64,000 nucleotides of DNA from Acidobacteriota bacterium. GTDB lineage: Bacteria; Acidobacteriota; Terriglobia; Acidiferrales; UBA7541. The position numbers and the translations under genes are program-made. The notes beneath the pieces were generated by a model. That model did no database searches. It was given only the letters and a program-made list of their open reading frames with translations, and had not been told where the DNA came from. The stretch is taken from the NCBI GenBank assembly GCA_013286165.1, contig JABDGF010000006.1, positions 1 to 64,000 on the forward strand, written 5' to 3'. This document shows, piece by piece, positions 1 to 64,000 of this stretch (position 1 is its first letter; each line of letters opens with the position of its first letter).

Positions 1-63
1 CTGCTCCAGGCGCGCGTCACCACGCAACAGGATCGGCAGCGGTTGCGGCTGCGGGGCGCTCAT
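1..63 (-). CDS. 5' fragment of an unidentified gene cut by the window edge
   Basis: An ATG at 63 on the minus strand opens a frame that runs off the window after 21 codons (MSAPQPQPLPILLRGDARLE...). A purine-rich GAGAGAGG lies about 12 nt upstream and could serve as ribosome binding site. The 'PILLRGDARLEQ' stretch faintly recalls the start of peptide deformylases, but 21 residues are too few to decide. It would be divergent from the gene at 133. Confidence 0.4.
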   Translation of the reverse strand, partial: MSAPQPQPLPILLRGDARLEQ

Positions 64-132
64 GCGGGCATTCTACCTCTCTCCGCTGCGTACGCGGGCG
101 GCTCTGATATAAAGGTCGGAGCAGGTGCAACG

Positions 133-579
133 TTGCAGTTTGAAGAAGCGCTCGCTACGTTTCGAGATTTTCTGATCGCGCAGAGGTATCCGCCCGACGT
201 GACGTGGATAACGCCGTGCGACATTGTGCTCGCGGCGCCCACGAGGGCTTACGTGAAGCTGCCTGTGCCCGACGCGAATGAAAAGGCTGTGAGCGCGCTC
301 TTCGGCGCGGCGAGTGTCGGCTTGGACGACGCCGTCCGCGAACTTGGGCTCGTGTTTCAGGCCGTCGGCGCGAGTGACGATCGCACTTTTGCCTACGCGT
401 GGCGTCCGGCAGACCTGGAGCAGGCGCGGCGCAATCTGGTGCGGCGCGGGCTGAAACTTTCTATCGCGGCGCGCGAGAGCCGGTTGTGCGTCATTGAAGT
501 GCGCGGAGCGCTGCGTTGGCGCGCGCTCCGCTATTGGTATCGCCGCAACGACAGTTCCCAACTGATTGAAAATCGTTAA
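133..579 (+). CDS. Hypothetical protein, 148 aa
   Basis: I do not recognise this soluble protein. A longer in-frame ATG at 43 would overlap the divergent gene start at 63. I prefer the TTG at 133, which has GGAGCAGG about 8 nt upstream and starts the protein at (M)QFEEALATFRDFL. The chain looks globular and mixed alpha/beta, with no membrane segment and no obvious catalytic motif. The C-terminus is Arg/Tyr rich. Codon use is ordinary for the region. Confidence 0.5.
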   Translation: MQFEEALATFRDFLIAQRYPPDVTWITPCDIVLAAPTRAYVKLPVPDANEKAVSALFGAASVGLDDAVRELGLVFQAVGASDDRTFAYAWRPADLEQARRNLVRRGLKLSIAARESRLCVIEVRGALRWRALRYWYRRNDSSQLIENR

Positions 580-590
580 CGCAACGCATC

Positions 591-660
591 GGGACACAGA
601 CATTTGTGTCTGTGGCACAGGCGCGAACGCCTGTGCCACTGGCAGGAATGCCCGTGCTAC
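591..660. repeat. Family A hairpin repeat, double unit
   Basis: Two adjacent hairpins: ACACAGA-catt-TGTGTCT, then ACAGGCG-cgaa-CGCCTGT followed by GCCAC. This is the commonest intergenic repeat of the window (consensus arms ACAGGC/GCCTGT plus a GTGCCAC tail). Confidence 0.75.
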
Positions 661-755
661 GCCGACGGCCTGGGAGGCTATCGGACGCACGCCGCGCTGA
701 CGTGCGCGAGGAAACTTGGGAGCGCGCGGGAGTTGCGTCCATAGCGTGGCGCGTT

Positions 756-1634
756 ATGATGCAGCGCATGTCGCCGGCCAGTAAACGCGTGAGCGCGTCA
801 TTTCACACGGTGACGGACGCGAAGGAATTTCTCGTGGGCCGCATCCTCGATCAAGCGGACCGCGAGGGCGCACCGCTCACCGAGGTGGAGCGCAAGATGC
901 TCTACTTCACCGAGCGTCACGCTCAAATTGACGGTATGTCTGCTATTTCCGACGAATTCGACCGCGACTACGATCAGAACGCATACGAAAAAAAGATGGC
1001 TGCGCTCGCGCATCGCGCCTACAAGCACGACAAGCGCCATGATTCCGAGGCCGCGCGACGCTGGCTCTCTGCCGCAAGCCACATGAAATCCGAGGATCAC
1101 TACCTCACGGTGATCCTACACAAAGCCGGCGTCCCGAAGCGTGACAAGAGCAAGATGCAACTGTTGCTCTTCGCCGCGGTTCTCGCGCTGGGCTTCGGCT
1201 ATTTGGCAGCGGCGAACTATGTTGACAGGCGGCTCGGACTCGCTCAGCGATCGTCTTACGGCCACAGCTCGACGAGGTCGAGCGGTTTTCTCTCCATCGT
1301 ATTGGCGGGAGTGGCGGCGCTCATTTACTTTTACATGTATTTTTTCATGCGCGGCCGGCCGGGTGTTTGGCCGCTGGGGCGAACGGCGGCCACGCGGCCG
1401 TCGCCGTCCACGGAGCTCGATCACGCGATGGACGCGGTGTATCTCGCGGAAGTCGCGCGCGAGTCGCATCATCGCCGCGTTGGGCTGATCGTGCTGCTGG
1501 CGTGGTGCGCGATGATTGGATGGATGTGCTGGCGCACGGCGTTGCTCGCGTGGCCGGGCGTGCAGCAAATCGGATTCGTCGCATGGACGCTCGTCGCCGC
1601 CGCCGCGATCGCCCAAACCATCTCGCCTGATTGA
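756..1634 (+). CDS. Hypothetical membrane protein with four TM helices
   Basis: The soluble N-terminal part (about 130 residues, charged, helical) contains the acidic stretch SDEFDRDYDQNAYEKK. Four hydrophobic helices follow: MQLLLFAAVLALGFGYL, FLSIVLAGVAALIYFYMYFF, VGLIVLLAWCAMIGWM and FVAWTLVAAAAIAQ, with a Ser/Arg-rich loop between the first two. No known domain is recognised. In-frame starts exist at 756 and 768, neither with a strong ribosome binding site; the frame further upstream reads through a hairpin repeat and is unlikely to be translated. Confidence 0.6.
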   Translation: MMQRMSPASKRVSASFHTVTDAKEFLVGRILDQADREGAPLTEVERKMLYFTERHAQIDGMSAISDEFDRDYDQNAYEKKMAALAHRAYKHDKRHDSEAARRWLSAASHMKSEDHYLTVILHKAGVPKRDKSKMQLLLFAAVLALGFGYLAAANYVDRRLGLAQRSSYGHSSTRSSGFLSIVLAGVAALIYFYMYFFMRGRPGVWPLGRTAATRPSPSTELDHAMDAVYLAEVARESHHRRVGLIVLLAWCAMIGWMCWRTALLAWPGVQQIGFVAWTLVAAAAIAQTISPD

Positions 1635-1640
1635 TTTTTC

Positions 1641-1924
1641 ACGCGTCGGACAGCCACCCTGGCGGTCCTCTTACGATTTCCGACGCAAATCCTGGCAAGA
1701 CTCATGCTCGGCCCACAAAGCAAAATTGCTGCGGCTTTGAGTGGCACAGGCTGGAGTTGGCCTGTGTGCCTTTGATTTAGTGTGACTACAAACTGCACAC
1801 AGGCAACAGCAGCCTGTGCCACATGCGTGTCTCCTTAACTGTGTTTCGTAGGCCGGCATAGATTATTGCCAGGATCGGGCGTGCGAGATCGTAGGACGAC
1901 CGCCAGGTTGGCTGTCGGACGCGT
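1641..1924. mobile_element. MITE-like element with long imperfect inverted repeats (family D)
   Basis: About 284 bp. The left arm starts ACGCGTCGGACAGCCA and the right arm ends TGGCTGTCGGACGCGT. Arms of roughly 70 bp (1641-1712 and 1849-1924) are largely reverse complements, including the inner motifs ATCCTGGCAA and TTGCCAGGAT. Between them lie two family A hairpins (1741-1770, 1795-1822). There is no coding capacity. Single-arm relatives occur near 3350-3475 and 4960-5056. Confidence 0.6.
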
Positions 1925-2067
1925 GCGGACGCGCGCGCGACAACACCTCCGGCGCGTGGGGCTGGGCCGCGCGCCGGAGGTTTGCCGCTCACCGCTACTT
2001 CACGTGCAACGCAACGCGGTGTGGCGCGCTGCGCTTACAACTTCGCCTGCATTGTTAGACGCCGCGT

Positions 2068-3186
2068 CTAGTACAACTCCCGCTTCGCTTCGTCCGCCTC
2101 TACGGCCATCTGCTGCAGCAGCTTCAGGAATTTCGGCTGCTGCCCGGTGAATAGTCCGCTGGCAATGAATCCGGCGATCGCCGCTCGAGCTCCCGCCAGC
2201 TCGTCTGTGACCGGACGAATCACCGCGCAGTGCGGCAGATTCGGGCTGATGAACTCGCACGGCACCGGGAAAATCAGGCTCGGCTGAAACTCCGGACCCT
2301 TGGTGAAGAAATCCGGGAACGTGAGTCCGCCCGACGACACCGGCGCCACCGGCCCTTGCACACCATTGCCGGCGAAATCCACCCACTCGAGAAAGTGAGC
2401 GACTTCGTCGCCGCCAATGGCCTGCGTGATGCGAAGCGTTTCGAGGCTGCTCGCTTTGTGGCCCATCGCCTGGTACAAACTCGATCCGCCCTGCTCGATG
2501 GCTCCGAAATGGAATGCAGCGGTGTTGGCGATGATCTGAATGTGATTCGGATCGTTGAAGTCGGCATTGGTGATGGGAATCGCGGTGCGATTCGTGATGG
2601 TGATCGCTTGTGGGAACGTCGCACCGAAATCCGGATTCGTGGCGCTGCGGTAGCGCAGAAACCAGCTGGTATCGACGTTCAGATGCATGAGGTTCGTGAG
2701 GCGGCCGATATTTTGCGCGCCCGATGCGGTGCTTCCCTGCAGCGTGCGGAATTGGTCGAAGTCCACCGGCTCGGCGCCCTTCCACTCCAAATATTTATTT
2801 AGAAAGTTGGCGTGGCTGATTTCATCGAGCGTATTGCTCGTTATGTATTGCGGTCCGTCGCCATCGAGCTGCGAAAGCGCGTTCTGGTAGGCGTTGAGCG
2901 TTTGGCCCGGATCGGTTTCGATGGGCATGCCGCTGGTGAGGCCGCCAAGTTCTGCGTACTGCTGCCACAGGTCGCTTTCGATGAGTTCCGCTGCGGCCAC
3001 AAATCGCAGAATCGCCGTGTCGCCCCGGTTCAGGCCTTCGTTCGATTCGGAATCGGACCGCATCGTGCTGCCAAATACCGCTTTCGCGCCGCCCGCGAAT
3101 ACGGTTCCCAGCGTGGCCGCGCCTGCCGCGAGCGCTCCATTGCGCAAGACGGCACGGCGATTCATCACCGTTTTTTTCGTATTCAT
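2068..3186 (-). CDS. Tat-exported ferritin-like domain protein, 372 aa
   Basis: The N-terminus has a twin-arginine signal (MNTKKTVMNRRAVLRNGALAAGAATLG...), so export in folded form is expected. The mature part carries the helical pattern of ferritin-like (DUF4439/Ferritin_2-type) proteins: AELIESDLWQQYAEL, a TLDEISHANFLNKYLEW helix, and IGGDEVAHFLEWVDF with Glu/His pairs that could hold a di-metal site. The start at 3186 is chosen for the GAGGAG five to six nt upstream and because the Tat motif follows it directly. Such proteins are often linked to stress or metal storage; the function here is inferred from family only. No operon partner. Confidence 0.75.
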   Translation of the reverse strand: MNTKKTVMNRRAVLRNGALAAGAATLGTVFAGGAKAVFGSTMRSDSESNEGLNRGDTAILRFVAAAELIESDLWQQYAELGGLTSGMPIETDPGQTLNAYQNALSQLDGDGPQYITSNTLDEISHANFLNKYLEWKGAEPVDFDQFRTLQGSTASGAQNIGRLTNLMHLNVDTSWFLRYRSATNPDFGATFPQAITITNRTAIPITNADFNDPNHIQIIANTAAFHFGAIEQGGSSLYQAMGHKASSLETLRITQAIGGDEVAHFLEWVDFAGNGVQGPVAPVSSGGLTFPDFFTKGPEFQPSLIFPVPCEFISPNLPHCAVIRPVTDELAGARAAIAGFIASGLFTGQQPKFLKLLQQMAVEADEAKRELY

Positions 3187-3999
3187 AAAGCTCCTCGTTG
3201 TGTGTCGGATGTGGGGTGGTGCTGCTCGAACACTGAGGTCGAGGGACGAACTACTTGTCACGCGTGCGTCTCGAAGATGTTTCTTCGTCGCATATTTTTG
3301 TGTGCGCGGCGTCGGTGACGAAATGATGACGCGAGTGTGAACGCGTCGCGCGTCGGACAGCGGACCTGGCGGTCCTCTTACGATCGGTCCGCGCGGCGCG
3401 GAAGAGAATCGGGCATGAGTACCCGGGCTACGCCTACCGCACGGTTGGCTGTCGGGCGCGAACTCCAGCCTCTGCCACTCAAGTGAACTCGCGCGTGCCG
3501 GATTTTGAAGTTGCCGGTAAGAACCGCGCACGCGCTGGACCACGCACTGACGAGCCATCTCCTACCGCTCGCCAACGCAAGCGTCTATCGGAGTGCGGCG
3601 GGTCCGGACGCCGCTTTTCCGCACACCACTTCTCTACATACTTACACACGGCCGAAGGCCCGGCACACACTCCACGCAGTCGCCGCGGCCGCACTCACAC
3701 CAGCGAGAACACCCAAGGAACTCGTTACGCCATGGCGCGCTCGGCGCGTGATCGATGTGCGCGCGTGTTGGATTGAGTGAAAGCGGCGTTAGGACCCGCC
3801 GCACTCCATAGCAGTTCCGGTACGCAACGATTTGAGGTGGCGGGTCGAGTGCGGCACCGGTGCGTCGTGCCCATACCGGCGAGGCGGCTGAGTAGCTCGC
3901 ATGTGCCCTGTTGTTGTGGTATATAGTGGCGCAACGATTGAGCCACCTTCGCCGTCCTTCCAACGGCGCGCAAGCCCCCGAAGCCCCAAAGGAGTTTCT
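3187..3999. other. Long intergenic region
   Basis: About 800 bp. It holds family D repeat remnants (3350-3475) and otherwise short overlapping frames on both strands with no consistent codon use or ribosome binding site. 3480-3900 is unexplained GC-rich sequence. AAAGGAG at 3988-3994 serves the gene at 4000. Confidence 0.5.
3350..3475. repeat. Family D repeat remnants
   Basis: GCGTCGGACAGC...CCTGGCGGTCCTCTTACGAT near 3350-3395 matches the left arm of the element at 1641. Near 3440-3475, GGTTGGCTGTCGGGCGCG and a degraded family A half (AACTCCAGCCTCTGCCAC) resemble the right arm. Confidence 0.55.
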
Positions 4000-4899
4000 A
4001 TGTGTGCTCGGCCGACGAATCGGGCGAAGGTGATTTCAATTGGTGCGGGCGTGGCAGAAGCGGCGGAACACGCGGCGGCGCCATCACTCACGGACGAAGG
4101 TCTCGCGATCGACACGCTGATCGTGTCGCACATCGATCCGGTGGAGGAGCCGATGGAGCGCGGCGACAAAGCCGCGCGAGCGGCGCGCAAGCACAGTGCG
4201 CGTGGGACAGGGCCCAAGCCCTGTCCTCCGACGCCTCGTCGCGCCGCCAACGCGGACGACGACTTCGCCGATGAAGACGCGCAGCCGCTCGTCCGCCGAC
4301 GCCCCGCACCGCGCTACGAACGCTCCCACATCCGCGAAGCGAAACTTCCCTACTACATTCCGAAACCGCGCGTGTACACGAAGAAGAATGTGCGGCACGC
4401 GCTCACCGGCTACTACATCTCGCGCGACACGATCTACGGGCCGGAGCGTTCCGGCGAATTCTACGTGCGCGACGCGTGCATTTATCTTTCGCGGCGTTCG
4501 CTCGGCACGCGCGCGGATATTCCCGGCGCGGCGGCGCGCGAACTCGGCCGCACGCTCGGCGATCTCGCCGGAGTGCCGCGCGCGAGCGGCACGGTGGCCA
4601 ATCGCGTCGCCGGCCGCAATGCGCCGCCGATCCCGACCGGCTATTTCACGATCAATGGGCGGATTTACGGCGGCGTGGGCCTGGCGTCGGACGCGATTGC
4701 CGGCACACAGAAATGCTCGGCGCAACTCGCGAAGGGAGAATTTCGCATCATCGGCAATTTGATCTACGGCCCGCCGGGCCGCCGCGTGCCGTGGCTTACA
4801 GCCACGGCGGCGACGACGGCGAAGCCGGCCGCAACTCCGGCCGCACGCGTGCGCCGCACAAAAGCCCAGCGCCGCCAAGACCGCACCAAAGCAGCGTAG
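4000..4899 (+). CDS. Hypothetical protein with repeated 'GY(Y/F)xIxxxIYGP' units, 299 aa
   Basis: The start at 4000 has AAAGGAG 6 nt upstream. The N-terminal half is low-complexity Ala/Arg. The C-terminal half has an imperfect repeat: ALTGYYISRDTIYGPERSG (about residue 135), PTGYFTINGRIYGGVG (about 215) and GEFRIIGNLIYGPPG (about 247), suggesting small beta-hairpin units. The tail is basic (KAQRRQDRTKAA). No signal peptide. Codons about 69-75, in the linker, coincide with a perfect hairpin (GGACAGGGC-ccaa-GCCCTGTCC, 4205-4226) related to the intergenic repeats. Not a family I recognise. Confidence 0.6.
   Translation: MCARPTNRAKVISIGAGVAEAAEHAAAPSLTDEGLAIDTLIVSHIDPVEEPMERGDKAARAARKHSARGTGPKPCPPTPRRAANADDDFADEDAQPLVRRRPAPRYERSHIREAKLPYYIPKPRVYTKKNVRHALTGYYISRDTIYGPERSGEFYVRDACIYLSRRSLGTRADIPGAAARELGRTLGDLAGVPRASGTVANRVAGRNAPPIPTGYFTINGRIYGGVGLASDAIAGTQKCSAQLAKGEFRIIGNLIYGPPGRRVPWLTATAATTAKPAATPAARVRRTKAQRRQDRTKAA
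4205..4226. repeat. Hairpin repeat inside a coding sequence (family F-like)
   Basis: Nine-bp perfect arms with a 4-nt loop, followed by TCCGACGC, resembling the intergenic GGGGCCCTGTCGGACGC repeats (e.g. 55080, 63955). It encodes the TGPKPCPP linker of the host protein. Confidence 0.5.
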
Positions 4900-4959
4900 C
4901 TTGTCAGCCGCCGCGCACGATGCTGGCAACCAGTGCGGCGCACCTCGCACACAATAGCT

Positions 4960-5056
4960 GAGTCAGCTTGTGGCACCTGTTTCTCTCCGCAAGTGTGTTG
5001 AGTAGGCCGGCATGGATTATTGCCAGGATCGTCGCGCGGGACTGTCGGACGCGCCT
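4960..5056. repeat. Single arm of the family D element
   Basis: GTAGGCCGGCATGGATTATT then GCCAGGATCGTCGCGCGGGA and CTGTCGGACGCGC match the right arm of the element at 1641-1924. A degraded family A half (TTGTGGCACCTG) precedes it. Confidence 0.6.
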
Positions 5057-5140
5057 TCGGTGCACCCGTGCAGGCGCGCGGTGCGTCTTACTGTGCGAAG
5101 GAGCGCGCGCCGTGAGAAGGTTCGCGCGCATGGAGGAACT

Positions 5141-5653
5141 ATGTACCTGATCGCCCCAGCCCGCAGCGTCGAATCGAATCAACCGCCCAACTCGCACTCG
5201 CGTTCGCGCGCGAAACGCGGCGTCGCATTTATCGCGCTTTTCGTAGCGGTTGCTCTCGCACCGCTCGCGCTCACCACACGGCATGCCGACGCAGCTGCTG
5301 CGTCCGCTTCCAGCGCGTCCACTGCGACGGCACCGAAACCGGCGCAAGGCACGCCAGCGCCGGCCGCAAAAACCAACGCCGATTACCCGGTCACCTTCCA
5401 CGTCGTCAACTCCTTCCTGCAGCCGGCCACCGCGATCAGCACGATCGAGGTGACCATCGACTCCGACCCGACGAGATACGAATACTGGGGCGACACGCGC
5501 GGCGGCATCTTGACGCCCGGCGATTATCCTGCGCGCGATTTTTCGAAGAGCGGCACCTCGCCCGGTTGGACGAAGCACGTCTACCGGATCCTTTTTCCCG
5601 ACGGCAAGACGGGCGACTTCACGCTGTGCGGACAGTGGTCGGACCAGAATTAG
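5141..5653 (+). CDS. Hypothetical secreted or anchored protein, 170 aa
   Basis: The start at 5141 is fixed by GGAGGAACT immediately upstream. A charged N-terminus (about 25 residues) precedes one hydrophobic helix (VAFIALFVAVALAPLALT), then an Ala/Ser/Pro-rich linker to about residue 80. A compact domain follows (DYPVTFHVVNSFLQPATA...GKTGDFTLCGQWSDQN), perhaps a small beta fold outside the membrane. No known family recognised. It lies just upstream of the micro-peptide unit, but a promoter-like site separates them. Confidence 0.6.
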   Translation: MYLIAPARSVESNQPPNSHSRSRAKRGVAFIALFVAVALAPLALTTRHADAAAASASSASTATAPKPAQGTPAPAAKTNADYPVTFHVVNSFLQPATAISTIEVTIDSDPTRYEYWGDTRGGILTPGDYPARDFSKSGTSPGWTKHVYRILFPDGKTGDFTLCGQWSDQN

Positions 5654-5668
5654 GAACGCGCGCCGCGT

Positions 5669-5683
5669 GTTGAATGGTTCAAC
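5669..5683. promoter_or_regulatory. Palindrome GTTGAATGGTTCAAC, candidate enhancer-protein site
   Basis: Perfect 6-bp arms (GTTGAA/TTCAAC) around a 3-nt centre. The same palindrome with one central change lies at 21535, upstream of the paralogous peptide gene at 21669. It sits about 127 nt upstream of the sigma-54-like promoter, a usual place for activator binding. Confidence 0.5.
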
Positions 5684-5809
5684 GTGGGCTGGATTATTCA
5701 ACGCATGCGAAAGCGCGCCAGTGTGCGAGGCTGTGACGCGCGCGTTGCGACCGACAGCGGCCGCAGTGCAAACGCGCCAGTTAGCGCGGGGCGAACGCCA
5801 TTCGCGGTT

Positions 5810-5825
5810 TGGGCCTCGCGTTGCA
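5810..5825 (+). promoter_or_regulatory. Sigma-54-type promoter candidate
   Basis: TGGGCCTCGCGTTGCA has the invariant GG (-24) and GC (-12) at the required 10-nt spacing and a full TTGCA -12 box; the -24 box matches only TGG. The -12 GC lies about 40 nt before the ATG at 5864, as at the paralogous locus at 21610. Confidence 0.5.
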
Positions 5826-5863
5826 TGCACACAGCCAGCAGCTCACGCACGATGGAGGACGAG

Positions 5864-6019
5864 ATGGCGACGAAAACGAACAAAGCGTCCAGCGGCAAGA
5901 AGTTGAAGAAAGTCTCCCTGAAACCGGTGAAGAACCTGACCACCACGCAGTCGTTGCTGAAGATCGACGGGATTAAAGGCGAATCGACGGACTCGAGTCA
6001 CAAGGATTGGATTGAGTAA
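5864..6019 (+). CDS. Lys-rich micro-peptide 1 (51 aa) ending in an Hcp-like motif
   Basis: The start at 5864 has GGAGG at 5854-5858. The N-terminal half is basic (MATKTNKASSGKKLKKVSLK then PVKNLTT). The C-terminus, SLLKIDGIKGESTDSSHK then DWIE, closely resembles the first beta-strand of type VI secretion Hcp tube proteins, but the frame stops right there and no continuation is seen downstream. It shares the Lys-rich/KP(V/L)xT layout with the peptides at 6107 and 21669. The next gene starts 87 nt downstream, and a terminator closes the pair. It could be an Hcp remnant fused to a leader or a genuine small peptide with a variable tail. Confidence 0.65.
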   Translation: MATKTNKASSGKKLKKVSLKPVKNLTTTQSLLKIDGIKGESTDSSHKDWIE

Positions 6020-6106
6020 CGAATGGCGGCGAATGGCAGCACGGTGATGTAGTAGCAGTTGGTATGGCAGATGATCGCAGCAGCTCAAGCTCACAAGGAG
6101 ACTACG

Positions 6107-6253
6107 ATGCCAAAAGCAAAGAAGGCCACCAAGCACTCACGTAAGCTCGCCGCCGGAAAGAAATCCGAATCGGTGAAGCCGCTCAAAACGAATATGAGCG
6201 ACCTGCATGTCACCAAGCCGGTGGATGCGCCATCGGCGAATCTTTTTAAATAG
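6107..6253 (+). CDS. Lys-rich micro-peptide 2, 48 aa
   Basis: The start at 6107 follows AAGGAG at 6094-6099. The sequence is a basic leader, KAKKATKHSRKLAAGKKSES, then VKPLKT and a short neutral tail (NMSDLHVTKPVDAPSANLFK). The leader aligns with the peptide at 21669: K-A-x-K-H-S/T-R/K, then G-K-x-x-E-x-V-K-P-L-x-T. No signal peptide or membrane helix. It is probably co-transcribed with the 5864 gene. A conserved leader with a divergent tail is typical of modified-peptide precursors, but no modifying enzyme is nearby. Confidence 0.65.
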   Translation: MPKAKKATKHSRKLAAGKKSESVKPLKTNMSDLHVTKPVDAPSANLFK

Positions 6254-6303
6254 CCCGCCACTGCGCGCGTGGAAGCGACGGCGATTGCGCCGTCAGCCCA
6301 CAG

Positions 6304-6342
6304 GCGAGCGGCTCGGATCGAAATCCGAGCTGCTCGCTTTTT
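6304..6342 (+). terminator. Intrinsic terminator of the micro-peptide operon
   Basis: Stem GAGCGGCTCGGAT / ATCCGAGCTGCTC (one wobble) with a CGAA loop, followed by GC and a run of eight T. It lies 50 nt after the stop of micro-peptide 2. Confidence 0.85.
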
Positions 6343-6627
6343 TTTGTGCTATTGCCCCATTGCCGCGCCGTTCACGTAACCACCTAAAAGCACGCCGCGC
6401 GTTCCACTTGACGCGCAGCCGCCGCCCAGCTTATCTTTTCCTCAACGTGGCATAGTTCGCGCCGGGCCTCTCGAAGCATCACAGCCGGACGCGCGCTATG
6501 GAAGGCACGAGCGGCGCACTCCCCGCCGTCTCGAACAACGACCGTAGCACCACCAGCAACGAGCAATTCGCGGCGTCCCTACCCCAGGCGCCCAACGGAT
6601 CCGTGTGCCTAACACAAAGGCCCAATC

Positions 6628-7041
6628 ATGATTCGCGTTTTCATCGCCGACGACTCCAAAGCCGTGCGCATTGCGATCCGCCGTCTGCTGGAAAGCCATT
6701 CCGATATTGAAGTGGTGGGAGAAGCCAACGATTACGACGAGACGCTGAGCCGCCTGAAATCGGCCAAGCCCAACGTGCTGGTTTGCGATTTGCGCATGCC
6801 GGCCAGCGCGAAATTCGAGCCGGTGCAAATTGCGGAGCTGGCCCGCGCCTGCCAGTGCGTGGTGATCGCGGTCACCTTCGCCGAGCTGGACGACCGGCTG
6901 CGCGAAGTCGCACGCCAAATTGGCGCCGCCGAAATTCTCACCAAGACCGACCTGTACGACACCCTGGTCCCCGAGATCCGCGAAGCCTTCAACGACGAGC
7001 CCCTCGACCTGCACGCCCGCGAAGGCGGCACACTCACGTAG
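6628..7041 (+). CDS. Single-domain response regulator (receiver only), 137 aa
   Basis: A complete CheY-like receiver. Acidic pair D8/D9, phospho-acceptor D54 (VLVCDLRMP), T83 (VVIAVTF) and K106 (ILTKTDLYD) are all present. A short tail follows the last helix and there is no output domain, so it would signal by phosphorylation-dependent protein contact. No histidine kinase lies in the window. The sub-family resembles receivers with the N-terminus MIRVFIADDSKAVRIAIRRL common in acidobacteria. Isolated, with hairpin repeats downstream. Confidence 0.85.
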   Translation: MIRVFIADDSKAVRIAIRRLLESHSDIEVVGEANDYDETLSRLKSAKPNVLVCDLRMPASAKFEPVQIAELARACQCVVIAVTFAELDDRLREVARQIGAAEILTKTDLYDTLVPEIREAFNDEPLDLHAREGGTLT

Positions 7042-7075
7042 CCAGCAGCATAGGCGATCCCGCCTGTGTGCTTTT

Positions 7076-7236
7076 CGCCTTTGACGTAATCCAGAGACCC
7101 GTTCACGGGTCGAAGGATCTCTCTTCGCCGTTGACGTTGCCGCGTGGCCCGACGCAGTGCTCCTGAATCTGCGCCAAAAGCCGGGGAGAGATCCTTCGGC
7201 CGATGAATCGGCCTCTGGATGACGTCAAAAGCAGGA
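7076..7236. repeat. Family C repeat, inverted pair
   Basis: Two copies in opposite orientation: GACCCGTTCACGGGTC plus GAAGGATCTCTCTTCGCC (left), and GAGAGATCCTTCGGCC plus GATGAATCGGCCTCTGGATG (right). Each has a central hairpin, GACCCGT/ACGGGTC or GGCCGAT/ATCGGCC. The hairpin changes while the flanks stay the same. Confidence 0.7.
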
Positions 7237-7249
7237 AAAAACGCCGCGC

Positions 7250-7489
7250 CTAGCGCGCTTTCTTCTTTACCTTTGGTTTTGTCTTCGTCGCCGCCTGGCG
7301 CCCACCCATCTGCACCTTCTCGAGCGCGTTCAGCTTCATCTGCTCGGCTTCGAGCCGCGTCCGGTAACTCGCCACCATCTCCGGCTGGCTCAGGGTGAGC
7401 TGTGCGACCAGTTCATCGACGACCAGTCGCTGCTCGCGGATCGCGCGTGTCTTGGCTGACATTTTGGAAACGCTAGGTTTTTTGGGCAT
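7250..7489 (-). CDS. Small basic coiled-coil-like hypothetical protein, 79 aa
   Basis: The start at 7489 gives MPKKPSVSKMSAKTRAIREQ... The middle (RLVVDELVAQLTLSQPEMVA, then SYRTRLEAEQMKLNALEKVQ) is one long amphipathic helix or coiled coil. The tail is highly basic (KTKPKVKKKAR), suggesting nucleic-acid contact. The frame remains open upstream but loses protein-like composition before this ATG. Divergent from the small gene at 7613. Function unknown. Confidence 0.55.
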   Translation of the reverse strand: MPKKPSVSKMSAKTRAIREQRLVVDELVAQLTLSQPEMVASYRTRLEAEQMKLNALEKVQMGGRQAATKTKPKVKKKAR

Positions 7490-7612
7490 AGGGGCTGGGG
7501 TTTGTTTAGACAGCGTATCACGATAAGCTGTGCATCTGTTTTCGGGATCGCGAGCGCGGGGCCAATCCGGTCGCGCGCGCATCATAGGCCAAGGAGAATT
7601 GAAACCACCACG

Positions 7613-7909
7613 ATGACGAAACGCCCGAGCCCCAACGAAGTGCCTCAGAACGCCTCGCCCAACCAAACTCAGCAGGAAGAAGATGTCTTCACCGCGCACG
7701 CCGAGCCCGTCTCGGACACGCTGATGGTCGATCTCGCCGGCACCTGGCGCATTTTCGAGTATCGCCGCGAAGGTGACGCCATCGTCAAAGGCAAAGTCGT
7801 CCGCCGCCGCGATTCCCAAGCCACCCTGCAGACCCGCGGCAAGCCTGCCCGCTTCGACACCAAACAGGACGCCATCGCCTACGCGAAACGATTCCTCACC
7901 GATAAGTGA
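7613..7909 (+). CDS. Small hypothetical protein, 98 aa
   Basis: ATG at 7613 with AAGGAG at 7591-7596, a rather long spacing. The first 30 residues are polar and probably disordered. The remaining part (DTLMVDLAGTWRIFEYRREG, then a DAIVKGKVVRRRD stretch and KQDAIAYAKRFLTDK) looks like a small alpha/beta domain resembling DUF2188-type mini-proteins, in which a GKxxRF-like strand precedes an AIAYAKxF helix. Soluble, no partner genes. Confidence 0.55.
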   Translation: MTKRPSPNEVPQNASPNQTQQEEDVFTAHAEPVSDTLMVDLAGTWRIFEYRREGDAIVKGKVVRRRDSQATLQTRGKPARFDTKQDAIAYAKRFLTDK

Positions 7910-8066
7910 CGCACCACCGCGACGCGGCACGGCCTTCACTCACAAAAACGCGCAGTTGACTTCCACCTCGCCCCGGCGGTAACGTCGCCGCACCTGAACT
8001 GGCTGTGTGGTAGGGCCCCCTGTCCCCCGAACGCACTTCATACCCACAATTTCTCTGGAGGATTCT

Positions 8067-9137
8067 ATGAGCACGCCCGCCGCTGCACTAAATATGGACA
8101 AACTGAACGCATTCGTCGGCCGCTTCGTCGCCGATCTGGGAGCGACCGTCCACGCCGGCATGGTCGTCATCGGCGATAAACTCGGCCTCTACAAAGCGCT
8201 GGCCACCGGCGCGATGACGCCCGCCGAACTCGCCGCCGCCACGAAAACCGACGAACGCTACATCCGCGAATGGCTCTCGTCGCAGGCCGCCGGCGGCTAC
8301 GTGAATTACGACGCCGCCTCCGGCAAATTCAGTCTCGACGCCGAGCAGGCCTTCACCCTCGCCAACGAAGACAGTCCCGCCTTTCTGCCCGGCGGTTTTG
8401 AAACCGCGATCGGCTCTCTCGCCGCCGTCCCGCGCATCACCGAAGCTTTCAAATCCGGCGCGGGCATGGGTTGGAACGAGCATTCCGAATATGTCTTCCA
8501 CGGCTGCGAGAAATTTTTCAAGTCCGGCTACATTGCGAATCTGGTCTCGAACTGGATCCCCTCGCTTTCCGGCGTGAAGGAAAAACTCGAAGCCGGTGCG
8601 AAGGTGGCCGATGTGGGCTGCGGCAAAGGCGCTTCCACGATCCTGATGGCCAAGGCCTTCCCGAATTCGCACTTCACCGGCTTCGACTATCACACCGGCT
8701 CGATCGAAGGCGCGCGCGCCACAGCGAAACGCGAAGGCGTCGCCGCTCGCGCAAATTTTGAAGTCGCCGCCGCCAAGCAGTTCCCCGGCACCGGCTACGA
8801 TTTCATTGCCGTCTTCGATTGCCTGCACGACATGGGCGATCCGGTCGGCGCCGCGAAACACGTTCGCCAGGCGCTCGCGCCCGATGGCTCGTGGATGATC
8901 GTCGAGCCGTTTGCCAACGACGAGTTGAAGGACAATCTGAATCCGGTGGGCCGCGTGTACTACGGATTTTCGACGCTGCTGTGCACGCCGTGCTCGCGTT
9001 CGCAGGAAGTGGCCGCGTGCCTGGGCGCGCAGGCCGGCGAAAAGCGCATCCGCGACGTGGTGACGGCCGCCGGCTTCACGCGATTCCGCCGCGCCGCCGA
9101 AACGCCGTTCAATATTGTGTACGAAGCCCGGCCGTGA
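8067..9137 (+). CDS. Class I SAM-dependent methyltransferase with N-terminal winged helix, 356 aa
   Basis: The start at 8067 follows CTGGAGG. Residues 1-95 form the winged-helix/dimerisation part seen in Rv2258c-type enzymes (GDKLGLYKALATGAMTPAEL). The Rossmann core begins at about 185 with AKVADVGCGKGASTILMAKA (SAM-binding GxGxG-like loop), then FTGFDYH with the ribose-binding acidic residue and FDCLHDMGDP as motif IV. The substrate is unknown; it could be a small molecule or a natural product. The last 36 codons recur at 10360, so this gene was partly duplicated. Confidence 0.8.
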   Translation: MSTPAAALNMDKLNAFVGRFVADLGATVHAGMVVIGDKLGLYKALATGAMTPAELAAATKTDERYIREWLSSQAAGGYVNYDAASGKFSLDAEQAFTLANEDSPAFLPGGFETAIGSLAAVPRITEAFKSGAGMGWNEHSEYVFHGCEKFFKSGYIANLVSNWIPSLSGVKEKLEAGAKVADVGCGKGASTILMAKAFPNSHFTGFDYHTGSIEGARATAKREGVAARANFEVAAAKQFPGTGYDFIAVFDCLHDMGDPVGAAKHVRQALAPDGSWMIVEPFANDELKDNLNPVGRVYYGFSTLLCTPCSRSQEVAACLGAQAGEKRIRDVVTAAGFTRFRRAAETPFNIVYEARP

Positions 9138-9185
9138 ATTTGCGGCATGAGGTGGGGTAGCAGGTGCGTTTGGAGTGCCGGCATT

Positions 9186-9440
9186 TGTGTCGATTAGAAC
9201 GGGAAGTTTTGTTGGAGGGATGGGAGTTCGGTGCGTTTCTAATCGGCAGGCACTCCGATTAGAAATTATCAACTGGGTTGCAACTGGGAGACGCGGGGCA
9301 CGTTCGTCGGCGACGAACTGTGCCCCCTTTTTTTGAATTCGCGTGGGCGCGAATTCAGCTGGAAAGCCTTTGAGTGTGCTGCTCCGGGTGCGCGTGTGAG
9401 GGGCGGCCGGATTTTGTGCCATTTAGTGCCGATTAGAACG
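9186..9440. repeat. Cluster of CGATTAGAACGG-type motifs
   Basis: GTCGATTAGAACGGG (about 9188), TTCTAATCGGCA (about 9236, inverted), CTCCGATTAGAAA (about 9254) and GCCGATTAGAACGGGG (about 9429) lie within 250 bp after the methyltransferase. The same motif ends the right-hand inverted repeat near 14015-14030. A GC-rich stem (GGCACGTTCGTC/GACGAACTGTGCC plus a T-run at about 9297-9335) looks like an intrinsic terminator. Confidence 0.5.
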
Positions 9441-9610
9441 GGGCGCTGTCGTTTGTTTTCTGCAAGTTACATCAAATTCGAATCGCATCGAGTACACATT
9501 AGAGTTCGAACCGAAGGTGATTTTTGCGGTGGATACGGATGAATTGAGGGATGGAGTTGCGGGGATTGCGAATGCGCGTTGCGGGAAGTACGGATTGAGT
9601 GCGGGGGCAG
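9395..9610. repeat. Left copy of ~215-bp inverted repeat bounding the caspase block
   Basis: Matches the reverse complement of 13850-14070, with shared stretches GCGGCC(G/A)GATTTTGTGCCA, GCCGATTAGAACGGGGCGCT and GAGTACACATTAGAGTTC. Both copies contain a 78-codon frame ending at the same point (minus 9423-9659 here) with about 60% identity over the last 57 residues, so the repeat may derive from a small gene. The opposite strand is also open here but is broken in the other copy. Confidence 0.6.
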
Positions 9611-9743
9611 AGCTTCGGGAGTTACGGGTGAGGGTTCCCTGTTCGCCTCCGGTCACCATGTCGCTCCGATGGTAGCTTTTAAATCTTCGACGGGTGTATT
9701 ATAGCATGTAGTAACTCGAAAGGCAAGACGGTAAAGCTTCGAG

Positions 9744-10073
9744 TTGGAGCGACGGAGGCAAGCCGCGCGCCCTAAATGCCCGGCATGTAAGCACGCCCTG
9801 GTGGCTGGCCGGCAGCTGCCCGGCCTGACCTGCCCGTATTGCGGGACTGAGCTTGTGACGGCTCGGTCGACGCAATATGCCGTGGCCCTTTGCACGGCCC
9901 TTCTTTTGGGGCTGGGGATCGGATTAGGCAACTGGACGAATCCGCGATCACTGGTAATCGGATACTTGATCTGGTATCTCCCCTGCGCGGTCGCGGCAAA
10001 CGTTCTTGCCCGGTATTTGCTGCCTCCCCGCTATGCGATTAAACCCCGATGGATTTCCAGGCTTTTGGGGTGA
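9744..10073 (+). CDS. Zinc-ribbon membrane protein, about 100 aa
   Basis: A Cys4 zinc ribbon, CPACKHAL...LTCPYCGTE, precedes two hydrophobic helices (YAVALCTALLLGLGIGLG and LVIGYLIWYLPCAVAANVLA) and a basic end. The layout matches small bacterial proteins with a cytosolic zinc ribbon and two TM helices. The first codons (MERRRQAARP) are uncertain because no ribosome binding site is clear. It lies just inside the left inverted repeat, in lower-GC sequence. Confidence 0.6.
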   Translation: MERRRQAARPKCPACKHALVAGRQLPGLTCPYCGTELVTARSTQYAVALCTALLLGLGIGLGNWTNPRSLVIGYLIWYLPCAVAANVLARYLLPPRYAIKPRWISRLLG

Positions 10074-10187
10074 GGCCTGCAACTGGCCGCGCGCGGAATG
10101 CGACATGCCGATGATACCCACCAATTAATTTGACGCCTCAGCCGCAAGACCGGCGCGGTAACCGCCGGCCGAGCCGCACGCCGGTTC

Positions 10188-10331
10188 TCACGGGTCGCGG
10201 TCCCTCCACCTCTTGTTGTATCCCCGCAACCACCGCCACGCCGGCACCGCAAATATCAGGAAGAAAACTCCCACCCTGACGTACCACGGAGCGTACCCGA
10301 GGTAAACGAACGGTATGGCGGGCAACGCCAT
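10188..10331 (-). CDS. Very small membrane protein, 47 aa
   Basis: ATG at 10331 with a strong GGGAGGAATT directly upstream. The peptide is MALPAIPFVYLGYAPWYVRV then a hydrophobic GVFFLIFAVPAWRWL helix and a basic RGYNKRWRDRDP tail, a single-span topology with a positive cytosolic end. No family recognised. It lies between the zinc-ribbon gene and the methyltransferase fragment, on the opposite strand. Confidence 0.5.
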   Translation of the reverse strand: MALPAIPFVYLGYAPWYVRVGVFFLIFAVPAWRWLRGYNKRWRDRDP

Positions 10332-10359
10332 AATTCCTCCCTACGTCAACGGCAACCGC

Positions 10360-10473
10360 AGCGCCCAGGCCGGCGAAAATCGCATTCGCGACGTGGTGAC
10401 CGCCGCCGGCTTCACGCGATTCCGCCGCGCCGCCGAAACGCCATTCTATATTGTGTACGAAGCGCGGCCGTGA
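10360..10473 (+). pseudogene. Duplicated 3' end of the methyltransferase gene
   Basis: In-frame copy of the last 36 codons and stop of the gene at 8067 (AQAGE(N/K)RIRDVVTAAGFT then RFRRAAETPF(Y/N)IVYEAR P). Only a few base changes separate it from 9027-9137, and the match continues into the first bases after the stop. No start or upstream part of the gene remains here. It gives a direct repeat of about 115 bp, 1.33 kb apart. Confidence 0.85.
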
Positions 10474-10514
10474 ATTTGCGCACAGCGCGAACTCACACGT
10501 TCCCCTCCCCGCCT

Positions 10515-10582
10515 TTGACGTCATCCAGCTTGCCCTGAGCACAGCGTAGGGAGACCCGTTCACGGGTCGAAGGATCTCTCTT
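10515..10582. repeat. Family C repeat
   Basis: GACGTCATCCAGCTTGCCCT...GGAGACCCGTTCACGGGTC then GAAGGATCTCTCTTCGCC, the same orientation as the left copy at 7076. Followed by a degraded family A half (GGCACGTTGTGCC). Confidence 0.65.
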
Positions 10583-10900
10583 CGCCTCTGCCGTGGAATA
10601 GGCACGTTGTGCCAATGGAGTCAGGCTTCGCGGCCCGACGCAGCGTTCCCGACCTTAAACCGCGCCCGAACGGGATGATGATCAACCCGCTCGACAAACT
10701 TCTCAGCCGCGCGGCCGACGCAATGAACGCCGAGCATTCCGCGCCCCACCAAAATGTTTATGTGGGACGCGTCTCGCGATTGGCGGTCGTCCGACGGACT
10801 GTTTGGAAGCAGCAGCCTGCCACCGCCTTCACTCCGCTTCACTCTATCGCGGGCATCACTAACTTCATTGGTTAGGTCCACTTTATGGTAAGCTACCGCA

Positions 10901-11407
10901 ATGTATACGTACAAATTTGTAGGACTGCAGCGAAAAGATAGTCCGACACGCTTCTTCTACGGGAGCCTTCCGGCGAAGCCGGAAATTGGCCACACACTAA
11001 GCTTCAAGTCGGGCAATCGATATCGCGTAATTGCCGTCGAGGGCAGAGGACTTGTCGGCAAGAACACCGACGACGATCTCGACAACCAGAAAGAGTTAGC
11101 GTGGGCAGAAATTAATAGAAACGAGGCTGTTCCCACGGTTCAACTCCGCTCGGTCGGACGCGTACTGCCCCGCCCGCGACGTGCACCTCAGGGGCAGCGC
11201 CACCCTGCAACCCTAGCTAAGGGCGCGGCGGATGCGTCCTTTAGTTTCAAAAAAGACCGCGAATCAGCGATGGTTCTTCGGGACCCAGCTTCGCTGGCTG
11301 ACATTCCCGCAACTGGCAGATCTTTTGAATACGAGGAATTGAAAGAACAGAGCCAGAAAAATAAGAAGGCCAAATACGGCCGGCGGGCAAAAGCGAAAAA
11401 ACCCTGA
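10901..11407 (+). CDS. Hypothetical basic protein, 168 aa
   Basis: The N-terminal part looks like a small beta domain (MYTYKFVGLQRKDSPTRFFY; IGHTLSFKSGNRYRVIAVEG). The middle is low complexity. The C-terminus is strongly basic and helical (EYEELKEQSQKNKKAKYGRR then AKAKKP), consistent with nucleic-acid or ribosome contact. Base composition is more AT-rich than in flanking core genes. No recognised family and no clear ribosome binding site. It lies inside the inverted-repeat-bounded block. Confidence 0.55.
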   Translation: MYTYKFVGLQRKDSPTRFFYGSLPAKPEIGHTLSFKSGNRYRVIAVEGRGLVGKNTDDDLDNQKELAWAEINRNEAVPTVQLRSVGRVLPRPRRAPQGQRHPATLAKGAADASFSFKKDRESAMVLRDPASLADIPATGRSFEYEELKEQSQKNKKAKYGRRAKAKKP

Positions 11408-11533
11408 CGCTGCTACACTCGTGCATTAATATGGCAGAGGTTGTGAAAAATACCGAATGATGCGGCCATCCGGTTTCGCGTGAGGGACGTGATGATCACG
11501 ACTTTCGTACGTCCTTGACGTACACTTTTCCAA

Positions 11534-11992
11534 ATGCCACCAACTGTAAACGAGATTGTTCTTTTAAGCCTCGCGCTTTATGTGCTGGTAATTGTCGTCG
11601 AGGCGGTTCGCAGCCGCGACTTTGGTTCCCGCTTGTGGCGCCAGGTGGCTGGCATTTTGATAGCGGCTTCAGCGCTTCATTGGGTTACTGGATTCCCTTT
11701 CGCACGGCAGGCGTTCGGTGCCGACGTCGCCTTATGGCAGATTCTCCTCACCGCAATATGTGTCATCTTGGGCATCGCCGCCAACGGGGCGTATTATCAC
11801 AGCGGCACAGCGTGGGCGCCGATCCTAAAGCCACTACTTCTGTCTCCGATCGTGGTTGGTCCACTGATTATGATCATCAACCCCGAAGCAAGCAAACGGG
11901 ACGCCGCCGTTTTCTACTGCGTGGCATTCCAGAACGGTTTTTTCTGGCGGTCGGTCTTTAAGAATGCCAAACCCAAGCCTCTCAACAATTAG
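11534..11992 (+). CDS. Hypothetical four-TM membrane protein, 152 aa
   Basis: Hydrophobic helices at about residues 7-24 (IVLLSLALYVLVIVVEAV), 37-55, 67-88 (LWQILLTAICVILGIAANGA) and 98-116 (LKPLLLSPIVVGPLIMII), with short polar ends. The 3' end overlaps the start of the caspase-like gene by 29 nt in another frame, implying translational coupling and a shared role. No family recognised; the lower GC matches its neighbour. Confidence 0.7.
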   Translation: MPPTVNEIVLLSLALYVLVIVVEAVRSRDFGSRLWRQVAGILIAASALHWVTGFPFARQAFGADVALWQILLTAICVILGIAANGAYYHSGTAWAPILKPLLLSPIVVGPLIMIINPEASKRDAAVFYCVAFQNGFFWRSVFKNAKPKPLNN

Positions 11993-13694
11993 TCGCTGGA
12001 TCGTCGCGGCCATAATATTTGTGGCAGCACCTTTCGTCGCAGTCGGACAGGACCAACCGCCCGTACAGCAGCAATATAGAAAATTCTTTGTCCACTACGT
12101 CGACAGACGGTCGTTGTCCGAGAAAGGCCTGAACCTGATCGGGCTTACGGCGAACGACGTGGGCCGTAGTTTTGCCATCGTTGCTGGCGTTTCTCATTAC
12201 CCTCGACTCCCTTCCGGACAGCGGGATCTCCGTCCTGCTGAGGTCGATAAAAGGGAGTTAGTCGCATATCTCACAAATGAAGAGCTGTTTGATGAAATTG
12301 TTGTTCTGTGGGATGAAGAAATGACGCAGTCGAATCTCGACTATTTCTTGAAAAGCTACTTTCCCGAGCGGCTAGAGAAGTTCCCGAAATCGCGATTCCT
12401 ATTTGCTTACAGTGGACATGGCTTTCTGGATGGTGACAGGGGCTACGTTCTCACGAATGGTGCAACGAGTTTTACAGACAAAAGGAATGCGGTCGACCTT
12501 GCAACTATTAGGACAGACCTTAACAGCGATATTGAGGCCGGATATCAGGTACTGGCGCTCATAAATTCGTGCAACGGCGGAGCATTCCTAACGAGGACTT
12601 CGTTCGGAAACGCCTACATACCGAAACACCCGGGCGCACACGCGATTACAGCTGGAGCGAGCAGCGAAAGGGCCTGGTCGGATAAAGCAGTCGGCTCCGG
12701 AAGCGTCTTTTTTGAGAAGTTGCTCTCCGGACTAGGCGGCGCCGCAGATAGAATACCAGACGGCGGAGATGGAATAATTACCGTTAGTGAACTTTATGCA
12801 TATCTTCGCCAGGAAGTGGAATTATCCACCGGTCAGGACCAAAACCCTCAACTCGGCGACCTCTCCGCAAATCAAAGCGAAGGCGAGTTCTTCTTTCTTA
12901 ATCGGAATCGCCAAATCGCTGCGAATCTGGTGCCGGCGTGGAATCCAGTAGAGCGAACGAGCATGGGTACGGACGAGCGGCAAAGCAGCTCAAGCGACAG
13001 CCAGATACCGCCAGGGGACGCGCTGAGAACATTCGGCGCGGATTGGAAATCGACGGCAAATGGGTCGGGAATGTACTACAACGGAACATTCGGCGATTCT
13101 TCATATATTCAGCAAGCCTTCGACGGCGTTCTCCACGTCGAGCTATCATTGTCCCAATCGAACGCGCGATATGAGCGAATGCAATTTCGGTCATCGCCGA
13201 TCAATAAGAGCTATGGTGCGGACTTATCGCCCGGATTCGGGCGCCCAAACGTTCACGTTGATCTGAACCTGGTTTACACGATTAGCGTATTCCTTACCAA
13301 ACCCACTGCTTTGCTTCCGATTCAGCCTGTGGCTGGTGGGGCGTTTAAGGTGTCGCCTTTCAGCTCATCGATGTGCCAGTGGCAGTGTTTTGAAATCGAG
13401 ATTACGGGGACGTGGATCGCGAAAGCCGGTGGTCACGAGTACTATGGAGACATCCAGCCAATAACGGAAGGTGGCGCTGGCGCGTCCGTCGTCGCGACGC
13501 TGTGGGTAGATCCGCACCATTTCCCGACCGAAATCGCTGTCACGAGCATCGATTGGAGCGGCAATTCGAACAATGTTACCAACATGACGTTAATTGACAC
13601 CACTATCGAGGATGTACCAGTGAAGGTTTTTCTCACCAGCGTGAGTTTTCCCAATCTCAAAGGTCCACAATCGTTGATGAACTCGGATAAATGA
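11964..13694 (+). CDS. Secreted caspase-fold (C14-type) cysteine peptidase, 576 aa
   Basis: The N-terminus has a signal peptide (ISRWIVAAIIFVAAPFVAVG, cleavage near residue 29). Residues about 65-320 carry the caspase/metacaspase fold: FAIVAGVSHYP strand, catalytic His152 in FLFAYSGHG, and catalytic Cys203 in ALINSCNGG. The region after about 370 is beta-rich and unrecognised, possibly a substrate-binding or surface domain. It overlaps the membrane-protein gene at 11534, so the pair probably acts together at the envelope. Known bacterial caspase homologues cut after basic or acidic residues and can serve in cell death or processing; the role here is open. Confidence 0.8.
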   Translation: MPNPSLSTISRWIVAAIIFVAAPFVAVGQDQPPVQQQYRKFFVHYVDRRSLSEKGLNLIGLTANDVGRSFAIVAGVSHYPRLPSGQRDLRPAEVDKRELVAYLTNEELFDEIVVLWDEEMTQSNLDYFLKSYFPERLEKFPKSRFLFAYSGHGFLDGDRGYVLTNGATSFTDKRNAVDLATIRTDLNSDIEAGYQVLALINSCNGGAFLTRTSFGNAYIPKHPGAHAITAGASSERAWSDKAVGSGSVFFEKLLSGLGGAADRIPDGGDGIITVSELYAYLRQEVELSTGQDQNPQLGDLSANQSEGEFFFLNRNRQIAANLVPAWNPVERTSMGTDERQSSSSDSQIPPGDALRTFGADWKSTANGSGMYYNGTFGDSSYIQQAFDGVLHVELSLSQSNARYERMQFRSSPINKSYGADLSPGFGRPNVHVDLNLVYTISVFLTKPTALLPIQPVAGGAFKVSPFSSSMCQWQCFEIEITGTWIAKAGGHEYYGDIQPITEGGAGASVVATLWVDPHHFPTEIAVTSIDWSGNSNNVTNMTLIDTTIEDVPVKVFLTSVSFPNLKGPQSLMNSDK

Positions 13695-13849
13695 GCGAGC
13701 ACTTCGCTCGCGAATATGGTTTCGGTTGACAAAGGCAAAAATAGTATGTTATAATAACCTCACATACAAGTTATAGCAGTTGCCCCAAAGCGAAATTGAG
13801 GACCGGCGACAAAATCGAGCGCAGTGCCCAGCCGGTCCTGCCCCTTGCC

Positions 13850-14070
13850 CCCTTCCAGCATCCGTACTTCCTGCAAGCCGCATGCGTAACACCCGCAGTT
13901 CATGCCCTCAAAGCATCGGTAATCCCCGCAAACATCGCCTTCGGTTTGAACTCTAATGTGTACTCGGTGGGATTAGAAATCGATGTAACTTCCAGAAAAC
14001 AAACGGCAGCGCCCCGTTCTAATCGGCACTAGATGGCACAAAATCTGGCCGCCTCTCAAACACCCCTTCG
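13850..14070. repeat. Right copy of the ~215-bp inverted repeat
   Basis: Reverse complement of 9395-9610, including GAACTCTAATGTGTACTC, GCCCCGTTCTAATCGGCAC and GGCACAAAATCTGGCCGCC. It contains the plus-strand 78-codon frame 13796-14032, whose tail (NSNVYS...DVTSRKQTAAPRSNRH) matches the left copy. An AT-rich stretch (TATGTTATAATAACC, 13745-13760) lies inside it. Confidence 0.6.
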
Positions 14071-14127
14071 CAGGGCCGCGCGACTGTGTCTCGGTCCCTT
14101 CACACGAATCCTGTATAATCGAGGGCT

Positions 14128-15798
14128 ATGCTATCGATCAACAATGTGACCATGCGGTACGGGCCGCGCATTCTGTTCGAAGAGGTGAGCACCACCTTCT
14201 TTGCGGGCAGGCGGTACGGCATTACGGGGCCGAACGGGGCGGGCAAGTCCACTTTGATGAAGATTTTGACCGGGGAGATCGACCCGACCAAGGGCGACGT
14301 GACCCGTCCGAAAAAGATGGGCGTGCTGAAGCAGGACCAGTTTGAATTCGATGAGTTTCGCGTGATCGACACGGTGATCATGGGCAACGCGCCGCTGTGG
14401 AAGGCGATGCAGGAGCGCGAAGCGCTGTACGAGAAGCCGCACGAGGAACTGACCGACGACGACGGCATGCGCCTGGGCGAGCTGGAAGGCATCGTGGGCG
14501 AGGAAGGCGGCTACACGGCGGAATCGGACGCGGCCGTGCTGCTCGACGGCCTGGACATCGAAGAAAGTTTGCACGAGCGGAAGATGAGCGAGCTGCAGGG
14601 CGGACAAAAAGTCCGCGTGCTGCTGGCGCAGGCGCTGTTTGGCCAGCCGCAAGTGCTGCTGCTGGACGAGCCGACGAACAACCTGGACCTGGACAGCGTG
14701 CACTGGCTGCAGGACTACTTGAACGAGTACGAAGGCGTGCTGATTGTGATCTCGCACGACCGGCACTTTTTGAACAGCGTGTGCACGCACATCGCCGACA
14801 TCGATTACCAAACGGTGATCATGTACAACGGCGGGTACGACGACATGGTGATCGCGAAGATGGCGGTGCGGAGCCGCGTGGAAAATGAAAACGCGCAACG
14901 CGAAAAGAAAATCGCGCAGCTGCAGGATTTTATCGCGCGGTTCAGCGCCGGCACGCGATCCGCTCAAGCCACATCGCGCAAAAAGGAAGTGGAGCGGCTG
15001 CAGACGACGGAGCTGGCGCGGTCGAACATTGCGCGGCCTTACATTCGGTTTAATGTGGAGCAGGCCAGCGGGCGGCATCCGGTGGAGATTCGCAGCGTTG
15101 CGAAATCGTATGACGGCGTGCCGGTGTGGAAGCCGTTCAGCGCGAATGTGGATCGCGGCGAGCGGATCGCGGTGATGGGGCGCAACGGAGCGGGAAAGAC
15201 CACGCTGCTGAAATCGCTGGTGCGCAACGCGCCGGGATTTGTGGACGACAGCGATCACGCGTTTCCGATCGACGGCGGGCAGGTGAACTGGGGCCACAAC
15301 GTGGCGCTGGGATATTTCGCGCAGGACCACAGCGAATCGATCAAGCACGGAATGAATGCGGTGGAGTGGCTGCACCAGTGGAAGCCGCAGGCGACGCAGG
15401 AAGAGCTGCGCGGCGTGCTGGGGCAGATGCTGTTTATTTCGGAAGAGGCGATGAAGCCGACCAGTGCGCTGAGCGGAGGCGAATCGGCGCGGCTGATTTT
15501 CTGCAAGTTGATGCTGCAGAAGCCGAATGTGCTGGTGCTGGATGAGCCGACGAACCACCTCGATCTGGAGTCGATTAACGCGCTGAATATTGCGCTGCAG
15601 AAGTACGACGGGACGTGCATTTTTGTGACGCACGACCACGACGTGATCGACGAAGTGGCGACGCGGATCTGGCACGTGCACGATCACAAGGTCGAGGACT
15701 TCAAGGGGCCGTACGAGGAGTTTGTGGCGGCGCAGGCTGCGGCTGCGGCTGCCGCGGGCGGCGGCGCCGTCAAGGCCGGCGGCGGGAAAAAGAAGTAA
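14128..15798 (+). CDS. ABC-F family ATPase, YbiT-like, 556 aa
   Basis: Two nucleotide-binding domains with no membrane span. NBD1 has Walker A GPNGAGKST (about residue 35), signature SELQGGQK and Walker B VLLLDEPTNNLD. The charged linker is about residues 240-300. NBD2 has GRNGAGKTT, SALSGGESAR and LVLDEPTNHLD. ABC-F proteins bind the ribosomal E site and modulate elongation or relieve antibiotic stalling. The order of motifs and length fit the YbiT/Uup group. The C-terminus has an Ala/Gly/Lys tail (AAQAAAAAAAGGG...GGKKK). A hairpin follows the stop. Confidence 0.88.
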   Translation: MLSINNVTMRYGPRILFEEVSTTFFAGRRYGITGPNGAGKSTLMKILTGEIDPTKGDVTRPKKMGVLKQDQFEFDEFRVIDTVIMGNAPLWKAMQEREALYEKPHEELTDDDGMRLGELEGIVGEEGGYTAESDAAVLLDGLDIEESLHERKMSELQGGQKVRVLLAQALFGQPQVLLLDEPTNNLDLDSVHWLQDYLNEYEGVLIVISHDRHFLNSVCTHIADIDYQTVIMYNGGYDDMVIAKMAVRSRVENENAQREKKIAQLQDFIARFSAGTRSAQATSRKKEVERLQTTELARSNIARPYIRFNVEQASGRHPVEIRSVAKSYDGVPVWKPFSANVDRGERIAVMGRNGAGKTTLLKSLVRNAPGFVDDSDHAFPIDGGQVNWGHNVALGYFAQDHSESIKHGMNAVEWLHQWKPQATQEELRGVLGQMLFISEEAMKPTSALSGGESARLIFCKLMLQKPNVLVLDEPTNHLDLESINALNIALQKYDGTCIFVTHDHDVIDEVATRIWHVHDHKVEDFKGPYEEFVAAQAAAAAAAGGGAVKAGGGKKK

Positions 15799-15802
15799 GT
15801 TT

Positions 15803-15857
15803 TATGCCACGGACATTTCTGTCCGTGGCGCAGGCATTCAAGCCTGTGCCACTGGGC
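15803..15857. repeat. Family A double hairpin between convergent genes
   Basis: GCCACGGACA-ttt-TGTCCGTGGC then CAGGC-attcaa-GCCTGTGCCAC. It sits between the convergent ABC-F and kinase genes and may double as a bidirectional transcription stop. Confidence 0.65.
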
Positions 15858-18673
15858 TACTTGGTGTCGGGCTGCGCGGAAGCCAGGGCGGCGCGAACTT
15901 GCGTCATCCAGTTCAAGATGACCGTCGGCAGCGTCGAGCCGGAGTTGCGCGTGCCGGTGGGCTGGAACATGACGAAGTGCTCGCCGTCGGGCGAGACGTC
16001 GAACGACGGATACGGAACGCGCAACTCGAACTTGTTGTTGCCGAACAGAACTTCAGCCTTGCCGGCGGAAAAGGCGCCGTTCTCGATGGTGTAGGGGACG
16101 CGCATCATCTCCTGCCCGGTCACGTAGAAAATCTCCTTCCCGTTTTTTCCCCAATGCGCTTCCCATCCGAAGTCGGACGACACCAGCCACTTGCCGGCGG
16201 GATTCGGGTAGGACGTGACGAAAATCTGCAGCGTGCCGGTCTGCGCCGAAGTGTAGGCGAGCCACTTTCCGTCGGGCGAAAACGACGCGTAATCGACGAG
16301 CTTTGGCCCGTGCGTGTCGGCGCCGGGCGTGTTGGCCAGAAACGGCTTGGGATCGGAAGTCTTACCGTCGGCATCGACCGTGAAAGTCCAGATTTCGCAG
16401 CAGCCGCCCTGCGTGGGCGCGAGGCGGCGGATCGCGAGCGTTTTTCCGTCGGGCTGCCACGACGCGGGATAGGCGTTCAGCACGCTGTCGGGACTGAGTT
16501 GCTGTTCGCCGCCGCTGCCATCGGCGCGCCGCCAGAAAATCGTCTGGCTCGAAGTTTGCGCGGAAACGTGCGGGCGGGCGTAAACGATGTGCCGGCCGTC
16601 GAGCGTCCAGGTGGGATACGTCGCGACGTAATCATCGACGGTGAGGGGTGTGGTGTTGCCGCGGGCGATGTCGTAAATCCAAATGCCGCCGCTGCCTTTC
16701 TGAAAAGCGATTTTCTTGCCGTCGGGTGAGAAGCGCGGCGAGGCTGCGTCGCCCTGGTTGGCGAGCAGGAGCTTGGAGTTCCCTTTGCGGTCGAGCAGCA
16801 CCATGTTGAGGTTGTCGTCCTCGGACCGGCCGGAGGTGAAAATCACGGAACCGGTGCGAGCGACGCTGAATTGCGCGCCGCCGTTGGAAAGGTCGGACGC
16901 GATGTGCTGCAGGATGGGGATGGCGGTGCCGGTGAGCTTCAGCGCGTTCACATCGAACGGCGCGACAAAGAGCGTGCCTTGCGAAACGTAGGCGAGATAT
17001 CCGCCGGGAAGGTAGCGACCGTAGTAGCTGTTCTCGACCAGAACGCGGGACTTACCGTCTTTGACGGAGGCGGCTTCGACGTTGGCATGCGAGAAAAAAT
17101 TATTGTCGCTCGATGCCGTGAAGATCAGAGCCTGGCCGCCCGGAAGAAATTGGGGCCAGCGGTGAGTGATTTCCCGGCGCGCGGGATCGAGCGTGGTGAT
17201 CGGTGCAGGTTCCCCGCCGGCGGCGGGGATGCGATACAGGCCGCTGGTAAATTCGCGCGGATAGACGATGGTGCCGTCTTCGGACCAATCGCCGCCGCGA
17301 TAGCCCGTGGATCCGGCCAGAGCGATGGGAGTGCCGCCGCGCACGGAGATTTTTTTCAGTTTGCTGTCGCCGAAGTAGCCGATCCACTGGCCGTCGGGAG
17401 AAAAGAACGGAGCGGCAGCGGGGCCGGCGCCTTCGAGCTCGACGGCGTCGGATTTGTCGAGGTCGCGAACGTAGAGGCGGCCTTCGCCTCCTTCGGCGGG
17501 CGCGACGACGTAGGCGATGCGGGAACCGTCGGGCGAAAACGCGAAGGCTGCGCCATTGGATTGATCGAGCGCTTGGCCGGGCGGGATGGGCAGCGCAAGC
17601 TCGACGGTGCGCGCTTCGGCGGAGTGCGGCGCGTGCCAGAGCGCCGAAAGTGCGGCGACGAGGCCGAGGGCCAGCGCGGCCGCGATGAGCCACGGTAATA
17701 GACGAGTTGTCGATTTGGTAGGAGGCTCGTTAGGTGCGTGCGATTGCGTTTGAGCGTTTGCGATGCTGGACCCGGGCGTAGCGACGGAGCCGGATGACGA
17801 TGAGCCCGATTTTACGTCCTGGATGGCTTCTTCGAGCACGATGCGGGCGTCGCCGATGGCTTGCACGCGTTGCTTCGGATCTTTTTGAAGGCAGCGGCTG
17901 AGGAGTTCGCGGATGCGTTGCGGCGTTTGCGCCGGAAGCTTGGTGAAGTCGGGCGCGTCTTTGATCACCGAGGCGAGCGAATCGGAAACGGTTTCGCCGC
18001 CGAAGGCTTGCTGGCCGGTGAGCATTTCGTAGAGCACGACACCGAACGACCAGATGTCGGCACGGCGGTCGGCGGACTTCCCTTTCGCTTGCTCGGGCGA
18101 CATGTACGCGGCGGTGCCGAGAATGACGCCGGCTTTTGTGGAGCCCATGGTGAGTGTGGGCGAGTTGTGGATGTCGGCGGAGCTCGCGTCGTCTTGCAAA
18201 GCTTTCGCGAGGCCGAAGTCGAGAACTTTCACGTTGTCGGCGGCGTTGAGCTTGATGTTGGCGGGCTTGAGGTCGCGGTGGACGATTCCCTTTTCGTGCG
18301 CGCACTCGAGGGCGTCGGCGATTTGGCGCGCGATCACCAGGGATTCGTCGATGGGAATAGCGCCGGAGTGAATGCGTTCGGCGAGCGTGGGGCCTTCCAC
18401 GAGTTCCATGACGAGGGCGGCGATGCCGGAAGTGTCTTCAAAGCCGTAGATCGCGGCGATGTGCGGGTGATTCAGCGAGGCGAGGACTTGGGCTTCGCGT
18501 TGGAAGCGGCCCATGCGCTCGGTGTCGGTGGCGAATTGGGGGGAGATGACTTTGAGGGCGACGTCGCGGGAGAGCTTGGCGTCGCGCGCGCGATAGACCT
18601 CGCCCATTCCTCCGACACCCAGGGGCGAGAGGATTTCGTAGGGGCCTACTTTTGTGCCTGCTGGGAGTGGCAT
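15857..18673 (-). CDS. Ser/Thr protein kinase with TM helix and TolB-type propeller, 938 aa
   Basis: The kinase domain (about 11-285) is complete: glycine loop GVGGMGEVYRA, Lys41 (VALKVIS), catalytic Asp134 in VHRDLKPANI, DFG at 152-154 and APE-region MSPEQAKG. A linker precedes one TM helix (about 324-347, LLPWLIAAALALGLVAALSA). The extracytoplasmic part (about 355-938) is made of repeated SPDG(K/S)(W/R)I(A/G)Y blades typical of PD40/TolB propellers. It probably senses an external ligand or wall component. This architecture is highly expanded in acidobacteria; kinase 2 at 35853 has the same plan. Monocistronic. Confidence 0.9.
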   Translation of the reverse strand: MPLPAGTKVGPYEILSPLGVGGMGEVYRARDAKLSRDVALKVISPQFATDTERMGRFQREAQVLASLNHPHIAAIYGFEDTSGIAALVMELVEGPTLAERIHSGAIPIDESLVIARQIADALECAHEKGIVHRDLKPANIKLNAADNVKVLDFGLAKALQDDASSADIHNSPTLTMGSTKAGVILGTAAYMSPEQAKGKSADRRADIWSFGVVLYEMLTGQQAFGGETVSDSLASVIKDAPDFTKLPAQTPQRIRELLSRCLQKDPKQRVQAIGDARIVLEEAIQDVKSGSSSSGSVATPGSSIANAQTQSHAPNEPPTKSTTRLLPWLIAAALALGLVAALSALWHAPHSAEARTVELALPIPPGQALDQSNGAAFAFSPDGSRIAYVVAPAEGGEGRLYVRDLDKSDAVELEGAGPAAAPFFSPDGQWIGYFGDSKLKKISVRGGTPIALAGSTGYRGGDWSEDGTIVYPREFTSGLYRIPAAGGEPAPITTLDPARREITHRWPQFLPGGQALIFTASSDNNFFSHANVEAASVKDGKSRVLVENSYYGRYLPGGYLAYVSQGTLFVAPFDVNALKLTGTAIPILQHIASDLSNGGAQFSVARTGSVIFTSGRSEDDNLNMVLLDRKGNSKLLLANQGDAASPRFSPDGKKIAFQKGSGGIWIYDIARGNTTPLTVDDYVATYPTWTLDGRHIVYARPHVSAQTSSQTIFWRRADGSGGEQQLSPDSVLNAYPASWQPDGKTLAIRRLAPTQGGCCEIWTFTVDADGKTSDPKPFLANTPGADTHGPKLVDYASFSPDGKWLAYTSAQTGTLQIFVTSYPNPAGKWLVSSDFGWEAHWGKNGKEIFYVTGQEMMRVPYTIENGAFSAGKAEVLFGNNKFELRVPYPSFDVSPDGEHFVMFQPTGTRNSGSTLPTVILNWMTQVRAALASAQPDTK

Positions 18674-18705
18674 CGGTTGCGGGCATTATAGCCACAAAAA
18701 CCACC

Positions 18706-18895
18706 GAGAAAATATTTCTGTGCCACACGAAGCGCCGTAGCGGTTGGCGCAGAAGGATTTTTGGTTTTGTGGGTTTGGGGAGATGGCTCAACCCGGGACC
18801 AACTGAGAGTTGGTCCCGCTCAGACTCGAAAGTCTAAGCTACATCCCGCGGGGCGGGACTGAAGCACACCGGCGGGAACGCCCATGCTACTTGCG
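18706..18895. repeat. Composite repeat: family E half, family B, family A
   Basis: Family E half at 18706-18735 (AAATATTTCTGTGCCACACG). Family B at 18795-18835: GGGACCAAC-tgaga-GTTGGTCCC, then AGACT-cgaa-AGTCT and AAGCTACAT. A GC hairpin and a family A variant follow, ending GCCCATGCTAC at about 18891. This is the reference arrangement of the modular repeat. Confidence 0.8.
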
Positions 18896-18963
18896 GCGGA
18901 CTTATAAGGCGCTTCGCATGGAACCGGCGGTCGCAGGATGAATCTTTTCAACTTCCACAAACA

Positions 18964-19920
18964 CTATCGATCACGGCTGGAGGAACCTGCTTCGCCCGCG
19001 TGAAGATTGGGCGGTGTCTGGCGGCCGCTGGGCGACTCCGGAGTGGTTGGCTCGGTTATGACGGCAATTGCCGATGTCGCCCAATTGAGCCGCCCGTCGC
19101 TCTCGGCGACTTCCTGTGCGATTTTCGTGAACAGCTGATCCTGCTTGGCGATGCGCTTGGTGTAATCCACGATATAGCTGACCGTGAACTCCAGCGATCC
19201 GGAATTGACCACCAGCGCGACGGTCGGCTCCAGCGGCGGATTTACGCTTTGATAATTTTCGCTCATCGCCAGCCAGGAAGACTGCGCCTCGAGCAGATAT
19301 TCGCCGATCGCCTCTTTGGCGACTCTCAAAAGCGTGGCCCTGGCGAGCTGAGGGTCGCTGGTGCCTGTGAGCACGACCTTAATTTCGTCCCAGATAAACC
19401 GGAATCCTTGCGAGTAATTGAAGACGGAGCCTTTCAAGATGGCGCTGTTGGGGATGCGAGCGATTCGCCCGTTGTAGAGATCCTTGCTGACCCAGTTCCC
19501 CGTTTCCATCAACGTTGTTCGCAGGAGCCCGATGTCGATCACGTCGCCGCGCGTATCGCCGATCTGGACCCGGTCGCCCACGGTGTACAGTTTTGAAAAA
19601 CCGATCGAGAAAGCACCGGCGATGCTGGCCAGCACGTCCTGGAGGGCCACTGCGACGCCCGCGCCGGCGACGCCCAAGGCAAAGCTGAGACGGCCCAGGC
19701 GATCTTCGAAAAGGATGGCGAGGAAAAGCAGAATCGCAAGGTAGCCGCAATAGACCACGAACTTGCGGACTTTGTAACGCGCATCGGCCCGGCCGAAACG
19801 CCTGGGCAGCGATTGTTCGAGCACCCGAAACGTGGCGTGGATGAACAGGATGCCGACAACGGCCGCGATGCACTTGCCGACCAAGGAAAGCGAGATCACT
19901 TCTTTTAGGAAATCATTCAT
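18964..19920 (-). CDS. MscS-type mechanosensitive channel, 318 aa
   Basis: Start taken at 19920 (MNDFLKEVISLSLVGKC); the upstream frame is not protein-like. Three TM helices: about 13-35 (IAAVVGILFIHATF), 55-75 (VVYCGYLAILLFLAILF) and the pore helix at about 84-115 (FALGVAGAGVAVALQDVLAS, Gly/Ala packed). The conserved beta domain follows (YTVGDRVQIGDTRGDVIDIG; RIPNSAILKGSVFNYS). The C-terminal cytosolic domain and a polar tail complete the family plan. It would release solutes on hypo-osmotic shock. The ribosome binding site is weak. Confidence 0.88.
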   Translation of the reverse strand: MNDFLKEVISLSLVGKCIAAVVGILFIHATFRVLEQSLPRRFGRADARYKVRKFVVYCGYLAILLFLAILFEDRLGRLSFALGVAGAGVAVALQDVLASIAGAFSIGFSKLYTVGDRVQIGDTRGDVIDIGLLRTTLMETGNWVSKDLYNGRIARIPNSAILKGSVFNYSQGFRFIWDEIKVVLTGTSDPQLARATLLRVAKEAIGEYLLEAQSSWLAMSENYQSVNPPLEPTVALVVNSGSLEFTVSYIVDYTKRIAKQDQLFTKIAQEVAESDGRLNWATSAIAVITEPTTPESPSGRQTPPNLHAGEAGSSSRDR

Positions 19921-20160
19921 CCAGCCGCCGTCGTCCCCAGCCGGTCGCACTCCGTGAAGTGAAGTCTGAGGATAACCACGTTTCGCGGCGAGGCGACTTA
20001 TCAGGAGTTGGCCCGCACCTATGATATATGACGCGCATTCAAATGGGCACTCGGATGCACACCGGATGTTGAGAGGTTGCGGTAGCGCTGAGCACTGAGC
20101 CGACAGCGGTGACCGGGAGACGTAGCACCGGAGCAAAACTATTTATCGCGGCAAGGCGAC

Positions 20161-20579
20161 TTACCAGGGCTCGACGCGCTGCCTTCGCCAGAGGACGATG
20201 CTCCAAGCGAGGCATGTGAAAGCAATCGCAAGGACAACCAGGTAAAAGGCCGCGCCAAAATCATCCACCCACTTTCCATTCTGTTCGTATCCCAGCCGCC
20301 AACGTTGCTTATTCAACGTGGTGCCGACGGGCATACTTCTTGGAAGCGATGCATCGGTCGGCCCCGCCGTGTAATGAAGTTCCCGGCCATCGGAATCTCG
20401 AATCGTGTACTCGGTCGCGTACCGCGGTCCGCGAGTGAGGGAATATCGCGGCTGCTGGTGACCGTGCCGTGAAGTTGAACCCAGAGCCGGTTTCCCAGCG
20501 ACGCGATGCCGAACGACCAAATCATCCAGAGCGCCCAGATGGCAAGAACGAGGGGTTTTATGTTCGCGCTCGAATTCAC
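20161..20579 (-). pseudogene. Frameshifted DUF3592-like membrane protein
   Basis: Two overlapping frames make one protein. 20579 downward gives MNSSANIKPLVLAIWALWMI... (TM 1) through HGTVTSSRDIPS. The other frame continues with LTRGPRYATEYTIRDSDGRE, a beta-rich middle and a second TM helix (FYLVVLAIAFTCLAWSIVLW), ending at 20161. The switch falls at about 20430-20455. The TM-beta-TM plan and the GxVxSS...YxxxYxxxDxxG pattern resemble DUF3592. Either a genuine single-base indel or a sequence error. Confidence 0.65.
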
Positions 20580-20984
20580 TCGCCGATTCTATGGGCTGGC
20601 GAAATCGCGCCGGCCAACAATTCGAGAAGCTGACGCCTCCTGATTAACCGCGAAGCCGGAGGTGTGCGGTGCGAGAGGCCGGTTCGCGAGAGGCGGATCG
20701 AGGCGCGGATTCGGATCAGGAGCGAGACTACAAAGCACACAGACAACGTCTATGCCACACACGGCACTCTAACGGAGAGCGTGCGCGGGAGGGAGTTTTT
20801 TGGCCTCGCGTTGGTCTGCGCTAGACAAATGATTCGGCGCCCAAGCATCACGGATTCCCAGCGGCGGAGAGTGTAACGCGGCCATCGTGCGGACGAAATC
20901 GCGGCGTGCGATCGCGCTGCGAGACAGAGGCGATGATTCTTGCTGCTGTCCCACGGTGACGCGCGGTGTGGTAATTTTGGAATT
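20580..20984. other. Intergenic region with a family E repeat
   Basis: It holds the family E copy at 20735-20780 (ACACAGACAACGTCTATGCC then ACACACGGCACTCTAACGG). The rest is GC-rich with no convincing gene on either strand. Confidence 0.5.
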
Positions 20985-21455
20985 ATGACGGAGCGGCCGA
21001 AACCGGAATTCCGCGCGCACGAGGGAGTGACGCTTGTGGGCATGATGGCGATTTACGATTCGCAGGACGATGCTACGAAAAGGATTCCGCAGCAGTGGCG
21101 CGAATTTCGGCGGGCGCACCCGAAGCTCGGGGACAGCGGGGATTATTACGGCGCGTCGCCGTGCTCGAGCGACGGCAAACTCCATTACCTAACCGGCGTT
21201 GCGCAGCGCGGCACGGAGAGCGCTGGGGACGGCGAGCGCCTGACGCTCGAAGCGGGCGAGTACGCCACGGTGATCGTGAGGGATGCAGCGCTGCTTCGCG
21301 ACACATGGATCCGGCTCCTGCGCGAATGGCTGCCGAACTCCGGACGCCGCGAGAAGAACGCGCCGGAGTTTGAGCGCTTCGCGGGCATCTCGGAGGCGGG
21401 CACGCCGGTCGGGCCCGTGGAGATCTGGATTCCGCTGGAGCCGCTGCCGGAATGA
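20985..21455 (+). CDS. GyrI-like / effector-binding domain protein, 156 aa
   Basis: A standalone GyrI-like (AraC effector-binding, SOUL-fold) domain: IYDSQDDATKRIPQQWREF, then DYYGASPCSSDGKLHYLTGV, ERLTLEAGEYATVIVRD and the ending GPVEIWIPLEPLPE, which is the usual last strand. No DNA-binding domain is attached. Such proteins bind small hydrophobic ligands. The start at 20985 (MTERPKPEFRAHEGV) is preferred over an upstream in-frame codon because protein-like sequence begins there. Confidence 0.75.
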   Translation: MTERPKPEFRAHEGVTLVGMMAIYDSQDDATKRIPQQWREFRRAHPKLGDSGDYYGASPCSSDGKLHYLTGVAQRGTESAGDGERLTLEAGEYATVIVRDAALLRDTWIRLLREWLPNSGRREKNAPEFERFAGISEAGTPVGPVEIWIPLEPLPE

Positions 21456-21534
21456 GGCGACTGCGCTTCAGTTGATCACATGGGCGAGGCCGCGGTCGTC
21501 GATGTGAAAGGAGAAGGCTTTCGGGCGCGGCGGC

Positions 21535-21568
21535 GTTGAATGATTCAACGGGTGTTGAGCTACTCAAC
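21535..21568. promoter_or_regulatory. Tandem palindromes GTTGAATGATTCAAC and GTTGAGCTACTCAAC
   Basis: 21535-21549 and 21554-21568 are two perfect dyads, 4 nt apart. The first is the same palindrome as 5669-5683. They lie 43-76 nt upstream of a sigma-54 promoter, as expected for activator sites. A regulator is not encoded in the window. Confidence 0.6.
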
Positions 21569-21609
21569 GTGTTCGCGGCGTGGCGAGGCCGGGCGAGGGC
21601 CATAGACGT

Positions 21610-21625
21610 TGGCACGTGGGTTGCA
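21610..21625 (+). promoter_or_regulatory. Near-perfect sigma-54 promoter
   Basis: TGGCACGTGGGTTGCA matches the published consensus TGGCACG-N4-TTGCA at every defined position with correct spacing. The -12 GC lies about 45 nt before the ATG of the Lys-rich peptide at 21669. Confidence 0.8.
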
Positions 21626-21668
21626 GTATGTTCTGGCGTGGGATGTGGACGATGAAAAGGAGGAAGTC

Positions 21669-21884
21669 ATGGCTAACAAATCGAAGGCAGTGAAGCACAC
21701 GAAGGGAAGCAAGCATCTTCACAAAGGCAAACAGGAAGAGGCGGTAAAGCCCCTGACGACTCTGCAACTCAGCGCACCGGTCCACATCAACACCCAAATC
21801 ACCACGGGGGCAGGCACGACGACTGGCTCGTCTGGCACGGTCACCACGGGATGGGACCTGGTACAGAACAAAACCAGCGCGTAA
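21669..21884 (+). CDS. Lys-rich micro-peptide 3 with Thr/Gly tail, 71 aa
   Basis: The start at 21669 has AAAAGGAGG about 6 nt upstream. The basic leader (KAVKHTKGSKHLHKGKQEEA then VKPLTT) aligns with the peptide at 6107. The tail is quite different: a short strand-like stretch (LQLSAPVHINTQI) and a Thr/Gly/Ser run (TTGAGTTTGSSGTVTTGW) before DLVQNKTSA. No signal peptide or membrane helix. It is driven by the sigma-54 site at 21610. A leader with a Thr/Ser-rich end is compatible with a modified or exported peptide, but no processing enzyme is adjacent; function unknown. Confidence 0.7.
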   Translation: MANKSKAVKHTKGSKHLHKGKQEEAVKPLTTLQLSAPVHINTQITTGAGTTTGSSGTVTTGWDLVQNKTSA

Positions 21885-21898
21885 AGATGATCCAGCCG

Positions 21899-21926
21899 CG
21901 GGCGGCGTGAAGATCCGCCGTCCGCG
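21899..21926 (+). terminator. Stem-loop after micro-peptide 3, no T-run
   Basis: GCGGGCGGCG / CGCCGTCCGC (one wobble) with an 8-nt loop, 15 nt after the stop. There is no U-tract, so it may stabilise the 3' end rather than terminate. Confidence 0.4.
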
Positions 21927-22038
21927 ATTGGCCGGTGGGACGAGCGACAGATCTTGCGTTTCGGTATCGCCGGGATTTGCGAGACACACAATGCGCGCCT
22001 GGCAACTAGCAATTCCCCGTTGTTTACCTCGAATCGAG

Positions 22039-22485
22039 TTACGAAGCATGGAATCGCTCTTTAACGCTCAATCGTAGGGCAAATCTATAACAAGGCGGGT
22101 GTGCGCTACCCGCCGCCGGGACGGGAGCTGACGACGCGGCGGTAATATCGACGTACGAGGATCCCTTGGATGTATCCCACTGAGCTTCGTGGATATGGTT
22201 GTCGGTACCGATGTAATAAACCAAGTCTTCGGTCCCGTAAGAGAAGCTCGTCAAGGGAGAATTTGCTTCTGGCGCCAGACCACCCGAACCAATCGGAAAA
22301 TAGTTCCAGGCGGGGGGTTCCGATGTTGAATCCGACGAGTAGTTGACGATCGAGTTCGAATAGTCGAAGTACACCTGGTCCGACGGTGGACCAAAAGGAT
22401 TGGATTGCGCATTCGCGCCTGAGCACAAAAACAAAACCGCCGCCACAACAGCCACCGCACACACCAAGTTCCTATCGAATCGCAT
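22039..22485 (-). CDS. Secreted lectin-like (beta-propeller) protein, apparently truncated, 148 aa
   Basis: Start at 22485 with GGGAGGATGT. The signal peptide is LVCAVAVVAAVLFLCSGANA. The mature part ends with one blade like those of fucose-binding/PLL-type propeller lectins (SFSYGTEDLVYYIGTDNHIH then EAQWDTSKGSSYVDITAAS and APVPAAGS). Such lectins normally have five to seven blades. Here the sequence turns to HPPCYRFALRLSVKERFHAS and stops, so a frameshift or deletion is likely. Upstream sequence is unusually AT-rich and contains TTGACG/TATACA-like promoter elements on this strand. Confidence 0.55.
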   Translation of the reverse strand: MRFDRNLVCAVAVVAAVLFLCSGANAQSNPFGPPSDQVYFDYSNSIVNYSSDSTSEPPAWNYFPIGSGGLAPEANSPLTSFSYGTEDLVYYIGTDNHIHEAQWDTSKGSSYVDITAASSAPVPAAGSAHPPCYRFALRLSVKERFHAS

Positions 22486-22792
22486 ACATCCTCCCGAGTA
22501 TTTATAAATCATCGGAAATAAAACGATTAGGTCTTGCCGCGGATATCGCCCTGCACCTGTTACTTCTAGACGCACTAAACGTTGTAGAACATAGACCATG
22601 TATAATATTGAGTGCTAACCGTCAAGATAATTATGTATGACATACTATATTGCCGCGGCATCCTTCGCCGTCGCCGTTCGCATGGATGTAACGCGAGGCA
22701 ACAGATCGGGCCGACGAGCCATTCGAGGAATGCTTGCGTGTATACTGAGGCCCGTACATTTTCGACAACTCATCTATGACTGAGGAACTTCA
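22486..22792. other. AT-rich divergent intergenic region
   Basis: About 300 bp between divergent genes, with TATAATATT (22601), several TATA-like stretches, and TTGACGG on the minus strand near 22618-22625. It probably holds the promoter of the lectin-like gene. No gene seen. Confidence 0.45.
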
Positions 22793-23638
22793 TTGGGTTT
22801 CATAAAGACGTGGATTCAAGCGACGAAACTGCTGCGGGATGGGCAGATCGCGCAGTTGCAGGAACATCGCAGGAATCTGCTGGAATCAGAACGGCACTCT
22901 GACGAACGGAGGCTGACGAGGTTTGGCCACCGCGTTTCGTCGCAAGGCGATGAAGACGGAATACTTCGAGAGATATTCCGCCGAATCGGCGAGGGCAATC
23001 GAACATTTATCGAAATCGGGGCCGGCGACGGAGAGGAGAATAACTCCTCCTTTCTGCTCAGCCAGGGGTGGCGGGGCGCGTGGATTGAAGGTTCAGAGCG
23101 AAAAGCGGCGGCAGCGAAGAAGAATTTCGCGAAAGTAATCGCCGACGGACGGCTGCGCGTCGAGCAACAGTTCGTGACGGCCGGCAATGTGGATAAGATG
23201 GCCGCCAGGCTGGCGCCGGAGCGGCAAGTCGATCTTTTGTCGATCGACCTTGATGGCAACGATTACTACATCCTGGATGCGATCCGTTCGATAACGCCAC
23301 GAGTGATTGTGGCCGAGTACAATCCGAAATTTCCCGCGGATTTCGTGTGGATGATGGAATACAACGAATCGCACCGCTGGGATGGGACGGACTATTTCGG
23401 GGCGTCGCTGAAGGCGTTGGATTCCCTGCTGACACCGCGAGGCTACTCCCTGGTAGGTTGCAACATACTTGGCTCAAATGCGTTTTTTGTAAGGACCGAC
23501 TTGGCGAAGGACCCGCCTTTTTGTTCGCCATTCACCTCCGAGAATCACTATGAACCAGCGCGGTACTATCTCCTCGCGGCTTTCCATTCCAGCCATCCTT
23601 CACGACCCGGCCCTTTCCTGACGAAAGCGGCGCTGTAA
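22793..23638 (+). CDS. FkbM-like / SAM-dependent methyltransferase, 281 aa
   Basis: A TTG start at 22793 follows GAGGAA. An N-terminal helical part (about 50 residues) precedes the Rossmann core: FIEIGAGDGEENNSSFLL is the SAM-binding strand-loop, AWIEGSERK the next strand, and VDLLSIDLDGNDYYILDAI matches the conserved motif of FkbM/Methyltransf_21-type enzymes. Many act on sugars or glycolipids. No glycan genes adjoin it, so the substrate is unknown. Confidence 0.7.
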   Translation: MGFIKTWIQATKLLRDGQIAQLQEHRRNLLESERHSDERRLTRFGHRVSSQGDEDGILREIFRRIGEGNRTFIEIGAGDGEENNSSFLLSQGWRGAWIEGSERKAAAAKKNFAKVIADGRLRVEQQFVTAGNVDKMAARLAPERQVDLLSIDLDGNDYYILDAIRSITPRVIVAEYNPKFPADFVWMMEYNESHRWDGTDYFGASLKALDSLLTPRGYSLVGCNILGSNAFFVRTDLAKDPPFCSPFTSENHYEPARYYLLAAFHSSHPSRPGPFLTKAAL

Positions 23639-23784
23639 ATTCCAGTCCGAAAATGCTGGTCGGAGCGCGGCCAGATCGAACGTCGTGACGACCGGCTGAG
23701 TAACGCGGAGAAGGTACCTCCCTGCGCTCAGGCTGACCGAGCTTCTGAAGGCAAGCCGGGCGGATACAAAGACAAAATTAAAGG

Positions 23785-23970
23785 CAGACAGGCGAACTCC
23801 GGCCTGCGCCACTCTTGGGGCTTGGTGCGTGCTGAACCAGTGCGGATTGCTGGGAGGTGGGATGGCTCAACCCGCGACCCACTGAACTGGGTCGCGCACA
23901 GACTCCAGAGTCTATGTTACAGCGCGCGGTGCGCGCCTGAGGCACACAGGCGAAGTCTGGCCTGTGCCCC
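23785..23970. repeat. Family A, B and A repeats with altered stems
   Basis: Family A at 23785-23816. Family B variant at 23874-23915: GCGACCCA-ctgaac-TGGGTCGC and GACTC-ca-GAGTC. Family A at 23932-23970. Relative to the 18795 copy the B stem has changed on both sides while staying paired. Confidence 0.75.
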
Positions 23971-23989
23971 TCGCTGGCGTGCTTGGCGG

Positions 23990-24688
23990 TTACTTGAGTG
24001 GGGGTAGGGGTGGGGGTGGAGGTTGCGTGGATTGTTTTAGGTAGTGGAGGACGAGCATGCTTGTGCGCATGTCGGAATTTGTGGCGGATTTGTATTTGTC
24101 GATGGCGGTGGGAGTGTCGCCGGCGGCCAGGAGCTTGAGGAGTTCGGAGCGAAGCGGATCTTTGATTTGGGAGGCTAGGTCTTTGAAGCGGGCGCGGTCG
24201 GCGGCGCCGTCGCGATACTGCTGGATGGCGGCGGGCTTGGAGCAGGGCTGGCCGGCGAACCAGCGGCCGTTTTCGCGGACGAGGTAGAGGATGATCGAGC
24301 CGCCGGAGTTCCCAGTTTGGTAATCGATCTGGAGCTGGTGCACGGGCTTGACGGGAAAGTAGGCGAGGTCGGACATGGCTTTCACGTTGTCTTCGTTGAC
24401 CGGCAGAAGCTCGAGCTTATAGTCGGACGGGATGGTGTCGTCCATTTGCGAGCCGAAGATGGCGTCGTAGTAGTCCTTGTTCTCGGGCGTGACGCAGGCG
24501 CGAGTTTCGGGCGCGAGGTAGGACCACAGCTTTGTGGAATCTTTGGCGTTGAGGGCGGCGACGTATTTCGCGCCAAAGGATTTTATTTCGGGAGTGAGCG
24601 GGAGGCTGTCTGGAAATTGGGCGTGCGACACTACGGGCAGAAGAGCGACGGCGAGGATGAGGGCCGAAGGGCGGATGCGGGTGAGCAT
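23990..24688 (-). CDS. Hypothetical exported protein, 232 aa
   Basis: The start at 24688 has GGAGGG about 10 nt upstream. The signal peptide is MLTRIRPSALILAVALLPVV with cleavage after SHA. The mature protein (SLPLTPEIKSFGAKYVAALN; DSTKLWSYLAPETRACV) resembles NTF2-like folds in layout: a helix, then a twisted sheet with SIILYLVRENGRWFAGQPC. The C-terminal third is helical, ending in a poly-Pro tail (TQPPPPPLPPLK). No specific family assigned. Confidence 0.65.
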   Translation of the reverse strand: MLTRIRPSALILAVALLPVVSHAQFPDSLPLTPEIKSFGAKYVAALNAKDSTKLWSYLAPETRACVTPENKDYYDAIFGSQMDDTIPSDYKLELLPVNEDNVKAMSDLAYFPVKPVHQLQIDYQTGNSGGSIILYLVRENGRWFAGQPCSKPAAIQQYRDGAADRARFKDLASQIKDPLRSELLKLLAAGDTPTAIDKYKSATNSDMRTSMLVLHYLKQSTQPPPPPLPPLK

Positions 24689-24769
24689 GGGCGAGTTCCC
24701 TCCTGAGTTGAGTGTGGCACGGGTGGAGCTGGGGGGAGTTGAGTGGAGCTTAGTGGTTACGGGTGGAAT

Positions 24770-25005
24770 AGGCACGTCGTGCCTGTGGGGTGTGCGGGCA
24801 CAAAGGCAAAAGCGAAGAGGGGTCCTTCGCTGCGCTCAGGATGACGGGCTCGCGAGCCCGCAGGGACAAAGGCAAAAGCGAAGAGAGATCCTTCGGCCTG
24901 TGAACAGGCCTCCGTTCGCGACGCTCAGGGCAAGCTGGATGACGTCAAAGACGACTGCAATGGCAGAAGCAACGGCGCACAGGCGAATTCCGGCCTGTGC
25001 CACTC
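24770..25005. repeat. Cluster of family C and family A repeats
   Basis: Family C twice: GTCCTTCGCTGCGCTCAGGA TGACG at about 24830, and GAGAGATCCTTCGGCC-tgtgaaca-GGCC...GGATGACGTCAAA at 24880-24952. A degraded A copy lies at 24772-24800 and a full one at 24976-25005. Confidence 0.7.
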
Positions 25006-25076
25006 AATCCGCACTGCAAGTGTGTGTGCGCTTGGAGAACGATGGGTGCGTGAATTTTTGTGAGGCGCGGAAAGAT

Positions 25077-25286
25077 TTAGGGAAACATTTCCGAGACGGC
25101 GTCGGGCGAGGGGGCGATTGCGGCCAGGTAGGCGGTTTGGCTGACTGTGAATTGGTGGGCATTGTTCAGTGTGATGCGGACGGGGTCGGAGCTTTCTTCC
25201 ACTTCGAGGGTGGTGCCTACGGGGAGCACGTTGCCTTGATTGGTGACCAGGGCCCAGCAGAGCTTTATTTGTCGTTTGTCGGTCAT
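25077..25286 (-). CDS. Small hypothetical protein, 69 aa
   Basis: A compact peptide, MTDKRQIKLCWALVTNQGNV then LPVGTTLEVEESSDPVRITL and an Ala/Pro-rich end. It looks like a small beta-barrel domain. No strong ribosome binding site and no known family. It precedes repeats and is followed on the same strand by nothing obvious. Confidence 0.45.
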   Translation of the reverse strand: MTDKRQIKLCWALVTNQGNVLPVGTTLEVEESSDPVRITLNNAHQFTVSQTAYLAAIAPSPDAVSEMFP

Positions 25287-25405
25287 GACTGGTTTGATGC
25301 TGCGGCGACGCGAAATGGCTCGCGGCGCGGGGCGGTGGGCAGGGGCGAGCGTAGGGCGAAAGTGCACAGGCAAGACGTGCCTATTGGACTGAGTGGACAG
25401 CCTGT

Positions 25406-25660
25406 CTAGTTGCGCGGAGGGACGTGGATGCCGTGGCTGGCCAGGATGACTACGATTTCGTCGTCGGATTTGAAGGCGGTGCGATCGATCACGCATTTGT
25501 ACTGGCGCGGGCGCTGCATGCTGAGGCGCGGGCGGCGAAGGTTGGGAGCGGGCGGAAGGAAGGCTGGACCGAGGTCGTCGATCAGCGGCTTCCAGTATTC
25601 CAGCTTGGCGGTCGGCGCGTCGTAAATCGTGATTTGTTTGGCGGTGAGGCTGGCGTGCAT
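25406..25660 (-). CDS. Small hypothetical protein, 84 aa
   Basis: ATG at 25660 with a GGAGATACG-type site about 12 nt upstream. Sequence MHASLTAKQITIYDAPTAKL...CVIDRTAFKSDDEIVVILAS with a basic Pro/Arg-rich middle. No family recognised. Encoded in line with the gene at 25077, 119 nt apart, so they may be co-transcribed. Confidence 0.45.
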   Translation of the reverse strand: MHASLTAKQITIYDAPTAKLEYWKPLIDDLGPAFLPPAPNLRRPRLSMQRPRQYKCVIDRTAFKSDDEIVVILASHGIHVPPRN

Positions 25661-25826
25661 GGTGGCTTCGTATCTCCGAGGGTACTCTCTCTTGCGGGAA
25701 CGTGGGTGTCAAGGTGGGGTGTGGAAAAGGCTGTGGAAAGCGGAGCGTACGGGAGAGTACATGGCAAGCGGAATTTTTTAGTCGGCTGTGACGGGTGGCG
25801 ACACAAAGGCAAAGGCAGAGCACACA

Positions 25827-25851
25827 GGCGAACTCCAGCCTGTGCCACTTT
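25827..25851. repeat. Family A hairpin repeat
   Basis: ACAGGCGAACTCCAGCCTGT followed by GCCAC; arms ACAGGC/GCCTGT. 17 nt beyond the 3' end of the membrane protein gene at 25868. Confidence 0.75.
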
Positions 25852-25867
25852 TAGATGGACGAGGTGT

Positions 25868-26245
25868 CTAGTTGGTGTGGGGACGGGTGAAGAGGGGCAA
25901 CAGGGAGAAGGCAACGGCGAGGGTGAGGCTTAGGATGGCGGCTCCGGTGTCGCCGAACATACTTAGGGCCAGGACTTGGGTGGCTAGCATGAGCAGGATG
26001 CCGACCAGGATGCTTTCGACCCAGAGGATGGCGGTGGAGCTGCGGGATTCGTTGAAGACGATGTGAAGGCCGGCGACGGACGGGAGCGCGAAAAGTGTGG
26101 AGAAGCCGAGGAAAAAGAAAACGTCGCCGAGGATTTCGTGATGGGTATGGGCGAGGCGCGTGCCGACGATGATCGAGACCAACGCGAAGGCGGCCATGGC
26201 GAAGATCCACTTATCTGCGGGCTTGAGCTCGGGGACGTGTGACAT
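25868..26245 (-). CDS. Hypothetical four-TM membrane protein, 125 aa
   Basis: Four hydrophobic helices: KWIFAMAAFALVSIIVG, ILGDVFFFLGFSTLFALPSV, STAILWVESILVGILLMLAT and AAILSLTLAVAFSLLPLF, with short polar loops and a His-rich first loop (THHE). Encoded 1 nt after the stop of the 320-aa membrane gene, so an operon is certain. Function unknown. Confidence 0.65.
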   Translation of the reverse strand: MSHVPELKPADKWIFAMAAFALVSIIVGTRLAHTHHEILGDVFFFLGFSTLFALPSVAGLHIVFNESRSSTAILWVESILVGILLMLATQVLALSMFGDTGAAILSLTLAVAFSLLPLFTRPHTN

Positions 26246-26246
26246 T

Positions 26247-27209
26247 TTATTTGCGCTGGGGCGCTAGGTGCGCGTGCTCGGGCTGGGCGGGAGCGGGAGA
26301 CGCGTCGAGAGTGGCGCGGGATTCGGGCGAGATTTCGTAGTGGAGCGTGTGGCGCGTGACGATTCCAGCGGACAGATGACGCAATCGATAGACGAACGGA
26401 CGCGCGTGGGTGTCGGGCGCGTTTGTTTTTGCGTGCGTGTGAGTGTGGGTGTGGGGCAAACCATCGTTGTCCATTATAGCGGTGTGGGCGGCGGCGCCGT
26501 GGCGTTCGGAAAAATTATCGATGCGATAAAAAGCGCCGTCGATGAGGACGATGCGGCCGGGCTCCCAATCGGGTTTGGTGTGGCTGGAGCGGATGCGGAG
26601 CAGGTCGGCGTCGGTGTCTGCGAGGCGCGTGATGTGATCGGGCACGCGGGCGTGCGTGTGCTCGATGAGGCTGCGGCGGAGAAAATTCGCGAAGGAGTGC
26701 GCGGGAGAGTCGTCGAGCGAGGCGTCGGCGATATTTTCGGCGCGGACGCTTGCGCGCCGCATGCGTGCGTTCGCGCCGCGGAGGCCAGGATTTTCTGCGC
26801 GGACCGGGCGGAAGAGCGAGATGGCTCCGGCGATGATTGCGAGTGGAAGCGTGGCGAAAACTTCTTCGGTGATTGCGGCGGCGAGGATGCGGACGAGTCC
26901 TTCGATGCACCAGGCGAGGATGACCCAGGTGATCGGATTGGTGGCGACGATCATGAGGGCGAGGACGCCGGTTTCGTGCGGCTTCATATTACTGAGCGCG
27001 GGCTGCGTCGCGGTGGCGTGGGAGACGACGGTGCTCGCCCAGTTCGCGACGGAATAGGAATACCACCAGACGAGGGCGGCTAGGCCGGTACAGCACTGCG
27101 CGAGGCCACATATAAAGGATGCGACGCGCCAGGAGGTGGGGGCTTCGTGCACGGTGCTTACGCGCCAGCGGGCGGGGAGAAGGACGGCGATGGGCGCGGG
27201 CACACGCAT
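26247..27209 (-). CDS. Hypothetical multi-spanning membrane protein, 320 aa
   Basis: The N-terminal half has about four hydrophobic segments (ASFICGLAQCCTGLAALVWW; VLALMIVATNPITWVILAWC; IEGLVRILAAAITEEVF; LPLAIIAGAISLF). The C-terminal half is soluble and contains a beta-type domain (DWEPGRIVLIDGAFYRIDNF) with a His/Thr run (HTHTHTHAK). First gene of a two-gene unit with 25868. No family recognised; the soluble part may sense or bind metal through the His run. Confidence 0.65.
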   Translation of the reverse strand: MRVPAPIAVLLPARWRVSTVHEAPTSWRVASFICGLAQCCTGLAALVWWYSYSVANWASTVVSHATATQPALSNMKPHETGVLALMIVATNPITWVILAWCIEGLVRILAAAITEEVFATLPLAIIAGAISLFRPVRAENPGLRGANARMRRASVRAENIADASLDDSPAHSFANFLRRSLIEHTHARVPDHITRLADTDADLLRIRSSHTKPDWEPGRIVLIDGAFYRIDNFSERHGAAAHTAIMDNDGLPHTHTHTHAKTNAPDTHARPFVYRLRHLSAGIVTRHTLHYEISPESRATLDASPAPAQPEHAHLAPQRK

Positions 27210-27302
27210 GGATACAGTTTAGGGCGTGCGGTGGTTGTGGGGATTTTGGGGAGTGCGTGGTGGAGCGAATGAGTGACGAGTGGCGACGGGTGGCGCGCTT
27301 AT

Positions 27303-27343
27303 TTAGAGTGCGGGAAGCCGGAGTGCGGCTTCCCGCACTCTAA
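27303..27343. repeat. Perfect 17-bp inverted repeat
   Basis: Arms TTAGAGTGCGGGAAGCC / GGCTTCCCGCACTCTAA with a 7-nt loop, between divergent genes. It has no T-run and both neighbours read away, so it is not a terminator of either. It belongs to a loose family G with cores like GCGGTAGCTTCGCTCCCGCA. Confidence 0.75.
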
Positions 27344-27438
27344 GGCGAGCGGCTGAAGCGCTCGCGGCGGTTGTGGAGCGCTGGGAAACTTTTGCGATTG
27401 GTGGGACGTACTTTCCGGGGAGTGCGCGGAGGATGGCG

Positions 27439-28674
27439 ATGAAAGTTTTTAGGTGGGTGGTGATGGGAGTGGCGATGAGCGTGTGCGGCGTGGCGTGTGG
27501 GCAGGATGGCGGCGGGGCGCCGGCGCCGCCGGGGGCTGGGCCGGCGGGACGGAAACCCGCGCGGATGCCGGATGAGTACAGGCGGCCAGCGGTGATTACG
27601 CGGCTCGATGGAACGGCGGTGTCCGCGCGGGACGTGGATGCAGCGGTGAAAAGCGCGATGGAAAAGTGGAAAGTGCCGGGCCTGGGGCTGGCGGTGATTT
27701 GTAATGGACGGCTTGTCTATCAAAAGGGTTACGGGTATCGCGACGTGGAGCAGAAGCTGCCGTTTGACGTGGTGACGTCCACGTACGCAGCGTCGCTGAC
27801 CAAGACCGTGTTTGGATACGCGGTGCTGCAGCTGGTGGATCAGGGCGTGATCGCGCTGGACACCCCGATCGCGACTTATCTTGCGAAGCCGCTGCCGGAA
27901 TACGACAACTACAAGGAACTCGCGGGCGACGAGCGGTGGCGGAAATTCACGCCGCGCATGTTGCTCGCGCACACGAGCGGCTTGCCGAATTACCGCGGCT
28001 TCGAGGACGACAAAAAGCTGAAGATTCATTTCGAGCCGGGGACGCGCTACGCGTATTCAGGAGAGGGGCTGAATCTGCTGGCGATGGTGATCGAGGAGGT
28101 GACGAAGGAGCCGATCGAGACGATTATTCAGCGCGACGTGTTTGCGCCGTTTGGGATGACGCGGTCGGCGATGACGTACGAGCCGCGGTTCGACATCAAT
28201 CACGCGATTGGGTACGACGAAAACGGCGCGCCGCTGGGGCCGAACGAGCACATGCACGTTCGCGTGGCGGGGTCGATGCATACGACGGTGGACGACTACG
28301 CTCGATTTTTGGCCGCGGTACTGCGGGGCGACAGGCTGTCGACTGCGATGCGCGCGGAGATGGTGAAGCCGCAGATCAGGATTACTTCCAAGCACGAGTT
28401 CCCTCCTTTTGAAAATGTGGAGACGCATGACAACGATGCGATCCGGCTGAGCTACGGGCTGACGTGGGGGCTCTACTTCACCGAGAAGTACGGCGAGGCG
28501 TACTTTAAAGAGGGGCATGACGACGGGTGGAGGAATTATGCGGTGTGTTTTGAGAAGGCGAAGGATTGTGTGTTGATTATGACGAACAGCAGTAATGGCG
28601 AGCACATTTACGATCAGCTGCTGCGCGCGATACAGGGGAATACGTTTACGCCGGTGGAGTGGGAGGGGTTTTAG
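27439..28674 (+). CDS. Exported class C beta-lactamase-like serine hydrolase, 411 aa
   Basis: ATGs at 27433 and 27439; the second has GGAGG at good spacing. The signal sequence ends VCGVACGQ, compatible with lipoprotein processing. The beta-lactamase/D-Ala-D-Ala peptidase fold is complete: S119-x-x-K122 (AASLTK), Y206-S-G (YAYSGEG) and HDDGW as the KTG-like third motif. Enzymes of this group cut peptides or esters, sometimes D-amino-acid substrates, and are seldom true lactamases. Monocistronic. Confidence 0.85.
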   Translation: MKVFRWVVMGVAMSVCGVACGQDGGGAPAPPGAGPAGRKPARMPDEYRRPAVITRLDGTAVSARDVDAAVKSAMEKWKVPGLGLAVICNGRLVYQKGYGYRDVEQKLPFDVVTSTYAASLTKTVFGYAVLQLVDQGVIALDTPIATYLAKPLPEYDNYKELAGDERWRKFTPRMLLAHTSGLPNYRGFEDDKKLKIHFEPGTRYAYSGEGLNLLAMVIEEVTKEPIETIIQRDVFAPFGMTRSAMTYEPRFDINHAIGYDENGAPLGPNEHMHVRVAGSMHTTVDDYARFLAAVLRGDRLSTAMRAEMVKPQIRITSKHEFPPFENVETHDNDAIRLSYGLTWGLYFTEKYGEAYFKEGHDDGWRNYAVCFEKAKDCVLIMTNSSNGEHIYDQLLRAIQGNTFTPVEWEGF

Positions 28675-28699
28675 CAGAAGTGGCGAGTGGCTGGAGAGG

Positions 28700-28860
28700 T
28701 GGGAGTAGCATGGGCGTTCGCGCCGGTGTGTTGGCGTGTGGAAGGCGGGGAGAGATCCTTCGACCCGTGAACGGGTCTCTGGATGACGGGCGTTTTTTTA
28801 AATCGCCCGTTGTACAAAGCAAAGTCAAAGGTACACAGGCGAACTCCAGCCTGTGCCACG
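28700..28860. repeat. Families A' and C plus A between genes
   Basis: Inverted family A variant GTAGCATGGGCGTTCGCGCC (28706), family C with GACCCGT-ga-ACGGGTC (28748-28790), then a full family A (28833-28860). The C copy is followed by GACGGGCG-ttttttta-AATCGCCCGT. Confidence 0.7.
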
Positions 28861-28862
28861 TG

Positions 28863-31541
28863 CTATTCGTGGCGGAGGGCGATGGTGGGTTCGACCGTGG
28901 TGGCGCGCCTGGCGGGGATGTACGTGGCCAGGAGGGCGATCGCGATTACGGCTAACGCCACGGTGATGAAGGTTGCGGGGTCGAAGGCGGAGACGCCCCA
29001 GACTTCGGTGCGCATGGCGCGCGCCACCACAAATGAGCCGGCAAGGCCTAGAACCACGCCGGCACCGATGATGCGCGCGCCATATCCCAGCACCATCCGC
29101 AGAATGTGCGCCCGCGAAGCACCGAGCGCCATGCGAATTCCGACTTCGTGTGTGAGCAGTGAAACGGTGTAAGCCATCACGCTGAAAATTCCCACCACGG
29201 CGAGCAGCAGGCCCACGCTCGCGCACAACCCGAACGACAACATGCTGAAACGCGGCCCGGCGTAAATGCTGTCGCTGAGATTTTCTTCGAGCGGGCGCGG
29301 CGTGACGAGCGCGACGTTGTGATCGATCGCAGAGACGGCGCGGCGAACGTCGTTGACGACGCTCGCGGGCGGAATCGCGGTGCGCACGACGACCGAGCGA
29401 TCGCCGAAGCCGGTGACGGTGTACGGCACATACATTTGCGGAGGGATGGGCTCTTTCGGGCCGTTGGCGTGCAGGTCGCTGATGACGCCGACGATTTCGA
29501 AGTACGCGTCGCGCGGTGAATCGGGCAGCTGGTCAAAGAAATTGAATTTTACACTGTGACCAATTGGATCTTCGCCGGGGAAATATTTATCGGCGAAGGC
29601 GCGGCTGACGACGGTGACCAGGCGCGCGCTGTCTTCATCGGCGGGTGTGAGCAGGCGGCCCTTCAGCAGGCGCAAGCCGAGCGCGGCGAAATAATCCGAG
29701 CTCACAACGTCTGCGTTTGTGTCCCACTCTTCGGAATGCACTTTGCCGGGGATGGTGATCGCGCCGTCGGGCGAGCCGAGGAGCACGGAGCCGACGAGTT
29801 CAGCGGAATGAGTAACGCCGGGGATCGCGTCGATGCGCACGAGCAGGTCGTTGAAGAATTTGCGCTTGGTATCGGAGGTGGCGTATTGGCCGGCGGGAAA
29901 TTGGACGTCGGCGAGCAGGACGTTGTGAGGATCGATGCCGAGGTCAACGTGGGTGAGCGCGTAGAAGCTGCGCAGCGATAGTCCCGCGGTGATGAGCAGC
30001 AAAATCGAGAGTGCGATCTGGCAGGCGACGAGAGCGGAACGGAATCGAGCGCCGGAGCCGGCGCCCGCCGCAGTACCCATGCCGCCGACAGAAACAAGGC
30101 GCGTGGCCAAGTCGCCGCGAATCGCGTGGAGCGCCGGCGAAAGGCCGAAGAGCAAGGTGGAGAGCAGCGAAACGCTGACGGCAAAAAGCAGCGCGCTTCG
30201 ATTCAACGTCACGTCCGCGTCCCACGGGATTCGGCCCGGCGGCATCGCGGCGACCACATACTTCGCGCCGATGGCGGCGATGGCACAGCCGGCAACACAA
30301 CCTGCAAAAGCGAGCGCGAGCGATTCGGTGAGCAACTGGCGGACCAGGCGCATGCGGCTGGCGCCGAGGGCCGAGCGAACTGCGATTTCCCTGCTGCGAG
30401 CGCTGGCTTGCGCGAGCAAGAGTCCAGCGACATTCGAGCACGCGATAAGAAGCAGTAGCACGACGGCGGCGATGAGAAGGATGAGTGTGTCTTTCAAGTC
30501 GCCGACGATGGCTTCGTTGAGCAGTTGAGTGCCCATGCGAGCAACTTTTGGATAATCCTTCGGGTAGCGCGCCTGCAACGATTCGGCGATGGCGGTGAGG
30601 TCGTCGTTGGCTTGCTTGGCGGTGACACCTTTTTTCAGAATGCCGGTGGCCCAGAAAAAGGTGGGACGGCGGAAATCGGAGTGCGCGGCGGATGCGGGCG
30701 TGTCCCACGGAGTGGGGAGATACACGTCAGCGCCGAGATGCTGGAAGCGGCGCGGCATCACGCCGACGATCGTGTACGCCACGCCGTCGAGCGTGATCTG
30801 CTTGCCGATGACGGATGGATCGTCGTGAAACGCGCTGTTCCAGAGGCGCCAGTTGAGCATCACGACGGGCGGTGCGTCGGCATTGAAATCACTGGCGATC
30901 AGGCCGCGGCCAGCGAGCGGCGGCATGCCGAAGAATTCGATCGTGTTGGAGGTGACGGCGCCACCGTGAAGCTGTTCGTCGATGCCGTCATGAGAATAGA
31001 GCACGAACCAGTTGGCGTAGCCGACGATGTCTTCAAAGGTGTGATTTTTTTCGCGAAAGGCGGCGATTTCGTCGAGGTGGAATACGGCGCGCATTTCACC
31101 GGTCGGATTGGCAGGGTCAAGAACGTGGAGCGTGGTGAGGCGTTCGGCGGCGCGATAGGCGAAGGGATGGAGGACGCCGTTGTACATGACGGTGAAGATG
31201 ATGGTGGAGGAGCCGATGCCGAGGGCGAGCGCACAGACGGCGAGGATGGTGGAGCGTTTTGCTTTGGCGAGGACGCGAGTGGCGAATTTTAGATCCTGGA
31301 GGAAATGCTCAAGGTGCGTTTCCCAACGCGTGTCGCGGCTGGCTTCCGTGATGGCGACGGTAGAACCGAGTTGGAGAGCGGCGCGGCGGCGGGCTTCGGC
31401 GGGATCGAGGCCTTGGGCAATGTAGTCGGCGGTTTGCTGCTCGAGGTGAAATTGCATCTCGGAGTCGAGGTGCTGGTCGTCGGAGGCGCGGCCTTCGCGG
31501 CGGCGGCGGAAGAAGTGGCGGATGCGGCTGCTGATGGACAT
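28863..31541 (-). CDS. ADOP family permease 1 (MacB/FtsX-like), 892 aa
   Basis: Acidobacterial duplicated orphan permease. A cytosolic N-terminal region (about 1-90, DSEMQFHLEQQTADYIAQGL) is characteristic. Then TM 1 (about 97-117), a MacB-type periplasmic domain, three TM helices with FtsX fold (about 370-470, LIAAVVLLLLIACSNVAGLL; ARSREIAVRSALGASR), a second periplasmic domain and a final three-helix FtsX unit (HEVGIRMALGASRAHILRMV) ending in PARRATTVEPTIALRHE. No ATPase is adjacent, as usual for ADOP. Follows its PadR gene by 80 nt and is probably under its control. Confidence 0.92.
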   Translation of the reverse strand: MSISSRIRHFFRRRREGRASDDQHLDSEMQFHLEQQTADYIAQGLDPAEARRRAALQLGSTVAITEASRDTRWETHLEHFLQDLKFATRVLAKAKRSTILAVCALALGIGSSTIIFTVMYNGVLHPFAYRAAERLTTLHVLDPANPTGEMRAVFHLDEIAAFREKNHTFEDIVGYANWFVLYSHDGIDEQLHGGAVTSNTIEFFGMPPLAGRGLIASDFNADAPPVVMLNWRLWNSAFHDDPSVIGKQITLDGVAYTIVGVMPRRFQHLGADVYLPTPWDTPASAAHSDFRRPTFFWATGILKKGVTAKQANDDLTAIAESLQARYPKDYPKVARMGTQLLNEAIVGDLKDTLILLIAAVVLLLLIACSNVAGLLLAQASARSREIAVRSALGASRMRLVRQLLTESLALAFAGCVAGCAIAAIGAKYVVAAMPPGRIPWDADVTLNRSALLFAVSVSLLSTLLFGLSPALHAIRGDLATRLVSVGGMGTAAGAGSGARFRSALVACQIALSILLLITAGLSLRSFYALTHVDLGIDPHNVLLADVQFPAGQYATSDTKRKFFNDLLVRIDAIPGVTHSAELVGSVLLGSPDGAITIPGKVHSEEWDTNADVVSSDYFAALGLRLLKGRLLTPADEDSARLVTVVSRAFADKYFPGEDPIGHSVKFNFFDQLPDSPRDAYFEIVGVISDLHANGPKEPIPPQMYVPYTVTGFGDRSVVVRTAIPPASVVNDVRRAVSAIDHNVALVTPRPLEENLSDSIYAGPRFSMLSFGLCASVGLLLAVVGIFSVMAYTVSLLTHEVGIRMALGASRAHILRMVLGYGARIIGAGVVLGLAGSFVVARAMRTEVWGVSAFDPATFITVALAVIAIALLATYIPARRATTVEPTIALRHE

Positions 31542-31621
31542 GGTGTCTAGTTCCCTTCTTTGCTGCTTGTGCTGCGTATGCTGCGGCGCGTTACGGGCGC
31601 CGCGCTTCGCTCGCGCGCTGG

Positions 31622-31969
31622 TTAATGCGCGGTGCGCAGGATGAGTGCTACGGCGTCTGACATTTTTTCCCAGTCAGACATTTCGACTTCGAGTTGTTTG
31701 CGGCCGGAGCGAGTGAGTTTGTAGAACTTGGCTTCGCGGCCGGTGGGCGTGTCGCGCCACTCGGCGTCGAGAAGGCCGCGCTCTTCGAGGCGGTGGAGAG
31801 CCGGGTACAGGGAACCTTGGGTGACTTGGAAGAATTCGCGGGAGATTTGGCGGATGCGTTGGGAGATGGCGTAGCCGTGGATCGGGCCGCCGACGGAGAC
31901 GACTTTTAGGATGAGCATGTCCAGGGTGCCTTTCAGCAACTCGGACGGCTGGGAGTGTGGTGGCGTCAT
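31622..31969 (-). CDS. PadR-family regulator 1 (acidobacterial type), 115 aa
   Basis: A winged-helix PadR domain: LLKGTLDMLILKVVSVGGPI, HGYAISQRIRQ, then [20 protein letters not shown] and [20 protein letters not shown]. This sub-group is known to accompany ADOP permeases, and here the gene lies directly upstream of permease 1 on the same strand. Start at 31969 chosen as the first ATG before the conserved block. A TCCGA-catata-TCGGA dyad lies 10 nt upstream. Confidence 0.9.
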   Translation of the reverse strand: MTPPHSQPSELLKGTLDMLILKVVSVGGPIHGYAISQRIRQISREFFQVTQGSLYPALHRLEERGLLDAEWRDTPTGREAKFYKLTRSGRKQLEVEMSDWEKMSDAVALILRTAH

Positions 31970-31978
31970 AGGTTGATG

Positions 31979-31994
31979 TCCGACATATATCGGA
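31979..31994. promoter_or_regulatory. Candidate PadR operator, TCCGA-catata-TCGGA
   Basis: A perfect 5-bp dyad just before the PadR 1 start, in an AT-rich centre. The other PadR gene has its own dyad at 42625-42657 with a related ATATGTCGA core. Binding is inferred from position. Confidence 0.4.
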
Positions 31995-32037
31995 GTTCGA
32001 CAGGTGGTGTCAAGGGGAGAGAGGTGGTGGCTGGAGA

Positions 32038-32345
32038 AGGTGGGAGTAGCATGGGCCGGCTCCCTCCTCCGCGCTTTCCGCGGCGAATCTTGCCGGTGTG
32101 TGGGCGTAGAAAGCGGAGAGGGATCCTTCGACCCGTGAACGGGTTTCTGGATGACGGGCGTTTTTTTAAACGCCCGTTGTACAAAGGCAGAGGCACACAG
32201 GCAACAGCGGCCTGTGCCACTTGCTTTCTTACCCAATGTGATCGTGCTTGGACTGCGTGTGTTGCCAGCACTTGGGGTGGATAAACCCGGGACCAACTGA
32301 GAGTTGGTCCCGCTCGGGCACGAAAGCCTAAGCTACATCGTGCTT
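32038..32345. repeat. Modular repeat array (A', C, A, B)
   Basis: Split A' (GTAGCATGGGCCGGC ... GCCGGTGTG, 32047-32100), C with GACCCGT/ACGGGTT (32116-32160), A (32193-32221), then B (GGGACCAAC/GTTGGTCCC at 32289-32311 and GGGC-acgaa-AGCCT). The second B hairpin has a paired A-T to G-C change relative to 18822-18835. Confidence 0.75.
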
Positions 32346-32398
32346 CGCGCGACTGAGGCGTGGCGTATGATGTGGCAGTTTTGATGGGAGCGTGAGGG

Positions 32399-33967
32399 AT
32401 GACGATTCGGAAGTTGGGGCGGCGGGAGTTGATGAAGGCTGGGGCGGCGGTGGCGGGGGCGGCTGCGCTTGGCGCGAAGGAGATCATCGCTGAGCCGGCG
32501 CGGGCGTCAGGGGCTACGGTGCAGTTTCCGGCGCCGGTGCCGTTGGAGGACGCGCGGTGGTCGTGCGTTAGCACGACGGAGGCGGCGGCGTGGCAGACGG
32601 CGCAGATGTACAAGCCGGCGTTTTCGTTTGAGGCGCTGAATTTGAATGTGGTGGTGCCGGCGGGGCCGACGAAAACGATTGCGCGGGTGGCGGATGGGCG
32701 CGGCGGGCTGGCGATCGATACGGTTGCGCGAAACGTTGAAGGATTTGGGGCGTGCTTGAACGAGTTGGGGTGGACTTCCCTTTCGGCGTTGTCGGATGCG
32801 GATCGCGATTCGGTGATGAAGGAATTTTTCGATCCGACGGCGGGTGCGCGGTTCAGTTATTGCAGGATGCCGATTGGGGCGAACGATTTTGCGCGCGAGG
32901 CTTATAGCTACAACGAGACGGACGGCGACTTTGCGATGAAGAATTTTTCCATCGCGCACGACAAGGACACGCTGGTGCCGTTCATTTACGCGGCGAAGAA
33001 ATACCAGCCGGCGCTGAAGCTGTGGGCGTCGCCGTGGAGCCCGCCGACGTGGATGAAGCGCAACCATTTTTACGCCGAGGCGAAGGCGTATCCGGGTTTC
33101 AAGGACAACGGCATCAAGCCGGAGCAGATTGGAAAAGAAGGCGAGGACATGTTCATCCAGGAGCCGCGGTATTTCGAGGCGTACGCGCTCTACTTCCAGA
33201 AATTTATCGAGGCGTATCGCGCGGAAGGAATTCAGGTGGGCATGGTGATGCCGCAGAACGAATTCAATTCGGCGCAGAATTTTCCGAGCTGCACGTGGAC
33301 GGCGGCGGGCCTCGCGCGGTTTGTGGAATACCTGGGGCCGGCGATGCAGAAGATCGGCGTGGATGTGTTTTTCGGGACGCTCGAGCGCGGAGACGTGAAG
33401 TTGCTGGACGCGACGATGAACGACGCGAAGGCGTCGCGATTCGTGAAAGGCGTGGGCGTGCAGTGGGCTGGAAAAAATGCGTTGGCGGACATCGACGCGA
33501 AATATCCGCACCTGCCGATTTTTCAATCGGAGCAGGAGTGCGGGTTCGGGACGAACACGTGGGCGTACACGACGTACTGTTGGCAGTTGATGAAGGAATA
33601 TTCCCGGCGCGGCGCGCGGGCGTATTTCTACTGGAATCTGGCGACGGCGAAAGGCGGGATGAGCACGTGGGGGTGGCCGCAGAATTCGCTGGTGAGTGTC
33701 GATACTGCGGCGAAGACGTTTACGTACAACCACGACTACTACTTGATGAAGCATCTCTCACACTTTGTGGATGTGGGCGCGCGAAGGCTTGAGACGAGTG
33801 GGACTGCCGACGATGCTCTGGCATTCGTGAATCCGGGTGGCGATGTGGTGGTGTTGGTGCACAACGGGCGTGGGAGTGCGCAGCGTGTGGCGATACAGGT
33901 GGGAGACACGGGCGCGATGGCGGAGCTGGCGGCGGATTCGTTTGCGACGGTGACGTTGAAGGCGTGA
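32399..33967 (+). CDS. Tat-exported GH30 glycoside hydrolase, 522 aa
   Basis: Twin-arginine signal MTIRKLGRRELMKAGAAVAG. The (beta/alpha)8 core of family GH30: VEGFGACLNELGW (first strand motif), LWASPWSPPTWMK, acid/base Glu288 in MPQNEFNSA and nucleophile candidate Glu378 in IFQSEQECG. The C-terminal beta domain (about 425-522) is the usual side domain. GH30 enzymes cleave beta-1,6-glucan, xylan or glucosylceramide. With the GH35 enzyme at 46633 it suggests plant or fungal polysaccharide use. Not in an operon. Confidence 0.85.
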   Translation: MTIRKLGRRELMKAGAAVAGAAALGAKEIIAEPARASGATVQFPAPVPLEDARWSCVSTTEAAAWQTAQMYKPAFSFEALNLNVVVPAGPTKTIARVADGRGGLAIDTVARNVEGFGACLNELGWTSLSALSDADRDSVMKEFFDPTAGARFSYCRMPIGANDFAREAYSYNETDGDFAMKNFSIAHDKDTLVPFIYAAKKYQPALKLWASPWSPPTWMKRNHFYAEAKAYPGFKDNGIKPEQIGKEGEDMFIQEPRYFEAYALYFQKFIEAYRAEGIQVGMVMPQNEFNSAQNFPSCTWTAAGLARFVEYLGPAMQKIGVDVFFGTLERGDVKLLDATMNDAKASRFVKGVGVQWAGKNALADIDAKYPHLPIFQSEQECGFGTNTWAYTTYCWQLMKEYSRRGARAYFYWNLATAKGGMSTWGWPQNSLVSVDTAAKTFTYNHDYYLMKHLSHFVDVGARRLETSGTADDALAFVNPGGDVVVLVHNGRGSAQRVAIQVGDTGAMAELAADSFATVTLKA

Positions 33968-34031
33968 GGCGGTGGTGAGCGCCCGGGTGTTTTGATTAAG
34001 AGATGTGCATTGGGAACGGGGCAAAATTGAG

Positions 34032-34270
34032 ATGACGAGCCGGCGGAAGCCGTTGCTGCAAAGGTTTGGCGAGGGCGTTGCGATTTGGCTGCTGTGCATT
34101 GTGGTGGTGCCGATCGCGGTGTTGGAACTGAGCGAGGCGCTTGGGCCCGGCCAGTATTTCGTTGCATCAAACTTCACGAACGAATGGCTTTTACGGCGCT
34201 CGCGGGTATGTGCGGATTGGTTGCGATTGCGTGCGCGATTATTGGAGTTCGGAATCGGTTTGAGGGGTAG
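34032..34270 (+). pseudogene. Frameshifted small two-TM protein
   Basis: Frame one from ATG 34032 gives MTSRRKPLLQRFGEGVAIWL and TM 1 (LLCIVVVPIAVLEL), continuing to SNFTNEWL. The continuation with a second TM helix (FTALAGMCGLVAIACAIIGV then RNRFEG stop) lies in another frame from about 34185. Joined, they form a plausible 78-80-residue two-helix membrane protein. A single-base change near 34185 explains it. Confidence 0.5.
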
Positions 34271-34283
34271 CGGGCAGGGGGCA

Positions 34284-34532
34284 AAGGCACATAGGCGGAA
34301 ACGCCTATGCTACTGGCGGGCGGGCGGCGCGTAGCATGGGCGTTCTCGCCGGTGTTGTGGTGTGCGAAGGCGAAGGCACACAGGCGAAGTCCGGCCTGTG
34401 CCACTTGCGGCCTTGCCTCATGTGATTGTGCTCGGATTGCTCGCGTTGCCAGCATTTGAAATGGCTGAACCCGGGACCAACTGAGAGTTGGTCGCGCTCA
34501 GACTCGAAAGTCTAAGCTACAGCTCGCTGCGC
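34284..34532. repeat. Modular repeat array (A, A', A, B)
   Basis: A variant ATAGGC-ggaaac-GCCTAT (34291-34308), inverted A' (34332-34355), A (34378-34403), then B with GACCAAC/GTTGGTC (34478-34495), AGACT/AGTCT and an AGCTCGCTGCGCTCGCCT hairpin. Confidence 0.75.
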
Positions 34533-34680
34533 TCGCCTAAGGCAAATTCAAAGGCATGCGGGCGTGACGTGCCTATTCCACTGCGTGCGCTTTGAAATTA
34601 TTGGGAGGGACTAGCTCGATGGTTGGCAGGATTGTGCCGGGGCGTCGTCGGAGGACAGCGTGCGCGCGACGGAGGCAAAC

Positions 34681-35493
34681 TTACGCGGAGGCGGATTTGG
34701 GAGGAAATAGGAAGCGGGACTCGTGGTCGAGCAGGGTGCGGCCGGCGTAGTTGGGGAAGGCGCTGACCAGGCGGGATTTGAAGATGGCGGGATCGCGGAC
34801 ATCTTGCAGGAGGCGCTTGGTGAAGCTGAGGTAGGCGAGATTTTCGCCGTAGAGTTCGACGCCTGCGGGTTGGCCGTGGCCTGGGAGCAGGATGCGATAT
34901 TTTGTGGCGTTGAGCTGGTAATCGCGGAGAGCGGCGGCCCAGGTGTCGAAGGAGCGTTCGCCGAGGAACGAGTGGACGCGGTTGTAGAGAAAATCCTGCG
35001 CGACCAGAACGCCGCGGCCGGGAAAAGCGATCATCAGAGCGTCGGCGGTTTCCGCATTCTGCATGCGGATGAAATCGATCTGAATTTCTCCGATGGTTTC
35101 GCGGCCGGGCGCGACGATCTGCGTCGGCTTGACGGCGGTTTTGGCGATGCGGTCGCCGTGCTTTTCGTGTTCTTCCGCGGCGACCCGATCGCCGACGGCT
35201 TCGATTTTCGATTTCACTTCCGCGAGCGCGGTGATGGGCATGTTGAAAACCTGCGCGCCGAGAATGTGGTCGGGGTGGAAGTGCGTGACGTAGAGGCGCG
35301 AGATCGGCTTATTAAGCTTGGCGGCGTAGGCGGCGACTTCTTCGGCAAATGGCAGCATGTACTGCGTATCGACGATGAACAGCTCGGCGGGCAGCTCGAT
35401 GATCTGCGTGTTAACGACCCAGCCCTCTTCGGGGGCGGTGTAGGTGTGGACGGCGATGTCTTTCGCGAAAGTTTTGGCGATGGTGCCGAGCAT
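34681..35493 (-). CDS. MBL-fold metal-dependent hydrolase, 270 aa
   Basis: ATG at 35493 with AGGGAG about 5 nt upstream. The metallo-beta-lactamase signature H71-x-H73-x-D75-H76 (VTHFHPDHILG) is intact, and GHGQP near residue 207 supplies a later metal ligand. The rest fits a single-domain hydrolase (NTQIIELPAELFIVDTQYML; FPGRGVLVAQDFLYN). The substrate is unknown: lactonase, glyoxalase-type or flavin-independent variants share these ligands. No signal peptide, so cytosolic. Monocistronic. Confidence 0.8.
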   Translation of the reverse strand: MLGTIAKTFAKDIAVHTYTAPEEGWVVNTQIIELPAELFIVDTQYMLPFAEEVAAYAAKLNKPISRLYVTHFHPDHILGAQVFNMPITALAEVKSKIEAVGDRVAAEEHEKHGDRIAKTAVKPTQIVAPGRETIGEIQIDFIRMQNAETADALMIAFPGRGVLVAQDFLYNRVHSFLGERSFDTWAAALRDYQLNATKYRILLPGHGQPAGVELYGENLAYLSFTKRLLQDVRDPAIFKSRLVSAFPNYAGRTLLDHESRFLFPPKSASA

Positions 35494-35607
35494 TGTGGCT
35501 CCCTGAGGGTGAATGAATTTGATACACCAGTTGGGGGAAAGTGGCTAGTGTGAAAAGAAGTGGCGAGTGGCTGGGGATGAGGCGCGCAGTGCGCGTATTA
35601 TGCGGAT

Positions 35608-35811
35608 ATGGAGCGGCCGAAGATGGACGTTGGCGTGGATCTCGAGGATCACGCAGACGTGTATGAATTTGTGAGGAATGTGGTGAACGTGTTTAGCACG
35701 GAGGTGCGCGCGGAGATGTGTGGCGCGATTACGACCGAGGCGCGGGAGACGGAGAAGATGCTGGTGCGGATCCGGGATGAGTACAAGGCGCGGTGCGGGC
35801 AGGCGGATTAG
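35608..35811 (+). CDS. Small hypothetical acidic protein, 67 aa
   Basis: MERPKMDVGVDLEDHADVYE, then FVRNVVNVFSTEVRAEMCGA and an amphipathic end (ARETEKMLVRIRDEYKARCG). Mostly helical, with Asp/Glu-rich N-terminus. No clear ribosome binding site; composition is gene-like. The 3' end lies 41 nt from the kinase gene end on the other strand. Confidence 0.45.
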   Translation: MERPKMDVGVDLEDHADVYEFVRNVVNVFSTEVRAEMCGAITTEARETEKMLVRIRDEYKARCGQAD

Positions 35812-35852
35812 AGGCAGCGAGCGACCGGCAGCCGCGAAGCCGGCGCGGGGCG

Positions 35853-38636
35853 TTAGTCGCGCGGGGCGGCGGCGTCGCGCAGAAGCACTACGTCGGATGC
35901 GATTTTCGAGCGCAATACGCCGAGGGTCTTGCCGTCCGGTGAGAAGCGGAACGACGAAATACCGTCCGATTTAAAATTGGTGATCTGGCGGCCAGGAGTG
36001 CCATCCAGCGGTTGAAGCCACAGATTTTCTGTTCCGTTTTCTAGAATGGGATATACGAGAGCGTTTCCGTCGGGCGTGAAACGCGGTGCGTTCGATACGC
36101 GCGGATCGGGAAACAGAATGCGCTGGTGCGCGGCCGAGCCTGCATCCAGAGGCACCAGGACGATCCGGTGCAGTGGGCTGGCTTTCGTATCGACCGTAAG
36201 GAACGCGAGCGACTTGCCGTCGGGAGAGACGGTCAGTCCATAGTGAAAAAAGCCGTTGGGTATGACGGAGTCCGGCACCACTTCGGGTTTCCCGCCGTCG
36301 ATACTCACCTGCTTCACCTGAAGATCCTGCACGTCGTCGTAGTAGATGCGCTTCCCGTCCCTGGAACATTCCGGCTCGATGTCCTGTTGCCCATCGGTGA
36401 GCTGCGTGGGATTCGTGCCGTCGGAATTCACGCGCCAGATGCTGGACTTGTCGCCGCGGGGACGTCCGGCCCAGGTGAAGACGATGTAGCGGCCGTCCTG
36501 GCAACTGACGGGCTGGATGATTTGCGCGAGAGGGTCATTCAGAAGATTGGTCTTGCCCTGCCCGTCGGCGGAAATTCGAACGAGGGAACTTCCGTTGGCG
36601 AAGTAAAGAGCGTCGTTGCCGGACCAGTCGAAGAAAAGCGAATCCGTGATCTGGGCGGGCGCCGGATTCGGAGGGTCCGCCTGGAAACCTCCGGCGGGCA
36701 GCGCGTAGAAAGTTTGCGCAGAACTTTGCTGAACGGTGGCGAGTGTTTTGCCGTCCGCGGAGAGAGTCAGTGTTTGATAGTTGTTGGTGTCGCGGGTAAC
36801 GGGGCGAAGCTGGCCGGCCGGTTCGGAAACAACCGCGATTTGATTGCGCGCGTAGGGCGTGGTGTTCTGCTGATAGGTGGCGATCAGGCCGCGAGCGTCG
36901 GGCAGCCAGGCCAAATCGTTCAACAACACGTCGTTGAATTTTGAAAGCGTCTTGACCTTGGCGGATTCGACGTCCTGGATTTGGATTGCGCTCATTGCGC
37001 CGTCCACGCCGGGCATCGCATAGGCGATTTGCTTGCCGTTGGGTGACCATGCGACGGCGCTGGATAACGATGTGATCGGGCCGGATGCGAACGTGGACTG
37101 GTTCGTACCGTCCGCGTTCGCGGTGAGCACTTGAAATTTCGCCACATCGGGATCCATCCCGCGAATGAAGGCAAAGCGCTGGCCGTCGGGTGAAAAACTG
37201 ATCCTGACGTCAACGTCGTGGACGACCATTTGCGGGGCGCCGCCGAGGACCGGCGCGCGAAGCAGATCGAATTCCTCGCCGACTTTGTCAATCTGGCGGA
37301 GGAAGTAGATGTAGTCGCCGTTCGGAGAAAAGGCGAGATTCGAGTAAACCGCGTCGGCCGGCGCGATGACTTCCGTGTCGCTATTGGTTGGCACGTGGCG
37401 AAGCCAGAGGCTTTGCTTGCCGCCATCTTCCATCACGCTCAGCAGATATTTCGCGTCGGGCGAGATGGCAGCGCTGATTGTTTTTCCGTTGTTGGTGATC
37501 TGGGTGATGGTGAAATTTTCGAACGGCAGATGCGGCTTGACGCTGAACAAAGAATAGAGCCCGTAGCCTGCGGCCGCGACCAGAAGGAGCAGAAGCACGG
37601 CGCCCGAGACGAGTCCGAGTTTGTGCCGCTTGGCCGCTTCCACCACGGTGGAGCTTTCAAAGCTGCGTGACGCGGAGGCATCCTTCGACGGCTCGAGTTG
37701 CGACGGGGCGGCGGCGGAATGAGTTTGCTGTATTGCGATTCGCCCGGAATCGGTGTCGCGCTTGAGCCGCTGCAAGTCCGCGCGAAGATCCGAGGCGTGC
37801 TGATAGCGCAGCCGCTGATCTTTTTCCAAAGCTTTGTGGATGATCCGCTCGAGTTCGGCGGGCAGCTGCGGGTTGAGCCGCGTTGGCAGCACCGGCGCTT
37901 TGTGCAGGATGGCGTCGAAAATGGCGGCGGAAGTGGCGCCGGAGTACGGCAGTGCGCCGGTGGCCATTTCGTAGATCACGGCGCCGAACGAGAACAGGTC
38001 GGTGCGCTCGTCGAGTTCCGAGCCCATCGCCTGTTCCGGGGACATATAAAGGACGGTGCCGACCGCGGAGCCGGGGCTGCTCAGCAGCTCGTCTGCCGTC
38101 CGCGTAGGAAGCGCGGACGCAGCGGCGCCAGGGCCCACCGGGCCGTGCGACAGAATCTTGGCCAGCCCGAAGTCGAGCACTTTGGTTTGGCCGCCGCGAA
38201 TACAAAAAATGTTGGCGGGCTTGATGTCGCGGTGAATGATTCCTTTCGCGTGAGCGGCATCGAGCGCGTTGGACACTTGAATGGCGACATCGAGCAAATC
38301 ATCGAGCGGCAGAGGGCCGGCGGCGATGCGGTGCTTCAGCGTCTGGCCGTCCAGAAATTCCATCGCGATGAAGGCTTCGCCGCCTTCGTCGTCGATTTCG
38401 TAGATGGTGCAGATGTTGGGATGGTTGAGCGCGGAGGCGGCTTTGGCTTCGCGCTGAAAGCGGTTGAGCGCCTGCGGATCTTTCGCGACGTCGTCGGGCA
38501 GGAACTTCAGAGCGACAAAGCGGCCGAGCTTGATGTCTTCGGCCTTGTACACCACGCCCATACCGCCGCCGCCGAGTTTTTCCAGGATGCGGTAGTGCGA
38601 GACGGTGCGGCCGATCGGCGGCTGCGGATCTGGCAT
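35853..38636 (-). CDS. Ser/Thr protein kinase with TM helix and TolB-type propeller, 927 aa
   Basis: Kinase core at about 15-285: [12 protein letters not shown], Lys44 (VALKFLP), Asp137 in [13 protein letters not shown] 155-157 and MSPEQAMG. A short spacer leads to a TM helix (about 340-363, [20 protein letters not shown]) and an extracytoplasmic propeller with repeated SPDGKxLAFL / [10 protein letters not shown] blades. Same design as the kinase at 15857 but clearly diverged, so an old duplication. It should transmit an outside signal to cytosolic Ser/Thr targets. Monocistronic. Confidence 0.9.
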
Positions 38637-38763
38637 GTGGCGGCTATCTTAGGGCGCCTAGTAGGGCAAGTCAACGAATCGGAACCGCTGAAGGAACTGT
38701 GGCGGCACGCGGCTGGCAGAGCGGTAGGCGAATCGTCGCATTTCGAAATGAGTGGGGCGCGGA

Positions 38764-39354
38764 TTAGACGATGCGGGTCATGGAGCGGCGGGGCTTGGGG
38801 GGATTGGAGAGGCGGTGCATCAGCGCGGCTAAGGCGAAGCCGAATAGGATTGGGGGGCCGTGGAGGTCGCGGAAGTAGGTTAGGGTGGCGGCGCCGAAGA
38901 GGATCAGGATGGCGCCAGCGCGGGCATGGGGGGCGCGGGCAAAAAATAATTGGGCGGCGAATGCGCCTAGCAGGCCGGAGATGCCGGTGCTGGAGCCGGC
39001 GCTCGACGGTTTCCAGTAGTAGCCGGCGATTTCGCCGACGAAGGCGCTGGCCAGGTAGATGATGAGCCAGCGTGCGGCGCGGAATTCGCGTTCGACGATG
39101 GCGCCGAGGACCAGGAGCGCGACGGCGTTGAATGCGATTTGGTGCCAGCCTTCGGGATTGATCAGGACGGGAGTGATGAAGCGCCACCATTCGTGGTGAG
39201 TGAGCATGGTGGGCGTGCGTTCGAGCAGCGTGATTAGGCGCGGGTATGGAAATGTGAGCGCGGTAAACGCCGCGGTGATGGCGAAGACGGAGCTGGTGGT
39301 GATGGGATAGGGCGGGCGCGGGGTGGAGAGTGAGTTGGAGTTTGCGTGGGGCAT
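38764..39354 (-). CDS. Rhomboid-family intramembrane protease, 196 aa
   Basis: Six or so TM helices. WWRFITPVLINPEGWHQIAF N matches the conserved first loop/TM 2 of rhomboids. The catalytic serine motif GISG is in SSTGISGLLGAFAA, and a His (LHGPPILFGF) or the later ALMH could supply the base. Rhomboids cleave TM substrates. The His position is less canonical than usual, so activity is not certain. The start at 39354 has no strong ribosome binding site. Confidence 0.7.
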   Translation of the reverse strand: MPHANSNSLSTPRPPYPITTSSVFAITAAFTALTFPYPRLITLLERTPTMLTHHEWWRFITPVLINPEGWHQIAFNAVALLVLGAIVEREFRAARWLIIYLASAFVGEIAGYYWKPSSAGSSTGISGLLGAFAAQLFFARAPHARAGAILILFGAATLTYFRDLHGPPILFGFALAALMHRLSNPPKPRRSMTRIV

Positions 39355-39831
39355 GTGCGGGTTCGGTGCGCGGAGCCCGGACGAGTTGCTGGCGATACTC
39401 TACACGTTTTGCGCGGGAGGCGTAGGGTAAGTCACGGATGGGCGCGCACCGGGCGCGTGGGTAGGATGGGCATACTTTCAACGCACTTCCTTTGGGCGCG
39501 GGGCCTGCTGTTGGTTTCGCGCCTCCTCTCCTTTTCTACCATCTACTCGGAATTCAAAAGCTGAGACACACAGAAAATATTTCTATGCCACACAAGGCAC
39601 TGTAACGAGCGTTGGTGGATTGGTGTGGGCGTGTGAGGCTTTTGGGGGATGGCACAACCCGGGACCAGGTGAGAGTTGGTCCCGCTCAGACTCGAAAGTC
39701 TAAGCTACATGGCGCTGCGCGCGACTGGGAAGAAGGCGTAGGCACGACCCGCACCTCACAGAATGTGAGGTGCACACAGACACGAATGTCTGTGCCACGA
39801 ACTGAAGTCGGTGAAGGCGTGCGCGCACCTA
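39355..39831. repeat. Intergenic region rich in E, B and A repeats
   Basis: Family E at 39565-39606 (ACACAGAAAATATTTCTATG then CCACACAAGGCACTGTAACG). B at 39670-39712 (GGGACCAGG-tgaga-GTTGGTCCC has mismatches; AGACT/AGTCT intact). Then GCACCTCACA-gaa-TGTGAGGTGC (39749-39773) and ACAGAC-acgaat-GTCTGT (39776-39795). 39355-39560 shows no feature. Confidence 0.7.
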
Positions 39832-42297
39832 TTACTCGTAGCGGAGGGCGATCATGGGGTCGACTTTGCTGGCGCGTCTCGCGGGGAGGTAGGTGGCTAG
39901 GAAGACTACCGCGCTGAGAACCGCTGCGACCACGACGATGGCTGTGGGGTCGTAGGGTTTTACGCCGAAGAGGAGGCTGGACATCAGGCGGGCTAGGCCC
40001 AGGCTGGCGGCGACTCCGATGACGACTCCGATCAGGGCCAGGAGCATGCCTTGGCCTACTACCATTTTTCTTACTTGATTGGGGCTTGCGCCGAGGGCCA
40101 TGCGCAGGCCGAGTTCGGGCGTGCGTTGCTGCACGGTGTACGCCATCAATCCATAGACGCCGATGGCGGCGAGTGCGAGCGCGACTCCGGCGAAAATGGT
40201 GAGCAGGGTCATATAGAAATCGTTGCGCGCGGTGGATTCGCCGACGACTTGTTCCATGGAGCGGATGTGCGCGACGGGAAGGCCGCCGCTGGCGTCGCGA
40301 AGCTCGCGCTGAATGTCCTGGCTGAGCGTGAAGGGCGGAACTTTGGTGCGGACGACCCACTGCATGGCGCCGATGCTGTTGTTGAGCTTGACGACGCCGT
40401 CGTTCACCTGGCCGATCGGAATGTACATGATCGGGAACGGATCGTTGGCGAGGCCGCCTTCGCGGACGTCGGAGACGACGCCGATCACTTCGCGTGCGGG
40501 CTCTTCGAATTCGGGACCGACGCCTTTGCCGATGATGATCGATGAGCCGACCGCATTGCCCTTCGGGAAAAATTTCTTTTCGAACGTTTGATTGATCACC
40601 ACTACGCCCGCTGAGCCGTGCGCGTCGCGATCGTCGAATACTCTTCCCTTCTGCACCGGAATTTTGAATACGTCGAAATAGCCCGGAGACGCAGTGTGCC
40701 ATCCACCGCCGCCCGTGTAGGGACCTTCCTTGGGCGCTTCTCCAACGATATTGAAAGGCAGGCCGTAGCCGCCTTCGAGCGGCAGGCAGCAGGTGAGCGT
40801 GGCGGATTCGACGCCGGGAATCGCGGCGAGGCGCTGGCGGCCGTCGCGAGAGAGAAGCTCGACGTTCGCAGCTTTTTCGTAGCGCTGACCGCCGAGCGAC
40901 ATTTCCATCGTAAGAACATTTTTCGCGCTGAAGCCGGGATCGACGCCGCGTAGATTTCCGAATGTGCGAATCAGGAGTGCCGCGCCAACCAGGAGAATCA
41001 GAGCGAGCGCCATTTCGACGACGACCAGAATCGAGCGCGCCTTATTGTGGCGAACGCCAGTGCCGGTGCGCGAGCCGCTTTCGCGGAGCGTGACGCTGAG
41101 GTCGGAGCGCGACGAGGCGAACGCGGGCACGAGGCCGAACAAAATTCCAGTGACGATCGAGGCGGCGATGGTGAAGAGCAGCACGCGCCAGTCGATACCG
41201 ACGGCCGAGCCGTGTTCGCCGATGCGCGGAATGTCCCCGGGATTGAGGCTGAGCAACGCGCGGACGCCGAGCCAGCCGAGGATCAGACCGAGCACGCCGC
41301 CGGCGAGCGAGAGCATCACGGATTCGGTGAGCAACTGCCAGATCAGGCGCGCGCGACCGGCTCCGAGCGCGGAGCGGATGGCGATTTCGCGTTTGCGGAT
41401 GGTGGCGCGAGCGAGAAGAAGGTTCGCAACATTGGCGCAGGCGATGAGCAGAACGAATCCGACGGCGCCGAAGAGCAAGAGGAGGCCGAAGCGGACGTCG
41501 CCGATGACGGAGTCGCGATACGGAATCGCGGTGAAACCGTCTTTGGGGCCGAGCTCGGGCGAGTTGGGAAATTTGCGGCGGAATTCGTCGGCGGCGGCGT
41601 TCATCGCGGCTTTGGCTTGCGCGAGGGTGACGCCGGGCCGCATGCGCGCGGCGGAGCGGAGATAGTGGCCCTGGTCGATGCTGTTCGGATCGGCTTTCAG
41701 CGGAAGAAGAATGTCGCTGGGCGGATCGTTTTTAAAACCGGGGCCCATGACTCCGACCACGGTGTACGCGTCGCCGCCGAGATTGAGAGTGCGGCCGATG
41801 ATGGAGGGATCGCCGCCGAATTGCGAGTGCCACAGGCCGTTCGTAATGACGGCGAGGTTCGGGCCCATGGGGCGATCGTCTTCAGGAGTGAAAGGGTGAC
41901 CGAGAGCGAGCGGAACGCCGAAGACGCGGAAATAGTCGGCGCTGACGCGGATGCCTTTAAGTTGGACGGGGCGGTCGCCGCCGATCAGGTTGACGCCGGG
42001 CCCTTGGAAATCGAAGGCGGTGACGGCTTCGAATGCCTGGGTCTGGTCGCGCCAGGTGTTGAATTTGGTGACGGAGGTGACGTTGCTGTTGCCGTTTTCG
42101 CTGGTGAGTTGGAGCGAGACGATGCGGTCGGGATCGGGATACGAGAGAGGCTGGAGCAGGACGGCGTTCACCACCGAGAAGATGGCGGTGTTGGCGCCGA
42201 TGCCGAGGGCCAGGGTGAGGACGGCGATCACCGTAAAACCTGGGGATTTTAGGAGGCTACGCAGGCCGTACTTTAGATTTTGGATTAGAGAGTCCAT
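39832..42297 (-). CDS. ADOP family permease 2, 821 aa
   Basis: Start at 42297, with GAGGTGTATCC upstream, gives [20 protein letters not shown], i.e. directly TM 1 ([20 protein letters not shown]), so it lacks the long cytosolic N-terminal region of permeases 1 and 3. Then the MacB-type domain, the first FtsX unit ([40 protein letters not shown]), the second periplasmic domain and the last FtsX unit ([20 protein letters not shown]) ending [17 protein letters not shown]. No PadR gene on its strand, but it is divergent from PadR 2. Confidence 0.9.
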
Positions 42298-42549
42298 GGA
42301 TACACCTCGGGTACGGCGACGGCTTGCAGCGTTGGACGGTAGTGGAGCGAATTGGTTTCGTGGGGGTGGAGGTTTTTGTGGGGCATCTCTCGCGTAGATA
42401 CGGCGGGGGCGGGGGGATTGTTCCATGGGTGTGTGCAGTGGCGGGATTTCGTGGCGCGACGGGGGCGGTGGTGCCGTGGGCGCGGCAGCCACCGCAGTTC
42501 GGGAGAGGCGGGCGATTGCGCGTGAATCTTGGTTGGGTCGCGGATTGCT

Positions 42550-42610
42550 GCGGAGGCACACCCCGCCTAGAGCGGGGTGCAGACAGGCTGAGAGCCTGTC
42601 CCAGTTTTTG
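42550..42610. repeat. Tandem hairpins in the ADOP 2 / PadR 2 spacer
   Basis: CACCCCGC-ctaga-GCGGGGTG, then ACAGGCT-gag-AGCCTGT and CCCAGTTTTT. Same two-hairpin architecture as 39749-39795 but with different stems; the T-run could stop transcription reading rightwards. Confidence 0.65.
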
Positions 42611-42624
42611 AGAGATACCTTGCG

Positions 42625-42657
42625 CTTCGACCTATGTGCGTGGTAGATATGTCGAAG
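42625..42657. promoter_or_regulatory. Candidate PadR 2 operator
   Basis: CTTCGAC (42625-42631) and GTCGAAG (42651-42657) are perfect 7-bp arms around a 19-nt spacer containing TAGATAT. It lies just before the ribosome binding site of PadR 2 in the divergent spacer, so it could control both PadR 2/ADOP 3 and ADOP 2. Inferred from position and symmetry. Confidence 0.45.
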
Positions 42658-42671
42658 GCGGAGGTATGGAG

Positions 42672-43022
42672 ATGACGGAGAGGGATAAGTCGGATTTGCC
42701 GCAGGGGACGTTGGACCTGCTGATACTGAAGGTGGTGGCGCTGGGGCCGGTGCATGGATATGCGATTGCGCAGAGGCTGCAGCAGACTTCGCGGGATGTG
42801 GTGCAGGTGCGGCAGGGGACGCTCTACCCTGCTCTGCACCGGCTGGAAAATCGTGGAGTGCTGGCGGCGGAGTGGCGCGAATCGGAGACGGGGCGCGAAG
42901 CGAAATTCTACAAGCTGACGCGCAAGGGACGCGCGCTGCTGGAGACGGAAGCGGCGAGCTGGCGGCGGTTGAGCGACGCGGTGGGAATGATCCTGAAGCT
43001 TTCGGAAGGCGGTGCGGAATGA
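42672..43022 (+). CDS. PadR-family regulator 2 (acidobacterial type), 116 aa
   Basis: ATG at 42672 is preferred over 42666 because GGAGG at 42659-42663 is then 8 nt away. Conserved PadR core: [50 protein letters not shown] and [20 protein letters not shown]. The stop overlaps the start of ADOP 3 (ATGA), so the two are translationally coupled. Closely related to PadR 1 at 31622. Confidence 0.92.
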
Positions 43023-45670
43023 GCTGGCTGACGCGGCTATGGCGCCGGGATCAAATGGACAACATGCTCGATAAAGAGTTGAGCGATCACATCGAGCGTC
43101 ACACGAACGAATTGATTGCACGCGGGCACATGCCGGAGGAGGCGCGTCGGCTGGCGCGGCTCGAACTCGGCGGGCCGGAGCAAGTGAAGGAGCAGTGCCG
43201 CGACGAGCGAGGCACGCGTTGGGTGGAGGATCTCGGGCAGGACACGCGATACGCGATGAGGATGCTGCGGAAGAATCCGGGATTCGCGGCGGTGGCGCTG
43301 TTGACGCTGGCGCTGGGAAGCGGCGCGACGACGGTGATGTTCACGCTGGTGAATGGAGTGCTGCTGAAGCCGCTCGCGTATCCGGAGCCGGAACGCCTGG
43401 TGCAGCTGCACCGAAAAATCGAACAGCTGGGCGAGCCGTGGGGATTTTCGCCGCCGGATTTTCGCGATTACCGGCGCGAGGCGAGTTCAGTGGCGAAGCT
43501 GGCGGCGTGGTCGTGGGGCGGAGGGACGATTACCGGAATGGGACAAGCGGAGTATGTGGATGGGCGCGAATTCTCGTCGGACATTTTCAGCGTGCTGGGC
43601 GTGCCGCCGGTGCGCGGGCGCGCGTTCACGATGGAGGAAGAGCGAGGCGGCGGAGCGCCGGTGGCGATCATCAGCTACAGGCTGTGGCAGCGGCTGTACG
43701 GCGGGAGCGAAGACGCGATCGGCAAGCAACTGGAACTCGATGGAGTGTCGCGAACGATTGTGGGCGTAACGGCGGCGCATTTCGATCCCGACGGCGAGAT
43801 CGACGGCAAAGGCGACGTGTTCATTCCGCTGGAGCAGGATCCGGACACGCACATGGCGGGACGCTCGGCAAATTTCATGCACGTGCTGGGCCGGCTCGAA
43901 CCCGGCGTGACGCCGGCGCAAGCGAACGCGGAACTGGCGCGGATCGCGAAGCACATGGCTGAGCAGTATCCGGACGATGCGGGCGTGGGCGCGGTGGCGC
44001 ATCCGCTGCAGCAGGACATCGTGGGCAAAACGGGCAGCACGCTGTGGCTGCTGCTCGGCGCGGTGACACTGGTGCTGCTGATCGCGTGCGTGAATGTGGC
44101 GAGCCTGCTGCTGGCGCGGGCGGTTTCGCGCGAACGCGAGCTGGCGATGCGCGTGGCGCTGGGAGCGGGGCGCGGGCGGTTGATACGGCAATGCCTGACG
44201 GAGAGCGGAATTCTGGGACTTGCGGGCGGATTGCTGGGCGTGGTGATTGCGGCGGCGGGAGTGCGTCCGTTTCTGGCGCTGTGGCCGGGCGATTTGCCGC
44301 GCGCGAGCGACGTGCAGATGGATTGGCGCGTGCTCGTGGCGGCGATTGGCGTCAGCGTGTTCTGCGGGCTGATGTTTGGGCTGGCGCCTGCGCTGCGCGC
44401 GCCGACGAAGGAATTGGAGCAGAAGCTTCGCGGCGGAATGCGCGCAGTGGGCGACGGTTCGCGGCGGCTGCACAACGGATTTGTGATCGCGGAAATCGGG
44501 CTGGCGGTGGTGCTGCTGGTATCGGCGGGAATGCTGGGGCGCACGGTGCTGCGGCTTTCGACGCTCGATCCGGGCGTGCGGGTGGAGAACGTGCTGACGG
44601 CGAGGATGAGCGTGTCGCCGACGGTGCTGCAAAACGGGGCGGCGACGCGCGCGGCGTATATGAACGCGATCGACCGCGCGAGAGCTGTTCCGGGTGTGGA
44701 AGCGGCGGCGTTGACGGACATCGTGCCGCTGGGGCCGGGACAAAATATGGAGCCGTACTGGGCGAGCGCGGCCGAGCCGACAGCGAGCCGGATGCCGCTG
44801 GCCAACGGCACGACGGTGACGCCCGACTATTTGAAAGTGATGGGCATTCCGCTGCGGCGCGGGAGATTTTTCACGGACAACGACGACAACGAACATCCCT
44901 GGGTTGTGGTGGTGGATGAGGTGCTGGCCGAGCACGCGTTCGGATCGATCGACGCGGCGGTGGGCAAACAGATTCACTTGCCCGCTACGGGAAATACGCC
45001 GTTCGAGATCATCGGAGTTGTGGGGCACGTGCGGCATGGCGGGCTTGCGGGCGACGATCAATTGCGCGTGCGCGATCAGCTGTACACGCCGTTCGCGCAA
45101 CTGCCGGACCGGTTGATGCATTTGTTTTCGACGTTTTTGTCGATCACGGTGAAGACGAGCGGGCCGCCGCTGGCGATGGTCGATTCGCTGCGGCGCGAGC
45201 TGCGCGGCACTGGGAACGATCAGGTGCTGTATCAGGTGCGGACGATGGAGGAATTGGTGAGCGCATCGCTTGCGACGCAGAAATTTTTGTTGGCGTTGTT
45301 TGGAGTGTTTGCGGGGCTGGCGCTGCTGCTGGCGTGCATCGGAATTTATGGAGTGATGGCGTATCTGACGGCGCAGCGCGTGCCGGAAATTGGAGTGAGG
45401 ATTGCGCTGGGCGCTACGGCGCGGAACGTGATGTGGATGGTGTTGCGGCAAAGCCTCACGCTGATTTTTGTGGGCGTGGCGGTTGGGACGGTGGCGGCGC
45501 TGGTGGCGGGGCGCGCGATGGTGCATTCGGTGGCGGGGATGCAGCGGGTGGAGGCGGTGAGTTTTTTTGTGATGATTCCGGTGTTGGTGGGGGCGGCGGC
45601 GACGGCGAGTTGGATACCGGCGCGGAGGGCTAGCCGCACGGACCCGATTCGGGCGTTGAGGCAGGAGTGA
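43019..45670 (+). CDS. ADOP family permease 3, 883 aa
   Basis: Starts inside the PadR 2 stop codon. Cytosolic N-terminal part (about 1-85, [20 protein letters not shown]), TM 1 ([20 protein letters not shown]), MacB-type domain, FtsX unit 1 ([40 protein letters not shown]), second periplasmic domain and FtsX unit 2 ([20 protein letters not shown]) ending [17 protein letters not shown]. Same class as permease 1. Substrates of ADOP proteins are not known. Without an ATPase they may pair with MacB-type ATPases encoded elsewhere. Confidence 0.92.
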
Positions 45671-45686
45671 GGAGGCGTCCTGCCTC

Positions 45687-46001
45687 TTAGCGACCCAGAT
45701 GCGTGAGACGGACGGTTTTCTTGGGGAACACTGCAGCGATGTGGAGTTCACCGCCCAACGCTGAAATCAAAGCCCGAAGCTGATTAACGTGGATGTTGCG
45801 GCTCCGCTTTTCGAGCTTCGAAACGGCGGCTTGAGACACTTTCATGCGACGCGCGAGCGCGGTCTGGGTAACCTTGAGACTGTTTCGAAGCTCAGCGAGT
45901 TCCATCGCCGCGATTTCGCGACCTGCGCGTTTGCGTGCACGTGCAATAGACGCTGGCTTCATGGTTCGCTTGACAAGCGTATTGAATTTCAATCTCGTCA
46001 T
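45687..46001 (-). CDS. higA: HigA-type antitoxin, XRE helix-turn-helix, 104 aa
   Basis: HTH_XRE domain at about 35-90: LAELRNSLKVTQTALARRMK, VSQAAVSKLEKRSRNIHVNQ and ALGGELHIAAVFP. An N-terminal basic segment precedes it. This is the form found as second gene in HigBA/RelE-like pairs with the toxin first. The start at 46001 overlaps the toxin stop by 4 nt. The antitoxin reads intact although its toxin is broken, so it may survive as a plain regulator or as an antidote to a toxin elsewhere. Confidence 0.85.
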   Translation of the reverse strand: MTRLKFNTLVKRTMKPASIARARKRAGREIAAMELAELRNSLKVTQTALARRMKVSQAAVSKLEKRSRNIHVNQLRALISALGGELHIAAVFPKKTVRLTHLGR

Positions 46002-46359
46002 CGAATCAGGCCCTCCTGCTTTAGTTCCCGTAAGTACTGATCGTAGATTTTGTCCGCAACTTCGATGATTCTTTTGGTCCAGCTCTTCCCTGACTTTCTG
46101 CCGCCAATCAGAAGATTCGCGGTTTGGCGCGGATCGAACGCGAACAGAATTCGATACGGCTTGCCTCGGTGCTGAACGCGAAGCTCTTTCATATTGGAGT
46201 GCTTCGAACCCTTGGACAGCGTATCGACCCACGGCCTTCCGAGTGCCGGGCCTTTGTCCTCGAGGATAGCCACCCCACGTAAACCGATTCTTGCTCGCTC
46301 GAAGAAAGCTCTGCCTACCACGATTGAAACTCATCGGTGGTTTCGACATTCCACGACAT
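45998..46359 (-). pseudogene. higB: Decayed HigB/Gp49-type toxin
   Basis: Conserved C-terminal two-thirds: KGPALGRPWVDTLSKGSKHS, MKELRVQHRGKPYRILFAFD and ADKIYDQYLREL. The true N-terminus is in another frame from ATG 46359: MSWNVETTDEFQSW, then an in-frame TAG at 46315-46317 where an aromatic residue is usual, then AELSSSEQESVYVG. A frameshift near 46275 separates it from VAILEDKG. A later ATG at 46321 opens an intact frame but gives a scrambled N-terminus (MVGRAFFERARIG). Two lesions point to inactivation. A TATAAT lies about 12 nt upstream of the old start. Confidence 0.8.
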
Positions 46360-46414
46360 CGAGACGATTATAACCTTAGAGTTATAGGAATTCAAGCGGT
46401 GTTGTAGCCGTAAC

Positions 46415-46632
46415 AACACACAGGCGAACTCCAGACTGTGCCACGGACTGGCTTCCCTATTGTGAGTGCGGCAAGAAGTTGAAGTGGTGCCTGGAGTGGG
46501 GTAGCTGAACCTGGGACCGACTGAGAGTAGGTTGCGGTTAGCGAGAGAGGCTAAGCTAGATGGCGCTGCGCGCGACTCGAAACCCGCACAGACTGACAGT
46601 CTATGTTACATCGCGCTGCGCGCGACTAAAGC
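46415..46632. repeat. A repeat and degraded B repeats
   Basis: A at 46417-46443 (ACAGGCGAACTCCAGACTGT then GCCAC, one arm mismatch). B-like remnants at 46505-46560 (GGGACCGAC...GTAGGTTGC) and 46577-46630 (AGACT-gac-AGTCT, CGCGCTGCGCGCG). Confidence 0.6.
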
Positions 46633-48933
46633 TTACGGCTTCGAGGCGAATTGTTGGCCGCAGCCTTGTTCGCACCAGATCCCCGGGTCTTCGTGGGCGG
46701 TGGGGGGCTTGATGATGATGGGGTCGGTGGTGCCGCGTAGCGTTTTCGGGGAGGGGACGCTGGCGGAGCCGATGCCTATGGCGGTGCCGCTGGGGGGAGT
46801 GGCGCCGGGAAAAAGGTCGAAGACTACGACCTCGTTGTCGCCTTTGTTGAGCCACGGCGCGGGGATGTAGAGCGTTCTGGTGGGGCCGATGCTCCAGGCG
46901 CGGCCGGCGTTGTGGCCATTCACCCAGACAAAACCTTTTTGGATGGACGAGACATCCAGGAACGTGTCGGCGGGACTGTCCATTGTGAAGTGGCCGCGGT
47001 AGAAGGCGGGGCCGTCGGGTTTGTGTTTGCTCCAGCCGACGATGGGATCGGGCTGCGGCGCGGCGCCGGGCTTGGCGGATTTTGCGGAAATGTCCGTGGG
47101 CGCGCGCATCGGCAGCGTATAGATTTTCCAGTTTTGCAGCGGCGCACCGTTGAAGACGACGGAGTCTGTGATTCCGGCGCGGCCATCGGGCAGCGCGCGG
47201 CCGAAATTCACGCGGCCGGAATTTTCGACCAGGATGTCGAGCGTGGCGGAGTTTTCAGTGAACGCGAAATTCAGCGTGTCTTCTTTCATGCGGCGGTCAA
47301 GCGTGCCGACGAGCTTGCCGTTGATGTAAATGGCGGCGAAATCGCGGAGACTGTGGATGGTGAGCGAGTCCGCGGCGAAAGTTTTGCGCGGAGTGAGCGA
47401 GCCGTCTGCGCCGATATGAACGCCGTCGCCGCTGGCTGAGCTGGGAACGTCGCTGCCGCCGGATTGGTTGGCATCTTGTCCATTTGAGGTGGTGTCGCCG
47501 CCGAGGTGCGAGTTGTGGCTATCGGCGCCGCCGTGGCCGGCACCCTGCGACGCGTCCATCCCTGAATCCTTTGAAGCGTCGAGCGGCGCGACGATCCCGC
47601 CGCGGCGGATAACGGTGCGATAGAGAATGTAGCCGTAGCCCTGGCCAAAGGACTCCATCGATTCGGGAGTCTTTACGGATTGCGGCGCGGCGAGATTTTT
47701 CGAAAGCGGCGCGTTTTCTTCGAGTTTGAAGTCTGGAACCGAGACGATGGGGAGATTCTGCGGGACGTCTGGCAGAGTGGCGCCGGTGTGCGCGGCTATT
47801 GCGTCGCGAAACGCGAAATATTTTTTTGTGGGGCGGCCGGCTTCGTCGATGGGCGCGTCGTAATCGTAGCTGGTGGTTTCGGGCGCGTAGTGATCGTCGG
47901 GGCCGTCACCGAGATTCGCGCCATTCCAGAAACCCCAGGTGGTGCCGCCGTGCACCATATAAAGGTTGAAGCTGTAGTTGTTCGAGAGAAACCACTTCAG
48001 TTCGTCGAGCTGCTGTTGCGTGTTCGTGACTTGATGTTCTTCGCCCCACGCGTCAAACCAGCCATCCCAATATTCGCCGACCATTACGGGCTGATTCGGG
48101 CGTCGCGCGTGGATTTTCGCGATGCTCGACTTCCCTTCTCCCGGGCCGAAATTTGCAGCGGCGAAAACGCCGTCGAGTTCGCCCATTTCCATTTGATCGG
48201 GATCGGTGCCGTCGGCGGTGTAGAACATTTCGCTGCCGAGTCCGGCGTGAACGAAAAGCGCTTTGATGGCTTGCATGTATTCGTGGGCTTGGCGGCGCGT
48301 GGTTTCGGGATCGGGGCCGAGACCGCGTCCGGCGCGCGGGCCGTAGGAGCCGTACTCATTTTCAATTTGAAAGCCGATGATCGGGCCGCCTTTTGAGGCG
48401 AGATACGGCGCGATTTCGTGGCCGATGCGATCGAGGTAGGCGCCGGCGGCTGCGAGAAATTCCGGGTCGGTGGTGCGGACCTTAATTTTGTTGCCGTCGA
48501 AGAGCCAGGCTGGGAAGCCGCCTGCGTCCCACTCGGCGCAAACGTAGGGGCCGAGGCGCATCAGCACGTTGAGATTTTCTTCTTTGGCGGCTTGGAGGAA
48601 AGCGGCGACGTCGAGATTGCCGGAGAAATCGAAGACGCCGGGCTGCGGCTCGTGCGCGTTCCAGAAAGAGTAGACCTGGATGGTGTTGAGGCCCATGGCG
48701 CGGATTTTGCGGAGGCGGTCGCGCCAGTAGTCGCGTGGGACGCGCGCGTAGTGGATTTCGCCGGAGAGGATTTCGTAGGGTTTGCCGTCGCGGGTGAACT
48801 GCGTGCCGTCGATCGTGATGGCGTGCGGCGGCTGGGCGGATTGTGCTTGTGGTGCGTGGTGGGTGGAGACTGTGGCGGCGAAGATGGAGGCGGTGAGGGT
48901 GGCTAGGGTTAGTGGACCTTTGGCGATGGGCAT
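46633..48933 (-). CDS. Exported GH35 beta-galactosidase, 766 aa
   Basis: The signal sequence is weak (LTLATLTASIFAATV); an earlier in-frame start cannot be excluded. GH35 core: GKPYEILSGEIHYARVPRDY, NTIQVYSFWNAHEP, acid/base Glu193 in FQIENEYGSYG and nucleophile Glu287 in MVGEYWDGWFDAWG. An unusual Gly/Ser/Asp/His-rich stretch (about 465-525, e.g. SQGAGHGGADSHNSHLGGD) interrupts the beta domains. The C-terminus has a galactose-binding-like fold (WVNGHNAGRAWSIGPTRTLY). It probably trims galactosides from plant glycans. Monocistronic. Confidence 0.85.
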   Translation of the reverse strand: MPIAKGPLTLATLTASIFAATVSTHHAPQAQSAQPPHAITIDGTQFTRDGKPYEILSGEIHYARVPRDYWRDRLRKIRAMGLNTIQVYSFWNAHEPQPGVFDFSGNLDVAAFLQAAKEENLNVLMRLGPYVCAEWDAGGFPAWLFDGNKIKVRTTDPEFLAAAGAYLDRIGHEIAPYLASKGGPIIGFQIENEYGSYGPRAGRGLGPDPETTRRQAHEYMQAIKALFVHAGLGSEMFYTADGTDPDQMEMGELDGVFAAANFGPGEGKSSIAKIHARRPNQPVMVGEYWDGWFDAWGEEHQVTNTQQQLDELKWFLSNNYSFNLYMVHGGTTWGFWNGANLGDGPDDHYAPETTSYDYDAPIDEAGRPTKKYFAFRDAIAAHTGATLPDVPQNLPIVSVPDFKLEENAPLSKNLAAPQSVKTPESMESFGQGYGYILYRTVIRRGGIVAPLDASKDSGMDASQGAGHGGADSHNSHLGGDTTSNGQDANQSGGSDVPSSASGDGVHIGADGSLTPRKTFAADSLTIHSLRDFAAIYINGKLVGTLDRRMKEDTLNFAFTENSATLDILVENSGRVNFGRALPDGRAGITDSVVFNGAPLQNWKIYTLPMRAPTDISAKSAKPGAAPQPDPIVGWSKHKPDGPAFYRGHFTMDSPADTFLDVSSIQKGFVWVNGHNAGRAWSIGPTRTLYIPAPWLNKGDNEVVVFDLFPGATPPSGTAIGIGSASVPSPKTLRGTTDPIIIKPPTAHEDPGIWCEQGCGQQFASKP

Positions 48934-49604
48934 GTGGTTTTCGCGCCGGGCGCGGATGAGGAAAGATAGCACGAGTGCGAAAAGTCGATAGGGGTTAGTC
49001 GGGTGGTTGGCGAGGCTGCTCTGGCGGGGCGGGCGACACTTACGGCAAAGCGGTAGCTTCGCTCCCGCAGTCCAAATTGATGCGAGGTCGTGTGAGGTGC
49101 GTGGTGTGCTTGGCGCGGGGGGGGTTGGGTGGTGGGGTTAAGTCGGGTGAAAGCGGTGCGTCGCTGCGCGACTGACCGCACTCCCATAGGCGCTGTGCTG
49201 ACGAAAGATGAGTGCGTGAATTTGTGTGAGTGGCGCGGATGGTGCGGGGCGAGACAGGCGAAGAGCGGAGGGGAAAATAACAATGGAAGGGATGCGCGGC
49301 TCAGGGCCCAGCCCTCTAAATTAATAAAGGATTCCCGAAGCTGCGTTCCCTTCCGTTGATGAGGATGTACCAAAAAGGGGGAGTGGGGCCATCGGGGAGA
49401 TGCTGTAGTGCGTTGATTTAGCAAAACCTGTTGAATTTTTCAGCGATGAGGCGGAGTGAGGCGAAGGGATTGATGGTGCGTGGATGTTGGGGTTGTCGCG
49501 TGCGGCTTTGCCAGGGCGCATATAACTGCAAGATTGCCCATGCTGCTCCACTGTCGCAAGCAGCATGGACAATCCTGGCGGTGTAATTTTTCGTCGCGCG
49601 ACGG
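48934..49604. other. Long intergenic region with family G repeat and a stem-loop
   Basis: GGCAAAGCGGTAGCTTCGCT then CCCGCAGTCCAAA (49050-49080) is family G. A 14-bp hairpin lies at 49534-49572 (TTGCCCATGCTGCT / AGCAGCATGGACAA, one mismatch), 32 nt past the end of the lipoprotein gene. 49100-49530 otherwise shows no convincing gene. Confidence 0.5.
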
Positions 49605-50186
49605 TTACGAGGCGGCCGGAGCTGCGACTTTGATGTGAAGCATCTGGGCCAGGGCTAGGAGCTTTTCTTTTACGCTGTTGCCGTCGGTGACCGCAGTCGG
49701 GAGGTCGCCGGAGCTGAAGGCGGCGGTGGCTGCGTCCCACAGGGATTTTGCGCTGGTGTATTGATCGTTGGTGGCGGCCGGGAGTTTGTGCGCGGCGGAG
49801 AGCTGGCTGACTTTTGCGCTCACGGAAGAAAGGAGCGGAGGCAGCGAAGATGAAAGATCGTTCCACTGTTTGGTGAATTCGTCTTTCTTGGCTTTGGCGG
49901 CGGCGGCGAGGTCGGTGATCTGGCCGGGCAACGCTTTTGCGGAGGTGAGCGCGCCGGAGTAGTCGCCGTTGTTGTAGGCGGTCTGCGCGGAGTTGATCGA
50001 GGCTTCGACGGCGGCGGTTTGTTCGGGCACGTATTTTTCGGAGAGCGACTTCACGGGGCCGAAAGCGGTTTGCGCGGCGCTGATGGCGGCTTGCGCGGAA
50101 ACTTTTTCGCCGTTGCCGCAGGCGGCGGTGACGATTAGGAGAAGCACGACGGCGATTGCGGGGAGTGCGAGTTTGCGACGATTCAT
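49605..50186 (-). CDS. Predicted lipoprotein, Ala-rich helical, 193 aa
   Basis: ATG at 50186 with AAGGA about 8 nt upstream. Signal sequence LALPAIAVVLLLIVTAACGN with a lipobox (TAAC), so the mature protein is lipid-anchored at Cys23. The rest is helical and Ala/Ser/Lys rich (QAAISAAQTAFGPVKSLSEK; INSAQTAYNNGDYSGALTSA; AKAKKDEFTKQWNDLSSSLP), probably a helical bundle with two TPR-like stretches. No known family; possible envelope spacer. Confidence 0.75.
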   Translation of the reverse strand: MNRRKLALPAIAVVLLLIVTAACGNGEKVSAQAAISAAQTAFGPVKSLSEKYVPEQTAAVEASINSAQTAYNNGDYSGALTSAKALPGQITDLAAAAKAKKDEFTKQWNDLSSSLPPLLSSVSAKVSQLSAAHKLPAATNDQYTSAKSLWDAATAAFSSGDLPTAVTDGNSVKEKLLALAQMLHIKVAAPAAS

Positions 50187-50537
50187 GGCGTGTCCTTTTT
50201 AGTATTTTTTGTGTTGTGAAAGATGAGAGCGGGGCCCGAGTGACGTGGGCACGGTAGCGGAGGGGTGTGGCGTGTGTCAATGCGTTTGCAGCGGTGGTTA
50301 GTGATTCGTTGCCTGGTGGCTAGAGACTGGTGGATGGTGTGTGCTGAGCGAGGCTACGTTTTCGTGGCGTGTGATTTTGCGGCGGGGCGGTGGCTTCGCT
50401 ACCGCACTCCGGGAAAGGCGTGTGAACCGATGAGTACAAGGGTATGCTTCATGGCATCTAATGGGTAGAGGCGCCCAGTCCTCGGACTCACGATCGACTT
50501 CTCTTGTTCTGGCACTGGCTCTGGCGCCGGGTACCGC
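50187..50537. other. Intergenic region with a family G remnant
   Basis: GGCGGTGGCTTCGCTACCGC then ACTCCGGG at about 50386-50412 is a family G copy. Nothing else supported. Confidence 0.4.
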
Positions 50538-51761
50538 ATGAAAGACATTTTGATACGAGTGGCGATGATCATCGCGGCGTGCGCGTTTGCGTGCGCGCTG
50601 GTGATGCTGCTTGTGGCTGTGCTGGTGCATGTGGACCAGCACATTTTCCGCGAACGCGCGGAGCGGTTGCGCAACGACATTATTGGGATCACTCCGCGGC
50701 AAACGACGCTCGATTCCGAAGACGCGATGCTTTCGAGTTGGACGGACAGCGTGACGCGCTCGACTCCGTGCGACAAAAACTTTTGCGACATTCACATTGT
50801 GGTGGAGCGGCCATTCACCGATGCGCTGCAGGCTGCGCTGGTGGCGGTGGTGCCGCGTGGGCTGCGGCTTTTTAAATTTTTGGGCGGGCGGCCGGCAAGC
50901 GCGAATGGGACGATCTACGTGCGCAACGGTTATGTGTGGGGCGCGTCGTTTGCACTGACGTCGTATGTATTTTCAAAGCCGGGCGACGCGCAATGGCCGG
51001 ACGGATATTTTATTGTCGGCACGGTGAGGACGCTGCCGTGGAGCCATCACTGGGGCGTGGATGAATATTCGTATCCGGCGAGCGGCGCGGAGTACGGGAT
51101 CGAGCAGACGAATGAGACGTGCACGCAGTGCGTTTCGTTGACGGTGGATTTTTCGCCGTACGCGGCGCGCGCGCAGGTGGAGAGGTTGTCGCGGTACAAC
51201 TACGAGTGCTTGACGGCTGAGAGCGTGTGCACGAAGGCGGAGGATTTATTGCCGGTGGCGGCGCACGAGATTGAGACGGCGGTGCGGCCCGATCCGCTTT
51301 CAACTCCGGTGTGCGATCCGAAGGATTTGCCGTTGATGAGCCGCGACGCGGATAGCGTAGGCGTTTTTATCGTGAAGAAGGTGACGCTGGCGAAAGCGCC
51401 GCCGTCGAAGAAGCCTGGGAAGCGGGCGACGAAAAGCACGTGGGAGACGCTCGACATTCAACTCGAGGCCCGCATCAAACGTGCGGAATTCTGGGATGTG
51501 GGGACGACGCGCAAGCTGGGTCTGAATCGTGAGCTGGTGGATCTGGCGCCGGATACGCCGTCGATCAATGTGGGCGATCGAGTGATTGTGATGTTTGACC
51601 GCCCGGAGGGCGACGCGGCGGATGCTCCGGTGCGCGCGAATGTGTGCGGCGTGGCGCTTTCGACGCCGAAGAATTTGACGGCGGCGCGGGCGGGTGCGGC
51701 GCTGGACAAGCGCGTGGCGCCGCTCGCGGCGTATGAGGATGGGTACGCGCCGGCGAAGTGA
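50538..51761 (+). CDS. Hypothetical protein with N-terminal TM anchor, 407 aa
   Basis: One N-terminal TM helix (VAMIIAACAFACALVMLLVA VLV) places the bulk outside the membrane. The extracytoplasmic part has several Cys pairs (CDKNFCD; CTQCVS; C-x7-C) that suggest disulfides, and a beta-rich end (STWETLDIQLEARIKRAEFW; SINVGDRVIVMFDRPEGDAA). I do not recognise a family. The start has no strong ribosome binding site but is the first possible one before the TM helix. Confidence 0.6.
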   Translation: MKDILIRVAMIIAACAFACALVMLLVAVLVHVDQHIFRERAERLRNDIIGITPRQTTLDSEDAMLSSWTDSVTRSTPCDKNFCDIHIVVERPFTDALQAALVAVVPRGLRLFKFLGGRPASANGTIYVRNGYVWGASFALTSYVFSKPGDAQWPDGYFIVGTVRTLPWSHHWGVDEYSYPASGAEYGIEQTNETCTQCVSLTVDFSPYAARAQVERLSRYNYECLTAESVCTKAEDLLPVAAHEIETAVRPDPLSTPVCDPKDLPLMSRDADSVGVFIVKKVTLAKAPPSKKPGKRATKSTWETLDIQLEARIKRAEFWDVGTTRKLGLNRELVDLAPDTPSINVGDRVIVMFDRPEGDAADAPVRANVCGVALSTPKNLTAARAGAALDKRVAPLAAYEDGYAPAK

Positions 51762-51814
51762 GGCGGGGGGCTGGGGGCTGCGCGGAGACTGGGTGCGTGG
51801 GCATTTTTTGGCGG

Positions 51815-51865
51815 CGCTGCCCCGACTGACAGCCTAGGTTATAGCTCGCTTCGTTCGCCTGGGAT
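51815..51865. repeat. Degraded family B tail
   Basis: GACTGACAGCCTAGGTTATA then GCTCGCTTCGTTCGCC matches the second and third hairpins of family B (compare 46577 and 34500). Confidence 0.5.
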
Positions 51866-51949
51866 TGAGGTTACTGATTGGCGTCTATAGTGCGCTGGTA
51901 ATGCACCGGCGCAGCTGTGATTGGTAAGCTCGGAGGCGGAGCGTAGCTC

Positions 51950-53080
51950 ATGTCCTCTCCCCTTCTGCGTGTGATCGCATTCGCTTGCGTGTGTGGATTT
52001 GCGGTGGCGCCTGCTCGCGGGCAGGATTCTGGCAGCGGCGATACGGCCGGGAAAGTCTGGAACAACGACAACATCAAAACCGTGCCTGGGCGGATCAGTG
52101 TGGTGGGCGGGTCGGATTCCAGCGCGGCCACGGACGCCGGACAGAACGAGCAGAGCGAGTTCGCGGTGCGTTCGAATGGCGCGAGATTTGTGAGCCCCGC
52201 GCCGGGTGAGACGTTTGCGCCGGGCGATTCGATGCAGATTGAGTTCGTACTCGAGCCGGGAGTTCGAGTCGTGCGCGGCGCCGGACTGATGTCGCGAATG
52301 CACGACATCGTGGGCGCGAAGGATGACCCGCCGTTTTCGTTCAATGTAACGATCCCTGAAAATGAAGGCAGTGAGAATCTTTCGCTGATCGGACCACAGC
52401 CATTATTTGCGATCGGGGCGGCGGAAGGGAGCTCGAACGATCCTGTTCTGGCAGAGACTTACATCGACGTGGAGGAGCGCGGACTGCCGGTGTCGATGTA
52501 TGCGGCGGGCTCGGTCGTGGGCTCCGGCAACCAGCCGACTCGTTTGCAATTCTTCAGTATCGGCCAGCGCGACTACCTGGGAATTTTCGGACGTTTCGCG
52601 AATGGGCACGAAATGGACATCACGCGGTCGACACACTTGCGGCTGACGTCTGGGAATTCGGCTGTGGTGCGCGTGGACGATGCGGATAGCATCTTTGCGA
52701 TTGGTCCGGGGGCGACATCCGTGATTGCGACCTACACGGTGGGTGCACAGCAGCAGAAGCTGATGATATCAGCGACAGTAGCGGGCGGCGAAACCGATGG
52801 TTCAATTCCTGCGTCGCCGAATCTGGTTGATTTCGGAGACGTTGCGGTGGGGACGACGAGCGCGGCGCGGACGGTGACGATCACGAACAAGCTGGGCAGG
52901 CCGTTGCCGATGGAAAAATTGACGGAGTTTTTTGCACCCGAGACCTGTTCGGGGCGGATGCTAGCTGACGGAGAGTCCTGCACGATAACGGTGCGGATTC
53001 AGGCGACGGTGCGAGGGGCGAATCACAATGACCTCTACATTGAGAATTCGCATGTTTTGTTGCTGTGTAACGGAGTTTGA
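51950..53080 (+). CDS. Secreted protein with C-terminal ASH/choice-of-anchor-D-like domain, 376 aa
   Basis: Signal peptide VIAFACVCGFAVAPARGQ. The middle (about 60-270) is beta-rich, with an Ig-like/BACON-type stretch (SIGQRDYLGIFGRFANGHEM; GATSVIATYTVGAQQQKLMI). The C-terminal part (PNLVDFGDVAVGTTSAARTV; TITNKLGRPLPMEKL; CSGRMLADGESCTITVRIQA) is the pattern of ASH / choice-of-anchor D domains common in acidobacterial surface proteins. The end (NDLYIENSHVLLLCNGV) lacks the usual last strand, so it may be slightly truncated. Confidence 0.7.
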   Translation: MSSPLLRVIAFACVCGFAVAPARGQDSGSGDTAGKVWNNDNIKTVPGRISVVGGSDSSAATDAGQNEQSEFAVRSNGARFVSPAPGETFAPGDSMQIEFVLEPGVRVVRGAGLMSRMHDIVGAKDDPPFSFNVTIPENEGSENLSLIGPQPLFAIGAAEGSSNDPVLAETYIDVEERGLPVSMYAAGSVVGSGNQPTRLQFFSIGQRDYLGIFGRFANGHEMDITRSTHLRLTSGNSAVVRVDDADSIFAIGPGATSVIATYTVGAQQQKLMISATVAGGETDGSIPASPNLVDFGDVAVGTTSAARTVTITNKLGRPLPMEKLTEFFAPETCSGRMLADGESCTITVRIQATVRGANHNDLYIENSHVLLLCNGV

Positions 53081-53174
53081 GCGGGTCACGGTGCGCTGCG
53101 GCCGGGTGCGCCGGCAATTTTTGTAGCGGCGCTAGAAAACCTTGGCGGCAAATTCAAAGAAAAACCAAAGGCAA

Positions 53175-53322
53175 AGTCACACAGGCAGAACCAGCCTGTC
53201 CCACAGGCGTTCGCCCCTGCTCTGATTGTTTCTGGACGAGACTGGTTGCCAGGAGTGGGAGTGGTGGTGCCACGAACTGGAGTTCGTGAGTACACCGACA
53301 CAGCTGGGGCCCTGTCGGACCC
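53175..53322. repeat. Family A and family F repeats
   Basis: ACAGGCAGAACCAGCCTGTC CCAC (53180-53203), CCACGAACTGGAGTTCGTGA (53269-53289, perfect-type hairpin CACGAACT/AGTTCGTG) and GCTGGGGCCCTGTCGGACC (53303-53321). Confidence 0.65.
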
Positions 53323-53846
53323 TAGGCGAAGGGGGTTTCGTCGCCGCTGGGTCCGTAGATGCTGGGGATGGGGACGCCTAATTCGCGGAGGTAGACGCTG
53401 AGCTGGCCACGGTGGTGGATCGAGTGGTTGAGGATCAGCACGCGGACGCAGGCGGTACGCGGGAGCGCAAAGACGGTCTTGCCTTTGAAGACAGTGCTCC
53501 AAACTTTTTGCGCGGATTCGGGAGTGAGGCCGGCGATGTAGGCTTCGGCGGCGACGACGCCTTTGTCGAAGAGTTCGAGAATTTCGGCGGTGGAGTCGGC
53601 TTGACGTTGTGTAAACCCGTTGGCGGGCGGCTCGAAGATGTCTTGCGTGAGAGTTTTTGCAAAGCCGCCGGGAATGCCGGCGAGGTGCAGCGCGAGCTGG
53701 CCGAGCGTCATGGATTTTTCGCTGGGCTTCCAGCTGAGCTTGTCGGTGGGGACGCGTTCGAGAAGTTTGCGGGTGGTGGCCGATTCGTGGCGGAATTCGG
53801 CGAGTGTGGCTTCGAGGGCGGGGGTGGCGGCGGTCGCTTGGGACAT
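53322..53846 (-). CDS. DinB-family protein, 174 aa
   Basis: Four-helix DinB/YfiT-like fold. Metal-binding His in LGQLALHLAG (about residue 53) and the C-terminal LNHSIHHRGQLSVYLRELG pair, with the usual ending GVPIPSIYGPSGD. Members are metal-dependent and often thiol transferases (bacillithiol/mycothiol/glutathione type). AGGAGCC lies upstream of ATG 53846. Same orientation as the DUF899 gene, but 185 nt separates them. Confidence 0.85.
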   Translation of the reverse strand: MSQATAATPALEATLAEFRHESATTRKLLERVPTDKLSWKPSEKSMTLGQLALHLAGIPGGFAKTLTQDIFEPPANGFTQRQADSTAEILELFDKGVVAAEAYIAGLTPESAQKVWSTVFKGKTVFALPRTACVRVLILNHSIHHRGQLSVYLRELGVPIPSIYGPSGDETPFA

Positions 53847-54031
53847 TTGCGTGGCTCCTGTTTGTTCGTATGAGTGTCGTCGAAGTATAGAACGGCAGCG
53901 AGGTAATCTCGTTACGCGGCCTTTTTAGGTAGCACAGGCAATGTTGCCTGCGGGCGAGCGGAGCGGGTCCATCCCGCGACGCTCGCCGGTTTTAGAAAGG
54001 CGACGGCTGTCGCCGCGCGAGCGGCTGAGCG

Positions 54032-54811
54032 TTATTTGTGGTGGTCGCAGCAGGCGGGGAGGCCTGCGGGGGCGTTTTCGTATTTGTCGTGGTGGCGGAC
54101 CCAGCTCATGGGCATCGAGAGGCCTTCTTCACCGCGACCGACGGGCGTCCAATCGAGAAGGTGATAGACGCCGAGCAGCGGTTCGAGGCCGCGGCCGTAG
54201 GTGGAGTAGGTGTGAAAGATCTCGGCGCCTTTGCGCGCGAAGACGCTGAGGCCGGGAGCTTCGGGCTGGGTGAAGACGGCGGTTTCGTAATTGTAATTGG
54301 GAATTTTCGCGGCGGCCTGCTCGGGCGAGAACGAAACGCCGTAATCGAAATTGAAATCGCAGGCGAGCGACGAGACCCAATTGAAATTCCAGCCCATGCG
54401 TTTGCGGAACTCTTCGATTTGCGCGATGGGCGCGCGCGAGACGGCTGCGAATGCAACGTCGCGCTGCTCGAGATGCGGGATCGAGCCGGTGAAGCCGTCT
54501 GCCGCGAGCGAGCAGCCGGGGCAGCCCTCGGGCCAATCGGGGCCGAGCATGAAGTGGTAGATGGCGAGCTGGCTTTTGCCGCGGAAAAGTTCGGCGAGCG
54601 TGACGCGGGAGTGCGGCGCGTCGAAGATGTAATTCTGCTCGACGCGTTCCCACGGAAGTTCGCGGCGCTGGCGGGCGAGATCGTCGCGCAGGCGCGTGAG
54701 CTGCTTTTCCTTGGTGAGGAAATCCTTGCGAGCGGCGAGCCACTCGCGGTGCGTGGCGATGCGGGGTTCGTTTGAGGTGTCTGTGACTTTGATTTGTGTG
54801 GCTGCGCTCAT
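54032..54811 (-). CDS. DUF899 family (thioredoxin-like) protein, 259 aa
   Basis: DUF899 hallmarks: ATHREWLAARKDFLTKEKQL, LPWERVEQNYIFD, the thioredoxin-like FMLGPDWPEGCPGCS with CxxC, and SRAPIAQIEEFRKRMGW. The C-terminal HHDKY and CDHH are also conserved. The fold suggests a redox role; the true substrate is unknown. The start codon overlaps the stop of the 51-aa gene upstream (ATGA), so they are translated together. Confidence 0.88.
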   Translation of the reverse strand: MSAATQIKVTDTSNEPRIATHREWLAARKDFLTKEKQLTRLRDDLARQRRELPWERVEQNYIFDAPHSRVTLAELFRGKSQLAIYHFMLGPDWPEGCPGCSLAADGFTGSIPHLEQRDVAFAAVSRAPIAQIEEFRKRMGWNFNWVSSLACDFNFDYGVSFSPEQAAAKIPNYNYETAVFTQPEAPGLSVFARKGAEIFHTYSTYGRGLEPLLGVYHLLDWTPVGRGEEGLSMPMSWVRHHDKYENAPAGLPACCDHHK

Positions 54812-54963
54812 GAGTGCTTCTCCTTTTTATTGAGTGAGGGTGATGCGTTGAGTGCGGAAACTTTGCGCGAGTGAAACAGTTTTGCGGCGATGGCGCCGGC
54901 GCTTCCGGCGGAGAGGGCGCCGGCGGCTACGAGGGCGGCGGTGGTTAGGCAGAACGGGCACAT
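54808..54963 (-). CDS. CxxC mini membrane protein coupled to DUF899, 51 aa
   Basis: ATG at 54963 with AAGGAGG about 7 nt upstream. MCPFCLTTAALVAAGALSAG then SAGAIAAKLF forms one Gly/Ala-rich TM helix directly after an N-terminal C-P-F-C pair, followed by a basic tail. The frame ends in the ATGA overlap with the DUF899 gene. The CxxC plus the neighbour's own CxxC suggests a redox or metal partner; inferred only. Too short for standard gene callers. Confidence 0.7.
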   Translation of the reverse strand: MCPFCLTTAALVAAGALSAGSAGAIAAKLFHSRKVSALNASPSLNKKEKHS

Positions 54964-55064
54964 ACGGCGCCTCCTTCTTTATCTGTACGACGGGGCCGGG
55001 CTGCAAAATCGACAGAAAGCTTTAAGATCGCTAAGCGGGGCGGAGGCCCCGGGCGCGAGCGCCG

Positions 55065-55197
55065 GTGCGTCGTCGACCGGGCTGGGGCCCTGTCGGACGC
55101 GCGGCGCGGTTTGCGTTGTTCGAGGCTTTGTGGTGCCTCGGTTGAGTTTTGCGGCAAAGCGGTCTGCCACTGGGGCGGCCTTCCGCACTCCAAAATG
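55065..55197. repeat. Family F and G repeats
   Basis: CGACCGGGCTGGGGCCCTGT then CGGACGCGCGGCGCGG (55075-55110), and GGCAAAGCGGTCTGCCACTG...GCACTCCAAAATG (55151-55197). Confidence 0.55.
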
Positions 55198-55213
55198 AGC
55201 AGAGCTTGCGGGG

Positions 55214-55678
55214 TTATTTGCGCTTGGCCATTTTGGCTTCGGCGCGGTCGCGGGCTTTGTTGTTGATGCTGGGCCAGCCTTCGCCCATGCCTTTTTTCAC
55301 TTCGTCTTCTACGAGGCCGAAGCCGTGGTGATGGAAGGTGATGGTGGTGACGCCGTTTTCTTCTTTCAGGCGGTACTGCACGTTGTTCACCACGGGAAAT
55401 GAAAGCATCAGCGGGCCGGAAAATTCCAGCAGCGTGGGGCGCTTGATCGCCTGCACGTTGGCCCAGAAATGGCCGTTGCCATTGCCGAGGTCGCGATACC
55501 AGCGGCCGCCGGGCCAGGCTTCGAGCTTAAAATCCATGGGGCCGTTGGGCGAGTCGAGATGTTGCAGCTCCTCGAGGAGCGATTCGAAGGTGACGTCGAT
55601 CGGCGCGTTCACTTTGACAACTTGTTCGATTGTGATGGTGCAGCTTTCGATGGACTGCGGTGCGATGGCCGGTAGCAT
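55214..55678 (-). CDS. SRPBCC (AHSA1-like) domain protein, 154 aa
   Basis: START/Bet v1-like fold: IEQVVKVNAPIDVTFESLLE, then MDFKLEAWPGGRWYRDLG, FWANVQAIKRPTLLEFSGPL and TTITFHHHGFGLVED. ATG at 55678 with GGAGGG about 10 nt upstream. AHSA1-type proteins often sit beside ArsR regulators, as here (134 nt downstream of one). The ligand is unknown. The C-terminus is basic. Confidence 0.85.
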   Translation of the reverse strand: MLPAIAPQSIESCTITIEQVVKVNAPIDVTFESLLEELQHLDSPNGPMDFKLEAWPGGRWYRDLGNGNGHFWANVQAIKRPTLLEFSGPLMLSFPVVNNVQYRLKEENGVTTITFHHHGFGLVEDEVKKGMGEGWPSINNKARDRAEAKMAKRK

Positions 55679-55812
55679 GATCGTAATTCCCTCCTAAGAA
55701 TTCGCAGCGTCCGACTCGATTTCCCGATTAGACGCGGCGTTGGTGCGTTTGCCGCCGCAATTGAGAGCTACGCGGCGGCTTTGTGATGCTTCGACAAAGA
55801 ACTGCTACGAAT

Positions 55813-56145
55813 TTAGTTCTGTTTCATTTTTGCCTCGGCACGTACCTTCACGCGCGCGAGTTGATGCGACCAGAAATGCTCGAAGGTCTTCGTCCACTCG
55901 TGGAGCGGGCGAAGCGCTTCTCCGTTCGTTCGGTAGAACATTTGCTTGCCTTCGCGGCGCGATGAGACCAGACCGACATCGCGCAGCACTTTCAGGTGTT
56001 TCGATACCGACGGCTGCTCGATGCCAAGGGCGACGACAATTTCACCGACGGGCTTTTCCGAGGCCGCGAGGTAGTTGAGGATGTCGCGGCGGCGAGGCTC
56101 GGCGACGGCGTTGAAGGCGTCGGAGGTGGTGGAGGCTCGAGGCAT
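55813..56145 (-). CDS. ArsR-family transcription regulator, 110 aa
   Basis: Winged helix with the standard order: FNAVAEPRRRDILNYLAASE, KPVGEIVVALGIEQPSVSKH (recognition helix), LKVLRDVGLVSSRREGKQMF and YRTNGEALRPLHEW. No Cys cluster typical of metal sensors, so it fits the sub-group paired with SRPBCC proteins. It is the first gene of the run with the SRPBCC, mini-protein and DUF899 genes. An ATATTCTCATATCGGAATAT palindrome-like stretch sits just upstream of the start (56154-56173) and may be its operator. Confidence 0.88.
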   Translation of the reverse strand: MPRASTTSDAFNAVAEPRRRDILNYLAASEKPVGEIVVALGIEQPSVSKHLKVLRDVGLVSSRREGKQMFYRTNGEALRPLHEWTKTFEHFWSHQLARVKVRAEAKMKQN

Positions 56146-56153
56146 GGGAACAT

Positions 56154-56173
56154 CATATTCTCATATCGGAATA
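56154..56173. promoter_or_regulatory. Candidate ArsR operator
   Basis: ATATTC-tcatatcg-GAATAT: perfect 6-bp arms in AT-rich sequence, 8 nt before the ArsR start, an expected place for autoregulation. Confidence 0.5.
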
Positions 56174-56306
56174 TGTGTCAAGAGGAATTTTTAGAGCGGC
56201 TAGTGATTAGTGGCTAGTGAGCTCAGCGATGAAGTGAAGGTGGGTAAACATTCACTGAGGGGGATGAGAACCGCGTGAGATCCACGGAGAGTCAGGATGA
56301 TTTGGG

Positions 56307-56420
56307 TCGATGGCTCAACCCGGGACCAACTGAGAGTTGGTCCCGCTCAGACTCGAAAGTCTAAGCTACATCGCGCTGCGCACGACGAAGGCACACGGGC
56401 GAGAACGCCCATGCTACTCG
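56307..56420. repeat. Modular repeat (B then A)
   Basis: GGGACCAAC-tgaga-GTTGGTCCC (56322-56344), AGACT-cgaa-AGTCT, CGCGCTGCGC hairpin, then ACGGGCG-agaa-CGCCCAT and GCTACT (56394-56418). Nearly identical to 18795-18895. Confidence 0.8.
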
Positions 56421-56471
56421 GGGATGCGCGTGCGCGCGTGAAGAGGGCGGGGCGTGATACCTTCGAGGGCG

Positions 56472-57281
56472 ATGCGGACTCGGATGAAAATGTGGAGTGG
56501 TGTGGTGATTCTGGCGCTGCTGGTGGTGTGCGTGGTGGGGGCGCAGGGCGTGTCGGCTGTGCATGGGAAGGTGGTGGATTCGAAGGGGGCGCCGATTGCG
56601 GACGTGATTATTTCTGGGAGCCGCGATCCGTCGGGGCAAGGATCGACGTCGATCGCGAAGACGGACACGCAGGGAAATTTCACGCTGACGTTTCCGGGCA
56701 AGGTAATGCATTTTTTGAAAGTGGGCTACGAGCCGAAGATGGTGGTGATCACGCCACGCGCGACGCCGCAGCAGTACCAGCTCGAGACGGCGAGTGAGGA
56801 TTTCACTTTGCGGCCGTGCGACAAGATTGCGCAGCACGAGAAAGCGTTTGGCGACAACGATCTGCGCTTCAGCGGCAATCCGAAGGAATTTGTTTCCGCG
56901 AGCGCGGTGCCGGATACGGATTTTTTGAAATTCGGATTGCAGCCAAAGGGCGATACGAACGCGCTGGAAATCTGGCTCGGGCATTTTGCGATGGACATCG
57001 AGCCGGAGGACGAGCTGCTGATCCTGGCGGAAAATTTCAGCGCGCGGAATATTTTGGCGCAGGGGAAAGGCGCGGTGGGCATCGATACGACGGGGACGCG
57101 CGCGGGGAAACGTTGGCGGCACTGGTCGATTTCGGGGCGTGGCGGCGCGTTTTATCAGAATGCGACGGAAGTTGAGGCAAAAGTGTTTGACGGGATTATC
57201 GCTACGGCTTGCGGTGATCTGGAGCCGCAGCAGGAAAAGGCGAAGAAGAAAGGGATGGACTTCCCTCCTACGACACAGTGA
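56472..57281 (+). CDS. Exported CarboxypepD_reg-domain protein 1, 269 aa
   Basis: Signal peptide SGVVILALLVVCVVGAQGVS. Then a carboxypeptidase regulatory-like (Ig) domain: VHGKVVDSKGAPIADVIISG, TSIAKTDTQGNFTLTFPGKV and FLKVGYEPKMVVI. The rest (about 110-269) is an unrecognised beta-rich part shared with the next gene (…EVEAKVFDGIIA…). Start taken at 56472; 56484 and 56490 are also in frame. The stop overlaps the start of the next gene (TGATG). Confidence 0.7.
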   Translation: MRTRMKMWSGVVILALLVVCVVGAQGVSAVHGKVVDSKGAPIADVIISGSRDPSGQGSTSIAKTDTQGNFTLTFPGKVMHFLKVGYEPKMVVITPRATPQQYQLETASEDFTLRPCDKIAQHEKAFGDNDLRFSGNPKEFVSASAVPDTDFLKFGLQPKGDTNALEIWLGHFAMDIEPEDELLILAENFSARNILAQGKGAVGIDTTGTRAGKRWRHWSISGRGGAFYQNATEVEAKVFDGIIATACGDLEPQQEKAKKKGMDFPPTTQ

Positions 57282-58086
57282 TGCAATCGACTCACTTTGC
57301 GATGGTGGCGTTTGGGACGCTGACTCTTGTGCTGGGCGCCGCAGGCGCAGCGACGCACATCCAGCACGGCAAAGTGGTGACAGCGGACGGCGAAGCGCTA
57401 GAAGGTGTATCGGTTCGCGGGGTTTCGATCAAAAACACCGCGCTGCAAAAATCCGTTCAAACCGATAAGCGCGGCAATTTCTCGTGGAGCATCACAACTT
57501 CTGTTTTCCATCTTTACAAAGATGGATATGAGCCACTCATCGTTGTCCGCCCCGACGCCTCCGTTCCCCGCCGGGTTGTGATGATTCCAGACAAAAGAGA
57601 AAAATCATTCTGGCAACTTGCGGCCGTGTTGACGCGGTTGGTTTCTATCCGGACGGGCTGTGGTTCAAGCGTCCGGAGGGCACGCAGGTGTATGACGTCG
57701 GCGGCGGATTCCGCGGACCAACCCGCGAAATTCGCTTTGAAAACAACGGAGCGCAACTGGAACTGATCCCGAGCGAGACGCATAACCAAATCGAGCCGTC
57801 CGATGCGTGGGTGCTGCAATCGAGCAGCATGTCGATAGAGAATTTGCACAATGCCAAGGGTGACGTCGTCGGTTACGACGCGCGAGGAGTGAAGGGCGGC
57901 TTGGCCTGGCGACTGTTCGATAACGGCGGAGTGATTTTCTACCGTTACGAGAATGCGCTGCCTCACGAAGCGGAGGCGTTTGACGGCATCATCGCGCGCG
58001 AGGGCTGCTGGGAAGATTTCCAGAAAGACACAGAAGAGTGGGAAAAGCTTGAGAAGGAGAGGGACGAGCGGCCTCGGGTGCCGTAA
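57281..58086 (+). pseudogene. CarboxypepD_reg protein 2, frameshifted tandem paralogue
   Basis: Frame one from ATG 57281: signal peptide and Ig-like domain (HIQHGKVVTADGEALEGVSV; VQTDKRGNFSWSITTSVFHL; YKDGYEPLIVV) to MIPDKR. The continuation, KIILATCGRVDAVGFYPDGL then WFKRPEGTQVYDVGGGFRGP and EAEAFDGIIAREGCW, is in another frame from about 57595 to 58086. One base change in an A-rich stretch (ACAAAAGAGAAAAA) would join them. Clear paralogue of the gene before it. Confidence 0.75.
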
Positions 58087-58258
58087 GTGCGTGTTGTGTG
58101 ACGGGGTGATCGAAACGGCGTGCGGGAGCCGCACCGACCAGAAGTAAGCGCGGCGTTGCACGTTTCGCGTGCATCCTACGATTCGCGTCAGGTGCGCGGT
58201 GTATAATCGCGCGCAGCGGTTTCATCTCTGAGGGAAGCACCTTCAAGGAGTGACGGAA

Positions 58259-58687
58259 ATGCGATTGGCGAAGAAATTTGTGCTGGCGGCATTTTTTGTG
58301 GCGGCGGTGGGATGCTTCAGCGTGGCGAAGGCGCAGTCTGCGGGCGATGATGTGAAGGCTGCGGCGGATAAGACCGGCGATGCGACGAAGACGGCGGCGA
58401 AGGATACTGGGCACGCGACGAAGAAAGCGGCGACCAAGACGGCGGATGCTACTAAGACGGGCGCGACGAAGACCAAGGATGCGACCAAGACGGCGGCGGA
58501 TAAGACTGCTGATGCGACGAAGACGGGGGCGAAGGACACGGCGCACGCGACGGACAAGGCTGCGGACAAGACGGCGGATGCTACCAAGACGGGGGCGAAG
58601 AAGACTGGAAGCGCGGTGAAGAAGACGGCGAAGAAGGCGACCGGGGACGATGCGAAGCCGGCGGATTCGACGACGAAGCCGAACTGA
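58259..58687 (+). CDS. Exported Lys/Ala/Thr-repeat protein (LEA/histone H1-like), 142 aa
   Basis: ATG at 58259 with AAGGAG at 58245-58250. Signal peptide LAAFFVAAVGCFSVAKAQ. The mature protein is almost only imperfect 11-residue-type repeats of K-T-A/G-D/H-A-T-K (e.g. KTADATKTGAKDTAHATDKA ADK), giving a strongly basic amphipathic helix like LEA group 3 or histone-H1 tails. Such proteins protect membranes or envelopes on drying, or bind polyanions. Monocistronic, closed by a terminator. Confidence 0.7.
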   Translation: MRLAKKFVLAAFFVAAVGCFSVAKAQSAGDDVKAAADKTGDATKTAAKDTGHATKKAATKTADATKTGATKTKDATKTAADKTADATKTGAKDTAHATDKAADKTADATKTGAKKTGSAVKKTAKKATGDDAKPADSTTKPN

Positions 58688-58730
58688 CGTACATCACGGC
58701 GGAGTTGGACGGGCGTTTCGTGCGGCGCGC

Positions 58731-58765
58731 GACGGGTGCGCTGTGCGGAGCGCCCGTTTTTTTGT
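58731..58765 (+). terminator. Intrinsic terminator after the repeat protein
   Basis: CGGGtGCGC / GCGCCCG stem with one bulge and an 8-nt loop, followed by seven T. Confidence 0.65.
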
Positions 58766-58924
58766 GTGCGCGTGATTGTTCGGTGCGGACGCTACAGCGG
58801 GCTTAGGGCCGGCGCTTCGACACGGGCAGGAATGCCGATGCTACTGGCGGACTCAGAAGCGGAGGCGGCATGGCGTTTCGCGCTTCCCTGCTCGGATGTA
58901 TGCTGGGGCGCGAAAGAGGCGAAG

Positions 58925-59263
58925 ATGACTAAAGATATTTATAAGTTGAGTGAGGAGAGGGCGCGGGGCGGGGCGGCGGGTAAACGCTATACGGAATTTT
59001 TGCGCGTGCCGGCATTGAGTTGTGGCGTGTATGTACTTGCGGTGGGGGCGGAGGATACGCAAGCGCCGCATGGTGAGGATGAGATTTATTACGTGGTGCG
59101 CGGGCGGGCGCGGCTGCGGGTGACGGATGCGGGTGGGACTCGGGAGCACAGTGTTGGGCCGGGGGATGTTTTGTTTGTGGCGGCGCACGTCGAGCACAAA
59201 TTCTTTGAGGTTGGGGAGGATATTGAGTTGTTGGTGTTTTTTGCGCCGGCGGAGACGGGGTAG
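58925..59263 (+). CDS. Cupin-domain protein, 112 aa
   Basis: A single conserved-barrel cupin. Motif 1 is PHGEDEIYYVVRGRARLRV (H49, E53) and motif 2 is PGDVLFVAAHVEHKFFEV (H88/H91), so a metal site is plausible although the first His of the pair is missing. ATG 58925 follows AAAGAGG. The sequence context gives no pathway. Small cupins of this type act as isomerases, dioxygenases or binding proteins. Confidence 0.8.
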   Translation: MTKDIYKLSEERARGGAAGKRYTEFLRVPALSCGVYVLAVGAEDTQAPHGEDEIYYVVRGRARLRVTDAGGTREHSVGPGDVLFVAAHVEHKFFEVGEDIELLVFFAPAETG

Positions 59264-59274
59264 TTAGGCAAATG

Positions 59275-59446
59275 CAAAGGCGCACGGGCGCACTCCGGCC
59301 TGTGCCACTTACTTTCTTATCCAAGGTGGCCGTGCACGGACTGGACGTGGTGCCAGCATTGGTGATGGCTGAACCCGGGACCAACTGAGAGTTGGTCCCG
59401 CTCAGGCACGAAAGCCTAAGCTACAGCTCGCTGCGCTCGCCTAAAA
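59275..59446. repeat. Modular repeat (A then B)
   Basis: ACGGGCGCACTCCGGCCTGT GCCAC (59284-59308). B at 59376-59422: GGGACCAAC/GTTGGTCCC, then GGC-acgaaa-GCC instead of AGACT/AGTCT, and AGCTCGCTGCGCTCGCCT. Confidence 0.75.
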
Positions 59447-59448
59447 CG

Positions 59449-61473
59449 CTACTGTGGGGATTTGGAGAACCACTGGTCGAACCAAGCCAGCATGCGCAAC
59501 GTGTAGTCGTAGGCGTTGGCGGGGACTACCATGCCGTGGCCTTCGTTTGGGTAGACAACTAGTGTAGTTGGGACGCCGGCGGTTTTTAGCGCGTGCCACC
59601 ATTCGACGGACTGCTCGGGCGGGACTTCCCCATCGCGATCGCCGACGAGAATCAGCGTGGGCGTCTTCACATTTTTCACGAAGTGCATGGGATCGCTTTT
59701 CGCGTACACGGCGGGATCGTCGTAGATCGACGCGCCGAAAAACGGAATCATCCACTGGTCGAGATCGTTGACGCCGTAGTAGCTGAGCCAATCGGAGAGG
59801 CCCGCGCCGGCGACGGCTGCGGCGAAGCGATTGGTTTGGGTTTCGGCCCACATGGTCATGTAGCCGCCGTAACTGTGGCCGTAAATACCGAGGCGCTTCG
59901 GATCGATGGGAAAATCTTTTAGAAGCTGATCGACGCCGGCCATGATGTCTTCGAAATCGCCGCCGCCGAAATCTTTCACGTTCGCGCGGGTGAAGGCTTC
60001 GCCCTGACCGTAACTGCCGCGGGGATTCGGACACAGTGAGAACCAGCCCATCATCGATGCGGCGTCTTGACCGCGCGGTGCCCAGCGATTTTCACATGCA
60101 GCGGACGGGCCGCCGTGGACCATCACGATGAGAGGATATTTCTTGGCGGATGACGCGTCGTAGTTTGCTGGGAACATCAGCCAGCCTTGCACGTTCGTAT
60201 CGCCGTTTTTCCAGTGCACGCTGCGCATTTCGCCCCAGGTGGGTTTGAGGCCGTCGTTGAGGTGCGTGAGTGGTTTGAGATGCTGCGCGGTGCCCGCCCA
60301 CACTTCGGGAGGCATCGAAGCGGACTGCCTTAGAAGTGCGACTTGGAGCCTGCTCGAATCTTCAACTTGTCCCTCTTGCGTGAGGCGAAGCGGCGGCTCG
60401 ACGGCCCAAAACGAACTGAGAGGTCGAGCAGTCGCGTCGCCCATGCTGAAGTACCCGATCGGCTTCATGTTTTTCGCGGCGAGGACAAAATGGGATGTTC
60501 CGTCGGAGTTGAGCGCAACGAGAAGGCGCTTCGGATTGATCCAAGCGATCGCGTAGGGCGACGCGTGAATGCTGGGAGTCAGATTCTCCGCGGCGCCGTT
60601 TCCGTCGATGGGTAGGAGGTACACGTCGCCGCCGGTCGAGCCTTCGTCACTCATGAGGCCTTCGATGAAGGCGACGGATTTTCCGTCGGGCGAGACGCGC
60701 GGCTGGGCGATTTGGAATTTCGGCGTGTAGATGTCGCGCGTCGCGCCGGATGCGGCGTCGATCGAGTAGAGATGCGCGACGTACCAGTTGGAGTCGCCTT
60801 CGCCGTGGGCGGCGATGGCGACGAGTGATTTGTTGTCGGGCGTCCAATCGAATTCGTACACGTACATGTCGGCCGCGGAGATTTGAGTGACTTTGCCGGT
60901 GGCGAGGTCGAGCGTGGCGAGGCGCTGCTCGTAAATGTGCGAATCGATTTCGCCGGAGAGCGGCGTCATGGGCTCGAGCGGGCCGGCTTTGCGAGGCATA
61001 TTTTCGATGTAGAGGAAGGCGAGAGTTTTGCCGTCGGGCGAAAAGCGCGGGGATTCGACGTAGCCTTTGAGTTGAGCGAGAGTTTTTGTCTCGGAGGACG
61101 AAATTATTTTCACTTGGGCGGCGGGATCGTCGCCAGGGACATCGGCGATGAAAGCGAGGCTTTTGCTATCGGCGGACCATGCGACGTCGCGCGCGGTGAT
61201 GGGCTGCGAGTGATCGTAGGGGAAGACGCCTTCGGGGCCGGTGGATACGGCGGCGAGGGAGAGTTGGTCGTCGGCGATGATGGCGACTTTTGCACCGTCG
61301 GGGGAGAGGGCGGCTTCGGAGATGGTTTTTGCTAGGGGGAGGGATTGGATTGCGGCGGCGGCGCGGGCTTTTGAGGCGGGGGCTTGGGCGTGGGCGCGTG
61401 GGGCGGCGGCTGCGAAAAGCGTGAGAGTGAGGGTGATGAGGGCGGCGGATATTTTTGAGATGTGAGTGGTCAT
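59449..61473 (-). CDS. Exported S9-family (acylaminoacyl/prolyl oligopeptidase-type) peptidase, 674 aa
   Basis: Start at 61473 gives a signal peptide (ISAALITLTLTLFAAAAPRA). N-terminal TolB-type propeller (about 40-400, SPDGAKVAII; SPDGKTLAFLY blades) gates a C-terminal alpha/beta-hydrolase. The catalytic triad is Ser534 (GIYGHSYGGYM), Asp614 (VGDRDGEVP) and His646 (NEGHGM). Cleaves oligopeptides in the periplasm or outside. No operon partner. The frame stays open far upstream but is not protein-like there. Confidence 0.88.
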   Translation of the reverse strand: MTTHISKISAALITLTLTLFAAAAPRAHAQAPASKARAAAAIQSLPLAKTISEAALSPDGAKVAIIADDQLSLAAVSTGPEGVFPYDHSQPITARDVAWSADSKSLAFIADVPGDDPAAQVKIISSSETKTLAQLKGYVESPRFSPDGKTLAFLYIENMPRKAGPLEPMTPLSGEIDSHIYEQRLATLDLATGKVTQISAADMYVYEFDWTPDNKSLVAIAAHGEGDSNWYVAHLYSIDAASGATRDIYTPKFQIAQPRVSPDGKSVAFIEGLMSDEGSTGGDVYLLPIDGNGAAENLTPSIHASPYAIAWINPKRLLVALNSDGTSHFVLAAKNMKPIGYFSMGDATARPLSSFWAVEPPLRLTQEGQVEDSSRLQVALLRQSASMPPEVWAGTAQHLKPLTHLNDGLKPTWGEMRSVHWKNGDTNVQGWLMFPANYDASSAKKYPLIVMVHGGPSAACENRWAPRGQDAASMMGWFSLCPNPRGSYGQGEAFTRANVKDFGGGDFEDIMAGVDQLLKDFPIDPKRLGIYGHSYGGYMTMWAETQTNRFAAAVAGAGLSDWLSYYGVNDLDQWMIPFFGASIYDDPAVYAKSDPMHFVKNVKTPTLILVGDRDGEVPPEQSVEWWHALKTAGVPTTLVVYPNEGHGMVVPANAYDYTLRMLAWFDQWFSKSPQ

Positions 61474-61507
61474 GGGCGGAGAGTATCGCATACGGCTGCG
61501 GGCGCGT

Positions 61508-61600
61508 GCGAGTAGCATGGGCGTTCCCGCCGGTGTGGATGTGGGCGCGCGCTGGAGCGCGTTTATCACACAGGCCAACTCCAGCCTGTGCCACTTGCTT
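61508..61600. repeat. Families A' and A
   Basis: GTAGCATGGGCGTTCCCGCC GGTGT (61512-61535), then ACAGGCCAACTCCAGCCTGT GCCAC (61569-61593). Confidence 0.7.
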
Positions 61601-61759
61601 TCGTCCCTGTTGTGATTGTGGCAAGAAGGTGGAGTGATGCCTGGAGTGGAGAGGGCTGAAACCCGTGCACCAAATTGGAGGGGTGGTGCGACAAAGTGGT
61701 CTGCGGGGATGGGGCGAAGTGGCGCTCGCGGTTTTTGGCGGCGTTGGTAACATCGGGGC

Positions 61760-62740
61760 ATGAAGGACACTGCGACGGCGCCACCTCGGTGGAAGACGCT
61801 TGCTGCGTTTGCGATTATTTATTTTGTGTGGGGCTCGACGTACCTGGCGATTCGCGTGGGCGTGCGCGAAGTGCCGCCGCTGATTCTGGCGGGCATGCGA
61901 TTCTTCGCGGCGGGGCTCGTGCTTTTTTTGTGGATGCGGGCGCGCGGGGAAAAATCGCCGACGGCGCGCGAGTGGCGCTCGGCGGCGCTGCTGGGAATCG
62001 CGATTTTCCTGATCGATTACGGGCTGCTGTTCTGGAGCGAGATGCGCGTCGCTTCGGGAATCGCGGCGGTGATGCTGGCGACGATCCCGGCGATGATGGC
62101 GCTATGCGAAATTATTTTTCTGGGGACGCAGCGGCTGACGGCGCGGCTGGTGATTGGGCTGGTGATCGGACTCGCGGGCGTGGCGGTGCTGATGGTGCCG
62201 TCGCTGAAATTGGGCGGCGCGCCGGTGGACAAACTGGGAGCGGCGGCGCTGATCTTTGCGGCGTTGAGCTGGTCGATCGCATCGGTACTGACGCGGAAGA
62301 TGCCGCTGCCGGAATCGAAAGTGATGAGTTCGGGCGCGCAGATGCTGTGCGGCGGAGTGGCGCTGCTGATCGCGGCGGCGGCGTTTGGGGAGTTTCACGG
62401 ATTTGCGTTCGCGGCGGTGTCTCGCGGGACGTGGCTGGCGCTGGCGTACTTGACGGTGGCGGGATCGATCGTGGGATACACGGCGTACGTGTGGCTGCTG
62501 CATCACGAATCGCCGACGAAAGTGGCGACGTATGCGTACGTGAATCCGATCGTGGCGGTGGTGATTGGATATTTTTTGGGAGGCGAGGCACTGACGGCGC
62601 GGACGATCCTCGGGACGGCGTGCGTGCTGGTGAGCGTGGTGGTGATTACGACGCTCGGCACGAAGAAAGCCGGCGCGCGCGATGCGGTGGTTGCCGGCGC
62701 GGCGACGAAGGCGCGGGTTGCGGCGGCGGAAGAGCGATAG
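61760..62740 (+). CDS. EamA/DMT-family transporter, YedA-like, 326 aa
   Basis: Ten TM helices in two EamA repeats: repeat 1 from about 10 to 150 (IIYFVWGSTYLAIRVGVREV; PPLILAGMRFFAAGLVLFLW), repeat 2 from about 170 to 300 (AALIFAALSWSIASVLTRKM; YVNPIVAVVIGYFLGGEALT). The WGSTYLAIR and YVNPIVAVV motifs are typical of drug/metabolite exporters of the YedA type. Substrate unknown. A basic C-terminal tail follows. No neighbours in operon. Confidence 0.87.
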   Translation: MKDTATAPPRWKTLAAFAIIYFVWGSTYLAIRVGVREVPPLILAGMRFFAAGLVLFLWMRARGEKSPTAREWRSAALLGIAIFLIDYGLLFWSEMRVASGIAAVMLATIPAMMALCEIIFLGTQRLTARLVIGLVIGLAGVAVLMVPSLKLGGAPVDKLGAAALIFAALSWSIASVLTRKMPLPESKVMSSGAQMLCGGVALLIAAAAFGEFHGFAFAAVSRGTWLALAYLTVAGSIVGYTAYVWLLHHESPTKVATYAYVNPIVAVVIGYFLGGEALTARTILGTACVLVSVVVITTLGTKKAGARDAVVAGAATKARVAAAEER

Positions 62741-63107
62741 TGGAGCGGTTTGTTGCCGGTCGAGGCTACGTTTTTGGTGGAGTGGAGGCGGAGGCAAAGC
62801 GGTAGCGGCGCTCCCGCAGTCCGAAATGGCGGAGTTGGCGCGGAGGCATTGGACCGGGTCGGGTGAAATTTTAGCGACACACAGACGATGTCTATGCCAC
62901 ACAAGGCACTGCAACGTTTGGTTAGCGATTGGGTTGGCGGCGAGTTTTTTGTGATTGGGAGGTGCGGCGATGAGGCGAGTGGCTGCGGCGAGGTAGTTCT
63001 TCACGAAGCACTGCCCGTTCGTACAGTTCCCTGCTGAACACATTCGCGGCTTTAGCGCTGCGAATATCTATCGAAGAAGTTAACTGCCATGTGATTCTAG
63101 CTGTGAC
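62741..63107. repeat. Intergenic region with family G and E repeats
   Basis: G at 62790-62828 (GGCAAAGCGGTAGCGGCGCT then CCCGCAGTCCGAAATGG). E at 62876-62918 (ACACACAGACGATGTCTATG then CCACACAAGGCACTGCAACG). 62920-63107 shows nothing else. Confidence 0.65.
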
Positions 63108-63893
63108 ATGGCGACGAAGAAGCGCATCTTCGGCTGGCTGACGGTATCGTTCGTGGTGGTGCTGTTGCTCCTCTATTTTGTTGGGCCGCGTGTTTTTTGG
63201 GTGTGGCAGGCGCGAAAGATGGTGCGAGACGTGCCGATCGCGGGCGCGATGCCGCGCGACCTCCCGACCTTTGCCGCGAATCCAACTCGCGGCAGCCTCG
63301 TCGCGGTGAGCAATTACGAATTTGAAGTTCCGTGGAGCGATCTGGACCGCGCCAGAATGAAAACGATCGGCGCCATGTCGGTCGTTCCGTTCCTTTCGAG
63401 CACGACACTTATCGTCGCGACGCCGAAGTGGAACGACGCGGTGAGTCAGACGGGAAAAGATGCGGTTGCGAACATCGTAAGATGCGTTCGAGGAGTGTAC
63501 GGACCGGCGGCGACGCAGTCGGATTTGGCGTTTTGGTCTGCCGTGTATTCAACGAACCCGCGAGACATCACTTTCTTTACGAATCCGGATCGAGCGACGC
63601 TCATGGGGATGATTCTGATGGCGAAAGCCGTGGCTCCTCCGACGAATGATCCGACGATATTCCGATTACATTACGGCGGGTTCCAAGGCTTCCAGCTTGG
63701 CAATCCCGACCATCACCTGACAACGGCGCAAATTCTGGTGTACGACTCGAACGGCGGGATTGAGATCACGATCTCGCACAGGACTCAGCCTGAAGTGATG
63801 GGCGAATTTTCGCAGGCGGATATGAATCGGATCATTACGACGCTGCGGCACACGGATCAGAAGCTCGCCATGGTGGAAGTCACGACGCAGTAG
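63108..63893 (+). CDS. Hypothetical protein with N-terminal TM anchor, 261 aa
   Basis: One TM helix (LTVSFVVVLLLLYFVGPRVF) anchors an extracytoplasmic domain. That part (NPTRGSLVAVSNYEFEVPWS; STTLIVATPKWNDAV; HHLTTAQILVYDSNGGIEIT; ADMNRIITTLRHTDQKLAMV) looks like one compact alpha/beta domain ending in a beta-strand. No family recognised. It is complete within the window. Confidence 0.65.
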   Translation: MATKKRIFGWLTVSFVVVLLLLYFVGPRVFWVWQARKMVRDVPIAGAMPRDLPTFAANPTRGSLVAVSNYEFEVPWSDLDRARMKTIGAMSVVPFLSSTTLIVATPKWNDAVSQTGKDAVANIVRCVRGVYGPAATQSDLAFWSAVYSTNPRDITFFTNPDRATLMGMILMAKAVAPPTNDPTIFRLHYGGFQGFQLGNPDHHLTTAQILVYDSNGGIEITISHRTQPEVMGEFSQADMNRIITTLRHTDQKLAMVEVTTQ

Positions 63894-63939
63894 GTTCCGA
63901 TGCACGTTATTCGGGATCGCGGGTGACCGGCGCGGGTGC

Positions 63940-64000
63940 TGGTCCTACGCCGACCGGGCTGGGGCCCTGTCGGACTTGCGCGCGGGACGCGCGCGCGACA
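63940..64000. repeat. Family F repeat at the window end
   Basis: CGACCGGGCTGGGGCCCTGT then CGGACTTGCGCGCGGGACG, as at 55075 and 53303. May continue beyond the window. Confidence 0.55.

Follow-up and report, generated by a model that had tools for sequence, protein, structure and literature searches.

Three short genes in the 64-kb window (the whole stretch of DNA analyzed here) belong to a previously unnamed leader peptide family of soil acidobacteria; its members come from a single genus and a small number of relatives of that genus. Sequence comparisons indicated that the family is real and that its function can largely be inferred. Specifically, the family members are probably sigma-54-controlled, RiPP-like precursors that would be processed and exported by a machine containing an RRE-M50-HlyD fusion protein. 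The RiPP-like label, which is our best reading, rests on the leader and core layout of the peptides and on the RRE-M50-HlyD neighborhood. Because the family resembles known RiPP systems, we consider it likely to be a new variant of RiPP logic; the Hcp-derived cores and the scattered layout of the genes are the surprising parts. The analysis links orphan, easily overlooked genes of 21 to 78 codons to a machine (RRE-M50-HlyD) and to a regulon (sigma-54), and the question of which peptides the exporter handles becomes a testable one.

Members and spread of the leader peptide family

A preliminary description of the window had placed three short genes with a common basic leader ending in KP(L/V) at positions 5864, 6107, and 21669. 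All three open reading frames (ORFs) were present, and each was preceded by a clear and strong Shine-Dalgarno site. The genes and the signals around them are listed below. Hcp (also TssD; PF05638), to which the tails are compared, forms the tube of the type VI secretion system (T6SS).

5669..5683, no strand assigned: palindrome GTTGAATGGTTCAAC, a candidate site of a sigma-54 activator
5810..5824, plus strand: sigma-54-like -24/-12 promoter TGGGCCTCGCGTTGC, with 8/11 consensus letters and correct GG/GC spacing
5864..6019, plus strand: leader peptide gene 1, 51 aa; its tail SLLKIDGIKGESTDSSHKDWIE corresponds to the Hcp N-terminal strand and loop
6107..6253, plus strand: leader peptide gene 2, 48 aa; its tail SDLHVTKPVDAPSANLFK corresponds to Hcp strand 3 and the DKASPxL motif
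6304..6345, plus strand: intrinsic terminator of the 5864-6253 unit, with a 15-bp hairpin, a CGAA loop, and 8 T (-30.5 kcal/mol)
21535..21549, no strand assigned: palindrome GTTGAATGATTCAAC
21554..21568, no strand assigned: palindrome GTTGAGCTACTCAAC
21610..21624, plus strand: perfect (11/11) sigma-54 promoter TGGCACGTGGGTTGC, before gene 3
21669..21884, plus strand: leader peptide gene 3, 71 aa; its tail end GTVTTGWDLVQNKTSA corresponds to the Hcp C terminus

Pfam and NCBIfam searches with the three ORFs returned Hcp and chance-level matches and nothing else, and an AlphaFold model of the 51-aa peptide, with a pLDDT of 65 and a pTM of 0.15, was uninformative. For the gene at 2068-3558 on the minus strand, which adjoins the first cluster, the protein showed a weak match to ferritin-like proteins and what looks like a signal region, with no visible tie to the peptides.

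The leader consensus was KKLxKGKKLExxKPL, followed by a variable tail, and gene 3 matched the leader profile with an E value of 6.9e-8. A profile search of related genomes, which had been proposed as a check, turned up further homologues in the genus and beyond it. There were 48 matches in 11 of the 20 genomes of the genus, with a maximum of nine in one genome, and matches were also found in other genera of the taxonomic family (nine in G024, as well as matches in G661, G571, G659, and G622). Phylum-wide leader searches gave weak matches only beyond those genera. The named contigs from a DNA pattern search were all acidobacterial MAGs, mostly "palsa" isolates. On viral contigs, the matches to the leader pattern sat inside unrelated longer ORFs. 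A plasmid tblastn search with two family peptides gave no match, a weak test owing to low-complexity masking, and ten family loci had no match in Rfam. Searches of the open-access literature for Hcp fragments, the NPQPLPP motif, and RRE/M50/HlyD combinations returned no description of the family. The earlier guess of an undescribed, scattered peptide family is now well supported.

In total, 65 peptides were read, up to nine per genome. Most members were 21 to 30 aa in length, which corresponds to the leader plus 3 to 10 residues, and the genes often stood in tandem. A Shine-Dalgarno match of at least 5 nt preceded 40/50 members versus 8% of background small ORFs, and a terminator was found for 26/50 members versus 9.5% of the background. 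In two subfamilies, the tails had pN/pS values of 0.98 to 1.14; the leader had a value of 0.14, with synonymous sites near saturation, and this value is biased downward because members were picked by leader similarity. When syntenic copies were compared, the leader and the terminator hairpin were nearly identical, and the tail and the 3' untranslated region (UTR) differed. Thus, the members showed a conserved N-terminal leader and a variable C-terminal core, a layout that, at the level of sequence, matches the leader and core of peptide precursors.

Three further observations concerned individual members. In the 3' UTR of the gene at L246:16567-16650 and in the syntenic loci L156, L245, and L247, a conserved stretch, GTTAGCAGTTGCA, was followed by a nearly identical terminator hairpin; the intervening tail codons varied while the stretch and the hairpin were kept, which could point to a functional RNA element. 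The tails of four members (L249:8489-8596, L248:9975-10079, L251:6660-6788, and L277:2502-2609) contained a second xPL(M/I/T)(K/R) motif, which looks like a repeat of the leader's end. In a different taxonomic family, a leader peptide at L274:2752-2871 (G677, contig C56) had LNPQPLPP at its end, and a broader group of small proteins may share this motif.

Sigma-54 signature and the home locus

The sequence GTTGA-N5-TCAAC occurred only three times in the 64-kb window (5669, 21535, and 21554), in all cases upstream of leader genes, and the site at 21610-21624 was the only 11/11 sigma-54 site in the window. Similar signals were found across the family. A sigma-54 -24/-12 site (at least 9/11, with GG/GC) was located upstream of 26/65 members versus 1.7% of random stretches, and nearly all of these sites were at -59 to -78 from the start codon. 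In addition, 17/65 members had GTTGA-N3..6-TCAAC upstream, most often around -175 to -218; among random 300-nt stretches, the frequency was 0.8%. A recognizable site was present in part of the members and not in all of them. Gene 2 lacked a separate sigma-54 site and is probably transcribed together with gene 1.

Some short members were found next to a conserved cassette, and we refer to this arrangement as the home locus. The cassette consists of genes for a GAF-HlyD protein, an HlyD adaptor, and an RRE/M50/HlyD fusion of 714 to 715 aa, all on one strand, and the genes for one to three short leader peptides run convergent to it. At every home locus, a sigma-54 activator gene was located on the peptides' strand just upstream of the peptides. 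By sequence, GG-N10-GC promoters together with a gene for an enhancer-binding activator have the makeup of a sigma-54 regulon, and the common upstream signature and the activator gene at each home locus tie the scattered genes to the machine.

The cassette was 96 to 774 bp from the nearest family member in eight genomes of the genus (G000, G002, G004, G007, G011, G013, G016, and G019) and in G024, which belongs to another genus and has the same arrangement, with 48% identity in the fusion protein. The genome of the window has its home locus on contig C82. The preliminary description had noted that no modifying enzyme was adjacent. Within the window this was correct; on contig C82, however, a sibling gene lies 600 bp from the cassette. 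An RRE protein adjoins short members in nine genomes from two genera, the window's genome included, but none of the three window genes. All members beside a cassette were short forms, and none with an Hcp tail was found there. Scattered members had no recurring neighbors; the genes around them were ordinary.

The G622 cassette locus (L277, contig C45) was not counted as an independent genus because its DNA is 94.6 to 96.9% identical to that of G002 (L249, contig C233), although the two genomes were assigned to different genera. Either a binning error or a recent transfer may account for this likeness. Two tandem peptides of G002 appeared as one in G622.

In the mechanism that we propose, the activator would switch on all members together and the RRE domain would bind the leader, with LExxKPL as the obvious candidate for the recognized motif. 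The M50 site of the fusion would then cut the leader off, and the HlyD parts and a TolC-like outer-membrane channel would export the core. In this genome, the machine would be encoded at a single locus on contig C82, and the peptides of the window would serve it in trans as orphan substrates. The leader constraint, the tail variability, the RRE-M50-HlyD cassette beside family members, and the shared sigma-54 signature lend good support to the precursor reading that had been put forward for the three genes. This reading must be amended in two respects: the tails of the long members are pieces of Hcp, and candidate processing and export genes do exist elsewhere in the genome.

The family members directly adjoin the activator gene and have sigma-54-type promoters, which would also be expected if they were small cationic regulatory proteins that work inside the cell, for example on the activator, while the exporter handles something else. 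We consider this rather improbable. The RRE in the adjoining protease-exporter implies a small peptide substrate, and the family members are the small peptides found there; moreover, a conserved leader with a free tail follows the logic of a precursor.

The RRE-M50-HlyD fusion and known systems

Residues 34 to 412 of the fusion protein matched the daptide intramembrane metalloprotease model NF041824 with an E value of 9e-54; the scores of 181 to 189 bits were below the curated cut-off of 300, which places the protein outside the daptide peptidases as this model defines them. The C-terminal part matched HlyD/RND adaptor models. HEFGH and NPLxKxDG were invariant in 10/10 homologues and correspond to the HExxH motif and the distal NPxxxxDG motif of M50 (site-2) proteases. 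A search of viral contigs gave no relative of the M50-HlyD fusion.

The N-terminal domain was predicted to form three strands followed by three helices (b-b-b-a-a-a). The model was built from a single sequence (mean pLDDT of 59, with a core of about 70 to 80), and its best fold matches, which were modest (Z of 8 to 9; Foldseek E value of 0.015), were 6jx3 (Z of 8.9), 5v1u (Z of 8.6), and 5v1v (Z of 8.5). These structures are RREs of lasso-peptide B1 proteins that were solved with a bound leader peptide. The next matches were CteB and PqqD, and PqqD models also matched the fusion by sequence, if weakly (E value of 5e-4). By its strands, its helices, and its fold matches to known RREs, the predicted domain qualifies as an RRE.

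Daptide leaders are removed by an RRE-dependent intramembrane peptidase (PMC10036551). The daptide systems (MpaP/DapP; PMC10036551) are like the present one in that they have several short precursors per locus, a conserved N-terminal leader, and an RRE fused to an M50-type intramembrane protease, with homology across the RRE and M50 parts. An LE motif is found in both leaders (ELExMEAP in daptides and KKLExxKPL here), which is a resemblance only. In contrast to daptide systems, an HlyD adaptor is fused to the protease, the match to NF041824 stays below the cut-off, and the precursors are scattered in the genome. The peptides also lack the invariant C-terminal Thr by which daptides are recognized, and no aminotransferase, dehydrogenase, methyltransferase, or ABC transporter was found among the scanned neighbors. 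Since no tailoring enzyme recurred among the scanned neighbors of family members, the peptides may be unmodified, in which case they would not be RiPPs in the strict sense.

For an epipeptide, both cleavage and export have been ascribed to one M50 protease, EpeP, as a proposed dual role (PMC10885120). The fusion protein is similar to the epipeptide system (YydH/LiaK/EpeP) in that it was matched by NF058609 with E values of 1e-9 to 2e-14. However, no radical SAM epimerase was found, and the setting here is a Gram-negative envelope with HlyD adaptors. Neither the RRE-Finder paper (PMC7470986) nor a structure-based RRE paper (PMC12710340) mentions HlyD or M50.

Distant homologues of the M50-HlyD fusion (24 to 27% identity) were found on an Ensifer megaplasmid and on Escherichia coli plasmids. 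In Ensifer adhaerens (L281, NZ_CP118611.1), the fusion gene lies by a giant RTX-like adhesin gene, with genes for a GAF-HlyD partner, as in our cassette, and a SecA-like protein. In E. coli (L282, NZ_CP081687.1), it adjoins a giant Ig-like adhesin gene, together with TolC, and the substrate has a basic N terminus, like our peptides. The substrates at these loci are giant adhesins, however, and not micropeptides. Judged from the location of the homologues beside giant adhesin genes, this architecture probably serves for the export of proteins with basic signals at the N terminus, and the two loci are candidates for an ABC-less secretion system for giant adhesins. If the proposed reading of the leader peptides is true, RiPP-like logic extends to scattered substrates in acidobacteria and reaches a type of exporter that was otherwise seen here by giant adhesin genes.

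Hcp pieces in the tails

The three window tails had been described as completely different, but each of them matched another segment of one protein, Hcp. We generated an Hcp HMM of 161 positions from 42 full-length acidobacterial Hcp proteins, scored the tails without the leader, and compared each window tail with 2000 shuffles of itself. The tails of genes 1, 2, and 3 matched positions 4-26, 50-71, and 143-160, respectively, and in each case 0/2000 shuffles scored as high. Gene 1 matched PF05638 with an E value of 5.6e-6, the only one of the three genes to pass the gathering score, and the E value for gene 2 was 0.037. The gene 1 tail also matched Hcp chains in the PDB.

Hcp pieces were also found in members on contigs C7 and C48 of the window's genome and in members of G011, G002, G009, and G659, the last from another genus. 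These members draw on three Hcp regions (positions 4-26, 39-73, and 111-160). An independent member of another genus, found by its leader alone, had an Hcp tail (0/4000 shuffles). In G024, member ends (GVQGESL, IDKASVPL, and GGGGAGAGKIKF) resembled Hcp signature motifs; the first of two tails scored was clear (0/4000 shuffles) and the second was weaker (31/4000). Furthermore, we ran an unbiased Hcp scan of 19,797 non-redundant six-frame stretches out of 681 kb, 65 of which were leader peptides; the best nine stretches, and 10 of the top 11, were leader peptides. The matched tail segments (about 13 to 36 aa) were far shorter than a full Hcp domain (about 130 to 160 aa, PF05638). Each long tail matched a single Hcp segment, and unlike Hcp itself, the peptides never held more than one or two Hcp structural elements, fused to the leader. 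The window clusters showed no synteny with other Hcp-tailed clusters.

Low-complexity leaders match easily and two of the three window genes were below the Pfam cut-off, as if the genes were spurious lysine-rich ORFs with an accidental resemblance to Hcp. We give this explanation almost no weight. It is refuted by the Shine-Dalgarno, terminator, promoter, and codon statistics and by Hcp scores that exceed all or nearly all shuffles, including those of the tail from the other genus that was found by leader alone.

A second explanation treats the tails as relics of an hcp gene that bore the leader and fell apart: the leader was kept for an intracellular role such as RNA or nucleoid binding, and the Hcp tails drift. 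Such a history would fit the unconstrained evolution of short-form tails, the loss of the Hcp match in the closest paralogue of gene 1 (contig C24), and the absence of a detectable T6SS sheath gene from the genus (no gene for the sheath protein VipB in 20/20 genomes, with the E. coli control detected). However, we consider it unlikely. No full-length Hcp with the leader was seen among the Hcp genes read in the class, and no Hcp remnant was found downstream of truncated tails. In addition, the N-type tails of the window's genome and G011 keep GIxGESTDxxHK despite many silent codon differences, among them a TCG/AGC serine switch. Finally, the RRE-M50-HlyD neighborhood would be left unexplained.

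Under the precursor reading, an hcp gene was the probable source of the Hcp-derived cores. They may since have drifted, as the C24 paralogue suggests, or they may be selected to resemble Hcp, as suggested by the GIxGESTDxxHK motif kept over silent changes and by the lack of Hcp debris downstream. If the cores are what they seem, a genus with no detectable T6SS sheath would draw core peptides from fragments of the T6SS tube protein, a source that would be new and that might add a point of contact with interbacterial warfare. One speculative extension, to which we assign a low probability, is that T6SS-free acidobacteria secrete the cores as mimics of Hcp strands, which would bind or poison the tubes of attacking neighbors. 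This anti-T6SS activity would be delivered via an RRE-guided, ABC-less exporter of a new class. Separately, and in a genus where no T6SS sheath gene was found, loci L053, L054, and L056 encode divergent full-length Hcp-like proteins with N-terminal signal-like segments.

Follow-up and report, generated by a model that had tools for sequence, protein, structure and literature searches.

A mosaic of REP-like, GTRR-headed palindromes oriented with local strand composition in an Acidobacteriota genome

The window considered here, by which we mean the whole analysed stretch of 64,000 nucleotides from an Acidobacteriota bacterium, carries a composite repeat of three hairpins (H1, H2 and H3), called composite A below, that an earlier note on this DNA had listed at seven sites. 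A covariance model, R1, built from 34 copies of composite A, matches all seven sites with 84.7-107.9 bits, the coordinates previously given being right within about 15 bases, and it also matches an eighth, degenerate copy that was missing from that list. All eight composites have one orientation, on the minus strand. The copy at 18781..18866 (107.9 bits) has a GTAG head at 18842-18839 on the minus strand. It contains H1 (GGGACCAAC/GTTGGTCCC), a headless partner hairpin, at 18795..18817, and, as located by its family pattern on the minus strand at 18819..18842, the REP proper, A2 (GTAG-CTTAGACT-TTCG-AGTCTGAG, with a T.G third pair). A C-type REP (GTAG-CATGGGCG...CGCCGGTG) is present at 18867..18890 on the same strand, with its head 48 nt 5' of the A2 head. 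The other copies are at 23860..23944 (84.7 bits), where H2 is of the N type (GTAACATAGACT, head at 23920); at 32275..32360 (97.7 bits), with a B REP at 32220 on the 3' side; at 34459..34544 (101.3 bits), with the A2 head at 34520 and a B REP head at 34404, 116 nt 3'; at 39647..39732 (93.5 bits), with a U REP (GTGGCATAGAAATATTTTCTGTG) head at 39591 and a B REP head at 39798; at 46499..46583 (60.5 bits), the degenerate copy, with an N REP head at 46609; at 56308..56393 (106.5 bits), with a C REP head at 56417; and at 59363..59448 (99.8 bits). A partial match to R1 occurs at 39737-39809 (40.1 bits). Moreover, single B REPs without composite A are found by the family pattern on the minus strand at 28834..28859 and 61569..61594, and a B REP of 'double foot' form, GTGGCACAGGCG...CGCCTGTGCCAC, is at 612..639, where the pattern is matched on both strands.

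Some other features of the window are noted for completeness. A separate 47-nt repeat family (GAGAGATCCTTCG...GATGACG), which is not of the GTRR kind, has four copies, at 7178, 24875, 28742 and 32110; a tandem array of eight copies with 33-nt spacing extends over 58322-58671, perhaps inside coding sequence; a 120-nt duplication with 94% identity joins 9025-9144 and 10361-10480; and the open reading frame at 11964-13694 has a caspase-like Peptidase_C14 domain (E 1.5e-8).

The earlier note had proposed that a covariance model of the copies be searched against the genome and Rfam and that covariation be tested. With R1, 58 matches are obtained in the source draft genome, including weak ones down to 27 bits, with 45 at 50 bits or more, while BLAST places the A core at 41 positions; searching the window against Rfam yields no family at or above its gathering score. 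In the alignment A1, which comprises 34 of the copies then known, the A core on the plus strand begins with GATGGCTCAACCC-GGGACCAAC-TGAGA-GTTGGTCCC-GCTCAGACT-CGAA-AGTCTAAG and continues with CTACAT-CGCGC-TGC-GCGCG-ACT. Over the 22 pairs in these 34 copies, 94.2% of the 746 cells are paired, and when the partners are slid the value is 25.6-40.8%; helix 1 is paired in 97.4% and helix 3, the weakest, in 87.2%. Double changes occur in 8 pairs versus 3.1 in shuffles, with 0 of 500 shuffles reaching 8, and the covariation score is 0.111 versus 0.044 for the shuffled alignments (2.5 times), the significance of these shuffle comparisons being overstated because the copies are related. The compensatory stem changes claimed for the repeat are thus upheld on the 34 copies. 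As to the particular alternative stems that had been described, their changes are indeed paired, while the H2 stem near 59401 is AGGC/GCCT and not GGGC/GCCT, and the GC hairpin in its GCTCGCTGCGCTCGC form is not a full palindrome.

When the A core is read on the minus strand, it becomes GTAG-CTTAGACT-TTCG-AGTCTGAG-C, then GGGACCAAC-TCTCA-GTTGGTCCC, and on this strand the main hairpins are imperfect palindromes whose foot carries GTAG, GTGG or GTAA. Six families are distinguished, namely, A2; B, GTGG-CACAGGC...GCCTGTG; N, GTAA-CATAGACT...AGTCTGTG; P, GTGG-GACAGGC-TCTCA-GCCTGTC; U, GTGG-CATAGAAATATTTTCTGTG; and C, of the form GTAG-CATGGGCG...CGCCGGTG. The hairpins that had been labelled B before are of the same GTRR-headed kind as those labelled A. 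The head is GTAG in 40 of the 43 A2 matches (one of the 43 was later discarded as false), GTGG in 38 of 39 B matches (GTAG or GTGG in 39/39), GTGG in 6 of 7 P matches (GTAG or GTGG in 7/7), GTGG in all 6 U matches and GTAG in 10 of 12 C matches (GTAG or GTGG in 12/12); it is GTAA in 17/17 N matches, which fail the form GT(A/G)G. As its third pair, the stem has T.G in A2 (37/43), N (17/17), C (11/12) and U (4/6), not in B and P. On the plus strand of A the column 41-56 is C/A in 31/34 copies, and hence the T.G wobble exists on the GTRR strand only. Note also that folding of the minus strand of three copies as single-stranded DNA gives z values of -5.4, -4.8 and -2.7. In a tetranucleotide enrichment over all hairpins, GTAG in front of the hairpin ranked third, with 2.1-fold enrichment, a value diluted by the hairpins of coding regions, and the modules were therefore counted by the family patterns.

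According to the available sections of PMC2817692, PMC3733652 and PMC6006769, REP elements are marked by an imperfect palindrome that has GTAG at its foot, and for the E. coli REPs those of PMC8266576 describe a conserved imperfection of the stem as also required. Since each of the main hairpins carries a GTRR head on the minus strand, we take them as REPs. They have the foot tetranucleotide (except N) and the imperfect palindrome, their copy number is high, with 122 matches of the six families in 961 kb of the source genome, and they are mostly intergenic, as 39 of the 43 A2 matches lie outside called genes. Against this assignment are the non-canonical GTAA head, the absence of T.G from B and P, and the headless H1. 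From what the earlier note had proposed, then, the modular, multi-copy, intergenic and REP-like character of a repeat whose structure is kept stands; the GTRR heads had been overlooked, and the choice between RNA and cruciform had been left open, where the evidence given below favours a hairpin of single-stranded DNA.

The modules are arranged as mosaics with nearly fixed distances. In the 961 kb, 17 of 42 A2 copies have no other module within 260 bp. On the 5' side, the neighbours of A2 are N, C, B, P or A2 heads, mostly 46-51 nt away: N at 47-51 nt (6/6), C at 48, 48, 49 and 106 nt, B at 47, 50, 62 and 90 nt, P at 70 and 88 nt, and A2 at 46 nt. On the 3' side, B or U heads are at 114-118 nt in 15/15 cases, and in addition there are one C at 207 nt and one A2 at 46 nt. 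Of the modules within 260 bp of an A2 copy, all but one share its strand, and 6 of 78 clusters are of mixed orientation. Several REP types are therefore combined here with conserved inter-module spacers of about 57 nt, as in a BIME or REPIN, and the units are placed head to tail instead of being alternating or inverted. The spacer between the A and B modules (TATTGTGATTGTGGCAAGAAGTTGGAGTGGTGCCTGGAGTGG and variants) is conserved, for example, at 46417-46499 and 61567-61649; TATTGTGATTGTGGCAAGAAGTTGGAGTGGTGCCTGGAGTGG can also be read as a putative short cysteine-rich peptide.

The repeats are confined to the species so far as the searched genomes go. R1 gives no match in 19 other genomes of the genus, and BLAST with the A core gives none in 88 other genomes of the family; one exact A pattern has no match in genome_contigs and viral_contigs, from which records near the source genome may be left out, and the B pattern has only two unrelated single matches in genome_contigs. 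Of 399 genomes of the class, 17 contain a looser A2/N pattern (GTRRCNTAGRCT..AGYCTGNG), which has 50 matches in the source genome, 24 in G109, 22 in G034, 12 each in G108 and G087, 11 in G110, 10 in G065, 9 in G261 and 7 in G030 (the handles are ours), the reversed pattern giving two stray single matches. No empty site was seen: at the locus compared, that of the copy at 37.9 kb of contig C4, the adjacent gene has 58% identity in the nearest member of the genus, which is too distant for intergenic comparison. In G034 and G109 (L245-L262), the GTRG palindromes occur as inverted pairs with the heads outside, i.e., in REPIN form; all of the 10 close pairs in these two genomes are inverted, 9 of them 71-78 bp apart and one 25 bp apart.

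As the earlier note had stated, there is no Y1/RAYT gene in the window, nor is there one in the rest of the draft genome. The genome-wide search that it had proposed, made by profiles for Y1_Tnp and REP_Tyr_transpos and by tblastn on 961 kb, found none in this draft, which is 55% complete, and no IS200 transposase was found in it. Two weak NF047646 matches, L073 and L074, were rejected as RAYTs, being on the opposite strand of a hybrid histidine kinase and a peptidase. Because RAYTs presumably work in trans and 44 of the 61 genomes searched have Y1_Tnp matches, the lack of a RAYT in the window does not speak against REPs. A REP_Tyr_transpos gene above the cut-off is present in 8 of the 10 searched genomes that have the A2/N-type pattern. 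The RAYTs L235, L236, L237 and L241, with 49-56% mutual identity, are flanked by GTRG palindromes; around L237, which belongs to G065 of the same family, there are 6 B-type palindromes within 3.3 kb versus 0 in 320 kb of G001, and these palindromes (GTGGCACAGGCACTCTTGCCTGTG and GTAG forms) match family B in head and stem, those around L235 and L236 being similar. Near relatives thus possess RAYTs accompanied by related REPs. Overall, only 9 of the 70 Y1/RAYT loci analysed, a set with some overlaps, have B-type palindromes, and in ten genomes the A2/N-type pattern is near only 1 of the 30 RAYT loci; like the lack of a RAYT in the source draft genome, these low shares weigh against the explanation given below. 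G001 has a different GTAG palindrome, with three copies on one strand beside the RAYT L080 (101 bits on NF047646) and six more elsewhere in that genome. It is also the case that REPs are known whose REPtron was deleted, as the available text of PMC3733652 describes.

Based on these results, it is quite likely that the repeats are REPs of new families confined to this species, arranged as a BIME-like mosaic and presumably spread by a RAYT in trans. The unit would be a GTAG, GTGG or GTAA head plus an imperfect palindrome that folds in single-stranded DNA; in the A and P units, another hairpin, which lacks a head and has TCTCA as its loop, would come after it. Such units would be non-autonomous, most likely spread in trans by a RAYT that may lie in the missing 45% of the genome or may have been lost.

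A further, unexpected property emerges in the genome at large: the GTRR-headed strand is the locally C-rich strand in 110 of 122 elements and 70 of 78 clusters (p 1.7e-13), and the majority agrees with this rule on 23 of 24 contigs. The sample consists of 31 stretches of the source genome, partly picked for A copies before the skew was known, and the 122 matches were obtained from 124 after discarding C4:28771, an A2 match at the end of a ribosomal protein gene, and after one position matched by two patterns was counted once. The rule does not arise from base composition, because GTRRC words as such are about twice as common on the G-rich strand (4590 versus 2316 on the C-rich strand). Nor does it arise from gene direction, because in 27 stretches the gene bases are even between the strands (216,333 versus 216,525) and in co-directional gaps the GTRR heads of five families are on the coding strand in 20 cases and on the opposite strand in 16, yet the skew is followed in 34 of these 36. 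At third codon positions the skew reaches about 0.5 and is strong for genes of either strand. The density of all modules in the 31 stretches rises with the absolute GC skew (Spearman 0.44, p 6e-6), from roughly 0.3-0.7 per 10 kb where the skew is low to 3.9 where it exceeds 0.2. The 12 discordant matches include 4 true A2 copies and 3 C REPs in strongly skewed DNA. C-type REPs opposing the rule in strongly skewed DNA are at 28705, 34331 and 61512, and the C family may depend on a different RAYT.

The same rule is mostly followed by isolated REPs in four other genomes: 9/9 in G261, which belongs to another family, 11/12 in G065, 6/7 in G082 (two of nine matches having been removed as duplicates from overlapping stretches) and 7/9 in G030, or, at absolute skew above 0.05, 8/8, 7/7, 6/6 and 7/9, respectively. 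There is no clear strand bias in G034 (10/15 singles) and G109 (9/16), where the skew is weak and the pairs are inverted. G001 was set aside for this purpose, having only 9 copies and weak skew. In a control on E. coli, with 7 stretches of 50 kb, a REP pattern of the literature and the leading strand assigned from the position of the origin, GTAG is on the leading strand in 21 of 37 REPs and in 4 of 6 isolated ones, i.e., no bias in a small sample. In the literature searched, outside which most subscription journals lie, no report was found in which the orientation of REPs is tied to strand skew; the nearest case, in the available text of PMC3116915, is that of the tandem arrays of P. fluorescens SBW25, which run forward on one genome side and in reverse on the opposite one.

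These observations bear on the other explanations of the repeats. If the pairing were kept in RNA, as in a 3' UTR stabiliser, a terminator or a regulatory leader, covarying stems would be natural, and it is also in keeping with such an element that A2 is enriched in convergent gaps (14 convergent, 8 divergent and 11 co-directional versus 65, 103 and 244 in the background) and that one copy follows the rplQ terminator. However, the orientation relative to transcription is random in the co-directional gaps, where it is the skew that is followed; the wobbles do not favour the plus strand, with 6 G.U on it and 8 on the minus strand, the T.G at column 41-56 being specific to the minus strand; no Rfam family is matched at the gathering thresholds; and the modules combine in many ways. 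We thus regard a structured RNA as unlikely, and since the orientation ignores transcription and follows composition and no Rfam match exists, a hairpin of single-stranded DNA is favoured over RNA. Oriented signals of chromosome architecture, either KOPS/AIMS-like or BIMEs bound by nucleoid proteins, and selected for segregation or organisation, would readily be locked to a strand throughout the genome and become denser with the absolute skew, as is seen. Such signals are nevertheless very unlikely here: the families are confined to one species, the copies are clustered mosaics of variable content, and different palindromes in other genomes obey the same rule, for which reasons transposition or loss fits better than a recognised word. 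It is highly improbable, too, that the hairpins are the ends of a mobile element other than a REP, such as an IS200/IS605 MITE, a PATE, or TIRYT terminal repeats as in Koribacter. The two-hairpin units and the conserved spacers between modules would suit such an element, and tyrosine transposases flanked by TIRs are reported for Acidobacteria in the available text of PMC3733652, but no constant pair of ends is present, since 17 of 42 A copies are solitary and the others have variable neighbours, all main modules carry the GTRR head, and the source draft genome has no IS200 transposase match.

Returning to the reading that the modules are REPs, we consider how the strand lock may be related to replication. 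The S10-spc (L22) and rpoC operons, which are conserved and usually highly expressed, are on the locally G-rich strand, and this weakly supports the G-rich strand being the leading strand. In that case, the GTRR strand keeps off the template of the lagging strand. In the source genome, the skew drifts from plus to minus along contigs C1, C3, C4 and C5, with a gradual sign change also in C6, and along contig C1 of G082 (L265-L284; 20 stretches of 20 kb) its sign changes several times over 775 kb; the REP orientation tracks the local sign. As the sign changes of the skew exceed those expected of one origin and one terminus, a 'replication strand' is only inferred here, and inversions moving the skew and the REPs jointly would, as a conjecture, explain the multiple changes.

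Two causes of the lock can be envisaged. The simplest insertion model, of the IS608-like kind, would predict the side opposite to that observed, for with a leading G-rich strand GTRR should lie on that parental strand; this is against an origin of the lock in biased insertion of the REPs into single-stranded DNA at the fork instead of in selective loss. Relatives in the IS200/IS605 group do insert into the lagging-strand template (PMC6006769, available text), and we hold biased insertion to be possible, if rather doubtful. A natural reading is the loss of the exposed orientation, since TnpAREP requires a single-stranded REP, as described in the available text of PMC8266576. In this preferred cause, exposure at the replication fork of a GTRR strand lying on the lagging-strand template would lead to cleavage and loss, and the elements facing the other way would persist, if the G-rich strand is leading. 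We therefore propose, tentatively and with less than even confidence, that isolated and tandem REPs carry a replication-strand polarity, the elements exposed on the lagging-strand template being purged or never inserted, so that their orientation would record the direction of the fork; by the same reading, segments that were inverted afterwards, and their skew with them, would still preserve the record.

If this is true, the biology of REPs would be tied to replication as is known for IS200/IS605, and the head-to-tail and the inverted (REPIN) layouts would be two life styles of one REP stock in one bacterial family, for which a comparison within the family is available between the inverted pairs of G034 and G109 and the same-strand arrays of the source genome. 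According to the available text of PMC8266576, REP single strands are cut by RAYTs in vitro and the dissemination of REPs is poorly understood; a polarity that follows composition and not transcription would link the gain or loss of REPs to single-stranded DNA at the fork.

Finally, we compare the repeats with the closest known systems. To Rfam families there is no likeness, none reaching its gathering score in the window. The RAYT/TnpAREP REPtrons (PMC6006769, PMC8266576) resemble the L235-L241 clade, which has NHVH, WQ and YIExNP or YVExNP motifs and GTRG flanks, and 'double foot' REPs exist in both; by contrast, the source draft genome has no RAYT, and the L235-L241 motifs are between the published subclasses 2.1 and 2.4. 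With the BIMEs and REPINs of E. coli, Stenotrophomonas and P. fluorescens (PMC2817692, PMC3116915), the repeats share the combination of REP types and the conserved inter-REP spacers, whereas the REPs of those systems are alternating or inverted and the A2 neighbours here are on the same strand but for one. The repeats also resemble the 24 families of GTAG-tagged REPs (PMC3733652), with GTAG or GTGG heads, stems of 6-9 bp, intergenic positions, species specificity and several families per genome, and in P. putida and P. fluorescens units that join a REP and an unrelated stem-loop are likewise described there; what sets the present families apart from them are new sequences, head-to-tail mosaics of fixed spacing, an orientation locked to the skew and a family headed by GTAA.
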